The notes under the pieces were generated by a model. It ran no database searches. It had not been told where the DNA came from and was given only the letters and a program-made list of their open reading frames with translations. Of a stretch of 52,318 nt of DNA, positions 1 to 52,318 are shown one piece after another (within the stretch, counting starts at the first letter, position 1; every line of letters begins with the position of its first letter). This stretch comes from a virus. Both the position numbers and the translations under genes were made by a program. Location: positions 1-52,318 of IMG/VR virus record IMGVR_UViG_3300032331_000666; one strand, given 5' to 3'.

Positions 1-285
1 AGACGATTAGAACGTGATGGGATTCCTACGGGATCTGATCAGTACTGGTCATCTATAGATACCGAGATGCGGAAAAGATTTCCAGAAAAATTTTCTGGCA
101 ATTCATCAGAGACCAAAGACTCTGTTAAGACCAAACCCTCAACGGTCGTAGCGCCTGCTACACGTTCTACATCCCCAAAAAAGATTAGACTGACGCAGAC
201 ACAATTAGCTTTGGCTAAAAAGTTCAAACTTTCTCCAGAGCAATATGCGCTGGAATTAACTAAATTGGAGTCCCAAAATGGCTGA
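1..285 (+). CDS. putative capsid scaffolding protein, C-terminal part (truncated by window edge)
   Basis: The reading frame is open from base 1, so the gene begins outside the window; 94 codons and a stop are visible. The visible part has a YWSSIDTEMRKRFPEKF segment, a low-complexity Ser/Thr/Lys linker, and a C-terminal helix RLTQTQLALAKKFKLSPEQYA. Short 'LTxxQxxLAKKxxLSPEQYA' tails are common in phage scaffolding or capsid-assembly proteins placed just before the capsid gene, as here. The role is inferred from tail motif and position; no enzymatic motif is visible. It overlaps the next gene by 8 bases. Confidence 0.55.
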   Translation, partial: RRLERDGIPTGSDQYWSSIDTEMRKRFPEKFSGNSSETKDSVKTKPSTVVAPATRSTSPKKIRLTQTQLALAKKFKLSPEQYALELTKLESQNG

Positions 286-724
286 AAATAGAATTCCCCG
301 TGAAGTAGATAACCGTCAACAGGATGAGCGCCCTAAACAGTGGCAAGCTCCTGAATTGTTACCAGAACCAGACAAACAAGCTGGCTTTGCGTACAGATGG
401 ATTAGAGTTTCAATGCTGAACTCAGCAGACCCACGCAATCTCAGTTCTAAACTTAGAGAAGGCTGGGAACCTGTTAGAGCAGAAGAGCAACCTAAATTTC
501 AACTGTTAGTTGATCCCGATAGTCGTTATAAAGACAACATTGAGATTGGCGGATTATTACTTTGTAAGACCCCTGTTGAAATGGTCGCACAAAGAACAGA
601 ATATTATGAGAAGCAAACGCAATCTCAAACAGACGCTGTTGATAATAATCTTATGCGTCAAAACGATCCTAGAATGCCTCTCTTTAATGAGCGAAAATCT
701 ACGACTAGTTTTGGCAAAGGTTAA
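278..724 (+). CDS. conserved phage head-region protein, function unknown
   Basis: A 148-residue soluble, charged protein with a central 'GWEPVRAEE' segment and no membrane helix. Its start overlaps the scaffold gene (ATGA-type coupling), so both are probably translated together. Proteins with this GWEPVRAE core sit beside capsid genes in many uncultured aquatic phages. That suggests a head-assembly or minor virion role, but the sequence gives no biochemical function. Confidence 0.6.
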   Translation: MAENRIPREVDNRQQDERPKQWQAPELLPEPDKQAGFAYRWIRVSMLNSADPRNLSSKLREGWEPVRAEEQPKFQLLVDPDSRYKDNIEIGGLLLCKTPVEMVAQRTEYYEKQTQSQTDAVDNNLMRQNDPRMPLFNERKSTTSFGKG

Positions 725-750
725 TTTTATTAATTTAAGGAGTTTTAAAT

Positions 751-1374
751 ATGGCTTATCCAACCATTGATAAACCCTATGGCTTTAAACCGATTCAACG
801 TTATGATGGTATTCCATACGCTGGCGCTACTTTACAGTATCCAATCAGCGGATCTTACAATACTGCAATTTATAACGGTGCTTCAGTTAAACTCGTAGCG
901 GGCGGTACAATAGAGTTATCTGGTGCTACAACTACAGGTACAATTATTGGCGTGGTAACTGGTTTTCAATATACCAATTCATCAGGTCAAACAGTTCAAG
1001 CTCAATACTATCCAGGTACTAGCGTAACTAACGCTATTGCTTATGTAGTGGTTGATGCTTCAGCTTCATTCAAAGTAGCAGTAACAACATCTGGCACAGC
1101 TGGCACAGTAACATATGCTAATGCAACTATCTTAGGTACTAACGTAGCTGAGATCCAAAACGGTACAGGTTCTACAACAACAGGCGATTCACAAGCATCT
1201 ATTGTTAAACCTGCTAACGGTGCTGGTGATACAACTACACTCCCATGGAGAGTTGTTGGTCTAGTTCCAGATACTGCATACTACGTTTCAACTACTTTAG
1301 TTTATCCTGAAGTAATTGTGAAGATTAACAACCCACAGTTGACTGCCCTTACAGGCACAACTTACACAGCTTAA
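751..1374 (+). CDS. putative head decoration / minor capsid protein
   Basis: A 207-residue protein rich in Thr, Ala, Ser and Gly with alternating beta-type sequence and almost no charged helices. It begins TIDKPYGFKPIQRYDG and lies directly before the major capsid gene, preceded by an AAGGAG site. Small beta-rich proteins in this position usually coat or stabilise the capsid, so decoration protein is my inference. A structural but non-capsid role is the main alternative. Confidence 0.6.
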   Translation: MAYPTIDKPYGFKPIQRYDGIPYAGATLQYPISGSYNTAIYNGASVKLVAGGTIELSGATTTGTIIGVVTGFQYTNSSGQTVQAQYYPGTSVTNAIAYVVVDASASFKVAVTTSGTAGTVTYANATILGTNVAEIQNGTGSTTTGDSQASIVKPANGAGDTTTLPWRVVGLVPDTAYYVSTTLVYPEVIVKINNPQLTALTGTTYTA

Positions 1375-1389
1375 CTAGGAGAATAAAAC

Positions 1390-2298
1390 ATGGCTATTTC
1401 ACGTGCACAGCTCCTTAAAGAGCTATTACCAGGACTTAATGCGCTATTCGGTTTAGAATATGCAACTTACGGTCAAGAACACAAAGAAATCTACGAAACA
1501 GAGACTTCTGAGCGTTCATTTGAAGAAGAAACAAAACTTTCAGGCTTTTCAGCAGCACCAGTTAAAAACGAAGGCACAGCCATCGCTTATGACAATGCTC
1601 AAGAAGCTTGGACAGCACGATACAATCACGAAACTATCTCCCTTGGCTTCAGCTTAACTGAAGAAGCTATTGAAGATAACTTATATGATTCATTATCTGC
1701 TCGTTACACAAAGGCTTTAGCAAGAGCTATGGCTTACACAAAACAAGTGAAGGCTGCTGCAGTTATTAATAACGGCTTCAGTTCTTCATACACAGGTGGT
1801 GATGGTGTTGCGTTATTCAGCACTGCTCATCCACTTGTTTCAGGTGGCGTTAATAGTAACACTCCAGCTACAGCAGCTGACTTGAACGAAACTTCATTGG
1901 AAAATGCAGTTATTCAAATCGCAGCTTGGACTGATGAGCGTGGTCTATTAATTGCAGCTAAACCTAAAAAACTTATCGTTCCACCAGCATTGCAATTCGT
2001 TGCAACTCGCTTATTGGAAACTGAGTTACGTGTTGGTACTGCTGACAATGATATCAATGCTATTAAGAACAATGGCTCTATCCCAGAAGGTTATACAATT
2101 AACCACTTCTTGACAGACGCTAATGGTTGGTACTTAACAACTGACGTTCCTAATGGTATGAAACACTTTGTTCGTACTCCATTAAGTAATTCAATGGACG
2201 GTGACTTTGACACAGGTAACGTACGTTATAAATCACGTGAACGTTATTCATTCGGTTGGTCAGATCCGTTAGGTATGTTCGGTTCACCAGGTGCTTAA
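1390..2298 (+). CDS. major capsid protein (HK97-fold type)
   Basis: A 302-residue protein. The segment HETISLGFSLTEEAIEDNLY (about residues 85-104), followed by SARYTKALARAMAYTKQVKAA, is typical of Mu gpT-like/HK97-fold major capsid proteins of aquatic phages. The C-terminus ends in SFGWSDPLGMFGSPGA. It has an AGGAG site and is followed at once by a strong intrinsic terminator, as expected for a very highly expressed late gene. About 300 residues is normal for the family. Confidence 0.88.
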   Translation: MAISRAQLLKELLPGLNALFGLEYATYGQEHKEIYETETSERSFEEETKLSGFSAAPVKNEGTAIAYDNAQEAWTARYNHETISLGFSLTEEAIEDNLYDSLSARYTKALARAMAYTKQVKAAAVINNGFSSSYTGGDGVALFSTAHPLVSGGVNSNTPATAADLNETSLENAVIQIAAWTDERGLLIAAKPKKLIVPPALQFVATRLLETELRVGTADNDINAIKNNGSIPEGYTINHFLTDANGWYLTTDVPNGMKHFVRTPLSNSMDGDFDTGNVRYKSRERYSFGWSDPLGMFGSPGA

Positions 2299-2318
2299 TT
2301 AAGCATTTGATGATGGAA

Positions 2319-2344
2319 AAGGCTCTCTTCGGAGGGCCTTTTTT
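2319..2344 (+). terminator. intrinsic terminator after the capsid gene
   Basis: AAGGCTCTC (2319-2327) pairs with GAGGGCCTT (2332-2340), with one G-T wobble, across a TTCG tetraloop, followed by a run of T. The C(UUCG)G cap makes this an unusually stable hairpin. Confidence 0.88.
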
Positions 2345-2406
2345 ATTTGCCAGTAAGCGTGAAAATACTACCGTTTACAGGCAAAAGTATTGTAAAATAA
2401 ACATAT

Positions 2407-2463
2407 CCAGGAACTACCTGGTTTATTAGACTGTCCTGGCAGACGCATATAAGACTAATAAAC
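2407..2463 (+). promoter_or_regulatory. structured leader upstream of the next virion gene
   Basis: Two dyads lie in the 145-base gap after the capsid terminator. CCAGG (2407-2411) and CCTGG (2417-2421) flank AACTA. GTTTATTAG (2421-2429) and CTAATAAAC (2455-2463) form a perfect 9-base inverted repeat around a 25-base interior. A second CCTGG at 2435-2439 could compete for the first CCAGG. A weak -10-like TATAAG lies at 2448. This may be a promoter/leader or a cis-acting RNA; neither is proven. Confidence 0.4.
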
Positions 2464-2489
2464 TTAACTTTATATGAAGGAAAATTATT

Positions 2490-2963
2490 ATGTCATCAAC
2501 AACCTTTTCGGGTCCAGTGACCTCTACAGCTGGTTTTATTACTGGCACAGGCGTTAATTCAACAGTTACAGCATCAACATTAACAGTAACAGCATCTGCA
2601 TACAATGGTCAAACAATCAACCTAAGCCGTGCAGCTGGTATCACAGTTACTCTTCCAGCAGCTACAGGTTCAAACGCTGTTTACAGATTTGAAGTTGCAA
2701 CATCTGTTACATCTAACAGTTACAAAATTCAAGTAGCTAACTCAACAGACGTTATGAATGGCTTCTCATCAGTTGCTGGTACTACAGGTACTGTATTCAG
2801 CACTCTTCCAGCTTCAGATACAATCACAATGAATGGTTCTACAACAGGTGGTTTAATTGGTTCATACGTTCAAATAACTGACCTTGCAACTGGTTATTAT
2901 TTAGTACAAGGATCTTTAGTAGGTTCTGGTACACCAGCTACACCATTTAGCGCAGCTGTTTAA
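2490..2963 (+). CDS. putative capsid decoration / head fibre protein
   Basis: A 157-residue Ser/Thr/Gly/Ala-rich protein with a continuous beta-strand pattern. The N-terminal FSGPVTSTAGF motif recurs in aquatic phage virion proteins that attach to a capsid or tail surface. There are no membrane segments or catalytic motifs. It is a single-gene unit between two hairpins (capsid terminator and 2973-2989), so its expression level may be set independently of its neighbours. Confidence 0.6.
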   Translation: MSSTTFSGPVTSTAGFITGTGVNSTVTASTLTVTASAYNGQTINLSRAAGITVTLPAATGSNAVYRFEVATSVTSNSYKIQVANSTDVMNGFSSVAGTTGTVFSTLPASDTITMNGSTTGGLIGSYVQITDLATGYYLVQGSLVGSGTPATPFSAAV

Positions 2964-2972
2964 TTAATCACT

Positions 2973-2993
2973 GGGGGCACTTAGCCCCCTTTA
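2973..2993 (+). terminator. GC-rich hairpin, probable weak terminator
   Basis: GGGGGC (2973-2978) pairs with GCCCCC (2984-2989) around ACTTA, followed only by TTTATAA. The stem is strong but the T tract is short, so termination may be partial. Confidence 0.6.
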
Positions 2994-3012
2994 TAACCCA
3001 AGGAGATTAATT

Positions 3013-3525
3013 ATGGCAATGCAATATGATGTAAAACAAGGTCACATAGATCAAAGCGGCTATCTAGTAAAATTTGCAACTAGAGTTAAAGGCGTGTCAT
3101 ATGTAGGCACGGCTACTGCTGGATTTGTAGTTTTATTTGATACATTAACAACGCCAGTTTCATCTAGTGTTACTTATGGCAGATCTGGTACAACTGTAAC
3201 TGTAACTAAAGTAGCTCATGGATTAAGTACAGGAGATAAAATTGGTATTCATTTTGAATCTGGTACAGGTGGTGCAGCAACTGATGGTAACTACACAATA
3301 ACCAGATTAACTGCAGATACATTTACGCTTACAGATATTAATACTGGAACAATTACTGCATCACCAACAGCAGTATATTCTACAAAATGGCTATTAACTT
3401 ATAATTCTTCTGCAGCTGATACATATAATAATGCTCCAATTATCCCAGGCGAAGGTGTGCGTGTAGATAATGGCGTTTATGCTTATATGGTTAACATAGA
3501 AGCTACTCAAATATTTTACGGATAA
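3013..3525 (+). CDS. virion structural protein with embedded beta domain
   Basis: A 170-residue beta-rich protein. The central part (about residues 60-115) has the pattern VTVTKVAHGLSTGDKIGI, then DGNYTITRLTADTFTLT. This small beta domain ('aHGLxxGDxv ... YxVTxxxxxTFTL') is found inserted in many phage tail and capsid surface proteins. The same fold recurs in the nozzle protein at 23015-25234. The location suggests a capsid accessory protein. The start follows AAGGAG. Confidence 0.6.
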   Translation: MAMQYDVKQGHIDQSGYLVKFATRVKGVSYVGTATAGFVVLFDTLTTPVSSSVTYGRSGTTVTVTKVAHGLSTGDKIGIHFESGTGGAATDGNYTITRLTADTFTLTDINTGTITASPTAVYSTKWLLTYNSSAADTYNNAPIIPGEGVRVDNGVYAYMVNIEATQIFYG

Positions 3526-3528
3526 TAT

Positions 3529-3750
3529 ATGAGCGCAGAACGTGAAGTTATAGAACACGGTGTAGAAATTAAACATATACAATCAGATGTGGATAGTATT
3601 ATGGAAGATATGGAACAGCTAAAAGCTCGTCTTGATAGTATTGAAAAAACACTAGAAGAGATTAAAGGTGGCTGGAAAGTATTTATTGCTATCGCTACTG
3701 TTATTTCAGGCGTTATAAGCTGGATGGTAACTCACTGGTTAGGTAAATAA
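3529..3750 (+). CDS. XhlA-like coiled-coil membrane protein, possible holin partner
   Basis: The 73 residues comprise a charged coiled coil (about 1-48, with heptads such as IMEDMEQLKARLDSIEKTLEEI) and one C-terminal membrane segment (about 50-70, VFIAIATVISGVISWMVTHW). This matches the layout of XhlA/haemolysin-type phage proteins of about 70-90 residues, which assist holins in lysis. It lies far from the main lysis cassette at 21683-23015. The assignment rests on architecture and not on conserved residues. The stop abuts the next start. Confidence 0.55.
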   Translation: MSAEREVIEHGVEIKHIQSDVDSIMEDMEQLKARLDSIEKTLEEIKGGWKVFIAIATVISGVISWMVTHWLGK

Positions 3751-4136
3751 TGCCAAGCAAATCTAAAGCACAACATAAACTTATGAATGCAGTAGCTCAT
3801 AACGCTAAGTTTGCTAAAAAGGTTGGTATCCCTCAATCAGTAGGTAAAGATTTTGCAGAAGCTGATAAAGGTAAGAAGTTTAAAAAAGGTGGTGTATCAT
3901 TAGCTGTTGGACGTGGTGAGAAATTGCCAGTATCTAAAGGTGCTGGATTAACTGCCAAAGGCCGTGCTAAATATAACGCTGCTACAGGATCAAATTTAAA
4001 AGCTCCACAACCAGAAGGCGGTGCTCGCAAGAGATCTTTCTGTGCAAGAATGTCTGGAATGCCTGGACCTATGAAAGATGAAAAAGGCAGGCCTACTAGA
4101 AAAGCAGCTTCTCTTAAACGATGGAAATGTAACTAA
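3750..4136 (+). CDS. small basic DUF6321-like protein
   Basis: A 128-residue protein rich in Lys, Gly and Ala. It starts SKAQHKLMNAVAHNAKFAKK. The second half has LTAKGRAKYNAATGSNLKAPQPEGG, RKRSFCARMSGM and a KRWKCN end. The 'SFCARM ... RKWKC' tail is what I recall for DUF6321 proteins of aquatic phages; function is unknown. The strong positive charge suits nucleic-acid contact or packing inside the virion, which is inference. Confidence 0.6.
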   Translation: MPSKSKAQHKLMNAVAHNAKFAKKVGIPQSVGKDFAEADKGKKFKKGGVSLAVGRGEKLPVSKGAGLTAKGRAKYNAATGSNLKAPQPEGGARKRSFCARMSGMPGPMKDEKGRPTRKAASLKRWKCN

Positions 4137-4145
4137 GGAATTAAT

Positions 4146-4535
4146 ATGAAAAAGAAATCAACCAATCCAAGAATGGCTATGATGATGGGACGTGCAATGA
4201 GACGACCAGCACTAGCTGCAAGCCCAGCAGTAGCTCAACCAGCTATTAATCCAATGGCTGCTATGGCTGCTCCAACAATGCCAACTATGAAAAAAGGTGG
4301 AAAAACTATGAAATCAGATATGAAAGAAGATACAAAAATGGACATGGCTCAAGACAAAGCTATGATCAAAAAAGCTATGAAGCAACATGATATGCAAGAA
4401 CACAAAGGTGGTAAAGGCACTAAGTTATCCCTTAAATCAGGCGGTAAATGTTACGCTTCTGGTGGCAAAGCATCTCAATTAGCAAAAGCTAATGGCATTG
4501 CTGTTCGTGGTAAAACTCGTGGAAAGATTATTTAA
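4146..4535 (+). CDS. Met/Lys/Gly-rich small protein with KGGK and RGKTRGK motifs
   Basis: The 129 residues form a Met-rich N-terminal half (NPMAAMAAPTMPTMKKGGK), a charged helical middle, and an end with repeated GGK (KGGKGTK, SGGKCYASGGKAS) and ANGIAVRGKTRGKII. Similar 'DG/NGxAxRGKTRG' tails end the next protein and open the one at 6533. No known catalytic motif is present. The position between connector genes suggests a virion or assembly role. It starts 9 bases after the previous stop with AAGGA. Confidence 0.5.
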   Translation: MKKKSTNPRMAMMMGRAMRRPALAASPAVAQPAINPMAAMAAPTMPTMKKGGKTMKSDMKEDTKMDMAQDKAMIKKAMKQHDMQEHKGGKGTKLSLKSGGKCYASGGKASQLAKANGIAVRGKTRGKII

Positions 4536-4537
4536 TC

Positions 4538-4810
4538 ATGGCAGATAAAGACAAAGCCCCCACACAAGCTGACTATGATAAAGCTTGGGAAGATGTAAAG
4601 AAAAATCCCAAATCAGCCCCTAAGTTTATTGATGGTATGCCTCCTAAAGAAACTCCTGACATTAAAAAAGGTTTATTAGAAGGATTAAAAGGCTATTCAC
4701 CAAGCAAAGAAGTTAAAAAGTTTGATGATAATTATAAACAAGGTGGCAAAGTATCTTCAGCCTCTAAACGTGCAGATGGTTGCGCCATTCGTGGAAAGAC
4801 AAGAGCATAA
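4538..4810 (+). CDS. small Lys-rich protein with C-terminal RGKTR motif
   Basis: A 90-residue hydrophilic protein. The N-terminal region is acidic and helical (QADYDKAWEDVKKNPKSAPKF), followed by YKQGGKVSSASKRADGCAIRGKTRA. The tail repeats the GGK plus ADGxAxRGKTR signature of its upstream neighbour, so the two may share an ancestral C-terminal module. Function unknown. It ends with TAATG overlap into the next gene. Confidence 0.5.
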   Translation: MADKDKAPTQADYDKAWEDVKKNPKSAPKFIDGMPPKETPDIKKGLLEGLKGYSPSKEVKKFDDNYKQGGKVSSASKRADGCAIRGKTRA

Positions 4811-5058
4811 TGAGAACTTCTCGTGGTATGGGCGATATTGCACCATCTAAAATGCCTAAAGGTAAAAAGAAAGCCCGTAGAGATGATACGGACTTTACTC
4901 AATACGCTAAAGGTGGCAAGGTCGGCCTCTATGCCAATATTCACGCTAAGAAGGCACGTATAGCTCAAGGTTCTGGTGAGAAGATGCGTAAGCCTGGCTC
5001 TAAAGGTGCGCCAACCGCAAAACAATTCAAACAAGCTGCTAAAACAGCTAAGAAATAG
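4810..5058 (+). CDS. conserved small basic phage protein
   Basis: The start is taken at 4810, where ATG overlaps the preceding TAA, giving 82 residues; an upstream in-frame ATG at 4780 lies inside the previous gene. Key segments are TQYAKGGKVGLYANIHAKKA and KMRKPGSKGAPTAKQFKQ. The 'GLxANIHAKxxRIxxGSGExMRxPGSKGAP' sequence is conserved among aquatic phages and always sits with virion genes. It is highly basic and its function is not established. Confidence 0.65.
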   Translation: MRTSRGMGDIAPSKMPKGKKKARRDDTDFTQYAKGGKVGLYANIHAKKARIAQGSGEKMRKPGSKGAPTAKQFKQAAKTAKK

Positions 5059-5066
5059 GGGTATAT

Positions 5067-5132
5067 ATGATTAAGAAATTTGTGAAAAAACTTATCAAGA
5101 AGCTTAAGAATTTGCGTATTCTGCAAAAATAG
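5067..5132 (+). CDS. 21-residue cationic amphipathic peptide
   Basis: A tiny frame with a good GGGG site, in the gap between two virion genes. It encodes MIKKFVKKLIKKLKNLRIL plus QK. Lys/Arg occurs at nine positions and Ile/Leu/Phe/Val at nine, arranged so that hydrophobic residues (2,5,6,9,10,13,16,18,19) fall on one helical face. That is the pattern of membrane-active peptides. Phage-encoded cationic peptides that disrupt outer membranes are known (for example gp28 of phage phiKT). Membrane activity here is inference, and the frame could also be non-functional. Confidence 0.5.
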   Translation: MIKKFVKKLIKKLKNLRILQK

Positions 5133-5139
5133 GTAAACA

Positions 5140-6087
5140 ATGGCCTCAACTACAGGAACCACCCTATTTAATCTAAACATGAATGACCTCATTGAAGAGG
5201 CATTTGAGCGCTGTGGTTTAGAGTTAAGATCAGGTTACGATTTTAGAACTGCTAGACGATCACTTAATCTATTAACAATTGAGTGGGCTAATCGTGGTAT
5301 TAACCTTTGGACAATTGAAGAAGGTCAAATACAAATGGCTACAGGCCAGATTACCTATGCTCTTCCAGTAGATACTATTGATTTATTAAGTATGATTACT
5401 AGAACTGGTAATGGTGGACCTAACCAACAAGACATTAATATTAATCGTATATCAGAAGATACTTATTCTACGATTCCAAATAAATTAGCTACAGGCCGTC
5501 CTATCCAAGTATGGATTAATAGACAGTCTGGTATGTCTAACACAAGCACTGTATATCTAGCAGCTTCTATTAGCTCTACAGACACTACTATTACATTAAG
5601 CACCGTATCAGGTATTGCAGCGGCTGGGTTTATTCAAATAGATAATGAAATTATTTACTATCCAAATGTAGATAGCACAAACAATCAATTATTAAATTGT
5701 GCTCGTGGTCAAAACAATACAACAGCAGCAGCTCATGTAGCTACTACAACACCACGCAACTACATTACTATACAAAACTTACCAAGCGTCAATGTATGGC
5801 CTAGCCCTAACTCTCCTGGCAATCAGTATACGTTTGTATATTGGAGAATGCGTAGAGTACAAGATGCTGGCACTGGCGTAACAGTTAATGATATTCCATT
5901 TAGATTCTTACCATGTATGGTAGCTGGATTAGCTTATTACTTAGCTATTAAATCCCCTGCAGTAGATCCTAATAGAGTAGCATTCTTACAGTCTGACTAT
6001 GAAAAACAATGGGATCTAGCATCTCAAGAGGACAGAGAAAAGGCACCAATTAGATTTGTGCCTAGAAATATGTCTTATATAAGGTAA
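5140..6087 (+). CDS. head-tail connector, P22 gp4-like (putative)
   Basis: A 315-residue protein. The N-terminus (LNMNDLIEEAFERCGLELRS, then ARRSLNLLTIEWANRGINLW) is the typical start of gp4-like tail accessory/head-completion proteins in aquatic phages. An inserted beta domain (about residues 140-205) has the DTTITLSTVSGIAAAGFIQI...CARGQNNTTAAAH pattern. A helical C-terminus ends the protein. Position between capsid and adaptor genes agrees. A generic neck protein is the alternative. Confidence 0.62.
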   Translation: MASTTGTTLFNLNMNDLIEEAFERCGLELRSGYDFRTARRSLNLLTIEWANRGINLWTIEEGQIQMATGQITYALPVDTIDLLSMITRTGNGGPNQQDININRISEDTYSTIPNKLATGRPIQVWINRQSGMSNTSTVYLAASISSTDTTITLSTVSGIAAAGFIQIDNEIIYYPNVDSTNNQLLNCARGQNNTTAAAHVATTTPRNYITIQNLPSVNVWPSPNSPGNQYTFVYWRMRRVQDAGTGVTVNDIPFRFLPCMVAGLAYYLAIKSPAVDPNRVAFLQSDYEKQWDLASQEDREKAPIRFVPRNMSYIR

Positions 6088-6089
6088 TT

Positions 6090-6518
6090 ATGGCTACCAA
6101 GTATTCAAGCGGTAAACACTCCATTGCCGAATGTGATCGTTGTGGTCAACGCTATAAGCTTTCAGAATTAAGAAAACTTATACTTAAAACAAAACAAATT
6201 AGCGTTAAGGTTTGTCCAGAATGCTGGGAACCAGATCAACCACAGTTATTATTAGGTATGTATCCTGTGAATGATCCACAAGCAGTTCGTGAACCAAGAC
6301 CAGATGTATCCTATCAAATATCTGGTAATACAGGTTTACAAATTGGATTAAATAATTCTAACAATATTCAAGATAATGGTTACCCTCAAGATGGTAGCCG
6401 TCAAATTGAATGGGGTTGGAATCCAGTAGGTGGAGCAAGTTACTTTGATACTTTATTAACGCCTAACCACCTTATAAGTAATGTTATAATAGGCGATGTA
6501 ACAATTGTCACAACTTAA
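6090..6518 (+). CDS. zinc-ribbon virion-region protein
   Basis: A 142-residue protein. Two CxxC pairs, CDRCG (about residues 15-19) and CPECW (about 42-46), flank a basic helix and should bind one zinc ion. They are followed by EPDQPQLLLGMYPVNDPQAVREPRPD, a sequence conserved in this protein type. It sits between connector and adaptor genes, overlapping neither. It may be a small structural or assembly factor; no enzymatic residues are seen. Confidence 0.65.
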   Translation: MATKYSSGKHSIAECDRCGQRYKLSELRKLILKTKQISVKVCPECWEPDQPQLLLGMYPVNDPQAVREPRPDVSYQISGNTGLQIGLNNSNNIQDNGYPQDGSRQIEWGWNPVGGASYFDTLLTPNHLISNVIIGDVTIVTT

Positions 6519-6532
6519 TTAGGAGAAATAAA

Positions 6533-6727
6533 ATGGCATTTCGTAAAGCAGCTGATGGTATTACTAAACAAGGTAAAACTAAAGGCAAAAATCTAGGTGA
6601 TTCAGGACCAATAGCTGGTATTCAATCTGGTAAAGGTTCTAAGGGTGCTTCTTCAGTAACTTCATTATCTATGAAGAAACTTGGACGCAATTTAGCAAGA
6701 GCAATGAATCAAAAAAAAGGTAAATAA
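6533..6727 (+). CDS. small basic protein with N-terminal ADGITKQGKTKGK motif
   Basis: The 64 residues are mostly Lys, Gly and Ser. The N-terminus, MAFRKAADGITKQGKTKGK, repeats the 'ADGxxxxGKTxGK' signature found at the C-termini of the proteins at 4146 and 4538. AGGAG precedes the start. Function unknown; probably a virion-associated basic protein. Confidence 0.5.
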   Translation: MAFRKAADGITKQGKTKGKNLGDSGPIAGIQSGKGSKGASSVTSLSMKKLGRNLARAMNQKKGK

Positions 6728-6729
6728 TC

Positions 6730-7062
6730 ATGACTACAGAACGCAAAGTTCCAGTGACACCAGCAGAATCTTATCCTTTAGGTAATGCTAAAGAGAATAA
6801 AGATGCTAGTGCATATACTGGATTTAAATATCCATCTGGCGGTGGTGATGACATTGGTGTTTATAAACAACCTATGGATAATCCAAATGGCACAGAGCAA
6901 AATGCAGTAGCTATGCCTGGCAACGGAATAGATAGAATGAACATTTCTGTTGGTGGCGTAAGCAAAGGTAACTATGCAGAAGTAAACCCATATGGCGTTA
7001 AAGAAATGCGTGGTTATGGTGCAGCTACTAAAGGTCGTAAGATTAGCGGTAAACAAGGCTAG
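6730..7062 (+). CDS. conserved hypothetical virion-region protein
   Basis: A 110-residue hydrophilic, Gly/Asn-rich, low-helix protein ending in YGVKEMRGYGAATKGRKISGK. There is no domain I can name. It lies two bases after the previous stop and two bases before the adaptor start, so it belongs to the same translational unit. Homologous-looking small proteins with an 'MRGxGAATKGxK' end accompany adaptor genes in aquatic phages, which suggests a head-tail role. Confidence 0.5.
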   Translation: MTTERKVPVTPAESYPLGNAKENKDASAYTGFKYPSGGGDDIGVYKQPMDNPNGTEQNAVAMPGNGIDRMNISVGGVSKGNYAEVNPYGVKEMRGYGAATKGRKISGKQG

Positions 7063-7064
7063 TA

Positions 7065-7985
7065 ATGAACTACGTTCAACTGTATCAATCAATTCAGGAT
7101 TATGCGGAAACTACGGAACAATTATTCGTAGCTAATATACCTCGTTTTGTTCAAGAAGCTGAAGAACGTATTTATAACTCAGTTCAAATACCTGCGTTGC
7201 GTAAAAACGTAACAGGTACTTTGACATCTGGCAATAAGTACTTATCACTTCCAAACGATTGGTTATCTACATACTCTTTTGCAGTGATTAATACAGATGG
7301 CACATATGAATATCTTTTAAACAAAGATGTAAACTATATCCGTCAAGCTTTTCCTAGCCCTACTTCAACAGGACTGCCAACGCATTATGCATTATTTGGA
7401 TCTCAATACAGTGATATTAATGAATTGTCATTGATTTTAGGTCCTACACCAGATGCTAGTTATAATGCTGAATTGCATTATTTTTACTATCCACCTACTA
7501 TTGTGCAGGGGCAAATTTCATTAATAGCCATAACTACAGTAGGATCATTATATGTTCCTGGCGTATATGAAAATGTATCATTAACTGGAGGATCTGGATC
7601 TGGATCTACAGCTACTATTGTAGTGAACTCTTCTGGTGCAGTAAGCTCAGTGACTTTAAATGAAGGCGGTCAGTTTTATGTTGTAGGTAATATATTAAGT
7701 GCCGCTACAGCAAGTTTAGGTGGTGCTGGTTCTGGTTTTACAGCAACTGTAACCGCAATATCTAATACAAAAGGCACTTCATGGTTAGGTGATAACTATG
7801 ATCCAGTTTTATTTTATGGCGCTATGCGTGAAGCTATGATCTTCCAAAAACAAGAGCCAGACGTAATCAAAAATTACGAAGATAAGTATCAAGAAGCTAT
7901 GCAACAACTTAAACGTCTTGGTGATGGCCTTGAAAGAGGCGATGCATACCGTGATGGTCAGACTAAACTTAGGGTTAATTCATGA
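7065..7985 (+). CDS. head-tail adaptor protein (SU10 adaptor / T7 gp11-like)
   Basis: A 306-residue protein. The N-terminal helices NYVQLYQSIQDYAE and IPRFVQEAEERIYNSVQIPALR, followed by LSLPNDWL, are typical of phage adaptor (tail tubular A-like) proteins. The C-terminal helix has MREAMIFQKQEPDVIKNYEDKYQEAMQQL. A Gly/Ser-rich beta insertion (about residues 160-235) separates the two parts. The protein is expected to sit between the portal ring and the tail nozzle. Its stop overlaps the next start by four bases. Confidence 0.75.
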   Translation: MNYVQLYQSIQDYAETTEQLFVANIPRFVQEAEERIYNSVQIPALRKNVTGTLTSGNKYLSLPNDWLSTYSFAVINTDGTYEYLLNKDVNYIRQAFPSPTSTGLPTHYALFGSQYSDINELSLILGPTPDASYNAELHYFYYPPTIVQGQISLIAITTVGSLYVPGVYENVSLTGGSGSGSTATIVVNSSGAVSSVTLNEGGQFYVVGNILSAATASLGGAGSGFTATVTAISNTKGTSWLGDNYDPVLFYGAMREAMIFQKQEPDVIKNYEDKYQEAMQQLKRLGDGLERGDAYRDGQTKLRVNS

Positions 7986-8407
7986 TAACGCAAACCGCTT
8001 GCACAGTCTTTAAGTCTAATATGCTTAAAGGTCTTGAGAACTTTAATGCAGGTACGCCATATACGTACAAAATAGCACTCTATAACGCATTAGCAAACTT
8101 AGATGATGCTACCCTAGCCTATACTACAGATAATGAGATTACGGGCTCAGGATACACTGCTGGAGGGGTAAATTTAACCCCTACTACAATACTTTCAAAC
8201 ACAGAAGATAATACTGCTTATGTGTCTTTTTCTAATGTAGTTTGGAGCCCAGCAAATTTTACTTGCAGGGGTGCTTTAGTTTATAATAGCACTACAAATG
8301 CAGCAGTTTTTGTATTAAATTTTGGTTCTGATAAGACGGCTACTACAAGTTTTACAGTACAATTTCCAACGGCAAATTCAACCAGTGCCATTTTAAGAAT
8401 CAGTTAA
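7982..8407 (+). CDS. virion structural protein (tail region)
   Basis: A 141-residue beta-rich protein. The order TYKIALYNALANLDDATLAYT, NEITGSGYTAGG, VVWSPANFTCRGALVYN is a recurring phage virion pattern ('IALYxxxAxLxxxTxxYTTxxEvxGxGYxxGG'). It is translationally coupled to the adaptor. It probably belongs to the tail or neck surface; exact place unknown. Confidence 0.6.
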   Translation: MITQTACTVFKSNMLKGLENFNAGTPYTYKIALYNALANLDDATLAYTTDNEITGSGYTAGGVNLTPTTILSNTEDNTAYVSFSNVVWSPANFTCRGALVYNSTTNAAVFVLNFGSDKTATTSFTVQFPTANSTSAILRIS

Positions 8408-8416
8408 GGAGTTATT

Positions 8417-9028
8417 ATGCATAAAGAAAAACAAGGTTTTGGAGACCAAGCTACCATCACATTAAATGCTGGTGCAAATTCCAATGAAGTATTAGGTGTT
8501 GAAGGACACTACCATGTTGTATGTCACGATAAAGATGGCAATTTAAAATGGGAAGAAAAGTTTCCTAACTTAGTTGTTGCTGCAGGTAAACAATTATTAT
8601 TAGATACTTTACTCCGTACAACTGGTACATATACAACAGTTGGACCATTCTTAGGTCTTACTAAAGTATCATTAACACCAGCAGCTACAGACACAATGAC
8701 TACATTGGTAACTACTAATGCAGCTGAGTTTACTAACTATACATATGGTGGATCAGCAGTTCGTGGTACAGCTACATTTACGGCTGCAACTTCAACGGGT
8801 ACAACACCATCTAACGTTACAACTTCAGCAGCAGGTGCTTTGACTTACACCATTACAGGTGCAGGCGGTACAGTTTATGGTTGCTTCTTAGTTACAGGTT
8901 CTGGTGCTGTAAATACACAAAGCTCAACAGCAGGTACTTTATACAGTGAAGGTAATTTTGCAACAGCTAAGGTAACAACAGCTGGCGATACAGTTTCAGT
9001 TACATACTCAACAACAGCTACTAGTTAA
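8417..9028 (+). CDS. putative tail structural protein
   Basis: A 203-residue protein. The N-terminal part (GHYHVVCHDKDGNLKWEEKFPNLVV, then AAGKQLLLDTLL) is the conserved start of a phage structural family. The rest is Thr/Ser/Gly/Ala-rich beta sequence. AAGGAG precedes the start. It sits at the head of the fibre cluster and is likely a tail or fibre-attachment protein. Confidence 0.55.
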   Translation: MHKEKQGFGDQATITLNAGANSNEVLGVEGHYHVVCHDKDGNLKWEEKFPNLVVAAGKQLLLDTLLRTTGTYTTVGPFLGLTKVSLTPAATDTMTTLVTTNAAEFTNYTYGGSAVRGTATFTAATSTGTTPSNVTTSAAGALTYTITGAGGTVYGCFLVTGSGAVNTQSSTAGTLYSEGNFATAKVTTAGDTVSVTYSTTATS

Positions 9029-9037
9029 GGAGCTTAA

Positions 9038-11251
9038 ATGGCTCTTGCGTTAAATGATCGTGTCCAGCAGACGGGTACGGCTAACACTACAGTTAGTTTT
9101 ACCCTAAGTGGCTCCGTTACTGGGTTCCAATCTTTTGCCGTTGTTGGCAACGGAAACACGACCTATTATAGTGCAACTGACGCAACTGGAAATTGGGAAG
9201 TAGGTGTCGGTACTTACTCTACTACTGGCCCTACATTAACTCGTACTACAATCTTATCCTCAAGCAATTCTGGCAGTGCTGTTACATTCAGTGGTACAGT
9301 CAATGTCTTCGTTACATACCCTTCAGAAAAGTCTATTAATTATGATGCCAATGATGTAGCTACAATTGGTTCTACATTAAGCTATTCAGATACAGGCATT
9401 ATTGGTTCATTTGCTTCTACTGTTGCTGGCTATAATCAAGTTATTATTCAGAATAAAAGCTCTGCTACAAACGCTTCAGCTAATTTAAATATATCTAATG
9501 ATGCATCTACAGGATCAACAGGATATGTTGAATTGGGTATTAACTCATCTGCATTTACAGGTACAGGCTCATTTAACCTTCCAAGCGCTTCGTACTTAGC
9601 TTCTGCTTCTACAGATTTAACAATTGGTACATATGGTGCATATAATGTGCATTTTGTAACTAACAGCAGTACTACTGATGCTATGACCATCTTTAATTCA
9701 GGTGGTGTTTCATTAGGCGGATATGGTGACCCTGGTATTGGTACTTTATATGCTAATAATGTATATGTAGGATTTACTACAATTACAGCAGCTGCTGGCA
9801 CTACAGTATTAACTAATGCTTCTGCTGGTTGGCAACAAGTTGTAGGCACAACTACACAAACTATTCAATTGCCAGTTGCTACAACATTGTATAAAGGTTT
9901 AACCTTTACTGTTGCAAATAATTCAACTGGCTCAGTGACTATCAAAGATAGTGCATCTACTACAATTGATACCGTTATTACTGGCGGTACAGCTGTTCTA
10001 GTTTTAACTGCTAATGGAACTTCTGCGGGCACATGGGTTGCTTATAGTTATATACCATCTTCATACGATTTTAATGCTACTTCAGCTTCATTTGGTAATG
10101 CTACAATTACTAACGCAGTATGGAATGGTACAACAATAGCTTCGGGTTATGGTGGTACAGGACTTACTACATTTGCTGCAGCTAACAATGCTCTTTATTC
10201 AACATCAAGTTCAGCTTTAGCTGCAGGTACATTACCCGTTGCAGCAGGTGGTACAGCAGCTACTACATTTACAGCTAACGGTATTCTTTATGGTAACGGT
10301 ACAGGCGCATTAGGTGTCACAGCGGCAGGCACTACAGGACAAGTTTTAGTAGGTAATACTGGATCTGCTCCAACATGGGGCACATTATCTAGTTCAGCAG
10401 TTACAACATTCCAAACATCATTAAACGGACTTACACCAAGTACAGCCACAAGCGGTGCTGTTACTTTAGCAGGCACATTAGGTGCTACATCAGGTGGCAC
10501 AGGATTAACTTCTTATACTACTGGTGATATTATTTATGCATCCGCTACAAATACATTATCAAAATTAGCTGCGGGTACTAATGGACAAATACTAACCTTA
10601 GCTTCAGGTATTCCTTCATGGGCAACAAGCACATCTACTGGCGTTTCATTTGTAGTCACAGACTTTACAGCTACCGCAGGACAGACTACTTTTACAGTAA
10701 CTTATACTGTAGGACTTGTTGAAGTTTATAGAAACGGTGTTAAGTTAGCTATTGCTGATTACACAGCATCCACAGGTACTACGATTGTTTTAGCTACAGG
10801 CGCTAATGTAGGGGACGTGATTGAAGTTATAGCCTTTGCATCAGTTAATACAGCAGCTACTATATCCTATGATACGTTTAGTGGTACAGGATCACAAACA
10901 GCATTTACTATGTCTGTAACACCTGCTAATTCCCAGTCGGTGGTCGTAGCTATATCAGGTGTGGTTCAAGACCCAGGTAATTACACAGTATCAGGAACGA
11001 CTTTAACATTCTCAACAGCGCCACCATTAGGTACTAATAATATCTCATGCCGTTATTTAGCGTTACCTACAACGACTACAGGTACGGGTGCTGTAATTAA
11101 TGCAACTAATGGTATAATTATTAATAACCAAACCATCTCGGCTTCTTATACAATACCTGTAGGCAGTAATGCCATGAGTACGGGTCCTGTAACAGCAGCA
11201 AGTGGTGTTACAATTACGGTAAGTTCAGGCAGTCGTTACATAGTTATTTAA
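9038..11251 (+). CDS. large tail fibre protein
   Basis: A 737-residue beta-rich protein of Thr, Ser, Gly and Ala. The N-terminus LNDRVQQTGTANTTVSFTLSG is a fibre base module. Mid-protein it has several GGTG-type fibre repeats (SGYGGTGLTTF, AAGGTAATTF, SGGTGLTSYTTGDIIYA), then two copies of the 'TFTVTYTVGLVEVYRNGVKL' / 'TAFTMSVTPANSQSVVVAIS' module, and a C-terminal ITVSSGSRYIVI cap. It is expected to form a trimeric host-contacting fibre. Confidence 0.78.
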   Translation: MALALNDRVQQTGTANTTVSFTLSGSVTGFQSFAVVGNGNTTYYSATDATGNWEVGVGTYSTTGPTLTRTTILSSSNSGSAVTFSGTVNVFVTYPSEKSINYDANDVATIGSTLSYSDTGIIGSFASTVAGYNQVIIQNKSSATNASANLNISNDASTGSTGYVELGINSSAFTGTGSFNLPSASYLASASTDLTIGTYGAYNVHFVTNSSTTDAMTIFNSGGVSLGGYGDPGIGTLYANNVYVGFTTITAAAGTTVLTNASAGWQQVVGTTTQTIQLPVATTLYKGLTFTVANNSTGSVTIKDSASTTIDTVITGGTAVLVLTANGTSAGTWVAYSYIPSSYDFNATSASFGNATITNAVWNGTTIASGYGGTGLTTFAAANNALYSTSSSALAAGTLPVAAGGTAATTFTANGILYGNGTGALGVTAAGTTGQVLVGNTGSAPTWGTLSSSAVTTFQTSLNGLTPSTATSGAVTLAGTLGATSGGTGLTSYTTGDIIYASATNTLSKLAAGTNGQILTLASGIPSWATSTSTGVSFVVTDFTATAGQTTFTVTYTVGLVEVYRNGVKLAIADYTASTGTTIVLATGANVGDVIEVIAFASVNTAATISYDTFSGTGSQTAFTMSVTPANSQSVVVAISGVVQDPGNYTVSGTTLTFSTAPPLGTNNISCRYLALPTTTTGTGAVINATNGIIINNQTISASYTIPVGSNAMSTGPVTAASGVTITVSSGSRYIVI

Positions 11252-11260
11252 GGATAAAAA

Positions 11261-12328
11261 TTGGCTTCTACGATAAACGCATCTAATTCGGGGTTTGGTG
11301 GCATAGTCTCTACGGGAGACTCTAGTGGTCAACTACAACTTCAAACAGCTAGTACAACTGCTATTACTATTGACACTTCACAGAATGTAGGTATTGGTGC
11401 AACTCCAAGTGCTTGGGGGCAAAAAGCAACGCAATTTAACTATTATGGCAGTATTTTAAATAGTAATGACCCAGGTATGTTTATTAGTCAAAATGCTTAT
11501 CTTGATAATACAACTACTTGGAGATATATTACTACTGCGGCAGCTTCAAATTATTACCAACTTCCTTCAAGCAGTGCTCCTCATGTATGGAGATATGCTG
11601 GTTCAGGAACAGCTGGAGCAAGCTTTTCTTGGTCAGAAGCAATGCGTATAGACTCCTCTGGTAATTTATTAGTTGGTCAAACAAGTAATGCTCAAGGTGG
11701 TAGATTAGTAATTACTGGTAGTGCTGGTACTACGGATGATTTGGTTTTTAATACTAATGCTTCTTATTGTGAAGTGCAATCATTTAATAGCAAGCCATTA
11801 GTTTTAAATAGGCAAGGTAATAACGTTGTGATTGGAACATCATCTGCCTTTCTTAATACAGCATTTAATGTACAAGGTTCAGGTTCTTTAGGACAACTAT
11901 CATTAAGAAATTCTGGAGCAACCGCTGGTAAATATTGGACATTTGGACCAAACGCTTCTAATAATATAATTCTCTACAATAATAGTGTTGTTGGTGTTTA
12001 CATAGTTGATGGAGGAACTTCATGGACTGGAACTTCTGATGAAAGATTAAAAACAAACTTACAACCTATTGAAAATGCAGCAGAAAAAGTATCAACATTA
12101 AGAGCTGTGACTGGTAGATTTATAGCAGACGAAGAAAATAAAAGTCGTGCATTTTTAATTGCTCAAGATGTTCAAAAGGTATTTCCAGAGGCAGTAGATG
12201 CAAGTGACCCAGAAAAATTAGGCATAGCATATACAGACGTAATCCCATTGTTAGTGGCTGCTATAAAAGAACAACAAACCATCATCAACGACCTAAAAGC
12301 TCGTATAGAAACATTGGAGGCTAAATAA
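11261..12328 (+). CDS. tail fibre with C-terminal S74 intramolecular chaperone
   Basis: A 355-residue protein with a TTG start preceded by AAGGAT. The C-terminal ~96 residues form a Peptidase_S74 / endosialidase-type chaperone: SDERLK at residues 259-264, then LRAVTGRF, AFLIAQDVQKVFPEAV, GIAYTDVIPLLVAAIKEQ and a terminal coiled coil. In this family the chaperone cuts itself off between Ser and Asp (here S259/D260) after the fibre has trimerised. The N-terminal part is fibre beta sequence. It overlaps the next start by one base. Confidence 0.85.
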   Translation: MASTINASNSGFGGIVSTGDSSGQLQLQTASTTAITIDTSQNVGIGATPSAWGQKATQFNYYGSILNSNDPGMFISQNAYLDNTTTWRYITTAAASNYYQLPSSSAPHVWRYAGSGTAGASFSWSEAMRIDSSGNLLVGQTSNAQGGRLVITGSAGTTDDLVFNTNASYCEVQSFNSKPLVLNRQGNNVVIGTSSAFLNTAFNVQGSGSLGQLSLRNSGATAGKYWTFGPNASNNIILYNNSVVGVYIVDGGTSWTGTSDERLKTNLQPIENAAEKVSTLRAVTGRFIADEENKSRAFLIAQDVQKVFPEAVDASDPEKLGIAYTDVIPLLVAAIKEQQTIINDLKARIETLEAK

Positions 12329-12972
12329 TGGCAAGCATAGTAGTCGCAGGAGATACATCAGGAACCGTAACCTTAGCTGCCCCAGCAGTAGCGGGCACAA
12401 CTACGCTCACCCTACCTACAACAAGTGGGACTTTTGCTTTAACAGCAGCTCCTACATTTACAGGTCAAGCCACAATACCTACTATTAATTTAACTGGTGG
12501 GCAAATTACATTCCCAGCTACACAAAGCGCTAGTTCAGATGCTAATACTTTAGATGATTATGAAGAAGGTACTTGGACACCTACAGTTGCTGGCGATACA
12601 ACTGCTGGTTCGTATACTTATTCAACTCAATCTGGAGCATACACAAAAATAGGAAGGGTAGTTACAGCTCATTTTACTCTTACTGGAATTACTACATCTT
12701 CTGCTGGATCTGGAAGCATTAAGATTGCTGGGTTACCATTTACTTCTGCTGGATCTGGAGCGTATGGAGATAGAGGATATAATTTTGTTCCTAGAATAAG
12801 ATCCTTTACAACAACAAGAAATAATATTTTTATTTTAATATCGGTTGGAACAACAAGTATGTATGTTTTATATGATAATAATGCATCAGGTACTGGTAGC
12901 GACATTCAAGTTACTGAAGTTTCTAGTGGAGCTTCGCAAATAGGTGGAACTGTAATTTACATTGCGGCATAA
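12328..12972 (+). CDS. tail fibre / receptor-contact protein
   Basis: The 214 residues comprise an N-terminal fibre module (TTTLTLPTTSGTFALTAAPTF), a TLDDYEEGTWTPTVAG hinge, then a compact beta domain (about residues 90-214). The 'LDDYEEGTWTP' junction is a known marker joining a shaft to a C-terminal receptor-binding or enzymatic domain in phage fibres. The chemistry of the terminal domain is not evident. Confidence 0.7.
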   Translation: MASIVVAGDTSGTVTLAAPAVAGTTTLTLPTTSGTFALTAAPTFTGQATIPTINLTGGQITFPATQSASSDANTLDDYEEGTWTPTVAGDTTAGSYTYSTQSGAYTKIGRVVTAHFTLTGITTSSAGSGSIKIAGLPFTSAGSGAYGDRGYNFVPRIRSFTTTRNNIFILISVGTTSMYVLYDNNASGTGSDIQVTEVSSGASQIGGTVIYIAA

Positions 12973-12983
12973 TGGAGAATAAA

Positions 12984-13235
12984 ATGACATTAGAAAAAAA
13001 TACAGTGGTTGATAGAGTAGAAATAATAGAAAATGGCACTGTGCAAGTTCGTCAAGCTACTATTATTACAGAAGATGGTAAACAAATATCTCGTACATTC
13101 CATAGATGGTGTATAGTGCCAGGACAAGATTATTCTGACCAAGAATCACAAGTGCAAAATATATGCAAAGTAACTCATACACCTGAAGTTATTGCGGCTT
13201 ATGAAGCACAATTAGAAACTAATAAACTAGGATAA
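12984..13235 (+). CDS. small conserved tail-cluster protein, possible fibre assembly factor
   Basis: The start is placed at 12984 (83 residues) because GGAG lies seven bases upstream of this ATG; an earlier in-frame ATG at 12972 would overlap the previous stop and lacks its own site. Conserved-looking segments are VVDRVEIIENGTVQVRQATI and HRWCIVPGQDYSDQ. Small proteins of this type occur inside fibre clusters of several phage groups. An assembly helper is inferred from location only. Confidence 0.6.
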   Translation: MTLEKNTVVDRVEIIENGTVQVRQATIITEDGKQISRTFHRWCIVPGQDYSDQESQVQNICKVTHTPEVIAAYEAQLETNKLG

Positions 13236-13237
13236 CC

Positions 13238-14272
13238 ATGGCACTCATACTAACTGGAGCATCAGGAGCAAGTACACTAGATAGTTCTACAGGATTAGCT
13301 GTGGCTACTTGGACAACTGCAGGAAGACCTACAAGTCCTGTTGCGGGGCAAACTGGCTATAATTCTACTTTAGGTGGATTAGAGTTTTATAATGGTATTG
13401 CTTGGATTTCTACAGCATCCTTAGCTAGTTATTCATCAACTTATTTAGTTGTTGCTGGTGGAGGAGGAGGTGCATCAGCATCTGGTGGTGGTGGTGGAGC
13501 TGGTGGATTACTTACTGGTACACAAACATTAAGTATAGGGGTAGTTTATACTATTACTGTAGGTGCTGGTGGTGCTTCAGTAGCGTCTGGCGCAAATACT
13601 AATGGTAATCCTGGAAATAATTCATCTATAGCTGGTTCTGGTATAACGACTATCACTGCAACTGCTGGCGGTTATGGTGGTACATTTAATACCGCTGGTG
13701 GTAATGGCGGTTCTGGAGGTGGTGGTGGGGGTAGAGCTTCTTCTGCTGGTGGTTCAGGTACATCTGGGCAAGGTTCTGCTGGTGGTGCATCATTAAGTGG
13801 TAATACAGGTACCACAGGTCGTGGAGGCGGAGGCGGAGGTGCTTCTGCTGTTGGAGCTACTGGTGATGCTTCAGGTAATGGCGGTGCTGGCACAGCATCA
13901 TCTATTTCAGGTTCGTCTGTAACTTATGCAGGCGGTGGAGGCGGTGGTAACTATAATCAAGCATCTGCTGGTTCTGGAGGTTCAGGCGGTGGGGGTACTG
14001 GGGGTACAGGTTCAACTTCTGGCGCAGCTACTGCAGGTAATGGTGCAAATGGGACAGCTAATACTGGTGGAGGTGGCGGTGGTGGCGGTTCTACTGCAAA
14101 TGCAACCCCTTCTTTAGCTATTGGAGGTGGAGGTGCTGGCGGTTCAGGTGTAGTAATATTATCTGTGCCAACCGCAAATTACACAGGTACAACTACAGGC
14201 AGTCCAACAGTCACAACATCAGGATCAAGTACAATTATTACATTTACAGCAAGCGGTTCTTACACCGCATAA
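13238..14272 (+). CDS. glycine-rich tail fibre adhesin, paralogue 1
   Basis: A 344-residue protein. The N-terminal attachment module (TWTTAGRPTSPVAGQTGYNS, LEFYNGIAWI) is followed by TYLVVAGGGGG and a long glycine-rich domain (about residues 75-300) with many runs of 4-6 Gly. The C-terminal cap is SGSSTIITFTASGSYTA. Glycine-rich sandwiches of this kind form receptor-binding tips in T4-like gp38 adhesins. Two close relatives follow at 15093 and 16116. Confidence 0.78.
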   Translation: MALILTGASGASTLDSSTGLAVATWTTAGRPTSPVAGQTGYNSTLGGLEFYNGIAWISTASLASYSSTYLVVAGGGGGASASGGGGGAGGLLTGTQTLSIGVVYTITVGAGGASVASGANTNGNPGNNSSIAGSGITTITATAGGYGGTFNTAGGNGGSGGGGGGRASSAGGSGTSGQGSAGGASLSGNTGTTGRGGGGGGASAVGATGDASGNGGAGTASSISGSSVTYAGGGGGGNYNQASAGSGGSGGGGTGGTGSTSGAATAGNGANGTANTGGGGGGGGSTANATPSLAIGGGGAGGSGVVILSVPTANYTGTTTGSPTVTTSGSSTIITFTASGSYTA

Positions 14273-14289
14273 TATAAAGGAGAACTAAA

Positions 14290-14586
14290 ATTTCACATTT
14301 CGCAAAAGTAGTAGACGGTAAAGTAGTTTCAGTCATTGTGGCTGAAGCCGAGTTTTTTGATACATTCGTAGATTCAAGTCCTGGTACTTGGATTCAAACA
14401 AGCTATAATACACATGGTAATCAACACCCAGAAGGCAGACCTTTAAGAGCCAATTACGCTGGAATTGGTTACACATACGATGCAACTAACGATGTATTCA
14501 TAGCCCCTAAACCATCAGACACAGCAGTGTTAAACGAAACAACATGGTTATGGGAAGATACAGTAACTGAAAGTCCACAAGGATAA
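14290..14586 (+). CDS. conserved phage protein with probable ATT start codon
   Basis: Codons upstream of the first GTG (14338) keep the family's normal N-terminus: from ATT at 14290 the product reads (M)SHFAKVVDGKVVSVIVAEAE, then FFDTFVDSSPGTWIQTSYNT. This 'HFAKVxxGxVxxVIVAExEFF' start is what I know from many phage homologues. AAGGAG lies 9 bases before the ATT (14279-14284). The alternatives are a GTG start giving an 82-residue protein, or an ATG-to-ATT base error. Function unknown; it lies in the fibre cluster. Confidence 0.65.
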   Translation: MSHFAKVVDGKVVSVIVAEAEFFDTFVDSSPGTWIQTSYNTHGNQHPEGRPLRANYAGIGYTYDATNDVFIAPKPSDTAVLNETTWLWEDTVTESPQG

Positions 14587-14589
14587 TAC

Positions 14590-15096
14590 ATGATACAAAA
14601 AAGAACACCAATGATATATGAAGACTTTGTTCCTTACTTTAAAGTTGAAGGTGGGAATCTTATCAGTCTATATAATTCTAGATCTAGAAAAATTGGATCA
14701 ATTGTTGGATGTAAACATAATGAAGGGTATTTAACCTGTCTTCACAAAGGTAAAACTTATAAAGTGCATAGAATTATTTATTTGCTTACACATAAAACTT
14801 GTCCATATATTATTGATCATATCAATGGTATTAAAGATGACAATAGACCAGAAAATTTAAGATCTGCATCATTAAGTGATAATAGTTGTAACTCTGTTCA
14901 TAGAGTTAATAATACATCTGGAATTAAAGGCGTTCATAAAATGAAGGATGGTTCTGGTTATCAGGCAAGTATTACACGTCAAAGAAAACGTACATTTCTT
15001 GGTTTGTTTAAAACTCTTGAAGATGCTAAAAATTGCATTGAATCTGCAAGAAAAGCTATGCACGGTGAATTTGCAAACACTGGAGTATCTATATGA
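14590..15096 (+). CDS. free-standing HNH homing endonuclease with AP2-like domain
   Basis: A 168-residue protein. The central HNH region has HRIIYLLTHK, then IIDHINGIKDDNRPENLRSA (the H-N-H type core). The C-terminal part, SGIKGVHKMKDGSGYQASIT then TFLGLFKTLEDAKN, is an AP2-like DNA-binding domain. Such genes are selfish elements that cut homologous sites lacking them. It lies between two glycine-rich fibre paralogues and ends in ATGA overlap with the second, so it has inserted without breaking coupling. Confidence 0.85.
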   Translation: MIQKRTPMIYEDFVPYFKVEGGNLISLYNSRSRKIGSIVGCKHNEGYLTCLHKGKTYKVHRIIYLLTHKTCPYIIDHINGIKDDNRPENLRSASLSDNSCNSVHRVNNTSGIKGVHKMKDGSGYQASITRQRKRTFLGLFKTLEDAKNCIESARKAMHGEFANTGVSI

Positions 15097-16106
15097 GTAA
15101 TGCGGTCAATCTATCAGCACTAGGTTCTAACGGAGGCACAGCCATATCTACATGGACAACTGCCACAAGACCTTCAAACCCTATTGCGGGTCAGTTTGGA
15201 TATAACTCTACCACTGGAAATATGGAATATTATAATGGTTCTTCTAGTGCGTGGTTTACAGTAAATAATACTTCTACAGCTCCTTATTCAGCAACTTATT
15301 TAGTAGTAGCAGGTGGAGGCGCTGGTGGTGGAGTAGGAGCATTTTCAAATGGTGCAGGTGGTGGAGGTGCTGGTGGATATTTAACAGGTACGGCTACATT
15401 TGCACCTGGAACAACTTATTCAGTTACAGTAGGTGCTGGAGGTGCAGGTAACTCCGCTAACACTGGGTCAAATGGAAATAATTCTGTATTAAGTGGTGGG
15501 GCAATATCTACTCAAACTGCTGTTGCAGGTGGTGGTGGTGGTAAGGAAGGTGCAAATAGTAGTAATGGTAATGCTGGCGGTTCTGGAGGAGGAACTGGAG
15601 GACCAGGAACACCTGGTGCTGGAACAGCTGGACAAGGAAATTCTGGAGGTGGATATACATCTGGTTCACAAGCTGCTGGTGGCGGTGGTGGAGGCGGTGC
15701 TGGTGCTGCAGGTAATAGTGGTACTAGTTCAACGGGTGGTGCTGGGGGTGTAGGATTAGCTAATACAATTACGGGGTCATCAGTTTATTATGCTGGCGGT
15801 GGAGGTGGTGGTGCATATCAACCGTCTTCTTATCCTGGTGGTGCTGGTGGTAATGGCGGTGGCGGTGCTGGATACAGTAACGGTGCAGGTAATGGTTATG
15901 CTGGTACTGCTAATACAGGCGGTGGCGGTGGTGGAGCTTCAGGATATAATACAACTCAAACAGGTGGTAATGGTGGCTCAGGCGTAGTTATATTATCTAT
16001 TCCTACATCAAGATATACAGGCACAAGTACAGGTTCACCTACAATCACAACATCAGGCTCAAATACAATATTAACGTTCACAGCATCAGGAAGCTACACA
16101 GCATAA
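15093..16106 (+). CDS. glycine-rich tail fibre adhesin, paralogue 2
   Basis: A 337-residue protein with the same plan as the protein at 13238: TWTTATRPSNPIAGQFGYNS N-terminal module, ATYLVVAGGGAGGG, a Gly-rich body with repeated GGGGGG clusters, and the cap SGSNTILTFTASGSYTA. Caps of paralogues 1 and 2 are nearly identical while the bodies differ, so the receptor-contact loops appear to have diverged between conserved ends. Its start overlaps the HNH gene by four bases. Confidence 0.78.
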   Translation: MSNAVNLSALGSNGGTAISTWTTATRPSNPIAGQFGYNSTTGNMEYYNGSSSAWFTVNNTSTAPYSATYLVVAGGGAGGGVGAFSNGAGGGGAGGYLTGTATFAPGTTYSVTVGAGGAGNSANTGSNGNNSVLSGGAISTQTAVAGGGGGKEGANSSNGNAGGSGGGTGGPGTPGAGTAGQGNSGGGYTSGSQAAGGGGGGGAGAAGNSGTSSTGGAGGVGLANTITGSSVYYAGGGGGGAYQPSSYPGGAGGNGGGGAGYSNGAGNGYAGTANTGGGGGGASGYNTTQTGGNGGSGVVILSIPTSRYTGTSTGSPTITTSGSNTILTFTASGSYTA

Positions 16107-16115
16107 GGATAAATT

Positions 16116-17129
16116 ATGGCATTAACCCAAGTCCCACCAGCGCTTTTAACTTCTACTACAGGAACAGGAACAACTGTTGTATTAGGCACATCGCCTACGA
16201 TTACTACTCCTACTATTTCAGGCCAATTAAATAATCCTACTTGGACAACTGCTACACGTCCCGCAAGTCCTATTACTGGAACTCAAGGTTATAATACAAC
16301 TACTGGTCAGTTAGAGATTTATAATGCATCTACTACTTCTTGGCAAAACGCTGGTACCTCAGGCGCTGCGTATACTATAGAATATTTAGTAGTTGCTGGT
16401 GGAGCTGGTGGTGGTAGAACAAATGGTGGAGGTGGCGGTGCTGGCGGATATTTAGCTACTACACTATCAAATCTTGCAGGCGTATCATATTCGGTTACTG
16501 TGGGTGGGGGCGGTGCTGGAGGCACTTCTACTTCTGCACCTGGTACAAATGGTTCTAATTCTGTTTTTAGCTCTTCTACATCTATAGGTGGTGGAGGCGG
16601 TGGCGGTATTAACGCTAACGGTGCTTCTGGCGGCTCAGGTGGTGGCGGTGGTGGTGACCCAGGGCCATATACAGGCGGTTCAGGTACTTCAGGTCAAGGT
16701 TTTGCTGGTCAAGCTGGTCCGTTTGGAACCCAACGAGGAGGCGGTGGTGGAGGTGCTAGTGCAGCCGCAACAACTCAAAACGGAGCTGATGGATTAAATT
16801 GGCAGTCACTCGGAACCTTTTATGCTGGTGGAGGCGGTGGCGGTTCTAATGTTGCTGCTGGTAATAGTCCAGGTACTGGTGGAGCTGGTGGCGGTGCAGC
16901 AGGCTTGGGCGCAAGTGCATCAGGCGTTCCAACTGCAGCTACAGCAAATACTGGCGGTGGTGGTGGTGGGTCTGGCGGTAACGGTAGTGCATCTAATGGC
17001 GGTAACGGAGGTTCAGGTATTGTTATTCTTCGCTACTCTGGTTCACAAAGAGGCACAGGTGGTACAGTCACTTCAGCGGGTGGATATACATACCATACAT
17101 TTACAAGCTCAAGCACATATACATCATAA
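16116..17129 (+). CDS. glycine-rich tail fibre adhesin, paralogue 3 (different C-terminal cap)
   Basis: A 337-residue protein. The N-terminal module contains TWTTATRPASPITGTQGYNT and IEYLVVAGGAGGG, and the Gly-rich body is as in its paralogues. The C-terminal cap is YSGSQRGTGGTVTSAGGYTY, unlike the SGSYTA cap of paralogues 1 and 2. A piece of an SGSYTA-type cap lies just downstream (17139-17198), which suggests that this gene's end was replaced by recombination. Confidence 0.78.
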   Translation: MALTQVPPALLTSTTGTGTTVVLGTSPTITTPTISGQLNNPTWTTATRPASPITGTQGYNTTTGQLEIYNASTTSWQNAGTSGAAYTIEYLVVAGGAGGGRTNGGGGGAGGYLATTLSNLAGVSYSVTVGGGGAGGTSTSAPGTNGSNSVFSSSTSIGGGGGGGINANGASGGSGGGGGGDPGPYTGGSGTSGQGFAGQAGPFGTQRGGGGGGASAAATTQNGADGLNWQSLGTFYAGGGGGGSNVAAGNSPGTGGAGGGAAGLGASASGVPTAATANTGGGGGGSGGNGSASNGGNGGSGIVILRYSGSQRGTGGTVTSAGGYTYHTFTSSSTYTS

Positions 17130-17138
17130 GGATAAATT

Positions 17139-17198
17139 ATGTCATCAGGATCAAATACAATTATTAAATTTAATGCATCAGGCAGTTACACAGCATAA
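17139..17198 (+). pseudogene. remnant of a glycine-rich fibre C-terminal cap
   Basis: A 19-codon frame, MSSGSNTIIKFNASGSYTA, matches the last residues of paralogues 1 and 2 (SGSNTILTFTASGSYTA). It is preceded by CATAAGGATAAATTATG (17125-17141), identical to the 17 bases at 16102-16118 that join paralogues 2 and 3. It looks like a leftover gene end carrying a copied ribosome site. It could still be translated as a short peptide, but function is unlikely. Confidence 0.65.
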
Positions 17199-18100
17199 TG
17201 TTTGGTAACTCAGCCTTTGCCCAAGCCCCATTTGCAACACTAGGTAGTGGCACGGCTTTTAGTTTGTCTTTGACAGAGAACTTTGGATTAGATGATTCAA
17301 GTAGTCAGGCTTGGACTTTCCTGCAAAGTATCACTGAAAATATTGTAATGGATGACTTTAACTCTAATGCAGGGTTATTTAATGGTTCAATTACTGAGGT
17401 TATTACACTTGATGATTCAAATAGTCAAACAAGTGCGTTTGGTCAAACGATAGCTGAAAACATAACTTTAGCAGACGTTAACAGCATTTCGGCACAGTTT
17501 GCATCAAGTCTTACAGAAAACGTTGTAATGGACGACTCGTCAGTCCAGTATTTTGCGGCATTAGAAACACGTAATGAACCATTTACAATGGATGACATAA
17601 GAAGTATTGCTGCTCAGTTTGTAGGATCAGTGACAGAAAATGTAGACCTTGCAGACACGCCAAGTATTACAGCGCAGTTTGCACAAAGTGTGACTGAAAA
17701 TATAACAATGGCAGATGCTTATGTAGCTATAGCTAACTTTATAGCTTCAAGAACTGAAGATATTACAATGAATGATATTGAAACCATTATTTCAATATTC
17801 TTCTTTACGATTACAGAGAATCTGAACCCAGCTGACGCTAATAGTGTTATTACAAACTACCTTGTATCATTGGCTGAAAATGTTAATTTAGCAGATACAC
17901 CTACTATAACAGCTGCATTCCAGTCTTCTATAATTGAAACATTTGCATTATTAGATGACCAATTTGCTCGTGGATGGTTTAAAATAAACGATGACCAAGC
18001 TGTTACATGGGCATCAATAAACAATGATAATTCAGTATCTTGGACTGAAATTAATAACACTGTACCTAATTCATGGACAGATATAAATAATACTCAATAA
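17198..18100 (+). CDS. fibre-like protein with twelve 20-residue tandem repeats
   Basis: The 300 residues contain twelve tandem units of exactly 20 amino acids (residues 20-259) with consensus xFxxSxTENxxxxDxxSxxa, for example QFAQSVTENITMADAYVAIA. The Glu-Asn and Asp positions recur at the same place in each unit, which suggests a regular fibrous or metal-bridged stack. The C-terminus has three 'W..INN(D)' units (WASINNDNS, WTEINNT, WTDINNT). It starts by ATG overlap with the fibre remnant's stop. A tail fibre or spike shaft is inferred. Confidence 0.7.
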   Translation: MFGNSAFAQAPFATLGSGTAFSLSLTENFGLDDSSSQAWTFLQSITENIVMDDFNSNAGLFNGSITEVITLDDSNSQTSAFGQTIAENITLADVNSISAQFASSLTENVVMDDSSVQYFAALETRNEPFTMDDIRSIAAQFVGSVTENVDLADTPSITAQFAQSVTENITMADAYVAIANFIASRTEDITMNDIETIISIFFFTITENLNPADANSVITNYLVSLAENVNLADTPTITAAFQSSIIETFALLDDQFARGWFKINDDQAVTWASINNDNSVSWTEINNTVPNSWTDINNTQ

Positions 18101-18109
18101 GGACACATT

Positions 18110-19435
18110 ATGGCATCAACCTATTCAACCTCGTTAAAACTCACTCTCATTGGAGATGGTGAACAGGCTGGTACCTGGGGATCAACTACCAATAATAATT
18201 TAAACTTAGTAGAGCAGGCTGTTACAGGCGTAGATGGTATTGATCTGACTGGTCTTACAACCTATACACTTTCTAATTATAATGGCACTACAGATGAAGC
18301 TAGAAATGCTATATTGTTATTTATAGGAACTCCATCAGCTACAGTTACTATTGCAGCCCCACTACAAAACAAATTTTATATTGTTAAGAATAGCACTGGC
18401 CAAACAATTACAATGTCAGCCTCTGGCGGTTCTATATCTTTATCAATTCCAGCGGGTGTTACTGCACAATGTTATTGTGATTCAACAAATCAATCTGGTA
18501 CAGGTACTGGATTTTATTCAGCTCAAACAGGATCAGCTGGTAACTTTACAGTCAATGGTAATTTAACTGTTACTGGTAATCAAACTAATACAGGTAATTT
18601 CTTAGCTGCTGGGGTTTTAGGTGCTTATATAGCTTCTGCATACACGGGTGGTATTAGCAATGGCTCTGGTGCGGCAGGTACAATTCTTAATGTATCTGCA
18701 GTAGCAAGTGGAACAATCTTTATTGGCCAAAGAGTAACTGGTACAGGTGTTACATCTGGTACGCTTATCACTGGATTTGGAACAGGATCTGGTGGTGCTG
18801 GTACTTATACAGTCAATACATCTCAACTAGTGAGTGCTGGTACATCATTGACTGGTGCAGCAAGTGCGATTGCAACAACTCCAGCGTCTGGTGACAATTC
18901 AGTAAACATAGCTACAACAGCTTTTGTACAATCAGCTGTAGGCACTTTAGGTACTATGGCATCACAAAATGCTAATGCAGTAGCTATTACTGGAGGGACT
19001 ATTTCTGGCACAGCTGGTGCATTTACAACACTAAACGCCAATAGCGTTACGACCTTAGGTGAAACTACTACCGTATCTGCAACAGCAGCTACAGGTACAA
19101 TTAACTATGATGTCATTACTCAAGGTGTTTTATATTATACAACATCAGCTTCAGCTAATTGGACTGTAAATTTTAGAGGTAATGGTTCTACTACACTTAA
19201 TACTTTAATGGCCGTAGGCGAAACAAGAACCGTAACTTTCTTAGTGACTCAAGGATCAACTGCTTATTATAATAGTGCAGTCCAAGTTGATGGAACATCA
19301 GTCACACCAAAATGGCAAGGTGGTGCAGCTCCAACATCTGGTAATCCGTCAAGTATAGATATATATACATATAGTATTATTAAAACAGCATCAGCTACAT
19401 TTACAGTATTAGCTTCACAAACAAGGTTTGCTTAA
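18110..19435 (+). CDS. tail fibre protein
   Basis: A 441-residue protein. It opens with [20 protein letters not shown] and [16 protein letters not shown], a well-known start of aquatic phage tail fibres. The middle has [15 protein letters not shown] beta repeats and an inserted [20 protein letters not shown]-type domain. The motif [21 protein letters not shown] (about residues 255-275) is the classic fibre signature. The C-terminal half is a smooth beta domain. Ends one base into the next ATG. Confidence 0.75.
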
Positions 19436-20349
19436 TGCCATTAAATATAACGACTGGTGGAATGTCTGCTCGTGGCTTTGGATTTACTACTCAAGGCTAC
19501 TATAACTTAAACTTAACAATTTCATCTAATACATCTAGCTATAATGTAAGAACTGCGGCTCTTGCTGCTGGATGGACGGGTACTAATCCTTTAAATTTAT
19601 CTTTAACCATTAACTCAGGCGTCACTATATCAGGTACAGGTACTGGCACTTCTTCGGCAATATTACTTACGAGTTTAGTTGATAAGTCAATTATTACTAT
19701 TAACAATAGTGGTACTGTAGTAGGTAGTGGCGGTGCAACAGGGTATAACACAACTAATAGTGGTGCTACAGGATATCCAGGCAATCCCACATCTGTAAGT
19801 CCAATTACATTTGCTAATGGTTATAACGGTACAGGATACCCAACAGGCCCAGGTGCTGGTGGTTCTACTCCAGGTTATAACTATTTTTCAGGCGGTACAA
19901 CAGCAAGTGCTGGTTCTGGCTCTGTTGGTGGTACAGCTATTTATCTTGCATCTAATATCTATTTAATTGTTAATAATAGTGCTACAGGACTAATTACAGG
20001 TGGAGGTGGTGGTGCTGGAGGTCAAGCAGGTAATAATGCTGGTGGCGGTGGTGGAGCTAATGGTGGATATTGTATAGAAGAAACAGGCTCGCATTTTATC
20101 GCTATTGCAAACAACATATCTGGAGGCATTATAGCTTCTGGTGGTGGTGCATCTGGCGGTTGGGGAAACCGATATGAGAACGATGGTATTGGTGGACGAC
20201 CAGGATATGCAGCTACTAATCTTAACCCATCTGGTCCAGTAGGCGGTAACTATGGCGGGAACGGAACTTCACCAGGCTTAGCTACAAACAATACAGGTAC
20301 ATCATTAATTAATACAACAGGACAATTCACATTGTCCCCAGCAGTGTAA
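19435..20349 (+). CDS. glycine-rich tail tip / adhesin
   Basis: A 304-residue protein with an N-terminal TTGGMSARGFGFTTQGYYN, a beta region with INNSGTVVGSGG, and later Gly clusters (TGGGGGAGGQAGNNAGGGGG, SGGGASGGWGN). This 'InnsGxIxGgGG' style is that of phage adhesins and lambda gpJ-like tip domains whose loops vary to change receptor choice. It is the last gene of the fibre array. It lacks the SGSYTA cap of the other three glycine-rich fibres. Confidence 0.65.
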   Translation: MPLNITTGGMSARGFGFTTQGYYNLNLTISSNTSSYNVRTAALAAGWTGTNPLNLSLTINSGVTISGTGTGTSSAILLTSLVDKSIITINNSGTVVGSGGATGYNTTNSGATGYPGNPTSVSPITFANGYNGTGYPTGPGAGGSTPGYNYFSGGTTASAGSGSVGGTAIYLASNIYLIVNNSATGLITGGGGGAGGQAGNNAGGGGGANGGYCIEETGSHFIAIANNISGGIIASGGGASGGWGNRYENDGIGGRPGYAATNLNPSGPVGGNYGGNGTSPGLATNNTGTSLINTTGQFTLSPAV

Positions 20350-20357
20350 GGGCTGAT

Positions 20358-20825
20358 ATGAAAATTTTAATTGGAATATTATTAACAATTTGCTTACTTT
20401 GGTGTGTGCATAATGCTCATGCTGAAACAACAATTATTCAAAACAAAGGTATGCCAGTGCAGAGTGCTATGGCACCTAGTATGTCTGCCTTCTCACAAGA
20501 TGTTTGTGCGGTTCCTATAAGTGGAGCTGGTAACTTTGGTGTAGTGTCGTTATCAGGCGGTACTGTGGTGCTAGATCAGAACTGCGTTAAGATTAAGCTA
20601 GCAAAAACATTAAATGATTTAGGGCTTAAAGTAGCTGCCGTATCAGTGCTATGCCAAGACCCAACAGTTTGGGATGCAATGGAAATGTCAGGTTCGCCAT
20701 GTCCTATGGGTGGTGCTGTAGGTCAAGCCGCTAAGAAAGCTTGGTTCACTAAGTATCCTGAAAGGTTTAAAAAATTATATGGTGAGGATTACAACATTCC
20801 TTCTTTGCCTCCTACTAGGGAGTAA
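20358..20825 (+). CDS. exported protein with signal peptide, function unknown
   Basis: The 155 residues begin with a cleavable signal (MKILIGILLTICLLWCVHNAHA, about residues 1-22, with an AHA cut site). The mature part has four Cys (CAVP, NCVKIK, LCQD, PCPM), probably disulfide-paired in the periplasm. The segment QNCVKIKLAKTLNDLGLKVA, then LCQDPTVWDAM, is conserved in proteins located between fibres and lysis genes of aquatic phages. A role in lysis or the envelope is inferred from location and export only. Its last 47 bases overlap the next gene. Confidence 0.65.
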   Translation: MKILIGILLTICLLWCVHNAHAETTIIQNKGMPVQSAMAPSMSAFSQDVCAVPISGAGNFGVVSLSGGTVVLDQNCVKIKLAKTLNDLGLKVAAVSVLCQDPTVWDAMEMSGSPCPMGGAVGQAAKKAWFTKYPERFKKLYGEDYNIPSLPPTRE

Positions 20826-21819
20826 TGCGTATGCTTGGTATTGCAACTATGTTCCGCAACAAGGCACAGGCTATGTTACAAACCTTGCCTGTTATGGTAT
20901 TGACAATCAAAGTGCATTGTCTCAAGCTTGGTGCCCTACGCACCCCAATGATCCTATATGTGGATTTTATTACCAACCAGTTTGCCAAAATCAAACAGAG
21001 TATCAGTCACTTGGTTGCTTACCTCATTTTACGGGTGCTATTAATCAAAGTAGGTCTTATGCTTGTACTTCACAAAGTTGGACAGCTTGGACAACAACTT
21101 CTGATAACTGTACGCCAGACCCTCCAACGTGCATACAAAGCACTGAAACAAGGCAACTAACATGCCAAGCTGGTTACGAAGGATTATTACAGGAGCAAAG
21201 GAATTCAATTTGCTTGGATCCGTATGGTTCTCCAACTTGGACAGCTTGGTTGGAAACGTCCAATACTTGCAAGATGACGGCAACGAACATAAACAATCCG
21301 ACATCGCCAATCAGTCCGATCAGTCCAACGAATCCAAACAGTGTGATAAATCAACAAGTCACAACTGCGCCAGCACCCCAAATAGAACCTGTAACTGTTC
21401 AGGATCTGAGTGCATTACCAACGGGGAATCTGGACACTACTTTGGCAGCAACACCAGTAAAAAGCGAGGTAAGTGGAACGACATCTGCACCAAGCCCCGC
21501 AAGTACTACGATGACATCGGGTACAGATAAAAAAGATACACCTAAAGGAGTTGATATTCCTAAAGGTAAAGATATAGTACCAGGCTTTGGCATAGTAATG
21601 TCAATGCAATTTTTAAATGCTGGTTACAATATGCAACAAGAACAAATGAAAGAATATATTAACTTAATACAGGAAGAAGATTATGGCAGACAACAAAACA
21701 TACTCCTTGAATTTATCAGCGCAAATGATACTGGGGATCGCCTGTTCAGTGCTAGTGCCATTAGGTGGCGCAGTATACTACGGGATAACCCTCTTCAACG
21801 ATTTGACAGGGACGATTGA
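20779..21819 (+). CDS. exported Cys-rich protein with TSP1-like repeats
   Basis: The 346 residues start with a signal peptide (MVRITTFLLCLLLGSNAYA). Two repeats of the form SWTAWTTTSDNC...ETRQLTCQAGYEG and PTWTAWLETSNTC resemble thrombospondin type 1 folds (W..W...C). A Pro/Thr/Ser linker follows, with a C-terminal segment containing VPGFGIVMSMQFLNAGYNMQ. The signal is encoded inside the upstream gene's end in another frame. Its last 137 bases overlap the next gene out of frame, which is unusually long. Function unknown. Confidence 0.6.
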   Translation: MVRITTFLLCLLLGSNAYAWYCNYVPQQGTGYVTNLACYGIDNQSALSQAWCPTHPNDPICGFYYQPVCQNQTEYQSLGCLPHFTGAINQSRSYACTSQSWTAWTTTSDNCTPDPPTCIQSTETRQLTCQAGYEGLLQEQRNSICLDPYGSPTWTAWLETSNTCKMTATNINNPTSPISPISPTNPNSVINQQVTTAPAPQIEPVTVQDLSALPTGNLDTTLAATPVKSEVSGTTSAPSPASTTMTSGTDKKDTPKGVDIPKGKDIVPGFGIVMSMQFLNAGYNMQQEQMKEYINLIQEEDYGRQQNILLEFISANDTGDRLFSASAIRWRSILRDNPLQRFDRDD

Positions 21820-22078
21820 AGAAGTTAAAAAAATGTCTAGTGTAGAAACTAGAATCGTAGTATTAGAAGATAGATCAAAATCAACAGAGCGTCAATTAGT
21901 AGATGTTATGATGTCTAACAATCGTGCATTAGAAAAAGCAAATGAAGCTTACGGTAAGGCTATTGAAGCTAATAGTGTAGCTAAAGGTACTGCAGACAAA
22001 GTAACAGACACAGTTGCTAATGTTAAAGATGAAATGAAACAATTAAGAAAGGCAATGGTTAATCCATTGAATAACTAA
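21683..22078 (+). CDS. membrane-anchored coiled-coil protein of the lysis cassette
   Basis: The 131 residues have one N-terminal membrane segment (about 13-37, MILGIACSVLVPLGGAVYYGITLF), then a long charged helix with heptads (VETRIVVLEDRSKSTERQLVDV and beyond). The layout suits an inner-membrane spanin-like or holin-accessory protein. The gene abuts the 3-TM holin and is preceded by AGGA nine bases upstream. A spanin needs an outer-membrane partner, and no lipobox protein is evident nearby, so the role is uncertain. Confidence 0.55.
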   Translation: MADNKTYSLNLSAQMILGIACSVLVPLGGAVYYGITLFNDLTGTIEEVKKMSSVETRIVVLEDRSKSTERQLVDVMMSNNRALEKANEAYGKAIEANSVAKGTADKVTDTVANVKDEMKQLRKAMVNPLNN

Positions 22079-22079
22079 T

Positions 22080-22565
22080 ATGCTATCCATCCTCTCCTCA
22101 ATTCTTGGCTTCGCTACTGCGGGGCTCCCGTCCATACTAGGTTTCTTCCAGCAAAAGGGAGATCAAAAGCATGAGCGTGAAATGGCTCAATTACAAAATC
22201 AACAACAAATGGCTATGGCTGAAAAAGGTTTTATTGCTCAAGAAAAAATAGCTGCTATTGAATTGGAGGGTACATATGCAGAAACATTCGCTCAAGAACG
22301 TCAAGCTTTATATGAACATGATGCTAAATTGGTTCATGATGCGGCTCCATGGGTTAGAACCCTTAATGCTTCAGTTAGACCTATTGTTGCTTTCACTTTT
22401 GTGGGTTTATTGTTATTTGTTGATATAGGTGGATTTATCTGGGCTGTTAAGACTGTAGGTTTTAGTGGTGAAGCAATGGATATTATATTTTCAACAGATG
22501 AAATGGCAATTGTAGCTTCTATTATTGGATTCTACTTTGGTGCTAGAACCTGGGAAAAGAAATAA
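22080..22565 (+). CDS. holin, GTA-type 3-TM family
   Basis: The 161 residues begin with a hydrophobic stretch (about 1-22, SILGFATAGLPSILGFF), followed by a Gln/Glu/Lys-rich helix. Two further membrane segments (about 100-122, IVAFTFVGLLLFVDIGGFIW; and 140-157) end in IIGFYFGARTWEKK. The '(I/F)GFYFGxRTWEK' end is the hallmark of the 3-TM holin family described from gene transfer agents. It should form the inner-membrane lesion that releases the lysozyme encoded by the next gene. Confidence 0.8.
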   Translation: MLSILSSILGFATAGLPSILGFFQQKGDQKHEREMAQLQNQQQMAMAEKGFIAQEKIAAIELEGTYAETFAQERQALYEHDAKLVHDAAPWVRTLNASVRPIVAFTFVGLLLFVDIGGFIWAVKTVGFSGEAMDIIFSTDEMAIVASIIGFYFGARTWEKK

Positions 22566-23015
22566 GTGAATGTATCAAAAGCTGGTATCGCTCTTATCAA
22601 ACATCACGAAGGTGTGCGTAATCGTCCCTACCGTTGCCCTGCTAACCTGTTCACTGTGGGCGTTGGTCATCTTATCGGGGATGGTAAATCATTGCCTGAA
22701 TCTTGGAACCGCACTTTTACAAATGAGGAAATAGATGGACTTCTTAAATCAGACCTCAAGCGTTTTGAGCTTGGAATACATAAGATGTTACCTAACGTGC
22801 CTCTTAGACAATGTGAATTTGATTGCCTTGTATCTTTTGCCTTTAACCTTGGCTTGGGTACATTTCAGCGATCAACACTCCGTCAAGCGCTTCTTAGGGG
22901 CGATAAAAAGGCGGCTATGGAATCGTTAGTGAAATACTGCCGTGCAGGTGGTAAAATACTCAAAGGTTTACAAACTCGCAGATTAGATGAAAAAGCACTC
23001 TTTGAAGGTAAATAA
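22566..23015 (+). CDS. endolysin, GH24 lysozyme
   Basis: A 149-residue protein with a GTG start directly after the holin stop. The glycoside hydrolase 24 catalytic triad appears as E15-8aa-C24-5aa-T30 (HHEGVRNRPYRCPANLFTVG), the Cys-containing variant of the usual Glu-Asp/Cys-Thr triad. It continues VGVGHLIGDG and FNLGLGTFQRSTL, then GLQTRR. It cleaves the MurNAc-GlcNAc bond of peptidoglycan. There is no signal peptide or signal anchor, so it depends on the holin. Length is normal. Confidence 0.9.
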   Translation: MNVSKAGIALIKHHEGVRNRPYRCPANLFTVGVGHLIGDGKSLPESWNRTFTNEEIDGLLKSDLKRFELGIHKMLPNVPLRQCEFDCLVSFAFNLGLGTFQRSTLRQALLRGDKKAAMESLVKYCRAGGKILKGLQTRRLDEKALFEGK

Positions 23016-25234
23016 TGCCATTACAAAAATTAACATATAGAGCTGGAATTAACCGTGAAGGAACAGACTACTCCAATGAGGGTGGCTTCTATGACGGTGA
23101 TAAGATCCGCTTCCGATCAGGTCAGGCTGAAAAGATTGGTGGTTGGGTACAAGTTGATACAGATCAATTTGAAGGTATTGCACGCTCATTATGGACATGG
23201 ACTGATGCAGATGGTTTATCAAACTACTTATCATTAGGTACAAGTAAAAAATACTACATATTCTATGGTGGTATTTACTATGATGTTACGCCTATTATTC
23301 AAACAGACGGCACAGCACTACCTCCCCCAAATGCATTAGCAGCCAATCCTATATCTACAGTATCTGGCACTAAAGTAGTTACTATTACTGATGGTAATTA
23401 CAATCCAGCTATTGGTGATTACGTTACGATTACATCAACAGCAACCGTTGGTGGATTAACTATTAGTGGTGAATATGTTGTTAAAACAGTTCCTTCTACC
23501 ACAACATTTACCATTGAATCTGCAACAAACGCTTCATCTACAGCTTCTGGTGGTGGTACAGTTACTCTTGCATTCCAATACCCTATTGGCAATGATATTG
23601 CAACGATTGGTACTGGATGGGGTGCTGGCCCATGGTGTGGTGCTATTGCTACTACAGGTACCACTTTAACTAATCCATTTGATACAATCAATACAAGCAC
23701 TACGGTATCAGTAAATCAAACTGGCCATGGATTAACATCTGGTGATTGGATATATTTTAGCTCTGTACAAAATAATGTATCAGGTATTTTAAATACTATA
23801 TTAGAACATGCATTCCAAGTTACTGTAATTAACGCAAATAAATATACTATATCTACTATCTTTGACTCACAAAGTTATCCAGCGAATGCTACAGCATCTG
23901 GCCTTGGTGGCACTGTTGTAGTTAGAATACCAGTCTCTGCTACTCGTGGATGGGGAACTGGATTTACATCAGGTATTGCACAACAATTAAGACTTTGGTC
24001 ACAAGATAATTACGGATCTAATTTAGCTTTTGCGCCTCGTGGTGGACCAATATTCTATTGGCTAGACTTAACGGGTGTTTCAGCTCGTGGTTCATATTTA
24101 TCTAAGCTATCTACAGATGCAGGATTTAGTGGCACTTATGTACCAAAAACAACCAATCAAGTATTAACTTCTGCTACAGAACAATTCTTAATTGCTTTAG
24201 GTTCTAATTCATATACAGTAGGAACGCCTAATACAGCATTTAACCCTATGATTGTAAGATGGTCTGATCAAGCAAATCCATATCAATGGGTGCCAGAGGC
24301 AACAAACCAATCTGGTGAATTTACTTTAGCTAATGGCTCATTTATTGTGACAGGCATTACAACCCGTCAAGAAATTTTGATTTGGACTAACTCTTGTCTA
24401 TATTCAATGCAATACGTTGGTTATCCTTATGTATGGGCATTCCAAGTATTAATGGACAATATTTCTATCATTGCACCTAATGCAGCTGTTACAGTGAATA
24501 ACGTAACTTACTGGATGGGTAAAGATAAGTTCTATCAATACACTGGTGTAGTTTCAACACTCCCATGCTCGTTGCGTCAATTTATATTTGAAGATATTAA
24601 CGTTGACCAAGCTTACCAAGTATTCTCTGGATCTAATGAGGGATACAATGAAGTATGGTGGTTCTATGTAAGTAAAAACAGTGGCGGCACAACTGTAGAC
24701 CGTTATGTTATTTATAACTATGTAGACAAAGTATGGTCGTATGGTACTATGGCAAGAACTGCTTGGTTACAATATGGTATTCAACCTAATCCAGTAGCAG
24801 CTGATTACAATAATAGACTTTTATATCACGAGGTAGGAAATGATGATGTATCTACTGCAAGCCCACAACCTATTGAAGCCTATATTCAATCCTCTGATTT
24901 TGGTATTGAAGCTGGCGAGCATCTTGGCTTTGTATGGCGTATGTTGCCTGATGTCAATTTTAACGGTTCAAGTGTTAATGCACCTTCCGTTACAATGACA
25001 TTGTTTGGCCGTCAAAACTCTGGATCATCACAATCACCTTCAGATATTGATACAGTGACTAGTGAACAAAATTACTCAACCGTAACACAATATATTATTC
25101 CTAAATTTACAGGTCAAGTTTATACAAGACTAAGAGCCCGTCAAATGTCATTTGAAATTAGATCAACAGATCTTGGCGTAGCTTGGCAATTAGGTATACC
25201 TCGTATTGATGTTAAGCCAGATGGTAAAAGATAA
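23015..25234 (+). CDS. tail nozzle protein, P22 gp10 / T7 gp12-like (putative)
   Basis: A 739-residue protein. It starts LTYRAGINREGTDYSNEGGF, then YDGDKIRFRSGQAEKIGGW, the typical opening of a large podovirus tail protein. Further markers are RSLWTWTDADG, YKVWSYG-type strands and SFEIRSTDLGVAWQLG near the end. Two inserted beta domains carry VNQTGHGLTSGDWIYFSS-like sequence. The repeated Trp/Tyr strands fit a beta-propeller nozzle. The assignment is by family resemblance and is not biochemical. Its stop overlaps the next ATG. Confidence 0.62.
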   Translation: MPLQKLTYRAGINREGTDYSNEGGFYDGDKIRFRSGQAEKIGGWVQVDTDQFEGIARSLWTWTDADGLSNYLSLGTSKKYYIFYGGIYYDVTPIIQTDGTALPPPNALAANPISTVSGTKVVTITDGNYNPAIGDYVTITSTATVGGLTISGEYVVKTVPSTTTFTIESATNASSTASGGGTVTLAFQYPIGNDIATIGTGWGAGPWCGAIATTGTTLTNPFDTINTSTTVSVNQTGHGLTSGDWIYFSSVQNNVSGILNTILEHAFQVTVINANKYTISTIFDSQSYPANATASGLGGTVVVRIPVSATRGWGTGFTSGIAQQLRLWSQDNYGSNLAFAPRGGPIFYWLDLTGVSARGSYLSKLSTDAGFSGTYVPKTTNQVLTSATEQFLIALGSNSYTVGTPNTAFNPMIVRWSDQANPYQWVPEATNQSGEFTLANGSFIVTGITTRQEILIWTNSCLYSMQYVGYPYVWAFQVLMDNISIIAPNAAVTVNNVTYWMGKDKFYQYTGVVSTLPCSLRQFIFEDINVDQAYQVFSGSNEGYNEVWWFYVSKNSGGTTVDRYVIYNYVDKVWSYGTMARTAWLQYGIQPNPVAADYNNRLLYHEVGNDDVSTASPQPIEAYIQSSDFGIEAGEHLGFVWRMLPDVNFNGSSVNAPSVTMTLFGRQNSGSSQSPSDIDTVTSEQNYSTVTQYIIPKFTGQVYTRLRARQMSFEIRSTDLGVAWQLGIPRIDVKPDGKR

Positions 25235-25896
25235 TGGCTGAAGCAATTATAAGAAGCACCGTAGCTCCTAGCTTACCTATTGCTACACCTGATTATAACC
25301 AACAATACCAAGATCAAATATCAAACGTATTACGTTTATACTTTAACCAGTTAGATAACTTTACTAGAGCGCTTACAATATCTAATGGTGGTTCAGCTTT
25401 AACTTTTCCTCATATAGGCGCATCTGATACTACTGATCAATACGCAACGGGAAATAACACAGCTACAATTGTAGCTTGGAATACTGAAGAATCTATATTA
25501 GGATTTACTTTGGTATCTGGCGCTGCTATTGCTGAGTATTCAGGAGTATATAAAATTACTTATAGCCTTCAGTTTGCTAACACAGATAATGCCATTCATG
25601 ATGCTTCGGTATGGTTAAAAGTTAATAATGTTGATGTAGCTCGTTCAGCCACTAATTTTTCTGTACCCGCTCGTAAAAGCGCAGGAGTACCTAGTTATGT
25701 ATGTGGATATTCTGAAGCAGTATTTTCAGTCAATGCAGGAGACAGTATTAAGCTTTACTGGGCTACAGATCAAGCAGCTACTTCTGGAGGCGGTACTGGA
25801 ATTTATATTTATGCGGATGCTGCTCAAGTTAGCCCATACGCTAGGCCAGCTATCCCGTCAGCAATAGGATCAATTACCTTTGTTTCAGCACTTTAA
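25234..25896 (+). CDS. virion protein with jelly-roll-like domain
   Basis: A 220-residue protein. An N-terminal helix (YNQQYQDQISNVLRLYFNQLD) is followed by a beta domain with GVYKITYSLQFANTDN, DASVWLKVNNVDVARSAT and SVNAGDSIKLYWATDQ. This C1q/jelly-roll-like arrangement is frequent in phage surface proteins. The N-terminal helix could anchor it to the tail. A carbohydrate-contact role is inference. Confidence 0.6.
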   Translation: MAEAIIRSTVAPSLPIATPDYNQQYQDQISNVLRLYFNQLDNFTRALTISNGGSALTFPHIGASDTTDQYATGNNTATIVAWNTEESILGFTLVSGAAIAEYSGVYKITYSLQFANTDNAIHDASVWLKVNNVDVARSATNFSVPARKSAGVPSYVCGYSEAVFSVNAGDSIKLYWATDQAATSGGGTGIYIYADAAQVSPYARPAIPSAIGSITFVSAL

Positions 25897-25963
25897 GAGA
25901 TAAAAAGCAATGATTTTTAGTAGAAATAGTTTAAAATGTCAATATTAACATTATGGTGAAATT

Positions 25964-27553
25964 ATGAGTCTAGCACTAGCCGCCAAACATCTCGAATCCC
26001 AAGGTCGTAATAAGGACACTAAACTTGTCCATATGACCCCTGATGAGCTACGTGCTCTTAATAAACTATCTTTAGACCATGCAGGTAAACCATTATCAAC
26101 TAATCCTAAAACAGGACTTCCTGAAGCTGGCTTCTTAGGGTCAATCTTACCTACCGTGCTTGGTGTTGCTGGCGCAGCTATGGGCTTGCCTACATGGGCG
26201 GTTATTGGTGGCGTAGGACTTGCAGCAACTGCCCTTACGGGTGATATTGGACAAGGTATTATGGCTGGTCTTGGTGCTTGGTCAGGTGGTAAGTTAGGTG
26301 CTGATATTGCAAATGCTTCTACGTTAGCTCAGTCGGGCGCAGATGTAGGTGCTAAAGCTTTTGAAGCAACTGCTGATTCAGCTCTTAAAACTACAATGGA
26401 ACCATTCTCAGAAACATTAGGTAGATCATTTACTGTAGATCCAACAAAACAATTTCTTGGACAATCATTTACACCATCAAGCGTATCAAGTATTGCAGAT
26501 CAAGCTAAAAACTTTGTACCAGAAGTTTCAACTGGAATAGCAAATGCTGCCTCAACAGCCTTTCCTCAAGGAGCTACTGCTTATACACCATTTGAAAACT
26601 TTTCTTCTGGTTTTGATTATGCTAAAGCAAATCCAATGAATTTCTTATCTAGACCTGGTGTAGGAATGAATGTTGCAAGTGCTGCACTTCCAGGAGTATT
26701 AGCTTTAATGGATCAGCAACAACAAACCATACCTGGAACAACACAAGAAGAAAATCCATTTGGTTTAAAAAGATTAAGTAAGGATTTTAAAGGTTCATTT
26801 CCATCACAACCTAATCCATACTATACAGCACAATACCCAGACTATAGGGCTAAACCATACGGAATGAATGATGGTGGCTTATCTGATATTGATAGATATA
26901 AATCTAAAGGCAAGGTAGACGTAGAAAAGCAATTACGCTCTATGGAAACTATGAACAAAGGCATTGGTTTAATGTCACCTTCACCAGATGGATTTGCTCC
27001 TATTGTGCCTCGTGATCCAGGTGATGCTATGGGTGGCCCAGGTATTGTTCAATATGAACAAGAATACGCAGGACTAAGTCCAGATCAAAGGGCTTATGCC
27101 ATGATGAAAAGTTTAAGAAAGAAAACACTTAAAGATGATTTGGCAACTGGATTACAACCAGTAGGCGCACTGGGAGAACTTGATCTAATGCCAGCAATGC
27201 AAAAACAAGCTATGTTAGAAGCTCAAGCTAAACAACAAATTGCTACAGAGGCCAAATCAGGAGGTTTAATGGATGGTCATTTAGGTGATTACTCAGATGG
27301 TGGTCGTTTATTAAAAGGCCCAGGTGATGGTGTATCTGACTCAATACCTGCTACAATAGGCGGCAAACAAGCTGCAAGACTGGCTGAAGGTGAATTTGTT
27401 ATTCCAGCAAGAATTGTATCTGAATTAGGCAATGGCTCTACAGATGCTGGCGCTAAACGTTTATATGCTATGATGGATCGTGTTAAAGCTAAACGTAGAA
27501 AAGCAAAAGATATAGCAGCAGATACTAAATCATATAAATTATTACCAGCATAG
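25964..27553 (+). CDS. internal / ejected virion protein
   Basis: A 529-residue protein with an Ala/Gly-rich hydrophobic region (about residues 50-110, LPTVLGVAGAAMGLPTWAVIGG), a low-complexity middle, and a C-terminus with SGGLMDGHLGDYSDGGRLLK, GPGDGVSDSIPATIGGKQAA and RLAEGEFVIPARIVSELGNG. The 'GPGDGxSDSIPATI' tail marks a virion protein family common in aquatic podoviruses. It probably lies in the capsid or tail channel. A 67-base gap before the gene holds a quasi-palindrome, TGTCAATATTAACA (25937-25950). Confidence 0.6.
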   Translation: MSLALAAKHLESQGRNKDTKLVHMTPDELRALNKLSLDHAGKPLSTNPKTGLPEAGFLGSILPTVLGVAGAAMGLPTWAVIGGVGLAATALTGDIGQGIMAGLGAWSGGKLGADIANASTLAQSGADVGAKAFEATADSALKTTMEPFSETLGRSFTVDPTKQFLGQSFTPSSVSSIADQAKNFVPEVSTGIANAASTAFPQGATAYTPFENFSSGFDYAKANPMNFLSRPGVGMNVASAALPGVLALMDQQQQTIPGTTQEENPFGLKRLSKDFKGSFPSQPNPYYTAQYPDYRAKPYGMNDGGLSDIDRYKSKGKVDVEKQLRSMETMNKGIGLMSPSPDGFAPIVPRDPGDAMGGPGIVQYEQEYAGLSPDQRAYAMMKSLRKKTLKDDLATGLQPVGALGELDLMPAMQKQAMLEAQAKQQIATEAKSGGLMDGHLGDYSDGGRLLKGPGDGVSDSIPATIGGKQAARLAEGEFVIPARIVSELGNGSTDAGAKRLYAMMDRVKAKRRKAKDIAADTKSYKLLPA

Positions 27554-27560
27554 GAAAATC

Positions 27561-28127
27561 ATGGGAGCAGGAACAGGAGTAGGAGCAGGTGGCAAAGGTG
27601 GCTTTATGGGCAACATTGTTCAACAAGCTATTAATCAAAATCCTCAACAATCCAATAACTTTTCTTACAATCCCGCACAACCCAATTCATATAGTACTGA
27701 TTATGCAAATTATAATTCACAACCTACAAGATCAAATATAGGTGGAGAAGCGTTTAACAATGGTGTAAATAGCGATAGCGGTATAGCTTCTATTTTAGCT
27801 GGACTGTATAGCTCTGGTGTATTTAACCAACAGAATACAAACCCATATGCGCCACAGGGCTCTGTAGGGTCGTTTACTGGAATACCTTACGGACAACAAC
27901 AAGAATCAATGTTTAGTCGTCAAGGTTTAAATAATAATCCATATGGTGGATCTCAAGGACAACAATGGAATCCTTATGGTAATTACTATACATCAAGCAA
28001 TACATCTACAAGTGGTGGCAATACTAATAATAATGTAGCTCCTCCTCCTAGAACTACAGGACCTGATGCATTACAACAATTATCATTTATGATGCAAAAT
28101 AACCAGAACCAAAATACACAGATCTAA
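27561..28127 (+). CDS. Asn/Gln-rich low-complexity virion-region protein
   Basis: The 188 residues are dominated by Asn, Gln, Gly, Tyr and Ser with almost no charged residues, apart from one short hydrophobic patch (GIASILAGLYSSGVF). No domain recognised. It is wedged between two internal-virion genes and overlaps the GNAT gene by one base, so it is most likely a virion component, perhaps a flexible linker. Confidence 0.5.
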   Translation: MGAGTGVGAGGKGGFMGNIVQQAINQNPQQSNNFSYNPAQPNSYSTDYANYNSQPTRSNIGGEAFNNGVNSDSGIASILAGLYSSGVFNQQNTNPYAPQGSVGSFTGIPYGQQQESMFSRQGLNNNPYGGSQGQQWNPYGNYYTSSNTSTSGGNTNNNVAPPPRTTGPDALQQLSFMMQNNQNQNTQI

Positions 28128-28546
28128 TGGAAGTCTCTTTAGTACCTAAAGAATATATTGATCGTGCATGGCCAGAAATAAATGCTTACGCAGAAAAGTG
28201 CGCTAAGTATACATATGGACGTTACACTGCAGATGATATGCGTCAAGGTGTTATTAACAATCCAGCACAACAGTTATGGATTGCGTTTGATGAACGAGGT
28301 GTTGTAGGTTTCTGGATTACAGAGATTTATGATTACCCTCGTAAAAGAGTTTTAATGCTGCATTTTGTAGGTGGAAAAGATTTTCATAGCTGGAGAGTCG
28401 TAGGCTTTCCAATACTATTAAGATTCTGCAAGGATCATGGAGTAGAAGTAATGGAGTCCTACGGTAGACCAGGGTGGAAAAAATTCTGGGAAGCTGAAGG
28501 ATATAAGGCAAGGTTTGTTTTTTATGAATTACCAGTGGACAATTAA
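28127..28546 (+). CDS. GNAT-like acetyltransferase fold protein
   Basis: A 139-residue protein. The alternation of strands and helices QLWIAFDERGVVGFWITEIYD, RVLMLHFVGGKD, then ILLRFCKDHGVEVMESYGRP and GWKKFWEAEGYK is that of a compact GNAT (N-acyltransferase) domain. The Arg/Gln-x-x-Gly-x-Gly/Ala pyrophosphate loop is poorly preserved, so catalysis is uncertain. Similar proteins lie among internal virion genes of aquatic podoviruses. Target unknown. Confidence 0.6.
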   Translation: MEVSLVPKEYIDRAWPEINAYAEKCAKYTYGRYTADDMRQGVINNPAQQLWIAFDERGVVGFWITEIYDYPRKRVLMLHFVGGKDFHSWRVVGFPILLRFCKDHGVEVMESYGRPGWKKFWEAEGYKARFVFYELPVDN

Positions 28547-28548
28547 TT

Positions 28549-30786
28549 ATGTTTAACAATAAATTTAGAATCGGTGTATTACAACATCCTGGATACCATA
28601 AAGGTAAAGGCGGAGGTGGTGGTTCAGCTGCACCTACGCAGTCTACTAATTATACGACTAATATTCCAGAATACGCTAAACCATATGTAGAGAATATGCT
28701 TAATGCTACTCAGGCTCAGATTTATGATCCTAGCATGAGCACATTTAATAAATATGTTCCTTATTCTACAGATCCTACTAAATACGTTGCTGGCTTTTCT
28801 CCACTACAAAGCTACGCACAATCTGGTGCAGCTGGATTAAATCTTCCTGCTAACTATGGGTTAGCCACTGGCCAAACATTAGGCACTGGCGCTCAAATGG
28901 GTGCGCTTGCACCACAAATGGGTATGGCTGGTGCAAATTATGCATCTATGGCTACTAATCCATATGCTACTAGCGCATACATGAATCCATATTTAAAAGC
29001 TTCTTTAGCTCCACAATTAGAAGAAGCACGTAGACAATATGACATTACTGGAGCACAACAACAATCGGCTGCTACTCGTGCTGGTGGTTTTGGTGGTTCT
29101 CGTGAAGCTCTCATGGCTGCTGAAAACAGACGTAATATGGGCACAGCTATGAACCAAATGATTGGTCAAGGTTATAACAATGCTTTTGGTCAAGCACAAC
29201 AAGCGCAACAGTTTGGTGCTAACTTAGGTCTTCAAGGTCAACAAGGTCAGTTAAGTGCATTACAAGGTCAGCTTGGTGCTGCTAATCAATTGGCGGGTCT
29301 TGGTGGTCAACAACTACAAGCCCAACAAGGTATCTACAATCTTCAGAATCAACTTGGTCAGCAACAACAAACACAACAACAAAACGTTATCAATCAAGCT
29401 ATTCAAAACTACGCTACAGAACAACAATATCCATTTATGCAATTGGGTGTTCTCAACTCTATGCTTCGTGGTTTACCAATGCAACAATCTTCTACACAAA
29501 TGTATCAAGCACCTCCAAGTACAGTATCTCAATTGGCAGGTTTAGGTACAGCAGGTCTTGGTGCATTAGGTATGTACAATCAAGCTACAGGTGGTAAAAG
29601 CGGTGGATTGATGGAAGTTAAGAAGATGGCTATTGGTGGTAGTGCTATTCCAATGAAGAGCTACTCTGACCAACAATTACAAGGCGTATTAAAAAGCCCA
29701 GCATCATCTATGATGGCTGATATCTATGCTCAATCTTTAATGAAAGATCGTGCTTACTTAAAAGCTAATCCATTGGCTGCTAACTTAATTAGTCAACAAC
29801 AAATGCCATCAGGAATACCGCAAGCAATGCCACAAGGAATGCCTCCACAAGCTCCACAAACACCTCCTATGCCTTCTCCAGATCAAATGGCTATGGCACC
29901 CCAAACACGTATGGGTTTAGATAATATTGGCACTGGTGAGATGACTCAAATGGCTGGTGGTGGTTTATTAGCGTTTGCTGATGGCGATGTAGTTCCATCT
30001 ACAAAAGTATTACCATCTATGGATCCTAATGTAATCCCTAAAGATAAAAAAGGCGACTACGATTGGGATACTTATATTGCAAACAAACTATCACAAAAAT
30101 ATGCAGAAAGCCCAACTGTTAAATCTCAAAGAGAAGCTTTAGAAGCTGGTATTGCTGAGCGTAAAAAGGGCATGGGTTATGAAGGCTTAACTCGCTTTGG
30201 TTTAGACTTAATGGCTGGCCAATCTCCTTACGCTTTATCTAATGTAGGCGCTGCTGGTAAATCAGCATTAGACTTTATGTCTGGAGAAGGTAAAGATATT
30301 GCTAAAGATAGAGAAAAACTTCTTGAACTTAAATCTGGCGAAGAGAAAAATAAAGAAGCTCGTGAAGCTCAAATGTTGGGCTATGCAATCCAAGCTGACA
30401 CAGCTAAGAAGAATAAGATTCTACAAATGCAACAAATTGCAGCAACTCGTGATGCTACTGCAGCAAATCAACTTGCTACTAACCAACAAAATGCAGCTAA
30501 ACTTTACAGTGACAATATGGTTAAAAATGTATTATCATTACGTAAATACTATTCTGATACTGGTTTACCAGTGGACGAAAATGATTTACAAGCAGAAGCA
30601 GAAAGACTTACATATAACGCCTTTAAATCTGCTCCAAAAGGCAGTGTCATGGCTGATTATATGGCTGGTGTTCCTGCGCCTGAAGCAAGAAAACCAAAAG
30701 AAGTGGCACCTAAAAAAGAGCCAGGTTTCTTTGAAAACCTTTTTGGTGGAAGTAAAGCAGTAGATTTTAATCAACTACCTAAGTAG
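28549..30786 (+). CDS. large Gln/Ala-rich internal virion (ejection) protein
   Basis: A 745-residue protein. The first ~340 residues are Gln/Ala/Gly-rich helices (QAQQAQQFGANLGLQGQQGQ and similar), followed by hydrophobic STVSQLAGLGTAGLGALGMY. There are GG motifs at KSGGLMEVKK and AGGGLLAFADGD, and a C-terminal charged helical region. This composition and its place directly before the giant polyvalent protein match core proteins that podoviruses inject with their DNA. No enzyme motif was seen. Confidence 0.62.
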   Translation: MFNNKFRIGVLQHPGYHKGKGGGGGSAAPTQSTNYTTNIPEYAKPYVENMLNATQAQIYDPSMSTFNKYVPYSTDPTKYVAGFSPLQSYAQSGAAGLNLPANYGLATGQTLGTGAQMGALAPQMGMAGANYASMATNPYATSAYMNPYLKASLAPQLEEARRQYDITGAQQQSAATRAGGFGGSREALMAAENRRNMGTAMNQMIGQGYNNAFGQAQQAQQFGANLGLQGQQGQLSALQGQLGAANQLAGLGGQQLQAQQGIYNLQNQLGQQQQTQQQNVINQAIQNYATEQQYPFMQLGVLNSMLRGLPMQQSSTQMYQAPPSTVSQLAGLGTAGLGALGMYNQATGGKSGGLMEVKKMAIGGSAIPMKSYSDQQLQGVLKSPASSMMADIYAQSLMKDRAYLKANPLAANLISQQQMPSGIPQAMPQGMPPQAPQTPPMPSPDQMAMAPQTRMGLDNIGTGEMTQMAGGGLLAFADGDVVPSTKVLPSMDPNVIPKDKKGDYDWDTYIANKLSQKYAESPTVKSQREALEAGIAERKKGMGYEGLTRFGLDLMAGQSPYALSNVGAAGKSALDFMSGEGKDIAKDREKLLELKSGEEKNKEAREAQMLGYAIQADTAKKNKILQMQQIAATRDATAANQLATNQQNAAKLYSDNMVKNVLSLRKYYSDTGLPVDENDLQAEAERLTYNAFKSAPKGSVMADYMAGVPAPEARKPKEVAPKKEPGFFENLFGGSKAVDFNQLPK

Positions 30787-30789
30787 ATT

Positions 30790-33700
30790 ATGCCAATAGA
30801 TGTCAGGATGCCTGATGGGACTCTTGTAAAGAACGTCCCAGATAACATAACGCAAGCTGATTTGCTTGCCAGATATAATGCCTTCTCGGCACAACCTGCC
30901 ACGTCTATAGCTCCTGAAATACAAGTAAAACCACAAGCTCCTCAAGTTGGTCCTGAAGGCGCTCCTATACCTCCTATACTACAAACACAAACCCAAGTTT
31001 CAGAAGATAGACCACTTGCTGGATCTGCTAGAAAAGGCATAGTTAATTTACAGCAAACTGGTGAAAACTTACGCCTTGCTAATCTTATGGAGTTACAAGA
31101 CGCATACAAACAACAGTATGGTCAAGGCTATGAAAATGCTCCCCCAGAAAAGATTGTAGATCTACAAAAACTAGAAGATGATATTAATACTTCTAAACGT
31201 GTATCTACATCTTATGATTTAAAACGTCAAACACTTAGCAAGCAATATGGTATTACGCCATTATCTCAAAAGCTAGATGAAGTTCAATCTACTCCAGAAT
31301 ATCAAAATGCAAGTGGCATTCAAAAGTTTCAATCTATTGGTGAGACATTACTTAAAAACCCAGGAGACATACCATCTTACATTGGTAACATTGGATTAGA
31401 AAGTTTACCTAATTCAATGGCCATGATGGCTTCTGCTGTTGTTGCTAGGTATATGACTGGCAGTCCATCTTCTGCAGCTGTAGCAGGTGGAACTACATCT
31501 TCATTTACAGAGTTTGGCAATCAATATGTAAGTAACAGAGAACAAGGAAAATCCCACCAAGACGCTATGGCGGAAGCATCTGTTAAATCTGGAATCATTG
31601 GTTACTTTGATGCCGTATCATTTGGATCTGCTGGTAAAGCACTAGAAGAAATCATTAAAGAATTTAGTAAGGGTGCCATTAAATCTACTGCAAAAGAAGT
31701 AGGTAAAGAAACTGTTAAACAAGCAGCTTATGGTGCTGCTGGAGAAGCTGTAGGATCAGTTGCTACAGGACAGCCTATTGATCCACGTGCTGTAGTAGAA
31801 GAAGCCCTAGGTGAAATTGCTGGCGCACCTATGGAAGCTGTTACAACATACAGATCTAATAAAGCAATTGCAGATCAAAATGTACGACCAACACCGCCTC
31901 CAGTATCAGAAAGAGTAGAGCCAGAAGTAACTCCTATTCGACCTGCTACTACAGAACCTGCCACAGTAGAAACTTCCGCCCCTACAAAAGTAGATACATC
32001 ACATGATACTCAAGCTATGCTTGATGAGTTATCTGGCAAGGATGTTGAATATGTGCCAGAAGAAGAAATAAAACCTATTGGACCTCCAAGGCTTACAGAA
32101 GAGGAAAAGGCTCAGCTTGCACCATTAGATAAGCTGAATGCTAAAGACCGTAAGATACATAATATGCCAACGCCAGAACTTCAAGCAATGGCTGATCAAG
32201 GAATGATTCAATGGTCAGATGAATTTATTGATTCTTTAAACAAACCAAAACAAGAAGTTATTCAAACTACCCCCATGGGTAACAATACCGAATACCATGT
32301 TTTACAAAACGATCAAGGCCATGTTGCAAATCTTTACGATAAAGACGCTGGTCAATACGTTCCTGGAAGTTTGAGAATATTCCCTACTGAGACATTTGGA
32401 GAGCAAACAGAAACAGCAGCTAAGAATTTTGTTCAAGAGGAACAGGACAAAGCTGCACAATATGAACCATCAATTAAAGAAGAGCCTACAGGTATTATTT
32501 CTGAAGAAGAAAGACAATTTACTCCAGTAGGTGGCAGGCTTATCAATAAGAAAGATGCTGATAAATTAGCTCGTGAGTCAGCTATTGCATTAGAACAAAA
32601 TTTAAAGAATCAAGAAATTCAAAGAGACAAACAGATTAGACGTGAGATTCGTGAAGATAGGTTCCCAGCTGCTGAAACACCATCGCTAGCTTCAGCTCTT
32701 AAAGCTTTAGGTGGTATCAACCAATCCAATAAATTAGATATGCTAGGAGATACTGGCAAACTGTTTAATTATGAAAGTGCTTTTTCAAAAGATGGTGAGG
32801 ACTTACTTACCTATATTGAAAAGGGAGACCTTGATCAATACCTTCCACATCAAATACGTTTAAGTAATACACCTGAAGGCGAAGCATTTGATCCTAGACC
32901 TGGATATGAATATATATCTAAAGTTATTGAGTCAAAACAAAAAGCATATGATTACGAATATGAATTAGCTAAGATTGATCATGAAAATCAGATCAAAGAA
33001 AAATATCTAGCTAAACAATACATGGAACCTAACGAAGAAGCAAGAGTTGCTAGAATTGAAGATTTAAATTTAGGTCCGATGTATGAAAAAATAAAAGCCA
33101 AGCCAGGTGCTAACGTAGGAAGAATAGCAAAAATGCTAGGCCCTCAACTATATGGCAGCATGGAAAACATATCTGAAGTTTCTGTAAAAGAAATGGTTCA
33201 AAATTCGTTTGATGCAATTAAAACGATGATTGAAAAAGGTGTTATGGATAAGGGCAATATTAGCATTAATATGAATGTAAGCGACAGATCTATTACAATC
33301 AAAGATAATGGTAGTGGAATGAGTCCAGATGTTCTTCAAAATACATTTTTTACCATTGCTGGAACAAATAAAGAAACTGAGTTTGGCTCTGGAGGGTTTG
33401 GTATTGCTAAAATGTTATTTTTATTTGGCAATCAAAACGTAGAAGTCACTACCATGCGTGACGGACAAATTAGCCATTTTGTTGCGTCTGGAGAACAATT
33501 AAAAGCGTCTTTAGATGATCCATCTCAAGCTCCAGATATTAACACTTATGCTGCTGACCAATACAACAAAACAGAACTAAGAGAAGATTTTCCGCAAGGA
33601 CATGGCACTATAGTAACAGTTGTTGTTCCAGAAACATTTACCAATCCATCAACTGGGAAAACTGAAGATATTCCTTTTGTTGCAGATAAATTTGAATTTC

Positions 33701-36700
33701 CAGTATTAAGATATAGCCCATTATTTTCAAATATTGAAATGAGATTTAATGAGGAAAATTTAATGCTTGGATCTTCATTTCCCAAAGAAGATTACACTAC
33801 ATTTGTTAATGCGGATTTTGATTGGGGTACTGCAAGAATATACGTAAGTACATCTGAAAGAGATAGATGGGGTAAAAATTTACATGTACTATCCAATGGT
33901 TTATGGCAATTTAGTGAAGAATTAACAAAAAAACCAGGTGATAAATATGCAGATAATATTCCATATAGATTTTATGTAGACATTGTTTCTAGAGCAAAAC
34001 CAGATGAACAAGGATATCCATTTACATTTAATCGCCAAAGTCTTACAAAAGAAGCAACTGCTGATCTTGATCTTATAAAAAATTACTTGTGGCTTAACTA
34101 CACAAAAAAAGATATATCTAGCACAAGTACTAGCTTTGGAAATGTACATTACCTAAGCAAAAAAAATGGCAAAATTAATGTTTCAGCAAAAGAAGATTTA
34201 AATCCAGAAGTTAATGTTCAAGAAATTTCAGATGGCATTCAAGAAGGATCTAATGTAAAAGTTATTGATGGTAAGTTAATTGTAAACGGAAAAGAAATAC
34301 CAGCATTAAATCTACAAGATCTAAAAAATGCAACTATTGACTTAGATGAGTTAAAAATACCTCAAGACAATGTCAAATCAAATGACATCATGGTTCATGA
34401 TAATTTAGGAGTAGAAATTGAAGGAAACTTCAGGCCTATTACTGAATTAGCTAAAGAAAAGTTTGGCGAACGTTTTGATCAATTTATGTATGAAATTGGA
34501 GACGTATTTAAAACATTAAGAGACCGTGTCGTTTATCTTAATATTAAAGGTGAATTACCAAATTATGATGATGTTGGCTATAAAGATTTAGCTAACCATG
34601 CTATTGGTATATCATTTGACAAAGAATATAGAGGTGTTAGTATTAAACTACCATTTAATGGTATGTTTATTAACCCAGCATTACCAGAATTTACAGATCC
34701 AGAAGGTGCTGGTTTTGGTTTATTTGGTACAATGATACATGAGTTGGCTCATTATCAAGTACGAGATCATGAAGAAAAGTTTCCTGCAGAAATGCAAAGA
34801 CTTAGTATTGTTTTAAAGAAAGACAAAGAATTTGACTTGAATGGTTTAGAACAAGAGCTTGTAAAGTCAGTTATTAAAAATAAAGATATATTAGACTATT
34901 TAAATGACCTTGGAGTAAATTATGAATCAGAAGCTATTGGACAGCGTTTCAAAGACAGCGAATACGAAAGAGCAACTAGACGCACTTCTCAGAACATATC
35001 TGAGTCTGGGAGAGCGAGACAACCTGGACGGGAAGTATCTAGCAACATTAAATCAAGGGATCAAATTGCTAGACAAATGCAGCAATATCAATCAGTTCCG
35101 TCAGCGAATCAAACAACACAAAGGCGTGTAGCAGGACAACCACCACCTAGAAACTTTAGAGGCCAAGAAGTATTGCCTCAATGGCACGGTCCTGAAGAAT
35201 CTAAAATAGATGATTGGATTTACAATCTTCAAAACAAACAGATTGATACTAAGCGTGTTCAAGAAGCTATTGGTGACATAGAAGAGAACTGGAACGTATA
35301 CGAAAAAGAACAGCTATACCATGGTAGAACTGCATCAGGTATTCGTAACTTCTTACTCAAAGAACTTCTACCAGTTATCAAAGAAATTGAACGCTTAAAA
35401 ATTAGCCCTGAAGACATTCGTACTTACTTGCATAATCGTCATGCAGAAGAGCGTAACATTCGCATGAATGAAAAAAATCCAGATATCTACGATCCTAAAA
35501 CAGGAAGAACAACTCCTAATCCACTTAAAGACAAAGCATCTGGTATTCATACTAACGATGCACGAGCTTATTTAGCAGGTTTAGATCCAGCTAGAAAACA
35601 AATCTTAGAACAGATTGCAACTAAGTTTGATGAAATGGTTAAAGGCACACAAGATGTATTAATAGCTTCTGGTGCAGAAACTAAAGAGACTATAGACAAA
35701 TGGAATAAAATTTACAAACATTACGTCCCATTATTTAGAGTTGAAGATGATATGGCCAGACCATCAGGCCTGAGTGGTGTTGGTCAAGGCTTTGGTTCTC
35801 GTGGTGACTTTAGTAAACGTGCTATGGGTTCAGAGAAAGATGTTCAAGATATTTTAAGTAACATTATTGCTCAGCGTGAACGTGCTTTAATCCGTGCTGA
35901 AAAAATTAGAGTAGGCCGTGCTTTATATGGCATGGCTATACAGAATCCTAATCCAGACTTCTGGTTACCTATTAACCCTGATGCCATTAGAAATAAGAAA
36001 CAAGCTATTGCTGAATTAAGACGCATGGGTATTCCTGACGCTGAAGATGTAGTAAACAATCTAATGGCTGAGCCTAAAGAGCGTTATCTTAAAAAGATAA
36101 ACGCTGCTGAAGGAGCTGTTGAGCCCGATGAAAATTTTGACTTTGATTCAGGTCTTCCAGTTAATGAAAGTAAAGAGGTTGTGGCATCTAAGATTAATGT
36201 CATGGCTCGATATAAAGACTTTGTATTCCCAGTTAGAATTAATGGTAAAGACAGGTATATATTCTTTAATAAGAATGATCCAAGATCATTACGCATGGTT
36301 CAATCATTAAAGAACTTAGATGTAGAGAATCTAGGATTAGCATTAAGTATTGCTGGTAAGTTTACCCGCTGGTTTAAAAACGTTAATACACAATACAATC
36401 CAGTATTTGGACTAGTCAACTTCGTCCGTGACTTTAGTGGCGCATTACTTAACTTAACTAGCACAGAGATTAAGGGCGAACAGGCTAAAGTTATTGCAGG
36501 CGCTTATAAAGCTATGGGTGGTATCCTAAACGTACACCGTGCTGAGCGTAAAGGCAAACCATTACCTACTGGACCATGGGCTAAGCTATACCAAGAAGCC
36601 CGTGCTGAAGGATTCCAAACAGGCTATCGTGATTCATTGATTCGTAATCAAGAAGAAATGCAAATTATTGAACATACGCTTGAACAGTTTAAAGATAGTA

Positions 36701-37944
36701 ATACTAAGAAAGCTTTTTACTCTGTGATTGGAGGACTTACAGACTTCAATGACATGATGGAAAATGCTATTCGCTTATCTGCTTATAAGGTAGCTCTTGA
36801 CAAAGGTCTATCAAAACAAAAAGCAGCGATCATTGCTAAGAATTTAACAGTTAACTTTGATAAGAAGGGTGCTAAAACTGCTCAAGTCAATGCGCTTTAT
36901 GCATTCTTCAACGCATCTATTCAAGGTACTGAACGTATCTATCAAACAATTAAGGGCCCTAAAGGCAAGATGATTATTGGTGGTGGTATCTTAGCTGGTA
37001 TGGTTCAAGCTGTAATGCTGGCAGCTGCTGGATATGACGATGATGATCCTCCAGAGTTTGTTCGTGAAAAGAACTTTATTATTCCATTGATTGATGGTAC
37101 ATACTTAACCGTACCTTATCCATTAGGTTATAACGTGCTACCTAACGCAGGCCGTATTGTTATGGACTTTATGTTACATGGTGGACGTGATCCAGGTAAG
37201 CATTCAGTATCTTTATTAGCATCCACTTTAAATTCATTTAACCCATTAGGTAACACAAGCCTTTCATTCCAAACACTTGCCCCTACAATTGCAGATCCAT
37301 TGGTTGCATTAGGTGAAAATAAAGATGCGTTTGGTAGACCTATCTCTCGTAAGGATCGTGCTACAGCACCAACGCCTGGCTATACAAGATCAAGAGAAAC
37401 AGCATCTAAAATTAGCCAAGGATTAGCTTACTTCCTTAACTTAGCATCAAATGGATCTAAGTATCAAAAAGGTTATATTAGTCCAACGGCTGATGAGCTT
37501 GACTTTATTGCAGGCCAGGTCGGTGGTGGTTTGTATCGTGAAGTCACTAAAGCTGGTAAAGCTATTAGCGCAATAGTCACTGGTGAAGAGATTCCAACAT
37601 ACCAAAGACCAGTGGTGGGTCGTTTTGCAGGCAAGACAGGATCACAAGCATCCGTATCACAATCATTCTATGATAATGTGACTCGCATGACTGACCACGA
37701 GAATGAGATAAAAGGTCGTATGAAGAATAGAGAAGACGTAGAAGGATATTTAACAGATCATCCAGAGGCTAGATTATGGAAGAGAGCTAACTCTGTTGAG
37801 AATAAAATTAATGAATTGAATAAAAGAAAGCGTTTATTTGCAGAACGTGGCTTCCCTAAAGAGCGTATCCAAGCTGTTGATGCTCAAAAAACTATGCTCA
37901 TGCAAAGATTTAATACTCAGGTTAAGAACTTACGTCCTGATTAA
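30790..37944 (+). CDS. giant polyvalent virion protein: GHKL ATPase, HELAH zincin, LPD38-like region
   Basis: A 2384-residue protein. The N-terminus, MPIDVRMPDGTLVKNVPDNI, is typical of podoviral core proteins. Residues ~780-1110 hold a GHKL (Hsp90-like) ATPase: N-box EMVQNSFDA (801-809), DNGSGM (839-844) and GSGGFGIAK (866-874). A zinc metallopeptidase motif HELAH lies at 1317-1321. Residues ~1840-2240 resemble large polyvalent protein domain LPD38 (YNPVFGLVNFVRDF, NLTVNFDKKG, VPYPLGYNVLPN), including a hydrophobic GGGILAGMVQAVMLAAAGY. It is probably ejected into the host, as T7 gp16 is; enzyme targets are unknown. Confidence 0.78.
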   Translation: MPIDVRMPDGTLVKNVPDNITQADLLARYNAFSAQPATSIAPEIQVKPQAPQVGPEGAPIPPILQTQTQVSEDRPLAGSARKGIVNLQQTGENLRLANLMELQDAYKQQYGQGYENAPPEKIVDLQKLEDDINTSKRVSTSYDLKRQTLSKQYGITPLSQKLDEVQSTPEYQNASGIQKFQSIGETLLKNPGDIPSYIGNIGLESLPNSMAMMASAVVARYMTGSPSSAAVAGGTTSSFTEFGNQYVSNREQGKSHQDAMAEASVKSGIIGYFDAVSFGSAGKALEEIIKEFSKGAIKSTAKEVGKETVKQAAYGAAGEAVGSVATGQPIDPRAVVEEALGEIAGAPMEAVTTYRSNKAIADQNVRPTPPPVSERVEPEVTPIRPATTEPATVETSAPTKVDTSHDTQAMLDELSGKDVEYVPEEEIKPIGPPRLTEEEKAQLAPLDKLNAKDRKIHNMPTPELQAMADQGMIQWSDEFIDSLNKPKQEVIQTTPMGNNTEYHVLQNDQGHVANLYDKDAGQYVPGSLRIFPTETFGEQTETAAKNFVQEEQDKAAQYEPSIKEEPTGIISEEERQFTPVGGRLINKKDADKLARESAIALEQNLKNQEIQRDKQIRREIREDRFPAAETPSLASALKALGGINQSNKLDMLGDTGKLFNYESAFSKDGEDLLTYIEKGDLDQYLPHQIRLSNTPEGEAFDPRPGYEYISKVIESKQKAYDYEYELAKIDHENQIKEKYLAKQYMEPNEEARVARIEDLNLGPMYEKIKAKPGANVGRIAKMLGPQLYGSMENISEVSVKEMVQNSFDAIKTMIEKGVMDKGNISINMNVSDRSITIKDNGSGMSPDVLQNTFFTIAGTNKETEFGSGGFGIAKMLFLFGNQNVEVTTMRDGQISHFVASGEQLKASLDDPSQAPDINTYAADQYNKTELREDFPQGHGTIVTVVVPETFTNPSTGKTEDIPFVADKFEFPVLRYSPLFSNIEMRFNEENLMLGSSFPKEDYTTFVNADFDWGTARIYVSTSERDRWGKNLHVLSNGLWQFSEELTKKPGDKYADNIPYRFYVDIVSRAKPDEQGYPFTFNRQSLTKEATADLDLIKNYLWLNYTKKDISSTSTSFGNVHYLSKKNGKINVSAKEDLNPEVNVQEISDGIQEGSNVKVIDGKLIVNGKEIPALNLQDLKNATIDLDELKIPQDNVKSNDIMVHDNLGVEIEGNFRPITELAKEKFGERFDQFMYEIGDVFKTLRDRVVYLNIKGELPNYDDVGYKDLANHAIGISFDKEYRGVSIKLPFNGMFINPALPEFTDPEGAGFGLFGTMIHELAHYQVRDHEEKFPAEMQRLSIVLKKDKEFDLNGLEQELVKSVIKNKDILDYLNDLGVNYESEAIGQRFKDSEYERATRRTSQNISESGRARQPGREVSSNIKSRDQIARQMQQYQSVPSANQTTQRRVAGQPPPRNFRGQEVLPQWHGPEESKIDDWIYNLQNKQIDTKRVQEAIGDIEENWNVYEKEQLYHGRTASGIRNFLLKELLPVIKEIERLKISPEDIRTYLHNRHAEERNIRMNEKNPDIYDPKTGRTTPNPLKDKASGIHTNDARAYLAGLDPARKQILEQIATKFDEMVKGTQDVLIASGAETKETIDKWNKIYKHYVPLFRVEDDMARPSGLSGVGQGFGSRGDFSKRAMGSEKDVQDILSNIIAQRERALIRAEKIRVGRALYGMAIQNPNPDFWLPINPDAIRNKKQAIAELRRMGIPDAEDVVNNLMAEPKERYLKKINAAEGAVEPDENFDFDSGLPVNESKEVVASKINVMARYKDFVFPVRINGKDRYIFFNKNDPRSLRMVQSLKNLDVENLGLALSIAGKFTRWFKNVNTQYNPVFGLVNFVRDFSGALLNLTSTEIKGEQAKVIAGAYKAMGGILNVHRAERKGKPLPTGPWAKLYQEARAEGFQTGYRDSLIRNQEEMQIIEHTLEQFKDSNTKKAFYSVIGGLTDFNDMMENAIRLSAYKVALDKGLSKQKAAIIAKNLTVNFDKKGAKTAQVNALYAFFNASIQGTERIYQTIKGPKGKMIIGGGILAGMVQAVMLAAAGYDDDDPPEFVREKNFIIPLIDGTYLTVPYPLGYNVLPNAGRIVMDFMLHGGRDPGKHSVSLLASTLNSFNPLGNTSLSFQTLAPTIADPLVALGENKDAFGRPISRKDRATAPTPGYTRSRETASKISQGLAYFLNLASNGSKYQKGYISPTADELDFIAGQVGGGLYREVTKAGKAISAIVTGEEIPTYQRPVVGRFAGKTGSQASVSQSFYDNVTRMTDHENEIKGRMKNREDVEGYLTDHPEARLWKRANSVENKINELNKRKRLFAERGFPKERIQAVDAQKTMLMQRFNTQVKNLRPD

Positions 37945-38290
37945 GCTCTGTAATTACTACGTCACAATACCCACCCTTAGTTACTTCCATCCTAGTTACA
38001 CATAACTTATCTATTTGAGAATCATTCTCATAGGCACCTGCATGTTCTAACGCATCTAATAAAGGCTTTAAAACGTTGTCTACATCCCTTTTTCTATTGT
38101 CAGGAGGGTACAGGTATACCTCCATGTGCAATCGTGCGTTTAAACGCCCTTCCTGTGCGGAATAGACACATAAAAACACAGATTCTCTAAACTCTTTTCC
38201 CTTTTTACCAAGAAACTTCTTAGATCCGACTTGTCCCCAGTAATGATTTACAGTAGGAGGGTATGGCAATGTTAGTTTTATTGTTTTCAT
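37922..38290 (-). CDS. rusA: RusA-type Holliday junction resolvase
   Basis: The start is taken at 38290 (122 residues, MKTIKLTLPYPPTVNHYW), because family members begin near this PPxxNHxW segment; an ATG at 38338 would add 16 unrelated residues. The catalytic set is KRDVDNVLKPLLDAL with D69, D71 and K75, plus YENDSQI with D90, matching the Asp/Asp/Asp/Lys of E. coli RusA. It cuts four-way junctions during recombination and before packaging. It is convergent with, and overlaps by 23 bases, the giant virion gene. Confidence 0.88.
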   Translation of the reverse strand: MKTIKLTLPYPPTVNHYWGQVGSKKFLGKKGKEFRESVFLCVYSAQEGRLNARLHMEVYLYPPDNRKRDVDNVLKPLLDALEHAGAYENDSQIDKLCVTRMEVTKGGYCDVVITELNQDVSS

Positions 38291-38297
38291 ATCGTGT

Positions 38298-38327
38298 ATT
38301 ATAACAGATGAATTAATATGGGTACAA
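38298..38327 (-). promoter_or_regulatory. sigma70-type promoter for rusA
   Basis: Read on the minus strand: TTGTAC (38327-38322), an 18-base spacer, and a perfect TATAAT (38303-38298). The expected start of transcription is at or next to the rusA ATG (38290), and no ribosome site is visible, so the message may be leaderless. On the other strand a TTGACA lies at 38332-38337 but its -10 is poor. Confidence 0.55.
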
Positions 38328-38391
38328 CCTATTGACATGTATTTTATTCTATGCCACCATTACAACTCATTTTACTTTAACGGGGGACATT

Positions 38392-38676
38392 ATGAAAAGG
38401 TTTATATCAATAACAGAGCATCTAATGACAGATCAAAAATATAACGATCTTGTTAAAGATGGCTTTGAGCCAACAGAATTTATTACATCTATTACAGCTG
38501 ATCATGCTAGAAGTCGTGGATTAGATTCTAAAGTCAGATGTATAGAAGTAGAGTATGACATGTTAAATGATATATATAAGGCAGTAGATACTATTGCTAC
38601 AGATAAAGCATTTGATGAGTTAGAAGAAGCTATGCTTAATAACACATTGTGCCCTAGTGGAAATTGTGAAGCATGA
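38392..38676 (+). CDS. small hypothetical protein, first gene of the replication block
   Basis: The start at 38392 follows a GGGGGA site (94 residues). It is acidic and helical, with KRFISITEHLMTDQKYNDLV and EVEYDMLNDIYKAVDTIATD; no known domain. It is translationally coupled (ATGA) to the exonuclease, so it may belong to the recombination operon. An in-frame ATG at 38332 overlaps a TTGACA box and has no site. Confidence 0.55.
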   Translation: MKRFISITEHLMTDQKYNDLVKDGFEPTEFITSITADHARSRGLDSKVRCIEVEYDMLNDIYKAVDTIATDKAFDELEEAMLNNTLCPSGNCEA

Positions 38677-39548
38677 AAATCACAAACGTATTTAATCTTC
38701 CTAAACCATTTGAGAACATAGCTAAGAACCCTAGCTACTCAAAAGGTAAGGCTCATATATCAGCTACAAGTCTTCTTAACAGTCCTAAGATTGTAACGCT
38801 ATTAAAGAAGTATGATGATGAGTTAAGCCAGGATGTTTCAGATATGATTTGGTCTATCTTTGGATCAGCTGTTCATAACGTGCTTGAAAAAGGTGCAGAT
38901 GAAAATAACTTGGTTGAACAAAGATTCTATGCTGAGGTAGATGGTTGGCATGTATCAGGTGCAATTGATCTTCAAGTTGTAGATGCTGATGGTATTCATA
39001 TTAAAGACTATAAGACAACTTCTGTTTGGGCGGTAATGAATGATAAGCCTGAATGGGAACAACAACTTAACATCTATGCATGGTTAGTTCAAAAGAATAA
39101 ACAAGTGCCTATTAAGTCATTACAGATTGTTGGTATCTTGAAAGATTGGTCAAAGCGTGAAGCTGAACGCAAGCCTGAGTATCCACAACGTAACGTAGCT
39201 ATAGTCAATATTCCACTATGGACATTTGAAGAGCAAGAAGCTTTTATCAAAGGCCGTATTGCTAAACATAGTGCCGCTGAGTTTGCCTTAGAGACCGAAG
39301 CTGAATTACCTGAATGCACACCTCAAGAGATGTGGGAAAAGCCACCTGTATGGGCAGTGATTAAAGTAGGTAATACAAGAGCCAAGTCACTTCATGAAAC
39401 AGCAGAGTTAGCTGATGCAGCATTAAACGAATTAGGTAAGGGTTATGAGATACAAGTTAGAAAAGGTGACAGAACAAGGTGTAAAGATTATTGTTTAGTT
39501 AATAGATGGTGTAAGCAATATAAAGAATATACGGAGGCTCAAACATGA
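38673..39548 (+). CDS. PD-(D/E)XK (RecB/Cas4-type) exonuclease
   Basis: A 291-residue protein. Nuclease motifs in order: GSAVH (H68), VSGAIDL (D99), IKDYKTT (D112, K114) and the Q-motif QLNIYAWL (Q131). Four Cys (C215, C270, C274, C280) resemble the iron-sulfur staple of Cas4/AddB-type nucleases, though spacing is CxxxC where the usual form is CxxC. It would degrade one strand to create 3' ends for the ERF annealing protein encoded two genes on. It overlaps both neighbours by four bases. Confidence 0.82.
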   Translation: MKITNVFNLPKPFENIAKNPSYSKGKAHISATSLLNSPKIVTLLKKYDDELSQDVSDMIWSIFGSAVHNVLEKGADENNLVEQRFYAEVDGWHVSGAIDLQVVDADGIHIKDYKTTSVWAVMNDKPEWEQQLNIYAWLVQKNKQVPIKSLQIVGILKDWSKREAERKPEYPQRNVAIVNIPLWTFEEQEAFIKGRIAKHSAAEFALETEAELPECTPQEMWEKPPVWAVIKVGNTRAKSLHETAELADAALNELGKGYEIQVRKGDRTRCKDYCLVNRWCKQYKEYTEAQT

Positions 39549-39784
39549 GCAAACAACAGTCAGATGGATCTACAGCAAGTTATTACGAATTGCCTGAGGG
39601 TGCAACAGAATTGCAAGAACTAATAAGTGCTAAGAATATGAATGCACAGATTGGTGAAATATTTAGAGCTTGTTATCGTTATGGTGAAGTGGCTCATAGT
39701 CCAGAGATTAGAGATATAAAGAAGATTTTATTCTATGCAAAAGCTGAATTAGAAAGATTAAATAAACTAGAAAAGGTGAGCTAA
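39545..39784 (+). CDS. small hypothetical protein between exonuclease and annealing protein
   Basis: A 79-residue, mostly helical, soluble protein (GATELQELISAKNMNAQIGE, AHSPEIRDIKKILFYAKAEL). It has a recognisable dose-coupled position (ATGA overlap upstream, stop adjoining the ERF start), implying a recombination accessory role. There are no catalytic motifs and the family is not known to me. Confidence 0.55.
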   Translation: MSKQQSDGSTASYYELPEGATELQELISAKNMNAQIGEIFRACYRYGEVAHSPEIRDIKKILFYAKAELERLNKLEKVS

Positions 39785-40468
39785 ATGAGTGTATATAGAA
39801 AGTTACAAGAGGCAAGGATTGATCTTCAGTCTAAGCCTTTAAAGAAGTCTGGCAAGAATAATTTTGCTGGGTATCAGTATTTTGAATTAGCTGATTTTCT
39901 ACCATCAATACAACAGATCTGTTTAGATAGAGGATTATGTGGTTCAGTAACCTTTTATACAGATATTGCAGTATTGACTATTACAGATGTAGATAAGCCA
40001 GAGGATAAGATTGAATTTAAATGTCCTATGTCTTCAGCTGCACTAAAAGGATGTCATGAGGTCCAGAATTTAGGGGCAGTTCAGACGTACTTAAGGCGCT
40101 ATCTGTGGACAAATGCTTTTGAGATTGTTGAACACGACTCTCTTGATGCTACCACAGGAAAAGATGAACCAAAAAAAGCTAAGTCTATAGTAACAAGTCC
40201 AATTTCTGTAGATAAAAAAGAAACATGGCAAAATGATCTAATTGTTTGTAAGGAGGATCCAAACGATCCTACTGTGTGGAGAAACGATCTTATATCTGGA
40301 ACAGAAGCAAAGTTTACGTTTTGTGAAAATGTTGCAATACTTATGAACACTTTCAAAGTAAACAAAGTTTCTTATGACAGATTAAAGGATGAGTCTCCAG
40401 ATGATTTCAAAAACCTTATGAACAAGTTTACAGAAGTAAAAACAAAACTAGAAAAGGAAGCAGTATGA
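39785..40468 (+). CDS. erf: ERF-family single-strand annealing protein
   Basis: A 227-residue protein. Motif order SGKNNFAGYQYFELADFLPS, GSVTFYTDIAVLTI, then GAVQTYLRRYLWTNAFEIVE is the ERF superfamily signature (P22 Erf and relatives). It pairs complementary single strands for recombination and probable genome circularisation. The C-terminal half is charged and variable, as usual. It functions with the exonuclease at 38673 and the resolvase at 37922. Confidence 0.85.
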   Translation: MSVYRKLQEARIDLQSKPLKKSGKNNFAGYQYFELADFLPSIQQICLDRGLCGSVTFYTDIAVLTITDVDKPEDKIEFKCPMSSAALKGCHEVQNLGAVQTYLRRYLWTNAFEIVEHDSLDATTGKDEPKKAKSIVTSPISVDKKETWQNDLIVCKEDPNDPTVWRNDLISGTEAKFTFCENVAILMNTFKVNKVSYDRLKDESPDDFKNLMNKFTEVKTKLEKEAV

Positions 40469-40632
40469 ATATCAAACTTGAACTAACTCAAGAAGAAACA
40501 GGATTCTTAATGGGAGTTTTGGCAGAACTACCTACTAAGACAGGCGCTTGGACTTTGATTCAAAAAATTAAAGAGCAAGCAGAACCACAAGTACCACCAC
40601 AACTTAAAACAGAGGAGACCTTAAATGGCTGA
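40465..40632 (+). CDS. small conserved phage protein
   Basis: A 55-residue protein: MNIKLELTQEETGFLMGVLA, then ELPTKTGAWTLIQKIKEQAE. The 'LELTxEExxxLxxxLxELPTKTGAxxLIxKIxxQ' pattern is a recurrent small protein of phage recombination operons. It is coupled by ATGA to erf and overlaps the next gene by eight bases. Function unknown. Confidence 0.6.
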   Translation: MNIKLELTQEETGFLMGVLAELPTKTGAWTLIQKIKEQAEPQVPPQLKTEETLNG

Positions 40633-40894
40633 GCAAAGAGCAAATAGCGGTTCGCTAGGAAAGAACAGATACAAAGACAATGAAAAGAAACCAGATCTTA
40701 CAGGCAACATTCATGTAGATCGCAATCTATTAATTGACTTACTTACTAAACATAAAGATAAGCCTCTTATTCAGTTAAGACTATCTGCATGGAATAAGCA
40801 AAACAATGATACAGGCGAAGGTTTCTTGGGTATAGCAGTATCAGAACCTATGCCTCCTAAAACAGAAGCTGGCAAAAATCCTTGGGAGGCGTAA
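40625..40894 (+). CDS. DUF736 / SSB-like small protein
   Basis: An 89-residue protein. It begins RANSGSLGKNRYKDNEKKPD and LTGNIHVDRNLL, and ends with IQLRLSAWNKQNNDTGEGFL and GIAVSEPMPP. The 'SGxLxKNxxKxxDxxPDxTGxI' start followed by a 'xLSAWxKxxxxGxxLxIxVSEP' strand resembles DUF736 and small OB-type proteins. Next to erf, a single-strand DNA-binding role is plausible but not shown by any residue. Confidence 0.5.
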   Translation: MAEQRANSGSLGKNRYKDNEKKPDLTGNIHVDRNLLIDLLTKHKDKPLIQLRLSAWNKQNNDTGEGFLGIAVSEPMPPKTEAGKNPWEA

Positions 40895-41316
40895 TGGAAA
40901 CCATTCAGTTTGAAGGTGTTAAGGTAGCACTCAAACAAGATAAAACTGGATATGTTCTAACGCTTTCTATGCATCCTGACGACATCCCTGAGAGTTTACT
41001 TAGGGATTTTGTCGGTGCTAGATACCAAGTGGTAATGGTTAGATTAGATAATCATGAGGCTCCAATTGATCGTCAAGACGAGTTTTCTTCTGATCGAGCT
41101 GTGAGGATATCTGGTATGTTGTGTCGTGATCCAAAGTTCTGGGAGTATCTATATTCTAAAAGTGATATAGCTACCAAAGACTATGAGACTGTTACACAAT
41201 GGCTAAGGTTTTATCTGGATTTAGAATCAAGATCTCAACTTAAAACTAACATTGAAGCTCAAAATAAACTTGACGCTTTATATAGGGAATATACTGCATG
41301 GAAACCAATAAGCTAA
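40894..41316 (+). CDS. conserved phage protein of the replication block
   Basis: The start at 40894 overlaps the previous TAA (140 residues); an in-frame TTG at 40882 is less likely. Segments: METIQFEGVKVALKQDKTGY, LSMHPDDIPESLLRDFVGAR, YQVVMVRL, MLCRDPKFWEYLY and LESRSQLKTN. The same series occurs in many phages and in some prophage recombination regions. No known catalytic motif is present. Confidence 0.62.
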   Translation: METIQFEGVKVALKQDKTGYVLTLSMHPDDIPESLLRDFVGARYQVVMVRLDNHEAPIDRQDEFSSDRAVRISGMLCRDPKFWEYLYSKSDIATKDYETVTQWLRFYLDLESRSQLKTNIEAQNKLDALYREYTAWKPIS

Positions 41317-41582
41317 TACCGTATTCAGTCTATTTGCCTAGTGACTTACATAAGAAGTTAAAGTTATTAGCACGTGATCGTAAAGCCTCTGAGCTTATAC
41401 GTAATGCAATTCAAATGATTATTGATGGCAATACTGCATACAATAGCGGTTATAACAAAGCGCTTAAAGATACAGTCAAAGTTATCAATACTAATGAAAG
41501 CGCTATTACCATATCTGTTCATGGCATATTGATTGCTGATAATTTAATCTCTGACATAAAAACATTGGAGATAAGCAAATGA
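41298..41582 (+). CDS. ribbon-helix-helix transcriptional regulator
   Basis: A 94-residue protein. The N-terminal 45 residues, PYSVYLPSDLHKKLKLLARD and RKASELIRNAIQMII, match the CopG/Arc ribbon-helix-helix fold: one DNA-contact strand then two helices. The rest is a small C-terminal domain. Such dimeric regulators bind short inverted repeats; the dyads at 45342-45675 are possible targets. It overlaps the previous gene by 19 bases. Confidence 0.68.
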   Translation: METNKLIPYSVYLPSDLHKKLKLLARDRKASELIRNAIQMIIDGNTAYNSGYNKALKDTVKVINTNESAITISVHGILIADNLISDIKTLEISK

Positions 41583-41761
41583 CCGAAAACGAAAAAGAAT
41601 ATATGGAGTCACTGTATGCTGGACTTGCCATGATGGGTTATCTCATTCGTGGCAATCCCATACATAAGATCCCTGAAGATGCTAAAGCTATGGCTAAAGC
41701 TATGATGGAAGATGAAAAAGTAATTGGCCTTCCAGCAATCAAAAGAAGAACTAAGAAATGA
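41579..41761 (+). CDS. small hypothetical helical protein
   Basis: The 60 residues are mainly helical (NEKEYMESLYAGLAMMGYLI) with a basic tail (AIKRRTKK). Overlap by four bases on each side puts it in the same translational chain as the RHH regulator and the zinc-ribbon protein. No domain recognised. Confidence 0.55.
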   Translation: MTENEKEYMESLYAGLAMMGYLIRGNPIHKIPEDAKAMAKAMMEDEKVIGLPAIKRRTKK

Positions 41762-41931
41762 GTGAGCAAAGATATTGCTCATCATGTCTTTCTTTTAGAT
41801 TAGCCGAAACAGGCAAAATGGTTCAAACTGCAAGTAAAAATATCAAACGATTTAAATGCGCTTTGTGTTTGAGCAAAATGATTAAACCAAATAAGGGGTT
41901 ATATGTTCCAAGAGCTCATAAAAATAGCTGA
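41758..41931 (+). CDS. small zinc-ribbon protein
   Basis: The 57 residues have two CxxC pairs, CSSC (residues 7-10) and CALC (34-37), separated by a basic stretch (VQTASKNIKRFK). This short 'YCSxC...KRWKCxxCLxR'-type zinc ribbon is common in phage early and middle regions and may contact nucleic acid. It overlaps the previous gene (ATGA) and the next one by 29 bases. Confidence 0.65.
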   Translation: MSEQRYCSSCLSFRLAETGKMVQTASKNIKRFKCALCLSKMIKPNKGLYVPRAHKNS

Positions 41932-42106
41932 AGAAGTCTATACACTAGATAAGCAACTTGGCATCCGTATGGGAAAATGTTTAGAGTCTTTAGGTAAAAA
42001 GATTGAAACACATAACAAAGAAACAAAAGCCACCAATGTTAAGATTAGTAAATTAGAAAGCAAGATTAAAATTTTAGAAAGCGCTATGCGTAGGAGAATG
42101 CACTAA
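41903..42106 (+). CDS. small coiled-coil protein
   Basis: The 67 residues are almost entirely helical, with a C-terminal coiled coil (NVKISKLESKIKILESAMRR). The start has a GGGG site at about 41896. The end overlaps the next ATG by one base. Function unknown. Confidence 0.5.
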   Translation: MFQELIKIAEEVYTLDKQLGIRMGKCLESLGKKIETHNKETKATNVKISKLESKIKILESAMRRRMH

Positions 42107-42306
42107 TGGAAAACTATAAACAATGGATGGAACAAAAGCTTACATCTGAAGACATGGATAAATTACCTAAGGTTATAAAGCCTTTAACTCCAGAACAGAT
42201 CTCAGATCTTCTTGTACAGAACAAATGGAATATAGGTGACAATGATGGATTGACAGATATTGTTAACCTAATAAGATCAGTAGAAAAAGCACATGGGATT
42301 GTATAG
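42106..42306 (+). CDS. small hypothetical protein
   Basis: A 66-residue soluble acidic protein (KQWMEQKLTSEDMDKLPKVI, TPEQISDLLVQNKWNIGDND). It is start-coupled to the coiled-coil protein and overlaps the following nuclease by 14 bases. No recognised family. Confidence 0.5.
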   Translation: MENYKQWMEQKLTSEDMDKLPKVIKPLTPEQISDLLVQNKWNIGDNDGLTDIVNLIRSVEKAHGIV

Positions 42307-42586
42307 GAATAAGAAGCTATTGGTTATAGTAAGAGAATCTCCCTGTCAGGTTTGTGGGATTGAAGATGGCACAGTTGTTGCAGCGCATTCAAATCAAATG
42401 AGGGATGGTAAATCCACCTCCATGAAATCAAATGATTACAGAATTGCCGCAATGTGTTATAAATGTCATTCTAATCTTGATCAAGGAAGCAAGTTGACAA
42501 GAGAAGAAAGAGTCGATATGTGGGAAGATGCCCATAGAAAGACTATAGGTTGGTTGTTTGAAAAAGAACATTTGGAGGTTAAATGA
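42293..42586 (+). CDS. YbcO/DUF1364-like HNH nuclease
   Basis: A 97-residue protein. ESPCQVCG (a CxxC), VVAAHSNQMRDGKSTSMKSN, then IAAMCYKCHSNLDQG (CxxCH) form a treble-clef zinc site with the AH and CH residues of HNH nucleases. The C-terminal WEDAHRKTIGWL is also typical. YbcO-type prophage nucleases act near recombination genes. It overlaps the next small membrane gene by four bases. Confidence 0.72.
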   Translation: MGLYRNKKLLVIVRESPCQVCGIEDGTVVAAHSNQMRDGKSTSMKSNDYRIAAMCYKCHSNLDQGSKLTREERVDMWEDAHRKTIGWLFEKEHLEVK

Positions 42587-42717
42587 AAACACAATTTGGT
42601 TTGTTGGTAGGATTTTTAGGGATATGTATGATTCCTATTGCAATAATATTTGTAGCATTTAGAGCCTCTTGTAGTTTTGTAAGCAGGATAGCTATGGAAG
42701 GATTACATGATGATTAA
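42583..42717 (+). CDS. single-pass membrane micro-protein
   Basis: The 44 residues carry one hydrophobic segment (about 5-28, FGLLVGFLGICMIPIAIIFV) and a short charged tail. It has a GGAGG site and ATGA coupling to the nuclease gene. Function unknown; its expression with replication genes suggests an early membrane-associated role. Confidence 0.55.
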   Translation: MKTQFGLLVGFLGICMIPIAIIFVAFRASCSFVSRIAMEGLHDD

Positions 42718-42955
42718 CGCTGGCAAACAACCATATGCATGGGTCTATGAAGAATTTGACCATGAACATAATTTAGTCAAAAGCTTTGTAACACCATTCA
42801 AGCCTTCTGAAATTTCATTCAAAAATGAATTAAAAACAAAACTCCACAATATTACATTAACACCTTTATATAGATGTGATGATAAAGCTGAAAAGTTTAC
42901 CGCAGTAAAGAAGTACGATAGTAAATTACTAGTAGAAGCTAACTTAGGACTTTAA
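42707..42955 (+). CDS. small conserved hypothetical protein
   Basis: An 82-residue soluble protein: GKQPYAWVYEEFDHEHNLVK, PFKPSEISFKNEL and ITLTPLYRCDD. The 'PLYxxxx' ending resembles small phage proteins that carry a 'TPLYxxPP' motif. The start overlaps the membrane micro-protein by 11 bases. No catalytic features. Confidence 0.5.
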   Translation: MMINAGKQPYAWVYEEFDHEHNLVKSFVTPFKPSEISFKNELKTKLHNITLTPLYRCDDKAEKFTAVKKYDSKLLVEANLGL

Positions 42956-42956
42956 C

Positions 42957-43304
42957 ATGACCACAAGGCTCATCAACGATCATACTATTAAAATCACTTA
43001 TGATATGTTGAGAAAGATGCCTCCCTTCAATGAATGGAACCTTCCAGCTCCGCACAAAATAATATTTGAAAGCAATACAGACCCAACAATTTGTGGTGAG
43101 TTTGATGTAGAGCCTATGGTTATGAGAATCAGCACACACCACCAAGAAACTTATGTCAACATGATGAGAACTGTTGCACATGAGATGGTTCATCTAAAAC
43201 TTTACTTAGATGGAAAAACACATTATGATAAACACGATAAGACATTTAGAAAGATGATGTTTCAATTCAATGCCTTATATGGATTTGATAGGAAAGAATT
43301 ATAA
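42957..43304 (+). CDS. SprT-like zinc metallopeptidase
   Basis: A 115-residue protein. HEMVH (H75, E76, H79) with a third ligand H93 in KHDKTFRKM match the HExxH...H(G/D)xxF layout of SprT/Spartan-type proteases, which in cells remove proteins crosslinked to DNA. The protein is shorter than cellular SprT and lacks a C-terminal zinc ribbon. A role in clearing DNA-bound host proteins during replication is inferred. Confidence 0.75.
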   Translation: MTTRLINDHTIKITYDMLRKMPPFNEWNLPAPHKIIFESNTDPTICGEFDVEPMVMRISTHHQETYVNMMRTVAHEMVHLKLYLDGKTHYDKHDKTFRKMMFQFNALYGFDRKEL

Positions 43305-43321
43305 ACTTACGGGGGAACACA

Positions 43322-44026
43322 GTGAAATATAAATCAGTATTAGTAATATCAGACTTGCATATACCTTACCATCATCCTGATGCTTTTGCGTTTCTTAAAG
43401 CTCTTAAAACAAAATACAAGCCAGATCACATAGTTAATATAGGCGATGAATTAGATTGTCATGCTATGTCTATGCATGATTCTGATCCTGATCTTTACTC
43501 AGCAGGCCATGAGTTGGCAGCCTCCATATCTTACATTCAAACACTTGAAAAGATATTTCCTAAGATGACGTTGGTTCATTCTAACCATTCATCTATGTTA
43601 TTTAGACGTGCTTTAAAACATGGTGTTCCTAAAGGATACCTTAAAGACTACAATGATTATCTTGGTGTAGGTAAAGGATGGCAATGGGTAGAAGATCATA
43701 CAGTTACACTTTCAGATAATTCACGTTGCTTTTTTACGCACGGACTATCTGCTGATGTGCTTAAAGTAGCTATGCAGTACGGAATGCACACTGTGCAGGG
43801 CCACTACCATACCAAGTTCAGCATAGGCTATTACTCTAATCCAGATCAGTTAGTCTGGGGCATGCAGGTAGGTTGTTTGATTAATCAGAAGTCTATGGCA
43901 TTTCAATACGCAAAGAACTTTAAGACTAGATTCATTGTAGGTTGCGGTATGATTATTAATGGTCAACCAAAACTTATGCCTATGATGCTTAATGAAAATG
44001 GTAAATGGATAGGTAAATTATTATGA
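43322..44026 (+). CDS. calcineurin-like metallophosphoesterase
   Basis: A 234-residue protein with a GTG start after GGGGGA. The metal-binding motifs appear in order: DLH (D11, H13), GDELD (D42), SNH (N88, H89), H140 in FFTHG, and GHYH (H161, H163). This is the full calcineurin-like phosphoesterase set. Substrate unknown; phage relatives are often nucleotide or DNA 3'-end phosphatases. It sits in the replication block, ATGA-coupled to the next gene. Confidence 0.82.
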   Translation: MKYKSVLVISDLHIPYHHPDAFAFLKALKTKYKPDHIVNIGDELDCHAMSMHDSDPDLYSAGHELAASISYIQTLEKIFPKMTLVHSNHSSMLFRRALKHGVPKGYLKDYNDYLGVGKGWQWVEDHTVTLSDNSRCFFTHGLSADVLKVAMQYGMHTVQGHYHTKFSIGYYSNPDQLVWGMQVGCLINQKSMAFQYAKNFKTRFIVGCGMIINGQPKLMPMMLNENGKWIGKLL

Positions 44027-44193
44027 GTTATGTAATGATTGTTATTATGTTTGGCAATATGTCTGTTGAAACTTATAGTGTAAATTTTGACTCTCAACTT
44101 ACTTGTGAGAACGCAAAAACAGCTATAATAGAAAAGTATGATAATGTTAAACGTCCAGGGATCACCCCTGTGATTTTATGTGTAAGGAAATAG
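44023..44193 (+). CDS. small hypothetical protein with hydrophobic start
   Basis: The 56 residues begin MSYVMIVIMFGNMSVETYSV, then a Cys-containing amphipathic helix (TCENAKTAIIEKY) and a strand ending in LCVRK. The N-terminus could be an uncleaved membrane or export segment, and the two Cys could then pair in the periplasm. Coupled to the phosphoesterase by ATGA. Confidence 0.5.
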   Translation: MSYVMIVIMFGNMSVETYSVNFDSQLTCENAKTAIIEKYDNVKRPGITPVILCVRK

Positions 44194-44194
44194 T

Positions 44195-44386
44195 ATGGCA
44201 AGTGAAGCAGGAAAAGGTAGTAAGCAAAGACCTACAAATAGAGAAGCATTTGAAGAGTCATATGATCGTATATGGAAAAAGAAAAAACAGTTAAGAGAAG
44301 GTATGCATTATGAAACTGATACCGATAATCTTCATGATATTAAGTATGATGTAAAGTATATGCCCGAAGATCACTATGAAGAGTGA
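44195..44386 (+). CDS. small charged hypothetical protein
   Basis: The 63 residues are very hydrophilic: EAGKGSKQRPTNREAFEESY, IWKKKK, and an Asp/Glu-rich end. 'GKGSxQRPxxxxxFxxxYDxIWxKK' is a recurring small phage protein. Overlaps the DUF1289 gene by 11 bases. Function unknown. Confidence 0.55.
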   Translation: MASEAGKGSKQRPTNREAFEESYDRIWKKKKQLREGMHYETDTDNLHDIKYDVKYMPEDHYEE

Positions 44387-44534
44387 GGTTCAGTCGCCTT
44401 GTATTAAAATTTGTAAGCTAGAAAATAATCACTGTGTTGGATGCGGTAGATCTAAGCATGACATTACTTATTGGAGTGAATACAGTAATGAAAAGAAGTT
44501 TAAGATAGTAAGACAACTTAAGAAGAAAAAATGA
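44376..44534 (+). CDS. DUF1289-family small Cys protein
   Basis: The 52 residues contain PCIKICKLENNHCVGCGRSK, then a TYWSEYSNEKKFKIV helix. Four Cys spaced C-x3-C-x6-C-x2-C and the 'GRxxxxIxxWxxxSxxEKxxI' helix match DUF1289 proteins of proteobacteria, which bind a metal or Fe-S cluster. A phage copy is noteworthy. Role unknown. Confidence 0.7.
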   Translation: MKSEVQSPCIKICKLENNHCVGCGRSKHDITYWSEYSNEKKFKIVRQLKKKK

Positions 44535-44638
44535 ACAAACTTCAAGCAATCGTAGAAGCTATTATAATCTTAACTATCATGTGGTTTTTTTATGGCTTTA
44601 TTAAAGTATGTCTTATGGCCTACGACTTCTTTATCTAA
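44531..44638 (+). CDS. membrane micro-protein
   Basis: The 35 residues are mostly hydrophobic (AIIILTIMWFFYGFIKVCLM) and form one membrane helix. ATGA-coupled to the DUF1289 gene. Its stop abuts, tail to tail and with no gap, the leftward oxygenase-like gene. Function unknown. Confidence 0.5.
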   Translation: MNKLQAIVEAIIILTIMWFFYGFIKVCLMAYDFFI

Positions 44639-45253
44639 CTACCAAAACATAGTCAATACGTCATCAATACGTATTAAATGCCCCTGCAATGTAATCCTGT
44701 AATCACCTTCAACATATTCTTTTAGTCCAGCAATTCTATGTAATACAGTTCCATCATGGCCTATGATCTCTTTCTCTGCATAAGGCAGATACTTTTGCTC
44801 TCCATCTTCAATATAATCCAACCCTCCCCCACCTGTAGGTAGTTTAATTACCACTGTAAATGCATAGGGGTCAATACTGCCTAAATCTAGAGTAATATGC
44901 GGGTAGTCTTTATGCCAAAGTCCTGCATGGGTGAGCAGGAATCGGCTTGAAACGAATATATGAAAGGATGGGTGAGATAGAGAATAGTTAAGCTTTATTG
45001 GCTCTTTAAACTGATCTGATAAGTAATCAATAATGATATCATATGTGTCGCCAAACTGTTCACGCAGTATGGGATTTAATACCTTGAGATCTTGTCTGTA
45101 TTCTGGAGTCTTACCATCTAGGTAAGCGTTTCTTCCAAGCGTATAGAAGAAAAATTCATTTGATCTGGATACCCAATACTTCTGAAGTCTAAAGACTTTA
45201 TCAGCTATCTCTTCAGTATTGATATCTAATTTGTGAGAAATAAAAGGGGGCAT
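44639..45253 (-). CDS. 2OG-Fe(II) oxygenase-like protein, downstream of pqqA
   Basis: Start at 45253 (204 residues, MPPFISHKLDINTEEIADKV). The double-stranded beta-helix part has WHKD (H114, D116), a distal His in VLHRI (H172) and Arg in DYRITLQG (R186), the HxD...H...R layout of 2-oxoglutarate/Fe(II) dioxygenases. Substrate unknown. It follows pqqA on the same strand, 17 bases downstream, with a hairpin covering its start codon. Whether it acts on the peptide or elsewhere is open; a fold-only cupin relative is the alternative. Confidence 0.6.
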   Translation of the reverse strand: MPPFISHKLDINTEEIADKVFRLQKYWVSRSNEFFFYTLGRNAYLDGKTPEYRQDLKVLNPILREQFGDTYDIIIDYLSDQFKEPIKLNYSLSHPSFHIFVSSRFLLTHAGLWHKDYPHITLDLGSIDPYAFTVVIKLPTGGGGLDYIEDGEQKYLPYAEKEIIGHDGTVLHRIAGLKEYVEGDYRITLQGHLIRIDDVLTMFW

Positions 45254-45260
45254 AGCCCCC
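45238..45260 (-). terminator. hairpin after pqqA with T tract, overlapping the next start codon
   Basis: On the minus strand GGGGGC (45260-45255), loop TAT, GCCCCC (45251-45246), then TTTTATTT. It lies ten bases after the pqqA stop and should terminate most transcripts. The ATG of the oxygenase-like gene (45253-45251) is in the loop and 3' stem, so the hairpin may also limit its translation. Confidence 0.7.
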
Positions 45261-45269
45261 AATTATACA

Positions 45270-45341
45270 TTACTTATTCATTACGTACATCGTCACTTCA
45301 AAGCCAAATCTCATTTCTGTTGCTGATGGAGTTGTCCACAT
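45270..45341 (-). CDS. pqqA: PqqA-like PQQ precursor peptide
   Basis: A 23-residue peptide beginning MWTTPSATEMRFGFEVTMY. Known PqqA peptides have the same length and pattern: MW-x-x-P near the start, a conserved R, and G-F/L-EVT-M/L-Y, where Glu15 and Tyr19 are crosslinked by the radical-SAM enzyme PqqE and excised to make pyrroloquinoline quinone. Here E15 and Y19 fall at exactly those positions. AAAGGAAA lies five bases before ATG. No pqqB-E genes are in the window, so it would feed the host's pathway. PQQ serves methanol dehydrogenases of methylotrophs. Confidence 0.85.
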   Translation of the reverse strand: MWTTPSATEMRFGFEVTMYVMNK

Positions 45342-45373
45342 AATATTTTCCTTTGTATATAAAAAAGACCTAT

Positions 45374-45457
45374 TTTTGCTACACAAACACCTTTGTATGT
45401 AATTTACTCCATACAAGCTAGTTTGTATTGAATATAATGCGCCTTTTGCTATACAAA
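45374..45457. repeat. 14-base direct repeats upstream of pqqA
   Basis: TTTTGCTACACAAA (45374-45387) and TTTTGCTATACAAA (45444-45457) differ at one base and start exactly 70 bases apart. Read toward pqqA each begins TTTGT(A/G)T, a -35-like box, and the nearer copy is followed by TATATA. More TTTGTAT/ATACAA copies lie between (45353, 45392, 45410, 45422). They look like operators or tandem promoters for pqqA. A perfect TATAAT on the plus strand lies at 45433-45438. Confidence 0.5.
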
Positions 45458-45675
45458 GTCCTCCATAAAACCATGAATGACAGGTAAAAAAGTAACTCTA
45501 ACAATAAGTAGAGATAGAAATAAGTGTAAAGTATGCTTTACATTGGTTTTCACTCAAATCATTGATTTATATACAAATGAATGAAAACAATATTTAATCA
45601 ACTGTAAAAATCAATATGCCTTCTATATAACATTTAGTTATATACATCTATTTCTATATAACTTATATAAATATG
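45458..45675. other. AT-rich non-coding control region with dyads
   Basis: No credible gene in either strand. It holds a perfect dyad TGTAAAG-TATG-CTTTACA (45525-45542) and an imperfect 14-base dyad, GTTTTCACTCAAAT with AAATGAATGAAAAC, about 20 bases further on, then very AT-rich sequence. It separates leftward pqqA from rightward genes, so a divergent control region is likely. Replication origin is a possibility, given AT content and nearby repeats. Confidence 0.45.
45624..45662. repeat. three TATATAAC boxes upstream of the sRNA promoter
   Basis: TATATAAC (45624-45631) and its inverse GTTATATA (45637-45644) form a perfect 8-base dyad around ATTTA. A third TATATAAC is at 45655-45662. The two direct copies, within identical TTCTATATAAC, are 31 bases apart, about three helical turns. 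They end 14 bases before the -35 box, consistent with repressor or activator sites. Confidence 0.55.
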
Positions 45676-45704
45676 TTGACACGGATATAGGGATTTGATA
45701 TAGT
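45676..45704 (+). promoter_or_regulatory. consensus sigma70 promoter of the small RNA
   Basis: TTGACA (45676-45681), a 17-base spacer, TATAGT (45699-45704). The -35 is perfect and the -10 differs at one base, the best promoter in the window. The predicted start is near 45711, exactly where the first RNA hairpin begins. Confidence 0.82.
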
Positions 45705-45710
45705 TTCGTT

Positions 45711-45815
45711 GTGAGTCCCTTTCCTCACATGTCTTTCCTTTACATCTCTCTCGTAAAGTCTCGGTGTCCCTCGCACCTTAAAACCCTTAGATTAAAACCT
45801 AGGGGTTTTTCTTTT
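45711..45815 (+). ncRNA. predicted ~105-nt small RNA with three C/U-loop hairpins
   Basis: It is bounded by a consensus promoter and an intrinsic terminator and contains no reading frame. Hairpin 1: GTGAG (45711-45715)/CTCAC (45724-45728), loop TCCCTTTC. Hairpin 2: CTTTAC (45738-45743)/GTAAAG (45753-45758), loop ATCTCTCTC. Hairpin 3: GGTG (45763-45766)/CACC (45774-45777), loop TCCCTCG. All loops are pyrimidine-rich and two hold UCCCU, able to pair with Shine-Dalgarno AGGGA, as in UCCC-loop regulatory RNAs such as staphylococcal RsaE. Segment 45734-45741 is complementary to the pqqA ribosome site. No known family recognised. Confidence 0.72.
45780..45815 (+). terminator. intrinsic terminator of the small RNA
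   Basis: AAAACCCTTAG (45780-45790) pairs with CTAGGGGTTTT (45799-45809) over eleven positions with one G-T wobble, then TTTTTCTTTT. The A-rich 5' arm also allows function on the opposite strand. Confidence 0.85.
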
Positions 45816-45856
45816 ATACCCCTTGCATTTTGTTTTAAACAGGAGTAAATTTATAA

Positions 45857-45976
45857 ATGAGAGAAGTGAATGAAAGACTAGTGATGTATTTCTACGTCAT
45901 TATCTTCCTATTCCCTTTTGTCCGTACTCCAAACGTTATCACTGAACCTAAATGGGTTGCGTGGAATAATACATAG
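45857..45976 (+). CDS. 39-residue possible membrane micro-protein
   Basis: The 39 residues contain a hydrophobic aromatic stretch (LVMYFYVIIFLFPFV) and a Trp-containing tail (EPKWVAWNNT). AGGAG lies 11 bases before the ATG. It follows the small-RNA terminator, so expression would need read-through. It could be a chance frame; base composition and a fair ribosome site favour a gene modestly. Confidence 0.35.
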   Translation: MREVNERLVMYFYVIIFLFPFVRTPNVITEPKWVAWNNT

Positions 45977-46184
45977 GCCTTGTTACACCCGCAAGCGAGC
46001 CTCGTGAACTTAAATGGGTATCACACAAGATATACTGCCACGGGGTGACTTGCCAACAGTATGTCGATTGAACATTAACTCTGTGTAGGACTGGTATTGG
46101 GTAGCTTCTATTGCTTAATGTGGGTCAAAGGTGTGTCCATCTCACCCTTGGCGGAGCCATATTCTAAAAAAACGAAAGGATCAA
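45977..46184 (+). other. 208-base non-coding stretch, GC-richer, with pairing potential
   Basis: No credible gene on either strand. Possible stems: ATACTG / CAGTAT around CCACGGGG..., and GGTG / CACC near 46131-46147. GAACCTAAATGGGT (end of the 39-codon frame) recurs as GAACTTAAATGGGT about 60 bases later. It is noticeably richer in G and C than its surroundings. It could be the structured 5' leader of the operon starting at 46185; no known RNA family or tRNA is recognisable. Confidence 0.4.
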
Positions 46185-46358
46185 ATGAGTTTTATAAAAA
46201 GAAAGGAAGACGGCTTCCTAACAAAGAAGCTTGTACAAGAACTAAAGTTGTATCATACTACTCCTGAGGAACTAGATCCTATTAGAAAGATCGCAATTGA
46301 TTACTTACTCTCGGATAGTTGGAAGAATTACAAAACATATAAGGGAACTCCACAATGA
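46185..46358 (+). CDS. small hypothetical protein, first gene of helicase-primase operon
   Basis: The start at 46185 follows GAAAGGA (57 residues); an ATG at 46131 would reach into the leader. Sequence is basic then acidic (SFIKRKEDGFLTKKLVQELK, TPEELDPIRKIAIDYLL), with a small helical fold. It overlaps the next ATG (ATGA). Function unknown. Confidence 0.55.
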   Translation: MSFIKRKEDGFLTKKLVQELKLYHTTPEELDPIRKIAIDYLLSDSWKNYKTYKGTPQ

Positions 46359-46528
46359 ATTTTACACATGCGGTTGTAGATGATGGCGATATTATAAGAA
46401 AGTATCGTTGGTCTAAACGAGAAGCTAAATGGTATAAAGATTCTCATCCTGATATAGATGTGATACAGTTGCCTAAAGAAGAAGTAAAACCATTTAACAC
46501 TAATGATTATGAAGAGGCACCATATTAA
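46355..46528 (+). CDS. small hypothetical protein
   Basis: The 57 residues are charged: DDGDIIRKYRWSKREAKWYK, then QLPKEEVKPFNTNDYEEAP. The 'KRYRWSKxEAxWYKxxHPDxxVIQLPKEE' type sequence resembles small phage proteins next to helicases. Coupled at both ends by one- to four-base overlaps. Confidence 0.5.
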   Translation: MNFTHAVVDDGDIIRKYRWSKREAKWYKDSHPDIDVIQLPKEEVKPFNTNDYEEAPY

Positions 46529-46686
46529 TGACTGACACAAAGAAAACAATAATAGTTGAAAACGTTTTAGTTAAGGGGTATATTAAACACGCTAATGGAA
46601 AAAAGACTATGTTTGAATTTAACAAGCAAGACTTTAAACCAGCATCATTCGAGAAAATATTTGAGGAAGTAGGTCGTAAGCTTTAA
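46528..46686 (+). CDS. small hypothetical protein
   Basis: The 52 residues fold as a predicted strand (TIIVENVLVKGYIKHANGKK) and a helix (ASFEKIFEEVGRKL). TAATG overlaps on both sides imply coupled translation. No family recognised. Confidence 0.5.
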   Translation: MTDTKKTIIVENVLVKGYIKHANGKKTMFEFNKQDFKPASFEKIFEEVGRKL

Positions 46687-46913
46687 TGTATACAAAGTTA
46701 GATGATATGAAAATGGCACAAAAGATTTTGCTCTATATTGAAAAGAATCCAAGAGCCACAAGAAAAGACATTACAAAGTATTGCTTTACAAATATGCGTA
46801 GGTTGAGACAGTTAGAAGCAGAAGGATATATAAATATCCCACCACCTATGCCAAGAGAAATCAGGAATAGGGATTACTATGAGAACAAAGCCATTCAATC
46901 AGCAAGTTCATGA
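46686..46913 (+). CDS. small winged-helix-like protein
   Basis: The 75 residues have the pattern KMAQKILLYIEKNPRATRKD, ITKYCFTNMRRLRQLEAEGY, INIPPPMP: helix, turn, recognition helix and wing, as in winged-helix DNA-binding proteins. It may regulate the helicase-primase operon or act at an origin. It overlaps the next gene by 35 bases. Confidence 0.5.
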   Translation: MYTKLDDMKMAQKILLYIEKNPRATRKDITKYCFTNMRRLRQLEAEGYINIPPPMPREIRNRDYYENKAIQSASS

Positions 46914-47301
46914 TGCCTGTGATCCTCCCGCAAGAGAGGCAATAATTAAATACATTAAAGCTACATGGGGTTTAAATGCTTGGCACAACCCTGATAAGTA
47001 TGCGGTAGATTTAATTATAGAGCGTGATAAAGAGGCGATTGGATACGCAGAGATAGAAATGAGAGATTGGGATCATTGCCCGTTCAAAACAATCCATATA
47101 CCTAAACGAAAAGATAAACTATTTGATAATGGTAAGCACACAATTTATTTCGTTGTGTCAAGAGGCATTAGCAAGGCTTGGTATGTTAATTCACAAGTGA
47201 TTAAAAATTCAGCAGTGCAAGAGATACCTAACAAAGCTGTTAGTCAAGGAGAATATTTTTATGATGTGCCTACATACCTATTCACTGAAATAAGTTTGTA
47301 G
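46879..47301 (+). CDS. putative PD-(D/E)XK nuclease-like protein
   Basis: A 140-residue protein. Segments HNPDKYAVDLIIERDKEAIG and YAEIEMRDWDHCPF resemble the (P)D...(E)xE/K core of restriction-type nucleases (D44, E59/E61 by my count), followed by TIHIPKRKDKLFDN and YFVVSRGISKAWYV. The usual Lys in motif III is replaced by Met/Arg, so activity is uncertain. The location beside the helicase suggests a DNA-processing role. Confidence 0.5.
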   Translation: MRTKPFNQQVHDACDPPAREAIIKYIKATWGLNAWHNPDKYAVDLIIERDKEAIGYAEIEMRDWDHCPFKTIHIPKRKDKLFDNGKHTIYFVVSRGISKAWYVNSQVIKNSAVQEIPNKAVSQGEYFYDVPTYLFTEISL

Positions 47302-47314
47302 CATAGAATTATAA

Positions 47315-47614
47315 ATGAGAGACAATAAACCACAATACACTGATTTAGAGCATAGGATATTAGAACTATCTGATGTGATAGACATGTTAAATGAAGAGAA
47401 CATTCATCTCAAAGATATTATTGCCTCTCACCAATGGAATGCAACCGAATTTGAAAAAGATTATATACTGCACGAGATCACAAGTTTAAGACATCAAGTA
47501 TTAGTTTTAGAAAAGAGTGAACATAGTGCAATAGCAAGTCGTGATATGTTTCAAGATAGGAATGCAGAGTTATTAAAACAACTTGCGTATTATAAGAAGC
47601 TCCAAAAAGCTTAG
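47315..47614 (+). CDS. coiled-coil protein
   Basis: The 99 residues are nearly all helical with heptads: YTDLEHRILELSDVIDMLNE, LHEITSLRHQVLVLEKSEHS and NAELLKQLAYYKKLQKA. Located directly before the helicase. It may be a structural or loader-like partner; nothing specific is visible. Confidence 0.5.
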   Translation: MRDNKPQYTDLEHRILELSDVIDMLNEENIHLKDIIASHQWNATEFEKDYILHEITSLRHQVLVLEKSEHSAIASRDMFQDRNAELLKQLAYYKKLQKA

Positions 47615-47652
47615 CCCACCCCAGAGGGTATCTGGACGTTAAAAGGATAATT

Positions 47653-49140
47653 ATGTTAGAACTTAGAGAACACCAACAAGGTGTCATTGATGCATTGCGA
47701 CAAGGATTTAAAGAGGGTCATAGAGCTCAACTACTATATGCACCTACAGGATTTGGCAAGACAGAGGTAGCTATCTATCTAATGGAAGCTACAAGGAAAA
47801 AAGATAACAGATCAGCAATGATCTTAGATCGCATAGTCTTAGTAGATCAAACATCACAAAGATTAGACAAGTATGATATCTTTCATGGCGTTCACCAAGC
47901 TGACCATTGGAAATATAATACATCAGAACTAATTCAAATATGCTCTTCTCAAACATTAGAGCGCAGACAAGACTTTCCAAAGATGGATGTATTAATCATT
48001 GATGAATGTCATATTGCACGCAAACAGATTGTTGATCTAATTAAAAACAATCCAAATCTTAGGGTCATTGGCTTAACTGCTACTCCGTTTACCAAGGGCT
48101 TAGGTAATATCTATACTAATGTGGTATGTGGATCAACTACACAATCACTTGTTGTTAATAAATGGTTAGCCCCACTCAAAGTCTATATCGCTAAAGAGAT
48201 TGATATGAAGGGTGCTAAAAAGATTGCAGGTGAATGGTCTCCTGATGTAGTGACTGAACGAGGCATGAGGATTACAGGGGATATCGTTCAAGAATGGATT
48301 AAAAAGACGCATGAGATATTCGGCAGACCACGCAAGACTATTGTCTTTTGTGCGGGAGTAGCACATGGTTTAGACTTAGTTAAACAGTTTGCCGAGAAGG
48401 GATATAACTTTGTATCTATCTCATATAAAGAAACAAGTGAATTTAAGAAGGAGGTGATCGAGAACTTTAGCAAGCCCGATACAGACATTCATGGATTGAT
48501 TGCTACAGACATATTAACTCGTGGATTTGATGTCCCTGATGTCATGATCGGAGTGTCCGCTAGGCCATTCAGTAAATCCCTATCCTCTCATATTCAACAG
48601 ATGGGTAGGGTGATGCGCCCCTCAACTGATAAAGACTTTGCCTTATGGTTAGATCATTCAGGTAATTATATTCGCTTCCGTAATGAGTGGGAAGAGGTAT
48701 ATCAAGAAGGCGTTAAAGACTTAGACGAAAGTAAGGTCGAACACGCACACAAAGAACCAACAGAACGAGAAAAGATAGAGGCTAAGTGTCCATCATGCTC
48801 AGCACTATGGGAACAAGGATCAGAGGAATGCTATGCTTGTGGATACGTTAGGAAGAAAAAACAATTTGGTTCATTAGCGGGTGAGATGCATGAGCTAGGC
48901 ATGAATGGCCGAGATGATGTAAGGCACAGACAACAATTCTTCTCTGAGCTATTGTATGTAGCTAAGAACAAAAACTACAGTCCTAATTGGGCAAGCCATA
49001 AGTATAGAGAAAAGTATGGTGTATGGCCTAGAGATTTAGTATTTAGAACCGAGACTCCATCTATTACTACAATGAATTGGATTAAGCATAGAATGATTGC
49101 TTATAGTAAAGCCAATAAAAAAGATAGGAAGGTAGCATGA
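47653..49140 (+). CDS. SF2 DEAD/DEAH-type DNA helicase with zinc finger
   Basis: A 495-residue protein. Motifs in order: Walker A APTGFGKT (30-37), DECH (117-120), TATP (142-145), TDILTRGFDVPDV and HIQQMGRVMRPS (motif VI). A C-terminal zinc finger has CPSC then CYACG. This is the RecQ/UvsW-like phage helicase arrangement, probably acting in replication start or branch handling. The start follows AAGGAT. It is coupled by ATGA to the primase. Confidence 0.88.
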   Translation: MLELREHQQGVIDALRQGFKEGHRAQLLYAPTGFGKTEVAIYLMEATRKKDNRSAMILDRIVLVDQTSQRLDKYDIFHGVHQADHWKYNTSELIQICSSQTLERRQDFPKMDVLIIDECHIARKQIVDLIKNNPNLRVIGLTATPFTKGLGNIYTNVVCGSTTQSLVVNKWLAPLKVYIAKEIDMKGAKKIAGEWSPDVVTERGMRITGDIVQEWIKKTHEIFGRPRKTIVFCAGVAHGLDLVKQFAEKGYNFVSISYKETSEFKKEVIENFSKPDTDIHGLIATDILTRGFDVPDVMIGVSARPFSKSLSSHIQQMGRVMRPSTDKDFALWLDHSGNYIRFRNEWEEVYQEGVKDLDESKVEHAHKEPTEREKIEAKCPSCSALWEQGSEECYACGYVRKKKQFGSLAGEMHELGMNGRDDVRHRQQFFSELLYVAKNKNYSPNWASHKYREKYGVWPRDLVFRTETPSITTMNWIKHRMIAYSKANKKDRKVA

Positions 49141-49970
49141 GGTTCGAAGACTTTGCAAGGATACATGGTTTAATCATTGATAATCTTATCCCACATAGAC
49201 AAGTAAGAACACCAACAGAAGACCATCCAAGAAGTAGGAATGGGTCATATAAATTCTTAGGTGATGTAGGCTTTGTAATGAATTGGGCTACTATGGAAGA
49301 GCCAGCAGTATGGTTTCCTGATAAACAAAACGCCTCAAGCGTAGTGCTAAAAAAGAGTTCAGTCGATCACACTAAAGAGCGTGAACGCCTAGCCAAGAAG
49401 GCAAGTGATAAAGCGGGGTGGATATTGCACCAATGTAAAGAAGAGACGCATCCATACTTAGCATCTAAAGGATTTCCAGATGAGGTAGGTAATGTCTGGA
49501 CAAAGGATGATGAACGCATATTAGTTATACCCATGAGGATCGATAAACGACTTGTTGGATGTCAGCTCATCAATAGCAATGGGGTCAAGAAGTTCCTGTA
49601 TGGACAAACGACCAAGGGGGCAACTCTTACCATGAACGCAAAGGGTCTCCCTATTTTCTGCGAGGGTTATGCGACTGCCCTCAGTATCAGAGAGGCCATG
49701 ATCGCTAATAACATCAAGTATTCTATCCACGTTTGCTTCAGTGCATCCAACATGAAGCTGATAGCAGGGCAATTTCCCTACGGGCTGATCGTTGCCGATA
49801 ACGATAATTCCCATGTGGGTGAGACTACCGCTAGGAAAACAGGCAAGCCTTATTGGCTCTCCGAGACAGTCGGGGATGATTTCAATGATTTTCATAAACG
49901 AGTAGGCACTTTCAAGGCCTCTCAGTCCCTCAAAAAGAAATTAATAGAGATAGGTAGCTTGGTGATCTAA
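49137..49970 (+). CDS. DNA primase with Toprim domain
   Basis: A 277-residue protein. The second half has the Toprim features: IFCEGYATALSIREA (catalytic Glu), VCFSASNMKLIA, and LIVADNDNSHVGETTA (DxD type), then KPYWLSETVGDDFNDFH, typical of plasmid and phage primases. No zinc-binding CHC2 domain is visible; the first half has PAVWFPDKQN and the linker HPYLASKGFPDE. It should synthesise primers together with the upstream helicase. No helicase domain is fused. Confidence 0.82.
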   Translation: MRFEDFARIHGLIIDNLIPHRQVRTPTEDHPRSRNGSYKFLGDVGFVMNWATMEEPAVWFPDKQNASSVVLKKSSVDHTKERERLAKKASDKAGWILHQCKEETHPYLASKGFPDEVGNVWTKDDERILVIPMRIDKRLVGCQLINSNGVKKFLYGQTTKGATLTMNAKGLPIFCEGYATALSIREAMIANNIKYSIHVCFSASNMKLIAGQFPYGLIVADNDNSHVGETTARKTGKPYWLSETVGDDFNDFHKRVGTFKASQSLKKKLIEIGSLVI

Positions 49971-49979
49971 ACTACCTAT
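49950..49979. terminator. dyad between convergent operons
   Basis: ATAGGTAG (49950-49957) and CTACCTAT (49972-49979) are perfect inverse copies separated by 14 bases. A competing dyad GATCTA (49964-49969)/TAGATC (49982-49987) overlaps. No long T tract follows on the plus strand, so termination strength is doubtful. Confidence 0.4.
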
Positions 49980-49985
49980 TATAGA

Positions 49986-50366
49986 TCAATAAAAATAAAG
50001 ATTATTGACTTGCGCTAACAAAGGCTTCTTAAATACATTCTGTTTTGGGTGTATTCTACTATCGTGAAAAAACTGAGAATGCCCTACAGGATTATAAGTA
50101 TAACCTTTTTGTTTCGTTAGAAATTTAACTGCCTGTAGCTTATAAGTCAGCAATTGAATATGGCTTGGTTCTTTAGCTTTACCTTGTTGTAGCAAGGTTA
50201 TATACTCGAATTGTTTTGGCTCGTAAACTGTATCACAGACTCGGCTAATCGTCTTGGCTCGGTTCATAACTACATTATAAACTGCCTGTTGATTAGCAAA
50301 ATCACCACCCGCTTCACCGAATAATACAAGGGCAAGACAAGTGCTTGCTAGTTCTAGTTCTACCAT
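49986..50366 (-). CDS. SleB-type cell wall hydrolase
   Basis: A 126-residue protein. LALVLFGEAGGD (catalytic-type Glu18), QQAVYNVVMNRAK, VCDTVYEPKQFEY and GHSQFFHD are the ordered signatures of the SleB/Hydrolase_2 family, which cuts peptidoglycan glycan strands. The first 16 residues are mildly hydrophobic but not a clear signal. It is on the opposite strand from the lysis cassette, so it may be used at another stage. GAGGAA precedes the start. Confidence 0.8.
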   Translation of the reverse strand: MVELELASTCLALVLFGEAGGDFANQQAVYNVVMNRAKTISRVCDTVYEPKQFEYITLLQQGKAKEPSHIQLLTYKLQAVKFLTKQKGYTYNPVGHSQFFHDSRIHPKQNVFKKPLLAQVNNLYFY

Positions 50367-50425
50367 AAATGTTCCTCTTTGTTATTATGGAATGCACAGA
50401 GTATCAGTATTAGCAAGGGTTTCAA

Positions 50426-50451
50426 AGCATACAGTGTCATCAATGTATGCT
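50426..50451. repeat. 8-base dyad between the small-gene cassette and the hydrolase
   Basis: AGCATACA (50426-50433) and TGTATGCT (50444-50451) flank GTGTCATCAA. It may be a weak terminator for the leftward cassette or a control site for the hydrolase. TATAATAAG follows on the plus strand, but no rightward gene lies downstream. Confidence 0.45.
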
Positions 50452-50468
50452 ATAATAAGCCTTATGGC

Positions 50469-50657
50469 CTATCCCTTTTCCCCAAAATCAGCAATTAAAA
50501 CTACCAATTCATATTCATCACTGAATTCTTTAATAGGTGCTTTAGTCCATAGATAAGTCATAGCATACTTATATATGCTAGTTCCACTCTTCTTCTTTAC
50601 CTTATAGGCTTGGCACTTAAAAAACTCTGCCCCCTTCAAAGCCTGTTGCTCAGTCAT
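50469..50657 (-). CDS. small hypothetical protein
   Basis: A 62-residue basic protein: GAEFFKCQAYKVKKKSGTSI, YKYAMTYLWTKA, then EYELVVLIADFGEKG. It has a GAGG site and an eight-base overlap with the upstream gene. Last gene of the leftward cassette before a dyad. Function unknown. Confidence 0.5.
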   Translation of the reverse strand: MTEQQALKGAEFFKCQAYKVKKKSGTSIYKYAMTYLWTKAPIKEFSDEYELVVLIADFGEKG

Positions 50658-50877
50658 TTTTAACCTCTACAATGCGAAACTCTTCACGATCAGGCACATC
50701 AGCTAGATAATTGTCATCAACGGCAGTTTGGCAGTCTTGAAAAAACATATCTAATTCTTCTTTTGCCACCTCATACTTGTCATATGTAGTAGGTATAGTA
50801 TTCCCATCATCATCTTCATAAGACCATGTATTAGTCCAACCGCCACATAAACATAACTCCTGAATTTCATAGGCCAT
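50650..50877 (-). CDS. conserved small phage protein
   Basis: A 75-residue acidic protein: QELCLCGGWTNTWSYEDDDG, TYDKYEVAKEELDMFFQDCQ, and PDREEFRIVEV. The 'EELCxCGGWxNTW...' start and 'REEFRIVEV' end are shared by small phage proteins in similar accessory clusters. The CxCGG could bind metal. GGGAGG precedes the start. Confidence 0.6.
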   Translation of the reverse strand: MAYEIQELCLCGGWTNTWSYEDDDGNTIPTTYDKYEVAKEELDMFFQDCQTAVDDNYLADVPDREEFRIVEVKND

Positions 50878-51049
50878 GACAATCCTCCCTGTATAAGTTC
50901 ATAACTTCTCTCTCACTTAATCCAACCTTACCGATTAAATGTTGCTTTAAAGTATTTAAGTTTATATCTTTAGTTTCTGTATCTTGGCAATAGTATTCCA
51001 ATTCTTTCTTACCAATATACTCTAATGCGTAATCTACTAACTTGCTCAT
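50867..51049 (-). CDS. small hypothetical protein
   Basis: A 60-residue helical protein (LVDYALEYIGKKELEYYCQD, LIGKVGLSEREVMNLYRE). A strong AGGAGG site precedes the start, and it overlaps the next gene by 11 bases. No family recognised. Confidence 0.5.
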   Translation of the reverse strand: MSKLVDYALEYIGKKELEYYCQDTETKDINLNTLKQHLIGKVGLSEREVMNLYREDCHGL

Positions 51050-51057
51050 ATATCCTC

Positions 51058-51249
51058 CTAGTGTGAATTAGCATTGGCTTCTTGATCCGAAGCCCAATTA
51101 TCTATGCAATTATCAAACCTTCTCATAGACTCCTCTGCAATAGCAGTCATAAGTTTAAGATAGTCATCACCCTCAACTCCTTCAATCTCATCTGCATCTT
51201 GCATAGCCTCTAATACGCTTTTATATATTGCTAATGCTCTGTTGTTCAT
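51058..51249 (-). CDS. small acidic hypothetical protein
   Basis: Start taken at 51249 (63 residues), where AAGGGG lies six bases upstream; a longer frame from 51360 has no ribosome site and overlaps the neighbour. Sequence is helical: NNRALAIYKSVLEAMQDADE, LKLMTAIAEESMRRFDNCID. Function unknown. Confidence 0.55.
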   Translation of the reverse strand: MNNRALAIYKSVLEAMQDADEIEGVEGDDYLKLMTAIAEESMRRFDNCIDNWASDQEANANSH

Positions 51250-51532
51250 TATTTTCCCCTTTAAAGTAAAATTCATATTCCTCCCAAAACTCTTTTGCAC
51301 TATTGATATTAATATATTCACTATGAGTTTCGTTGTAATTATCTTGCGTTTGCCATACAATCCTAAAGCCTAAGTCTAAAAAATCACCATCTTCCTCAGG
51401 ATTATAATCTGTGTCATAGTTCATATCCTCAACCTTGCCCGAACCATCACTTCTAAACCATTCAAAAGCAGTTTGATCGGCCATAGCTTGTGCTAAAGCA
51501 TAAGCATTGGCTTCTGTTATTTGCTCACTCAT
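51221..51532 (-). CDS. small acidic hypothetical protein
   Basis: Start at 51532 (103 residues) is best spaced from GGAGGA; ATGs at 51535 and 51547 are alternatives. Very acidic, with YALAQAMADQTAFEWFRSDG, DYNPEEDGDFLDLGFRIVWQ and INSAKEFWEEYEFYF. No family recognised. It overlaps both neighbours. Confidence 0.5.
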   Translation of the reverse strand: MSEQITEANAYALAQAMADQTAFEWFRSDGSGKVEDMNYDTDYNPEEDGDFLDLGFRIVWQTQDNYNETHSEYININSAKEFWEEYEFYFKGENNEQQSISNI

Positions 51533-51728
51533 CATCTTCCTCCTCATCTTGCATTTCTAAATAACGCTTATATTCCTCGTTAAGTTCGTCATCAGTATAA
51601 TTGTTGTATCCTTTTCTGCCATTAAGAAGCATATCTCTTATACAATCATCATTCTCTCCCATAGACATACTAGCCACACCATTCATATCATCTTCCAAAA
51701 GTTCATCTATCATTTCTTTCCTGTTCAT
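51525..51728 (-). CDS. small acidic hypothetical protein
   Basis: The 67 residues are dominated by Asp/Glu, including a DEEEDDE terminus. Core NRKEMIDELLEDDMNGVASM. The start overlaps the upstream stop (ATGA) and has a GGAGG site. Extreme acidity is seen in DNA-mimic proteins, but nothing further supports that here. Confidence 0.5.
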   Translation of the reverse strand: MNRKEMIDELLEDDMNGVASMSMGENDDCIRDMLLNGRKGYNNYTDDELNEEYKRYLEMQDEEEDDE

Positions 51729-51880
51729 AGCTTTTCCTCCGTATATACATCTTTATATTTAAAAGTAATAACTAACATCTCATGCGTAGGGTCTGCTTCA
51801 CATACCTTACATATATCAACCCATGTATCAATATGATTAAAATCATCAGGATACAGTTTTAAATGCACAAATTCACTCAT
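51725..51880 (-). CDS. small hypothetical protein
   Basis: The 51 residues contain SEFVHLKLYPDDFNHIDTWV and DICKVCEADPTHEMLVITFK. A CxxC pair (CKVC) could bind metal. GGAGG precedes the start. It overlaps the gene before by eight bases and the next by four, so the cassette is one translational chain. Confidence 0.5.
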   Translation of the reverse strand: MSEFVHLKLYPDDFNHIDTWVDICKVCEADPTHEMLVITFKYKDVYTEEKL

Positions 51881-52046
51881 CACCTTCCTCCTCTACATGG
51901 TCTATTGTGAAATTATCGCTATCGCAAGGTTCTAAAGCACTTGTCATCATGTCATAAAACTTTTCAATAGCTTCATCTCTTGTTTCGGCTTCAACCTCTT
52001 CCTGATAATACACTTGCTCACTTGCTTTAATTATAAATCTAGGCAT
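51873..52046 (-). CDS. small acidic protein, paralogue of the next upstream gene
   Basis: The 57 residues begin PRFIIKASEQVYYQEEVEAE then TRDEAIEKFYDM. The strand-strand-helix plan and the 'VxAExxxEA' core match the protein at 52039-52212, suggesting duplication. Reminiscent of small DpnD/PcfM-like proteins. GAGGAGG precedes the start. Confidence 0.55.
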   Translation of the reverse strand: MPRFIIKASEQVYYQEEVEAETRDEAIEKFYDMMTSALEPCDSDNFTIDHVEEEGDE

Positions 52047-52212
52047 TTTCTACCTCCTCAACTGATAATATTTCAAAGTTTACATCTTCAACTGCAACCC
52101 AATCGTTTAGATCAATACCATTAGATATGCTTTCTGCCTCTGCCTCGTTTTCTGCATCAACATCAATTTCATACAAAGTAGTGACCTCTGCGGTTATACT
52201 AAACTTTTTCAT
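52039..52212 (-). CDS. small acidic protein, paralogue of 51873-52046
   Basis: The 57 residues contain KKFSITAEVTTLYEIDVDAE, NEAEAESISNG, then VNFEILSVEEVENA. The fold plan is strand-strand-helix-strand with a 'VDAENEAEA' turn, as in its downstream neighbour. A GGAGG site precedes the start. Function unknown. Confidence 0.55.
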   Translation of the reverse strand: MKKFSITAEVTTLYEIDVDAENEAEAESISNGIDLNDWVAVEDVNFEILSVEEVENA

Positions 52213-52318
52213 TTTTAACCTCCGCTACTTCAACCTGATCCCAATATGTATCTTGGTGATCTGTTTCTATTTCCTCAAAGTCAGTATCATAATACTCGCC
52301 TTGCATAGCTAACTCTAA
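52199..52318 (-). CDS. acidic small protein, C-terminal end (cut by window edge)
   Basis: The frame is open to the right edge; 39 residues are visible, including MQGEYYDTDFEEIETDHQDT. The ATG at 52306 lacks a clear ribosome site, so the true start probably lies outside. It overlaps the next gene by 14 bases, continuing the leftward cassette. Confidence 0.45.
   Translation of the reverse strand, partial: LELAMQGEYYDTDFEEIETDHQDTYWDQVEVAEVKNEKV

Follow-up and report, generated by a model that had tools for sequence, protein, structure and literature searches.

The locus examined here raises the question of what a GHKL ATPase and a zinc protease are doing together inside one giant phage protein. 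The window, which is the whole 52,318-nucleotide stretch that we analyzed (the 52 kb IMG/VR contig IMGVR_UViG_3300032331_000666), contains a single ATG-started open reading frame at 30790-37944 that codes for 2384 amino acids without an internal stop and that lies on the + strand, as do all of its parts and the upstream neighbor described below. A sequence-only reading had reported GHKL motifs, a HELAH motif and an LPD38-like C-terminus in this one frame, and our ORF and Pfam analyses show that these assignments and their coordinates are right. A frameshift or assembly artefact as the origin of the giant frame was ruled out, as the frames of close relatives share its start and end. From its N-terminus the protein is composed of a carrier region (aa 1-764; 30790..33081) that is 44-60% identical in the closest relatives L003 and L012 and 30% identical in L004, followed by a GHKL-zincin module (aa 765-1402; 33082..34995) and by a C-terminal carrier scaffold of ~935 residues (aa 1450-2384; 35137..37941). 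The scaffold includes an LPD38 domain (aa 2085-2276; 37042..37617; Pfam E 5.5e-32), and because of this domain we assign the protein, on the basis of its sequence, to the phage-type polyvalent proteins. This assignment agrees with the joining of unrelated enzymatic domains to an LPD domain in one large chain, and with the exchange of domains among family members that is seen in relatives where the central cassette is swapped.

The first enzymatic part is a GHKL (Bergerat-fold) ATPase domain at aa 775-945 (33112..33624), which is recognized both by Foldseek and by Pfam, where HATPase_c_3 (residues 796-917, E 1.9e-10) and HATPase_c (E 5.1e-6) both exceed their curated cut-offs. All of the expected motifs are present on this fold, specifically the N-box EMVQNSFDA (aa 801-809; 33190..33216), the G1 box DNGSGM (aa 839-844; 33304..33321), the G2 box or ATP lid GSGGFG (aa 866-871; 33385..33402) and the G3 motif GT (aa 939-940; 33604..33609). 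These are followed by a transducer-like region (aa 950-1110; 33637..34119) with a WG at 1012-1013 and the motifs SNGLWQF and YPFTFNRQ; R1082 also belongs to this region. When 64 modules with a mean pairwise identity of ~42-48% were aligned, the ATP-site residues E801, N805, D808, D839, G843, G868, G871 and K874 were invariant, as was R1082. In Foldseek searches the module model matched HtpG, TRAP1, MORC2-4 and GyrB over ~400 columns at E ~1e-12, and the best viral model, A0A516L4L2, covered the whole module with a TM score of 0.82 by query length.

The second enzymatic part is a zincin domain at aa 1200-1380 (34387..34929) that has the zinc site HELAHYQVRDH, an HExxHx5H motif (aa 1317-1327; 34738..34770), with F1331 after it. 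H1317, E1318, H1321 and F1331 are invariant in the 64 aligned modules, 63 of which also have H1327. Since these catalytic residues and those of the ATPase are invariant, the motifs of both domains are not a product of chance. Single-sequence Pfam searches gave weak WLM matches (E 0.078 with the whole protein, 9e-4 with the isolated domain), with the window domain at 19.8 bits not reaching the WLM family cut-off of 26. Among 56 homologous zincin domains, 50 match WLM (best 3.7e-6) and 53 match YgjP-like families (best 2.4e-5), indicating that the module zincin is of a WLM/YgjP-like type. AlphaFold2 predicts the zincin alone with confidence (pLDDT 93.5, pTM 0.89), placing two long helices at the HExxHx5H site, and the whole module, modeled on the 64-sequence alignment, has a mean pLDDT of 86.1 and a pTM of 0.79. 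The structure prediction that the sequence-only reading had proposed as a check thus places both the GHKL and the zincin motifs in confidently predicted folds. A comparison of the zincin model with solved structures gave no significant match, the best being IrrE/PprI (E 0.18) and Wss1 (E 0.73); these are zincins with DNA-linked roles, and we treat the predicted likenesses as leads only.

We explored the surroundings of the two domains by comparing the window protein with relatives that share its scaffold. The closest relatives, L003 and L004, have C-terminal scaffolds that are 82-84% identical to that of the window protein and neighboring and upstream genes that are mostly 61-94% identical, yet aa ~770-1450 are replaced in both by unrelated sequence. 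This indicates that the GHKL-zincin segment is a cargo cassette. In L012, L018 and L025 the same slot is occupied by ART-PolyVal, the ADP-ribosyltransferase of polyvalent proteins. We also observed that the central cassettes of L003, L004, L019, L020 and L034 have no Pfam match and represent further cargo in this slot. Relatives of the scaffold occur in at least 416 viral contigs, and the scaffold is also found in the Methanosarcina virus MetMV (L016), where its 38-41% identity is closer than that to many bacterial phages.

A GHKL family search of 70 scaffold-bearing records detected the domain in the window only and in none of the 69 others. This first suggested that the GHKL domain was unique to the window phage, a view that was overturned when more than 70 other giant phage proteins, mostly 35-57% identical, were found to carry the whole unit. 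The family was opened with a two-sequence alignment that included the GHKL domain of Pasteurella phage Pmp14, which recovered 27 viral loci, of which ~15 match along the entire cassette with 38-43% identity, and a family profile then extended this set to 112 contigs. After de-duplication there are 77 giant proteins with the GHKL part, 74 of which have an HExxHx5[HED] motif at the matching downstream place. The Pmp14 protein itself (L015:5938-7893) is 652 aa long and combines GHKL with a PD-(D/E)XK nuclease-like region at its C-terminus (HSDR_N_2, PDDEXK_9); its gene lies between phage tail genes, and it is reminiscent of defence proteins that join GHKL to a nuclease, such as VcSduA.

The zincin is similarly tied to the GHKL domain. 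A zincin sub-model matched 102 frames, all 102 with a GHKL domain, at loci that had previously been found through GHKL motifs. Because of that origin we also ran a zincin-only scan, for which a closer subset of sequences served as the query, 25 distant ones having proved too variable when aligned. At 79 of the 80 loci recovered, a GHKL domain was present in the same frame, and the 80th locus ends at a contig edge. The identity matrices of the two domains also co-vary (Spearman 0.77, with 0.25 as the best of 500 permutations). We conclude from these sequence comparisons that the GHKL and zincin domains are obligately linked in one inseparable unit at aa ~765-1402, and this linkage together with the invariant active sites indicates that the two activities are likely used together.

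This unit is found on different bodies. By Pfam, module carriers have an LPD38 scaffold, an LPD39 scaffold or neither. For example, the modules of L147 (LPD38) and L178 (LPD39) are 64% identical while their C-termini have no detectable similarity, and L122, L123, L147 and L178 have modules with 54-55% identity to that of the window protein but C-termini that show no match to its own. Such comparisons indicate that the module moves horizontally between carrier scaffolds. The three domains recognized by the sequence-only reading stand, and the GHKL-zincin pair, far from being a one-off fusion, is a conserved two-enzyme module that dozens of giant phage proteins carry on differing scaffolds. At the N-terminus, several carriers with different bodies have a common ~30-residue element like 'V.IPG.G.V.FPD.MS..EI' (seen on comparing window aa 1-35 with L123, L127, L161, L174, L178 and L186), and in other carriers the chain opens with 'YPQYNDLSD..LA...H.KFYS' or with tandem repeats of short motifs (FVPLSE, FSLEEA). 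By analogy to P1 DarB, where the first 30 residues are a capsid-targeting tag (PMC9024508), these elements could be capsid-targeting tags.

Is the giant protein delivered with the phage DNA? Directly upstream lies a gene for a 745-aa protein (28549..30786) that resembles a DNA-ejection protein (phrog_4287, E 3e-12), and most of the compared carriers, among them some with unrelated C-termini, have a homologue of this neighbor immediately before the giant gene. The ejection-protein resemblance is limited to this neighbor, as PHROG and Pfam searches gave no match of the giant protein to T7 gp14-16 or to P22 gp7/16/20. The position of a podoviral core protein that had been proposed for the giant gene holds in so far as it directly follows an ejection-like gene. 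The giant protein and gp69 of Burkholderia phage JC1 are homologous across aa 1468-2253 of the former (25% identity, E 2e-47), and mass spectrometry of virions purified on CsCl detected gp69 by 51 unique peptides (PMC9144972). Because this homologue of its C-terminal part is in virions and because its gene follows an ejection-like one, we infer with good grounds that the window protein is probably packaged and delivered as well, in keeping with the sequence-only reading, which had called it a virion protein. Elsewhere in the window, the ORFs starting at 13238, 15093 and 16116 (13238-17129) all match phrog_2295, which suggests that they are tandem paralogues.

The reading that we tentatively favor, although at slightly less than even confidence, is that the protein is a polyvalent carrier with exchangeable cargo and that its cargo here is an ejected, ATP-gated protease in which a GHKL clamp presents substrate to the zincin. 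Carrier regions at both ends flank an exchangeable slot, which holds a GHKL ATPase with its transducer region and a zinc protease of the WLM/SprT-like type, along with a small beta-rich connector. The giant protein would be packaged in the virion and enter the cell together with the DNA, where its GHKL domains may dimerize upon binding ATP as do those of Hsp90, MORC and gyrase. Dimerization would close the clamp around a substrate, which could be a host protein or a complex of protein and DNA, and clamp closure would position or activate the zincin such that the substrate is cut, after which ATP hydrolysis would reopen the clamp. GHKL gating of an effector has a possible precedent by analogy in VcSduA, which joins a GHKL domain to a nuclease and for which such gating has been hypothesized (PMC12137116). 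A host-defence or DNA-bound target of the module is likewise suggested by analogy, and the earlier proposal that the protein remodels or cuts host targets such as defence proteins would fit with it. For the plasmid protein ArdC, which has a metalloprotease domain, interspecies conjugation was not reduced when the metalloprotease center was disrupted (PMC7213743), so conservation of a zincin in proteins of this kind does not by itself imply a host-directed protease.

A different and rather doubtful reading is that the zincin is a maturation protease that cuts the giant chain before packaging or after ejection, with the GHKL domain timing the cut through ATP, which would be low inside the capsid and high in the cytoplasm. 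Self-processing by the zincins of polyvalent proteins has been proposed by Iyer et al. (PMC5512222), and the module zincin is the only HEXXH of the window protein, located 132 residues upstream of the C-terminal scaffold in profile coordinates, with an HEXXH also present 120-200 residues upstream of the scaffold in 27 of 63 complete LPD38-scaffold frames. However, 39 of the 59 complete carriers contain a further HEXXH elsewhere in the chain than in the module, mostly HE[LV]LHAAT, where 0.6 would be expected by shuffling. This makes polyprotein processing a less likely job for the module; the extra motif in L099 and ~38 other complete carriers is probably the carrier's own processing peptidase. 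Furthermore, the module zincin clade was never seen without a GHKL domain, and LPD38-scaffold relatives that lack GHKL often have a different HEXXH. The window protein has no second zincin, so there the module zincin could also perform processing.

It is improbable, in our estimate, that the GHKL domain is instead an Hsp90-like chaperone carried along to refold either the giant chain or host clients once the narrow tail has been passed, with the zincin clearing misfolded chains. A protein of 2384 residues probably must unfold to exit the capsid, and the PDB profile matches of the GHKL part are nearly all Hsp90-family N-domains (TRAP1, endoplasmin, HtpG), both of which speak for a chaperone. 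In contrast, relatives of equal size with the same scaffold manage without a GHKL domain, the module model is about equally similar to MORC and GyrB, and the best NCBIfam match is the BbrUII/HgiDII restriction-enzyme family (E 2.7e-6). The HtpG equivalog model scores only 19.5 bits against a cut-off of 371, and a zincin follows the GHKL part in place of the Hsp90 C-terminal domain. We give slightly less credence still to a role of the module in the producing cell, during assembly or in the timing of lysis, where it would be a T4 rIIA relative fused into the giant protein and packaged as a mere passenger. Proteins of the rIIA type are among the closest phage GHKL relatives in sequence and structure searches, but the module always occurs inside giant proteins, adjoining ejection genes in those compared, and to our knowledge rIIA has no zincin. 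Finally, that the domains are catalytically dead or purely structural and kept by chance is very hard to credit, as essentially all catalytic residues are invariant in the 64 divergent modules.

Searches for the pair outside of these carriers gave little. The full module was not found in 50,697 phage records, and sequence searches of plasmids, phages and the PDB returned matches to the GHKL part only, mostly generic ATP-binding proteins, rIIA and Hsp90. When bacterial and archaeal genomes were scanned with a profile, at a sensitivity limited to exact short motifs, no module relative was found; a single-protein cassette scan of viral contigs found no relative, PADLOC gave no match and no description of a GHKL-zincin pair came up in the full-text literature searches. 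Polyvalent proteins are a known class, and the two-enzyme GHKL-zincin cargo module is not described in the literature searched.

The findings show that phages of uncultivated lineages keep exchanging one ATPase-protease pair, intact, within giant, probably ejected proteins that are otherwise not related to each other. We know of no established energy-dependent protease that does not use an AAA+ ATPase, and if the pair is an ATP-gated protease it would represent a new mechanistic class of energy-dependent proteolysis. The fuller proposal, in which a GHKL clamp instead of an AAA+ ring powers an interchangeable virion warhead that destroys host, possibly DNA-bound defence, proteins on entry, is one we consider unlikely. 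If the pair does act as an ATP-gated protease, it would also likely be a counter-defence or take-over tool that is delivered ahead of any phage gene expression. Close relatives with swapped cargo provide natural controls, and the module can be tested as one 650-residue fragment.

Among known systems, the LPD38/LPD39 polyvalent proteins (Iyer et al., 2017; PMC5512222) have the same giant multidomain build, LPD38, a zincin, exchangeable enzymatic domains and presumed injection; in the window protein, by contrast, GHKL is coupled to one particular zincin, and the two travel between scaffolds as a unit. The terms GHKL, Hsp90, gyrase and histidine-kinase are absent from the main text of that paper, and MORC occurs only in a reference title. 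JC1 gp69, a DarB-like protein (PMC9144972), shares the homologous scaffold and an HEXXH 132 residues upstream of it in profile coordinates, but has 4515 aa and other cargo, with no HATPase_c_3 match in the JC1 genome. Wss1/SPRTN (WLM/SprT) and IrrE/PprI are linked to the window zincin by weak but consistent WLM and fold matches and by an HExxHx5H followed by F, and differ in having no GHKL domain, with the window zincin falling below family cut-offs. The T4 rIIA-like proteins are also phage GHKL ATPases with detectable sequence and structure similarity, but are separate proteins without a zincin and outside of giant ejection proteins. Finally, VcSduA, a GHKL-type Shedu protein (PMC12137116), shares an N-terminal GHKL domain, a clamp-like middle, a C-terminal hydrolase and proposed gating; its hydrolase is a nuclease rather than a protease, and it serves bacterial defence rather than being an injected phage protein.

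Follow-up and report, generated by a model that had tools for sequence, protein, structure and literature searches.

Major methanol oxidisers of coastal and fresh water include the OM43 and LD28 bacteria, which need PQQ enzymes for growth; a published OM43 medium is supplemented with 1 nM PQQ (PMC9004378). One PqqA peptide is consumed per PQQ molecule, while the pathway enzymes act repeatedly. Methylophilaceae carry pqqA in 3-12 copies and pqqBCDE singly (PMC4109929), and of the five pqqA genes of another producer grown on methanol, the stand-alone pqqA3 is one of the two with the highest expression (PMC9851590). The literature cites crosslinking of Glu to Tyr by PqqE with PqqD. PqqA added to a cell-free extract yields PQQ, according to work cited in PMC9851590, and in Gluconobacter pqqA is reported second among the single genes whose overexpression increases PQQ, according to work cited in PMC7936290. 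In some hosts, flux may be limited by PqqE or PqqB and not by PqqA (PMC9851590, PMC7936290).

PqqA has also been named in viruses. Coutinho et al. 2020 (PMC7678222) designated it an auxiliary metabolic gene (AMG) in one T4-like Lake Baikal virus population, VP_266, and viral pqqA, D, and E are listed, with no further description, in a reservoir study of 2026 (PMC13188868); the kind is thus already known. The window analysed here, an entire IMG/VR virus record of 52,318 bases, resembles VP_266 in that a Methylophilaceae virus encodes PqqA as a proposed AMG. VP_266, however, is a single T4-like population that also encodes methanol dehydrogenase, whereas here pqqA stands alone and recurs in at least three unrelated contexts. 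New are the breadth of pqqA alone across unrelated phage types, the strong selection acting on it, and its unannotated presence in cultured model phages. With a probability of roughly three in four, the phage encodes a genuine, functional PqqA, alone of the PQQ pathway, that feeds host PQQ synthesis during infection.

The pqqA gene of the window

The first-pass annotation, which gave no strand, had placed a 23-residue PqqA with a good ribosome site, its own downstream hairpin, and exactly positioned Glu15 and Tyr19 at 45270-45341. The frame is real and lies on the minus strand, and each of these features is present (Table 1); a plus-strand reading was rejected because it contains a stop codon. 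The profile search proposed at that stage places the peptide, MWTTPSATEMRFGFEVTMYVMNK followed by TAA, above both curated cut-offs over the full models: PF08042 PqqA with 41.3 bits (E 1.4e-10, model 1-19/19, cut-off 21.1) and TIGR02107 of NCBIfam with 38.5 bits (E 6.9e-10, model 1-21/21, cut-off 20). As 222 ATG frames of 20-30 aa occur in the window, the PF08042 match is well beyond chance from multiple trials. The peptide shares with the PqqA family of Methylophilaceae its length, Trp2, Pro5, Arg11, and the GFEVTMY core, and its E15 and Y19 form the Glu-X3-Tyr arrangement of a PQQ-forming short peptide.

Table 1. Features of the window around pqqA and elsewhere
Feature	Position	Strand	Remarks
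pqqA, PQQ precursor peptide, 23 aa	45270..45341	-	ATG at 45341, TAA ending 45270; PF08042, TIGR02107
Shine-Dalgarno AAAGGA of pqqA	45349..45354	-	read from sequence; 7 nt before ATG
Intrinsic terminator GGGGGC-TAT-GCCCCC, then T-rich tail TTTTATTT	45246..45260	-	directly 3' of pqqA
Upstream region conserved with pqqA	45342..45478	-	92.4% over 45268-45478 in relative G127/L326
Neighbour gene, up to 207 aa (204 aa from ATG at 45253)	44639..45262	-	phrog_24927; no Pfam match
Very large protein, 2384 aa	30790..37944	+	phrog_14770, phrog_616
Conserved non-coding stretch	45970..46145	+	
Possible small RNA unit	45676..45815	+	upstream of pqqA, other strand

Like the genes of Methylophilaceae, pqqA of the window has a Shine-Dalgarno sequence and forms a stand-alone unit with a terminator, and its DNA identity to cellular copies reaches 91.7%. 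It differs from them in being phage-encoded and apart from pqqB-E, although OM43 hosts likewise keep pqqA apart from pqqBCDE. Its promoter likely lies within the conserved upstream region, where no convincing sigma-70 site was found. Across viral pqqA genes, the upstream promoter signal is barely above that of shuffles, so no promoter is claimed.

The carrier (G+C 38%, with no tRNA genes or Rfam matches found in the window) encodes a major head protein, a tail fibre, structural proteins, a DNA-ejection-like protein, an exonuclease, an Erf annealing protein, a metallophosphoesterase, a helicase, and a primase; here, as in cultured isolates, the host metabolic gene sits on a true phage genome. 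A terminase, sought in the window with phrog_2, was not found, so the record may be incomplete. That the window carries the precursor alone, as had been claimed, is borne out by tblastn using host PqqB, C, D, E, and PQQ methanol dehydrogenase as queries, which gave zero matches in the window while control records matched. In a separate comparison, apparent tblastn matches of an ORF antisense to host pqqA were trivial and were discarded.

Distribution, contexts, and selection of viral pqqA

Viral pqqA was sought in IMG/VR with degenerate DNA patterns for the core motif. The first scan returned at least 120 stretches, with a PqqA frame in every one listed, and four partitioned scans gave at least 420 PqqA frames in at least 419 viral loci (the window and six phage records included). 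Diversity among those listed amounts to at least 347 distinct DNA and at least 145 distinct peptide sequences. The scan of related phages suggested in the first-pass annotation found the frame there too: in DNA comparison of the pqqA surroundings, six phage records match over exactly the pqqA frame, and in the annotated phage collection the frame is present in P19250A, Venkman, MEP301, MEP401, MEP402, four Melnitz phages, and the metagenomic phage MW202481. All but the last are cultured Methylophilales phages isolated on OM43 or LD28 hosts, and the methylotrophic host predicted from the sequence holds. PqqA is annotated in none of the ten records; at this place, the Melnitz phages and MW202481 instead have a 'hypothetical protein' annotated on the opposite strand. 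The main texts of the papers on Venkman, the OM43 phage of PMC8024684, MEP401/402, and Melnitz leave pqqA unmentioned, and PMC10580990 includes a section on AMGs without it. Of the expectation that phage pqqA is widespread but undescribed, the first half stands, together with the gene being missed in annotation; the second does not (PMC7678222, PMC13188868). Separately, a large viral-labelled contig (L502, IMGVR_UViG_3300013093_000017, 229,675 bp) contains two pqqA copies about 130 bp apart with identical peptides.

On the host side, pqqA was found in 120 of 120 sampled Methylophilaceae genomes, mostly in several copies and in up to 12. The OM43 strain LSUCC0665 has a pqqBCDE cluster without pqqA, all three copies of which lie elsewhere. 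Linkage to pqqB-E, common in the PqqA family, is absent from the window and the 419 listed viral loci; as pqqA is unlinked in LSUCC0665 too, such linkage does not define PqqA in Methylophilaceae.

Misassignment of host DNA to viruses does occur. One viral-labelled contig (L050/L325, G135; IMGVR_UViG_3300025120_009955) has pqqA beside genes for formate dehydrogenase, methanol dehydrogenase, and FecR-like, curlin-like, and adenylate cyclase proteins, and is probably cellular DNA. Among 50 long viral records, no other has methanol dehydrogenase, which was rejected as a pqqA partner because this lone carrier looks cellular. A record named 'Acinetobacter phage' (L322, CAKLQF020000010.1), which served as positive control, contains a host pqqABCDE operon with ppk and is likely a bacterial contig deposited under a phage name. 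As an explanation of viral pqqA in general, misassigned host DNA is nevertheless extremely improbable. Nine sequenced phage isolates bear the gene, and the window has genes for head, tail-fibre, and recombination proteins as well as for a helicase and a primase. Among the 419 listed loci, phage marker genes lie within 5 kb of pqqA in 231, any gene common to cellular pqqA surroundings is shared by only 13, and PqqB-E genes near pqqA were found in none, while the control matched. No host-chromosome flank was seen in the window or the isolates.

Comparison of about 10 kb around each pqqA by any shared gene joined the loci into one large connected component; contexts were therefore counted by marker families among the flanking genes (PHROGs). 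Among the 419 listed loci, 41 have a T4-type RegA/Hsp20 context, 44 the major head protein phrog_371, and 103 an exonuclease/SSB context, with zero overlap between the three groups among those listed, although one phage type with pqqA at two places could count in two groups since the comparison spans only about 10 kb. Viral pqqA sits in at least three unrelated gene contexts, the firmest separation being that of the RegA/Hsp20 group from the phrog_371 and exonuclease/SSB groups. The window and the compared part of the L094 record share only 84 bp of DNA, consisting of the pqqA frame and its ribosome site. In the closer relative (G127/L326), the left flank is 68-78% identical, as against 92.4% for pqqA and its upstream region, and the 207-aa gene is missing.

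Five viral pqqA genes are 100% identical in DNA to a cellular copy, which might be taken for an unexpressed, attP-like patch of host homology used in integration or recombination. This reading is largely refuted and has a very small chance of being correct: the identity ends at the frame, similarity over the 40 nt downstream of the identical pairs being at background; a tyrosine integrase is absent in 50 of the 50 viral records checked, the window among them; and the peptide is kept although its synonymous sites are close to saturated.

Viral pqqA is under purifying selection. At codons outside the search pattern, dN/dS is 0.166 (dS about 1.0, dN 0.17; 0.13-0.21 in subsets of 30); an initial value of 0.088 was dropped because it included codons fixed by the search. 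In the first set, each of the 168 viral pqqA genes is preceded by a Shine-Dalgarno-like motif, and terminator-like hairpins follow 71 of 158 viral copies, compared with 1.2 in shuffles. Viral pqqA is a translated peptide, neither an RNA nor a relic.

The pattern of conservation also bears on whether the phage peptide acts as a decoy, occupying PqqD/PqqE or diverting the pathway and thereby lowering or redirecting PQQ synthesis. A short peptide that resembles the native one can compete for the modifying enzyme, and pqqA arrives without the pathway enzymes. In a decoy, however, the crosslinked residues should be free to vanish, yet Glu and Tyr are kept in 125 of 125 viral frames in which codons 15 and 19 had been left free in the search. 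Moreover, the peptide is often identical to that of the host, with MWTTPAATEMRFGFEVTMYVMNK the most frequent form in viral and host sets alike, and a true substrate would be unable to starve the pathway of its product. A decoy is thus an improbable account of the gene.

Proposed role of phage PqqA

Supply of precursor to host PQQ synthesis, the favoured reading, follows from the make-up of the host pathway. As pqqA is present throughout the sampled hosts and usually multicopy, while pqqBCDE is single, the phage most likely supplies the part that is consumed per PQQ; and as host copies such as those of LSUCC0665 lie apart from pqqBCDE, the phage gene adds a further stand-alone dosage unit built in the same way. 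We infer that it is expressed in infection, is processed by host enzymes, and benefits the phage. In an infected Methylophilaceae cell, phage-made PqqA would be taken up by host PqqD/PqqE, PqqE would crosslink its Glu15 to Tyr19, and a host protease, PqqB, and PqqC would complete the cofactor, which would then load host XoxF/Mxa methanol dehydrogenases. Because each PQQ uses up one PqqA, the only pathway part so spent, continuous resynthesis is needed. When the phage curbs host expression, PqqA would be the first part lost, while the enzymes would persist and turn over; hence a phage shutting off host expression would need to replace only the 23-codon pqqA. These 23 codons would be the cheapest means to keep PQQ, and hence methanol dehydrogenase, supplied. 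Counting against this role, hosts already hold several pqqA copies, so one extra is not obviously limiting.

Cyanophages replace the fast-turnover D1 protein (psbA) as an AMG. By analogy, what phage pqqA resupplies may be just that component of a host energy pathway which is consumed fast; D1 is a membrane protein of the reaction centre, whereas PqqA is a 23-aa RiPP substrate consumed stoichiometrically.

Processing by a PqqE-like enzyme could instead serve a phage-specific use, such as a signal or an anti-defence or superinfection-related RiPP. In a 2024 mining study, co-expression with defence systems was seen for a RiPP family annotated as PqqA (PMC11118758), and the neighbours of pqqA vary between phages, so no fixed metabolic partner points to PQQ. 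Such a use is unlikely, given that PqqE scores above its cut-off in none of 50 long viral records and that the viral sequence is indistinguishable from the host precursor.

Precursor supply may extend well beyond this record. It is somewhat more plausible than not that methylotroph phages have a general strategy of providing only the precursor peptide of a RiPP-type cofactor pathway, one that unrelated phages of T4-like, head-module, and recombination-module type took up repeatedly and that exploits the PqqA dosage bottleneck behind host pqqA amplification; if so, infection by these phages would be coupled to the turnover of methanol in lakes and coastal seas. The presence of pqqA in hundreds of differing phages that infect such hosts suggests that host methanol oxidation may be kept running during infection. 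Should pqqA be routine in OM43/LD28 phages, viral control of one-carbon turnover would rest on a gene missed by annotation. As cultured pairs exist (Venkman/H5P1, MEP401/FZCC0133), the claim is directly testable, and the case is a reason to search phage genomes for further substrate peptides of very small size.

Neighbouring and other features of the window

Both pqqA and the adjacent gene are oriented opposite to the mostly plus-strand genes around them; moron-type inserts are often oriented against surrounding genes. The ATG of the 204-aa form of the neighbour falls in the loop of the pqqA terminator. An HxD motif with distal His and Arg is invariant in three homologues of this protein, a pattern like that of 2OG-Fe(II) oxygenases, while its AlphaFold model is uninformative (pLDDT 35). 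The gene is kept in record L058, is not beside pqqA in L326, and lies 5 kb off in L016; as adjacency to pqqA is not conserved, it was rejected as a pathway partner.

Elsewhere in the window, the 2384-aa protein matches very large phage proteins of unknown function. On the strand opposite pqqA, a strong sigma-70-like site (TTGACA-17-TATAGT with TG) has an intrinsic terminator about 75-110 nt downstream of it, and the two may form a small RNA unit. Two related viral records and phage MW202674 (77% DNA identity) share the nearby conserved non-coding stretch; its single-sequence folding stability is ordinary (z 0.17) and it matches no Rfam family, and a four-sequence alignment with 14 pairs changed on both sides suggests a structured RNA.
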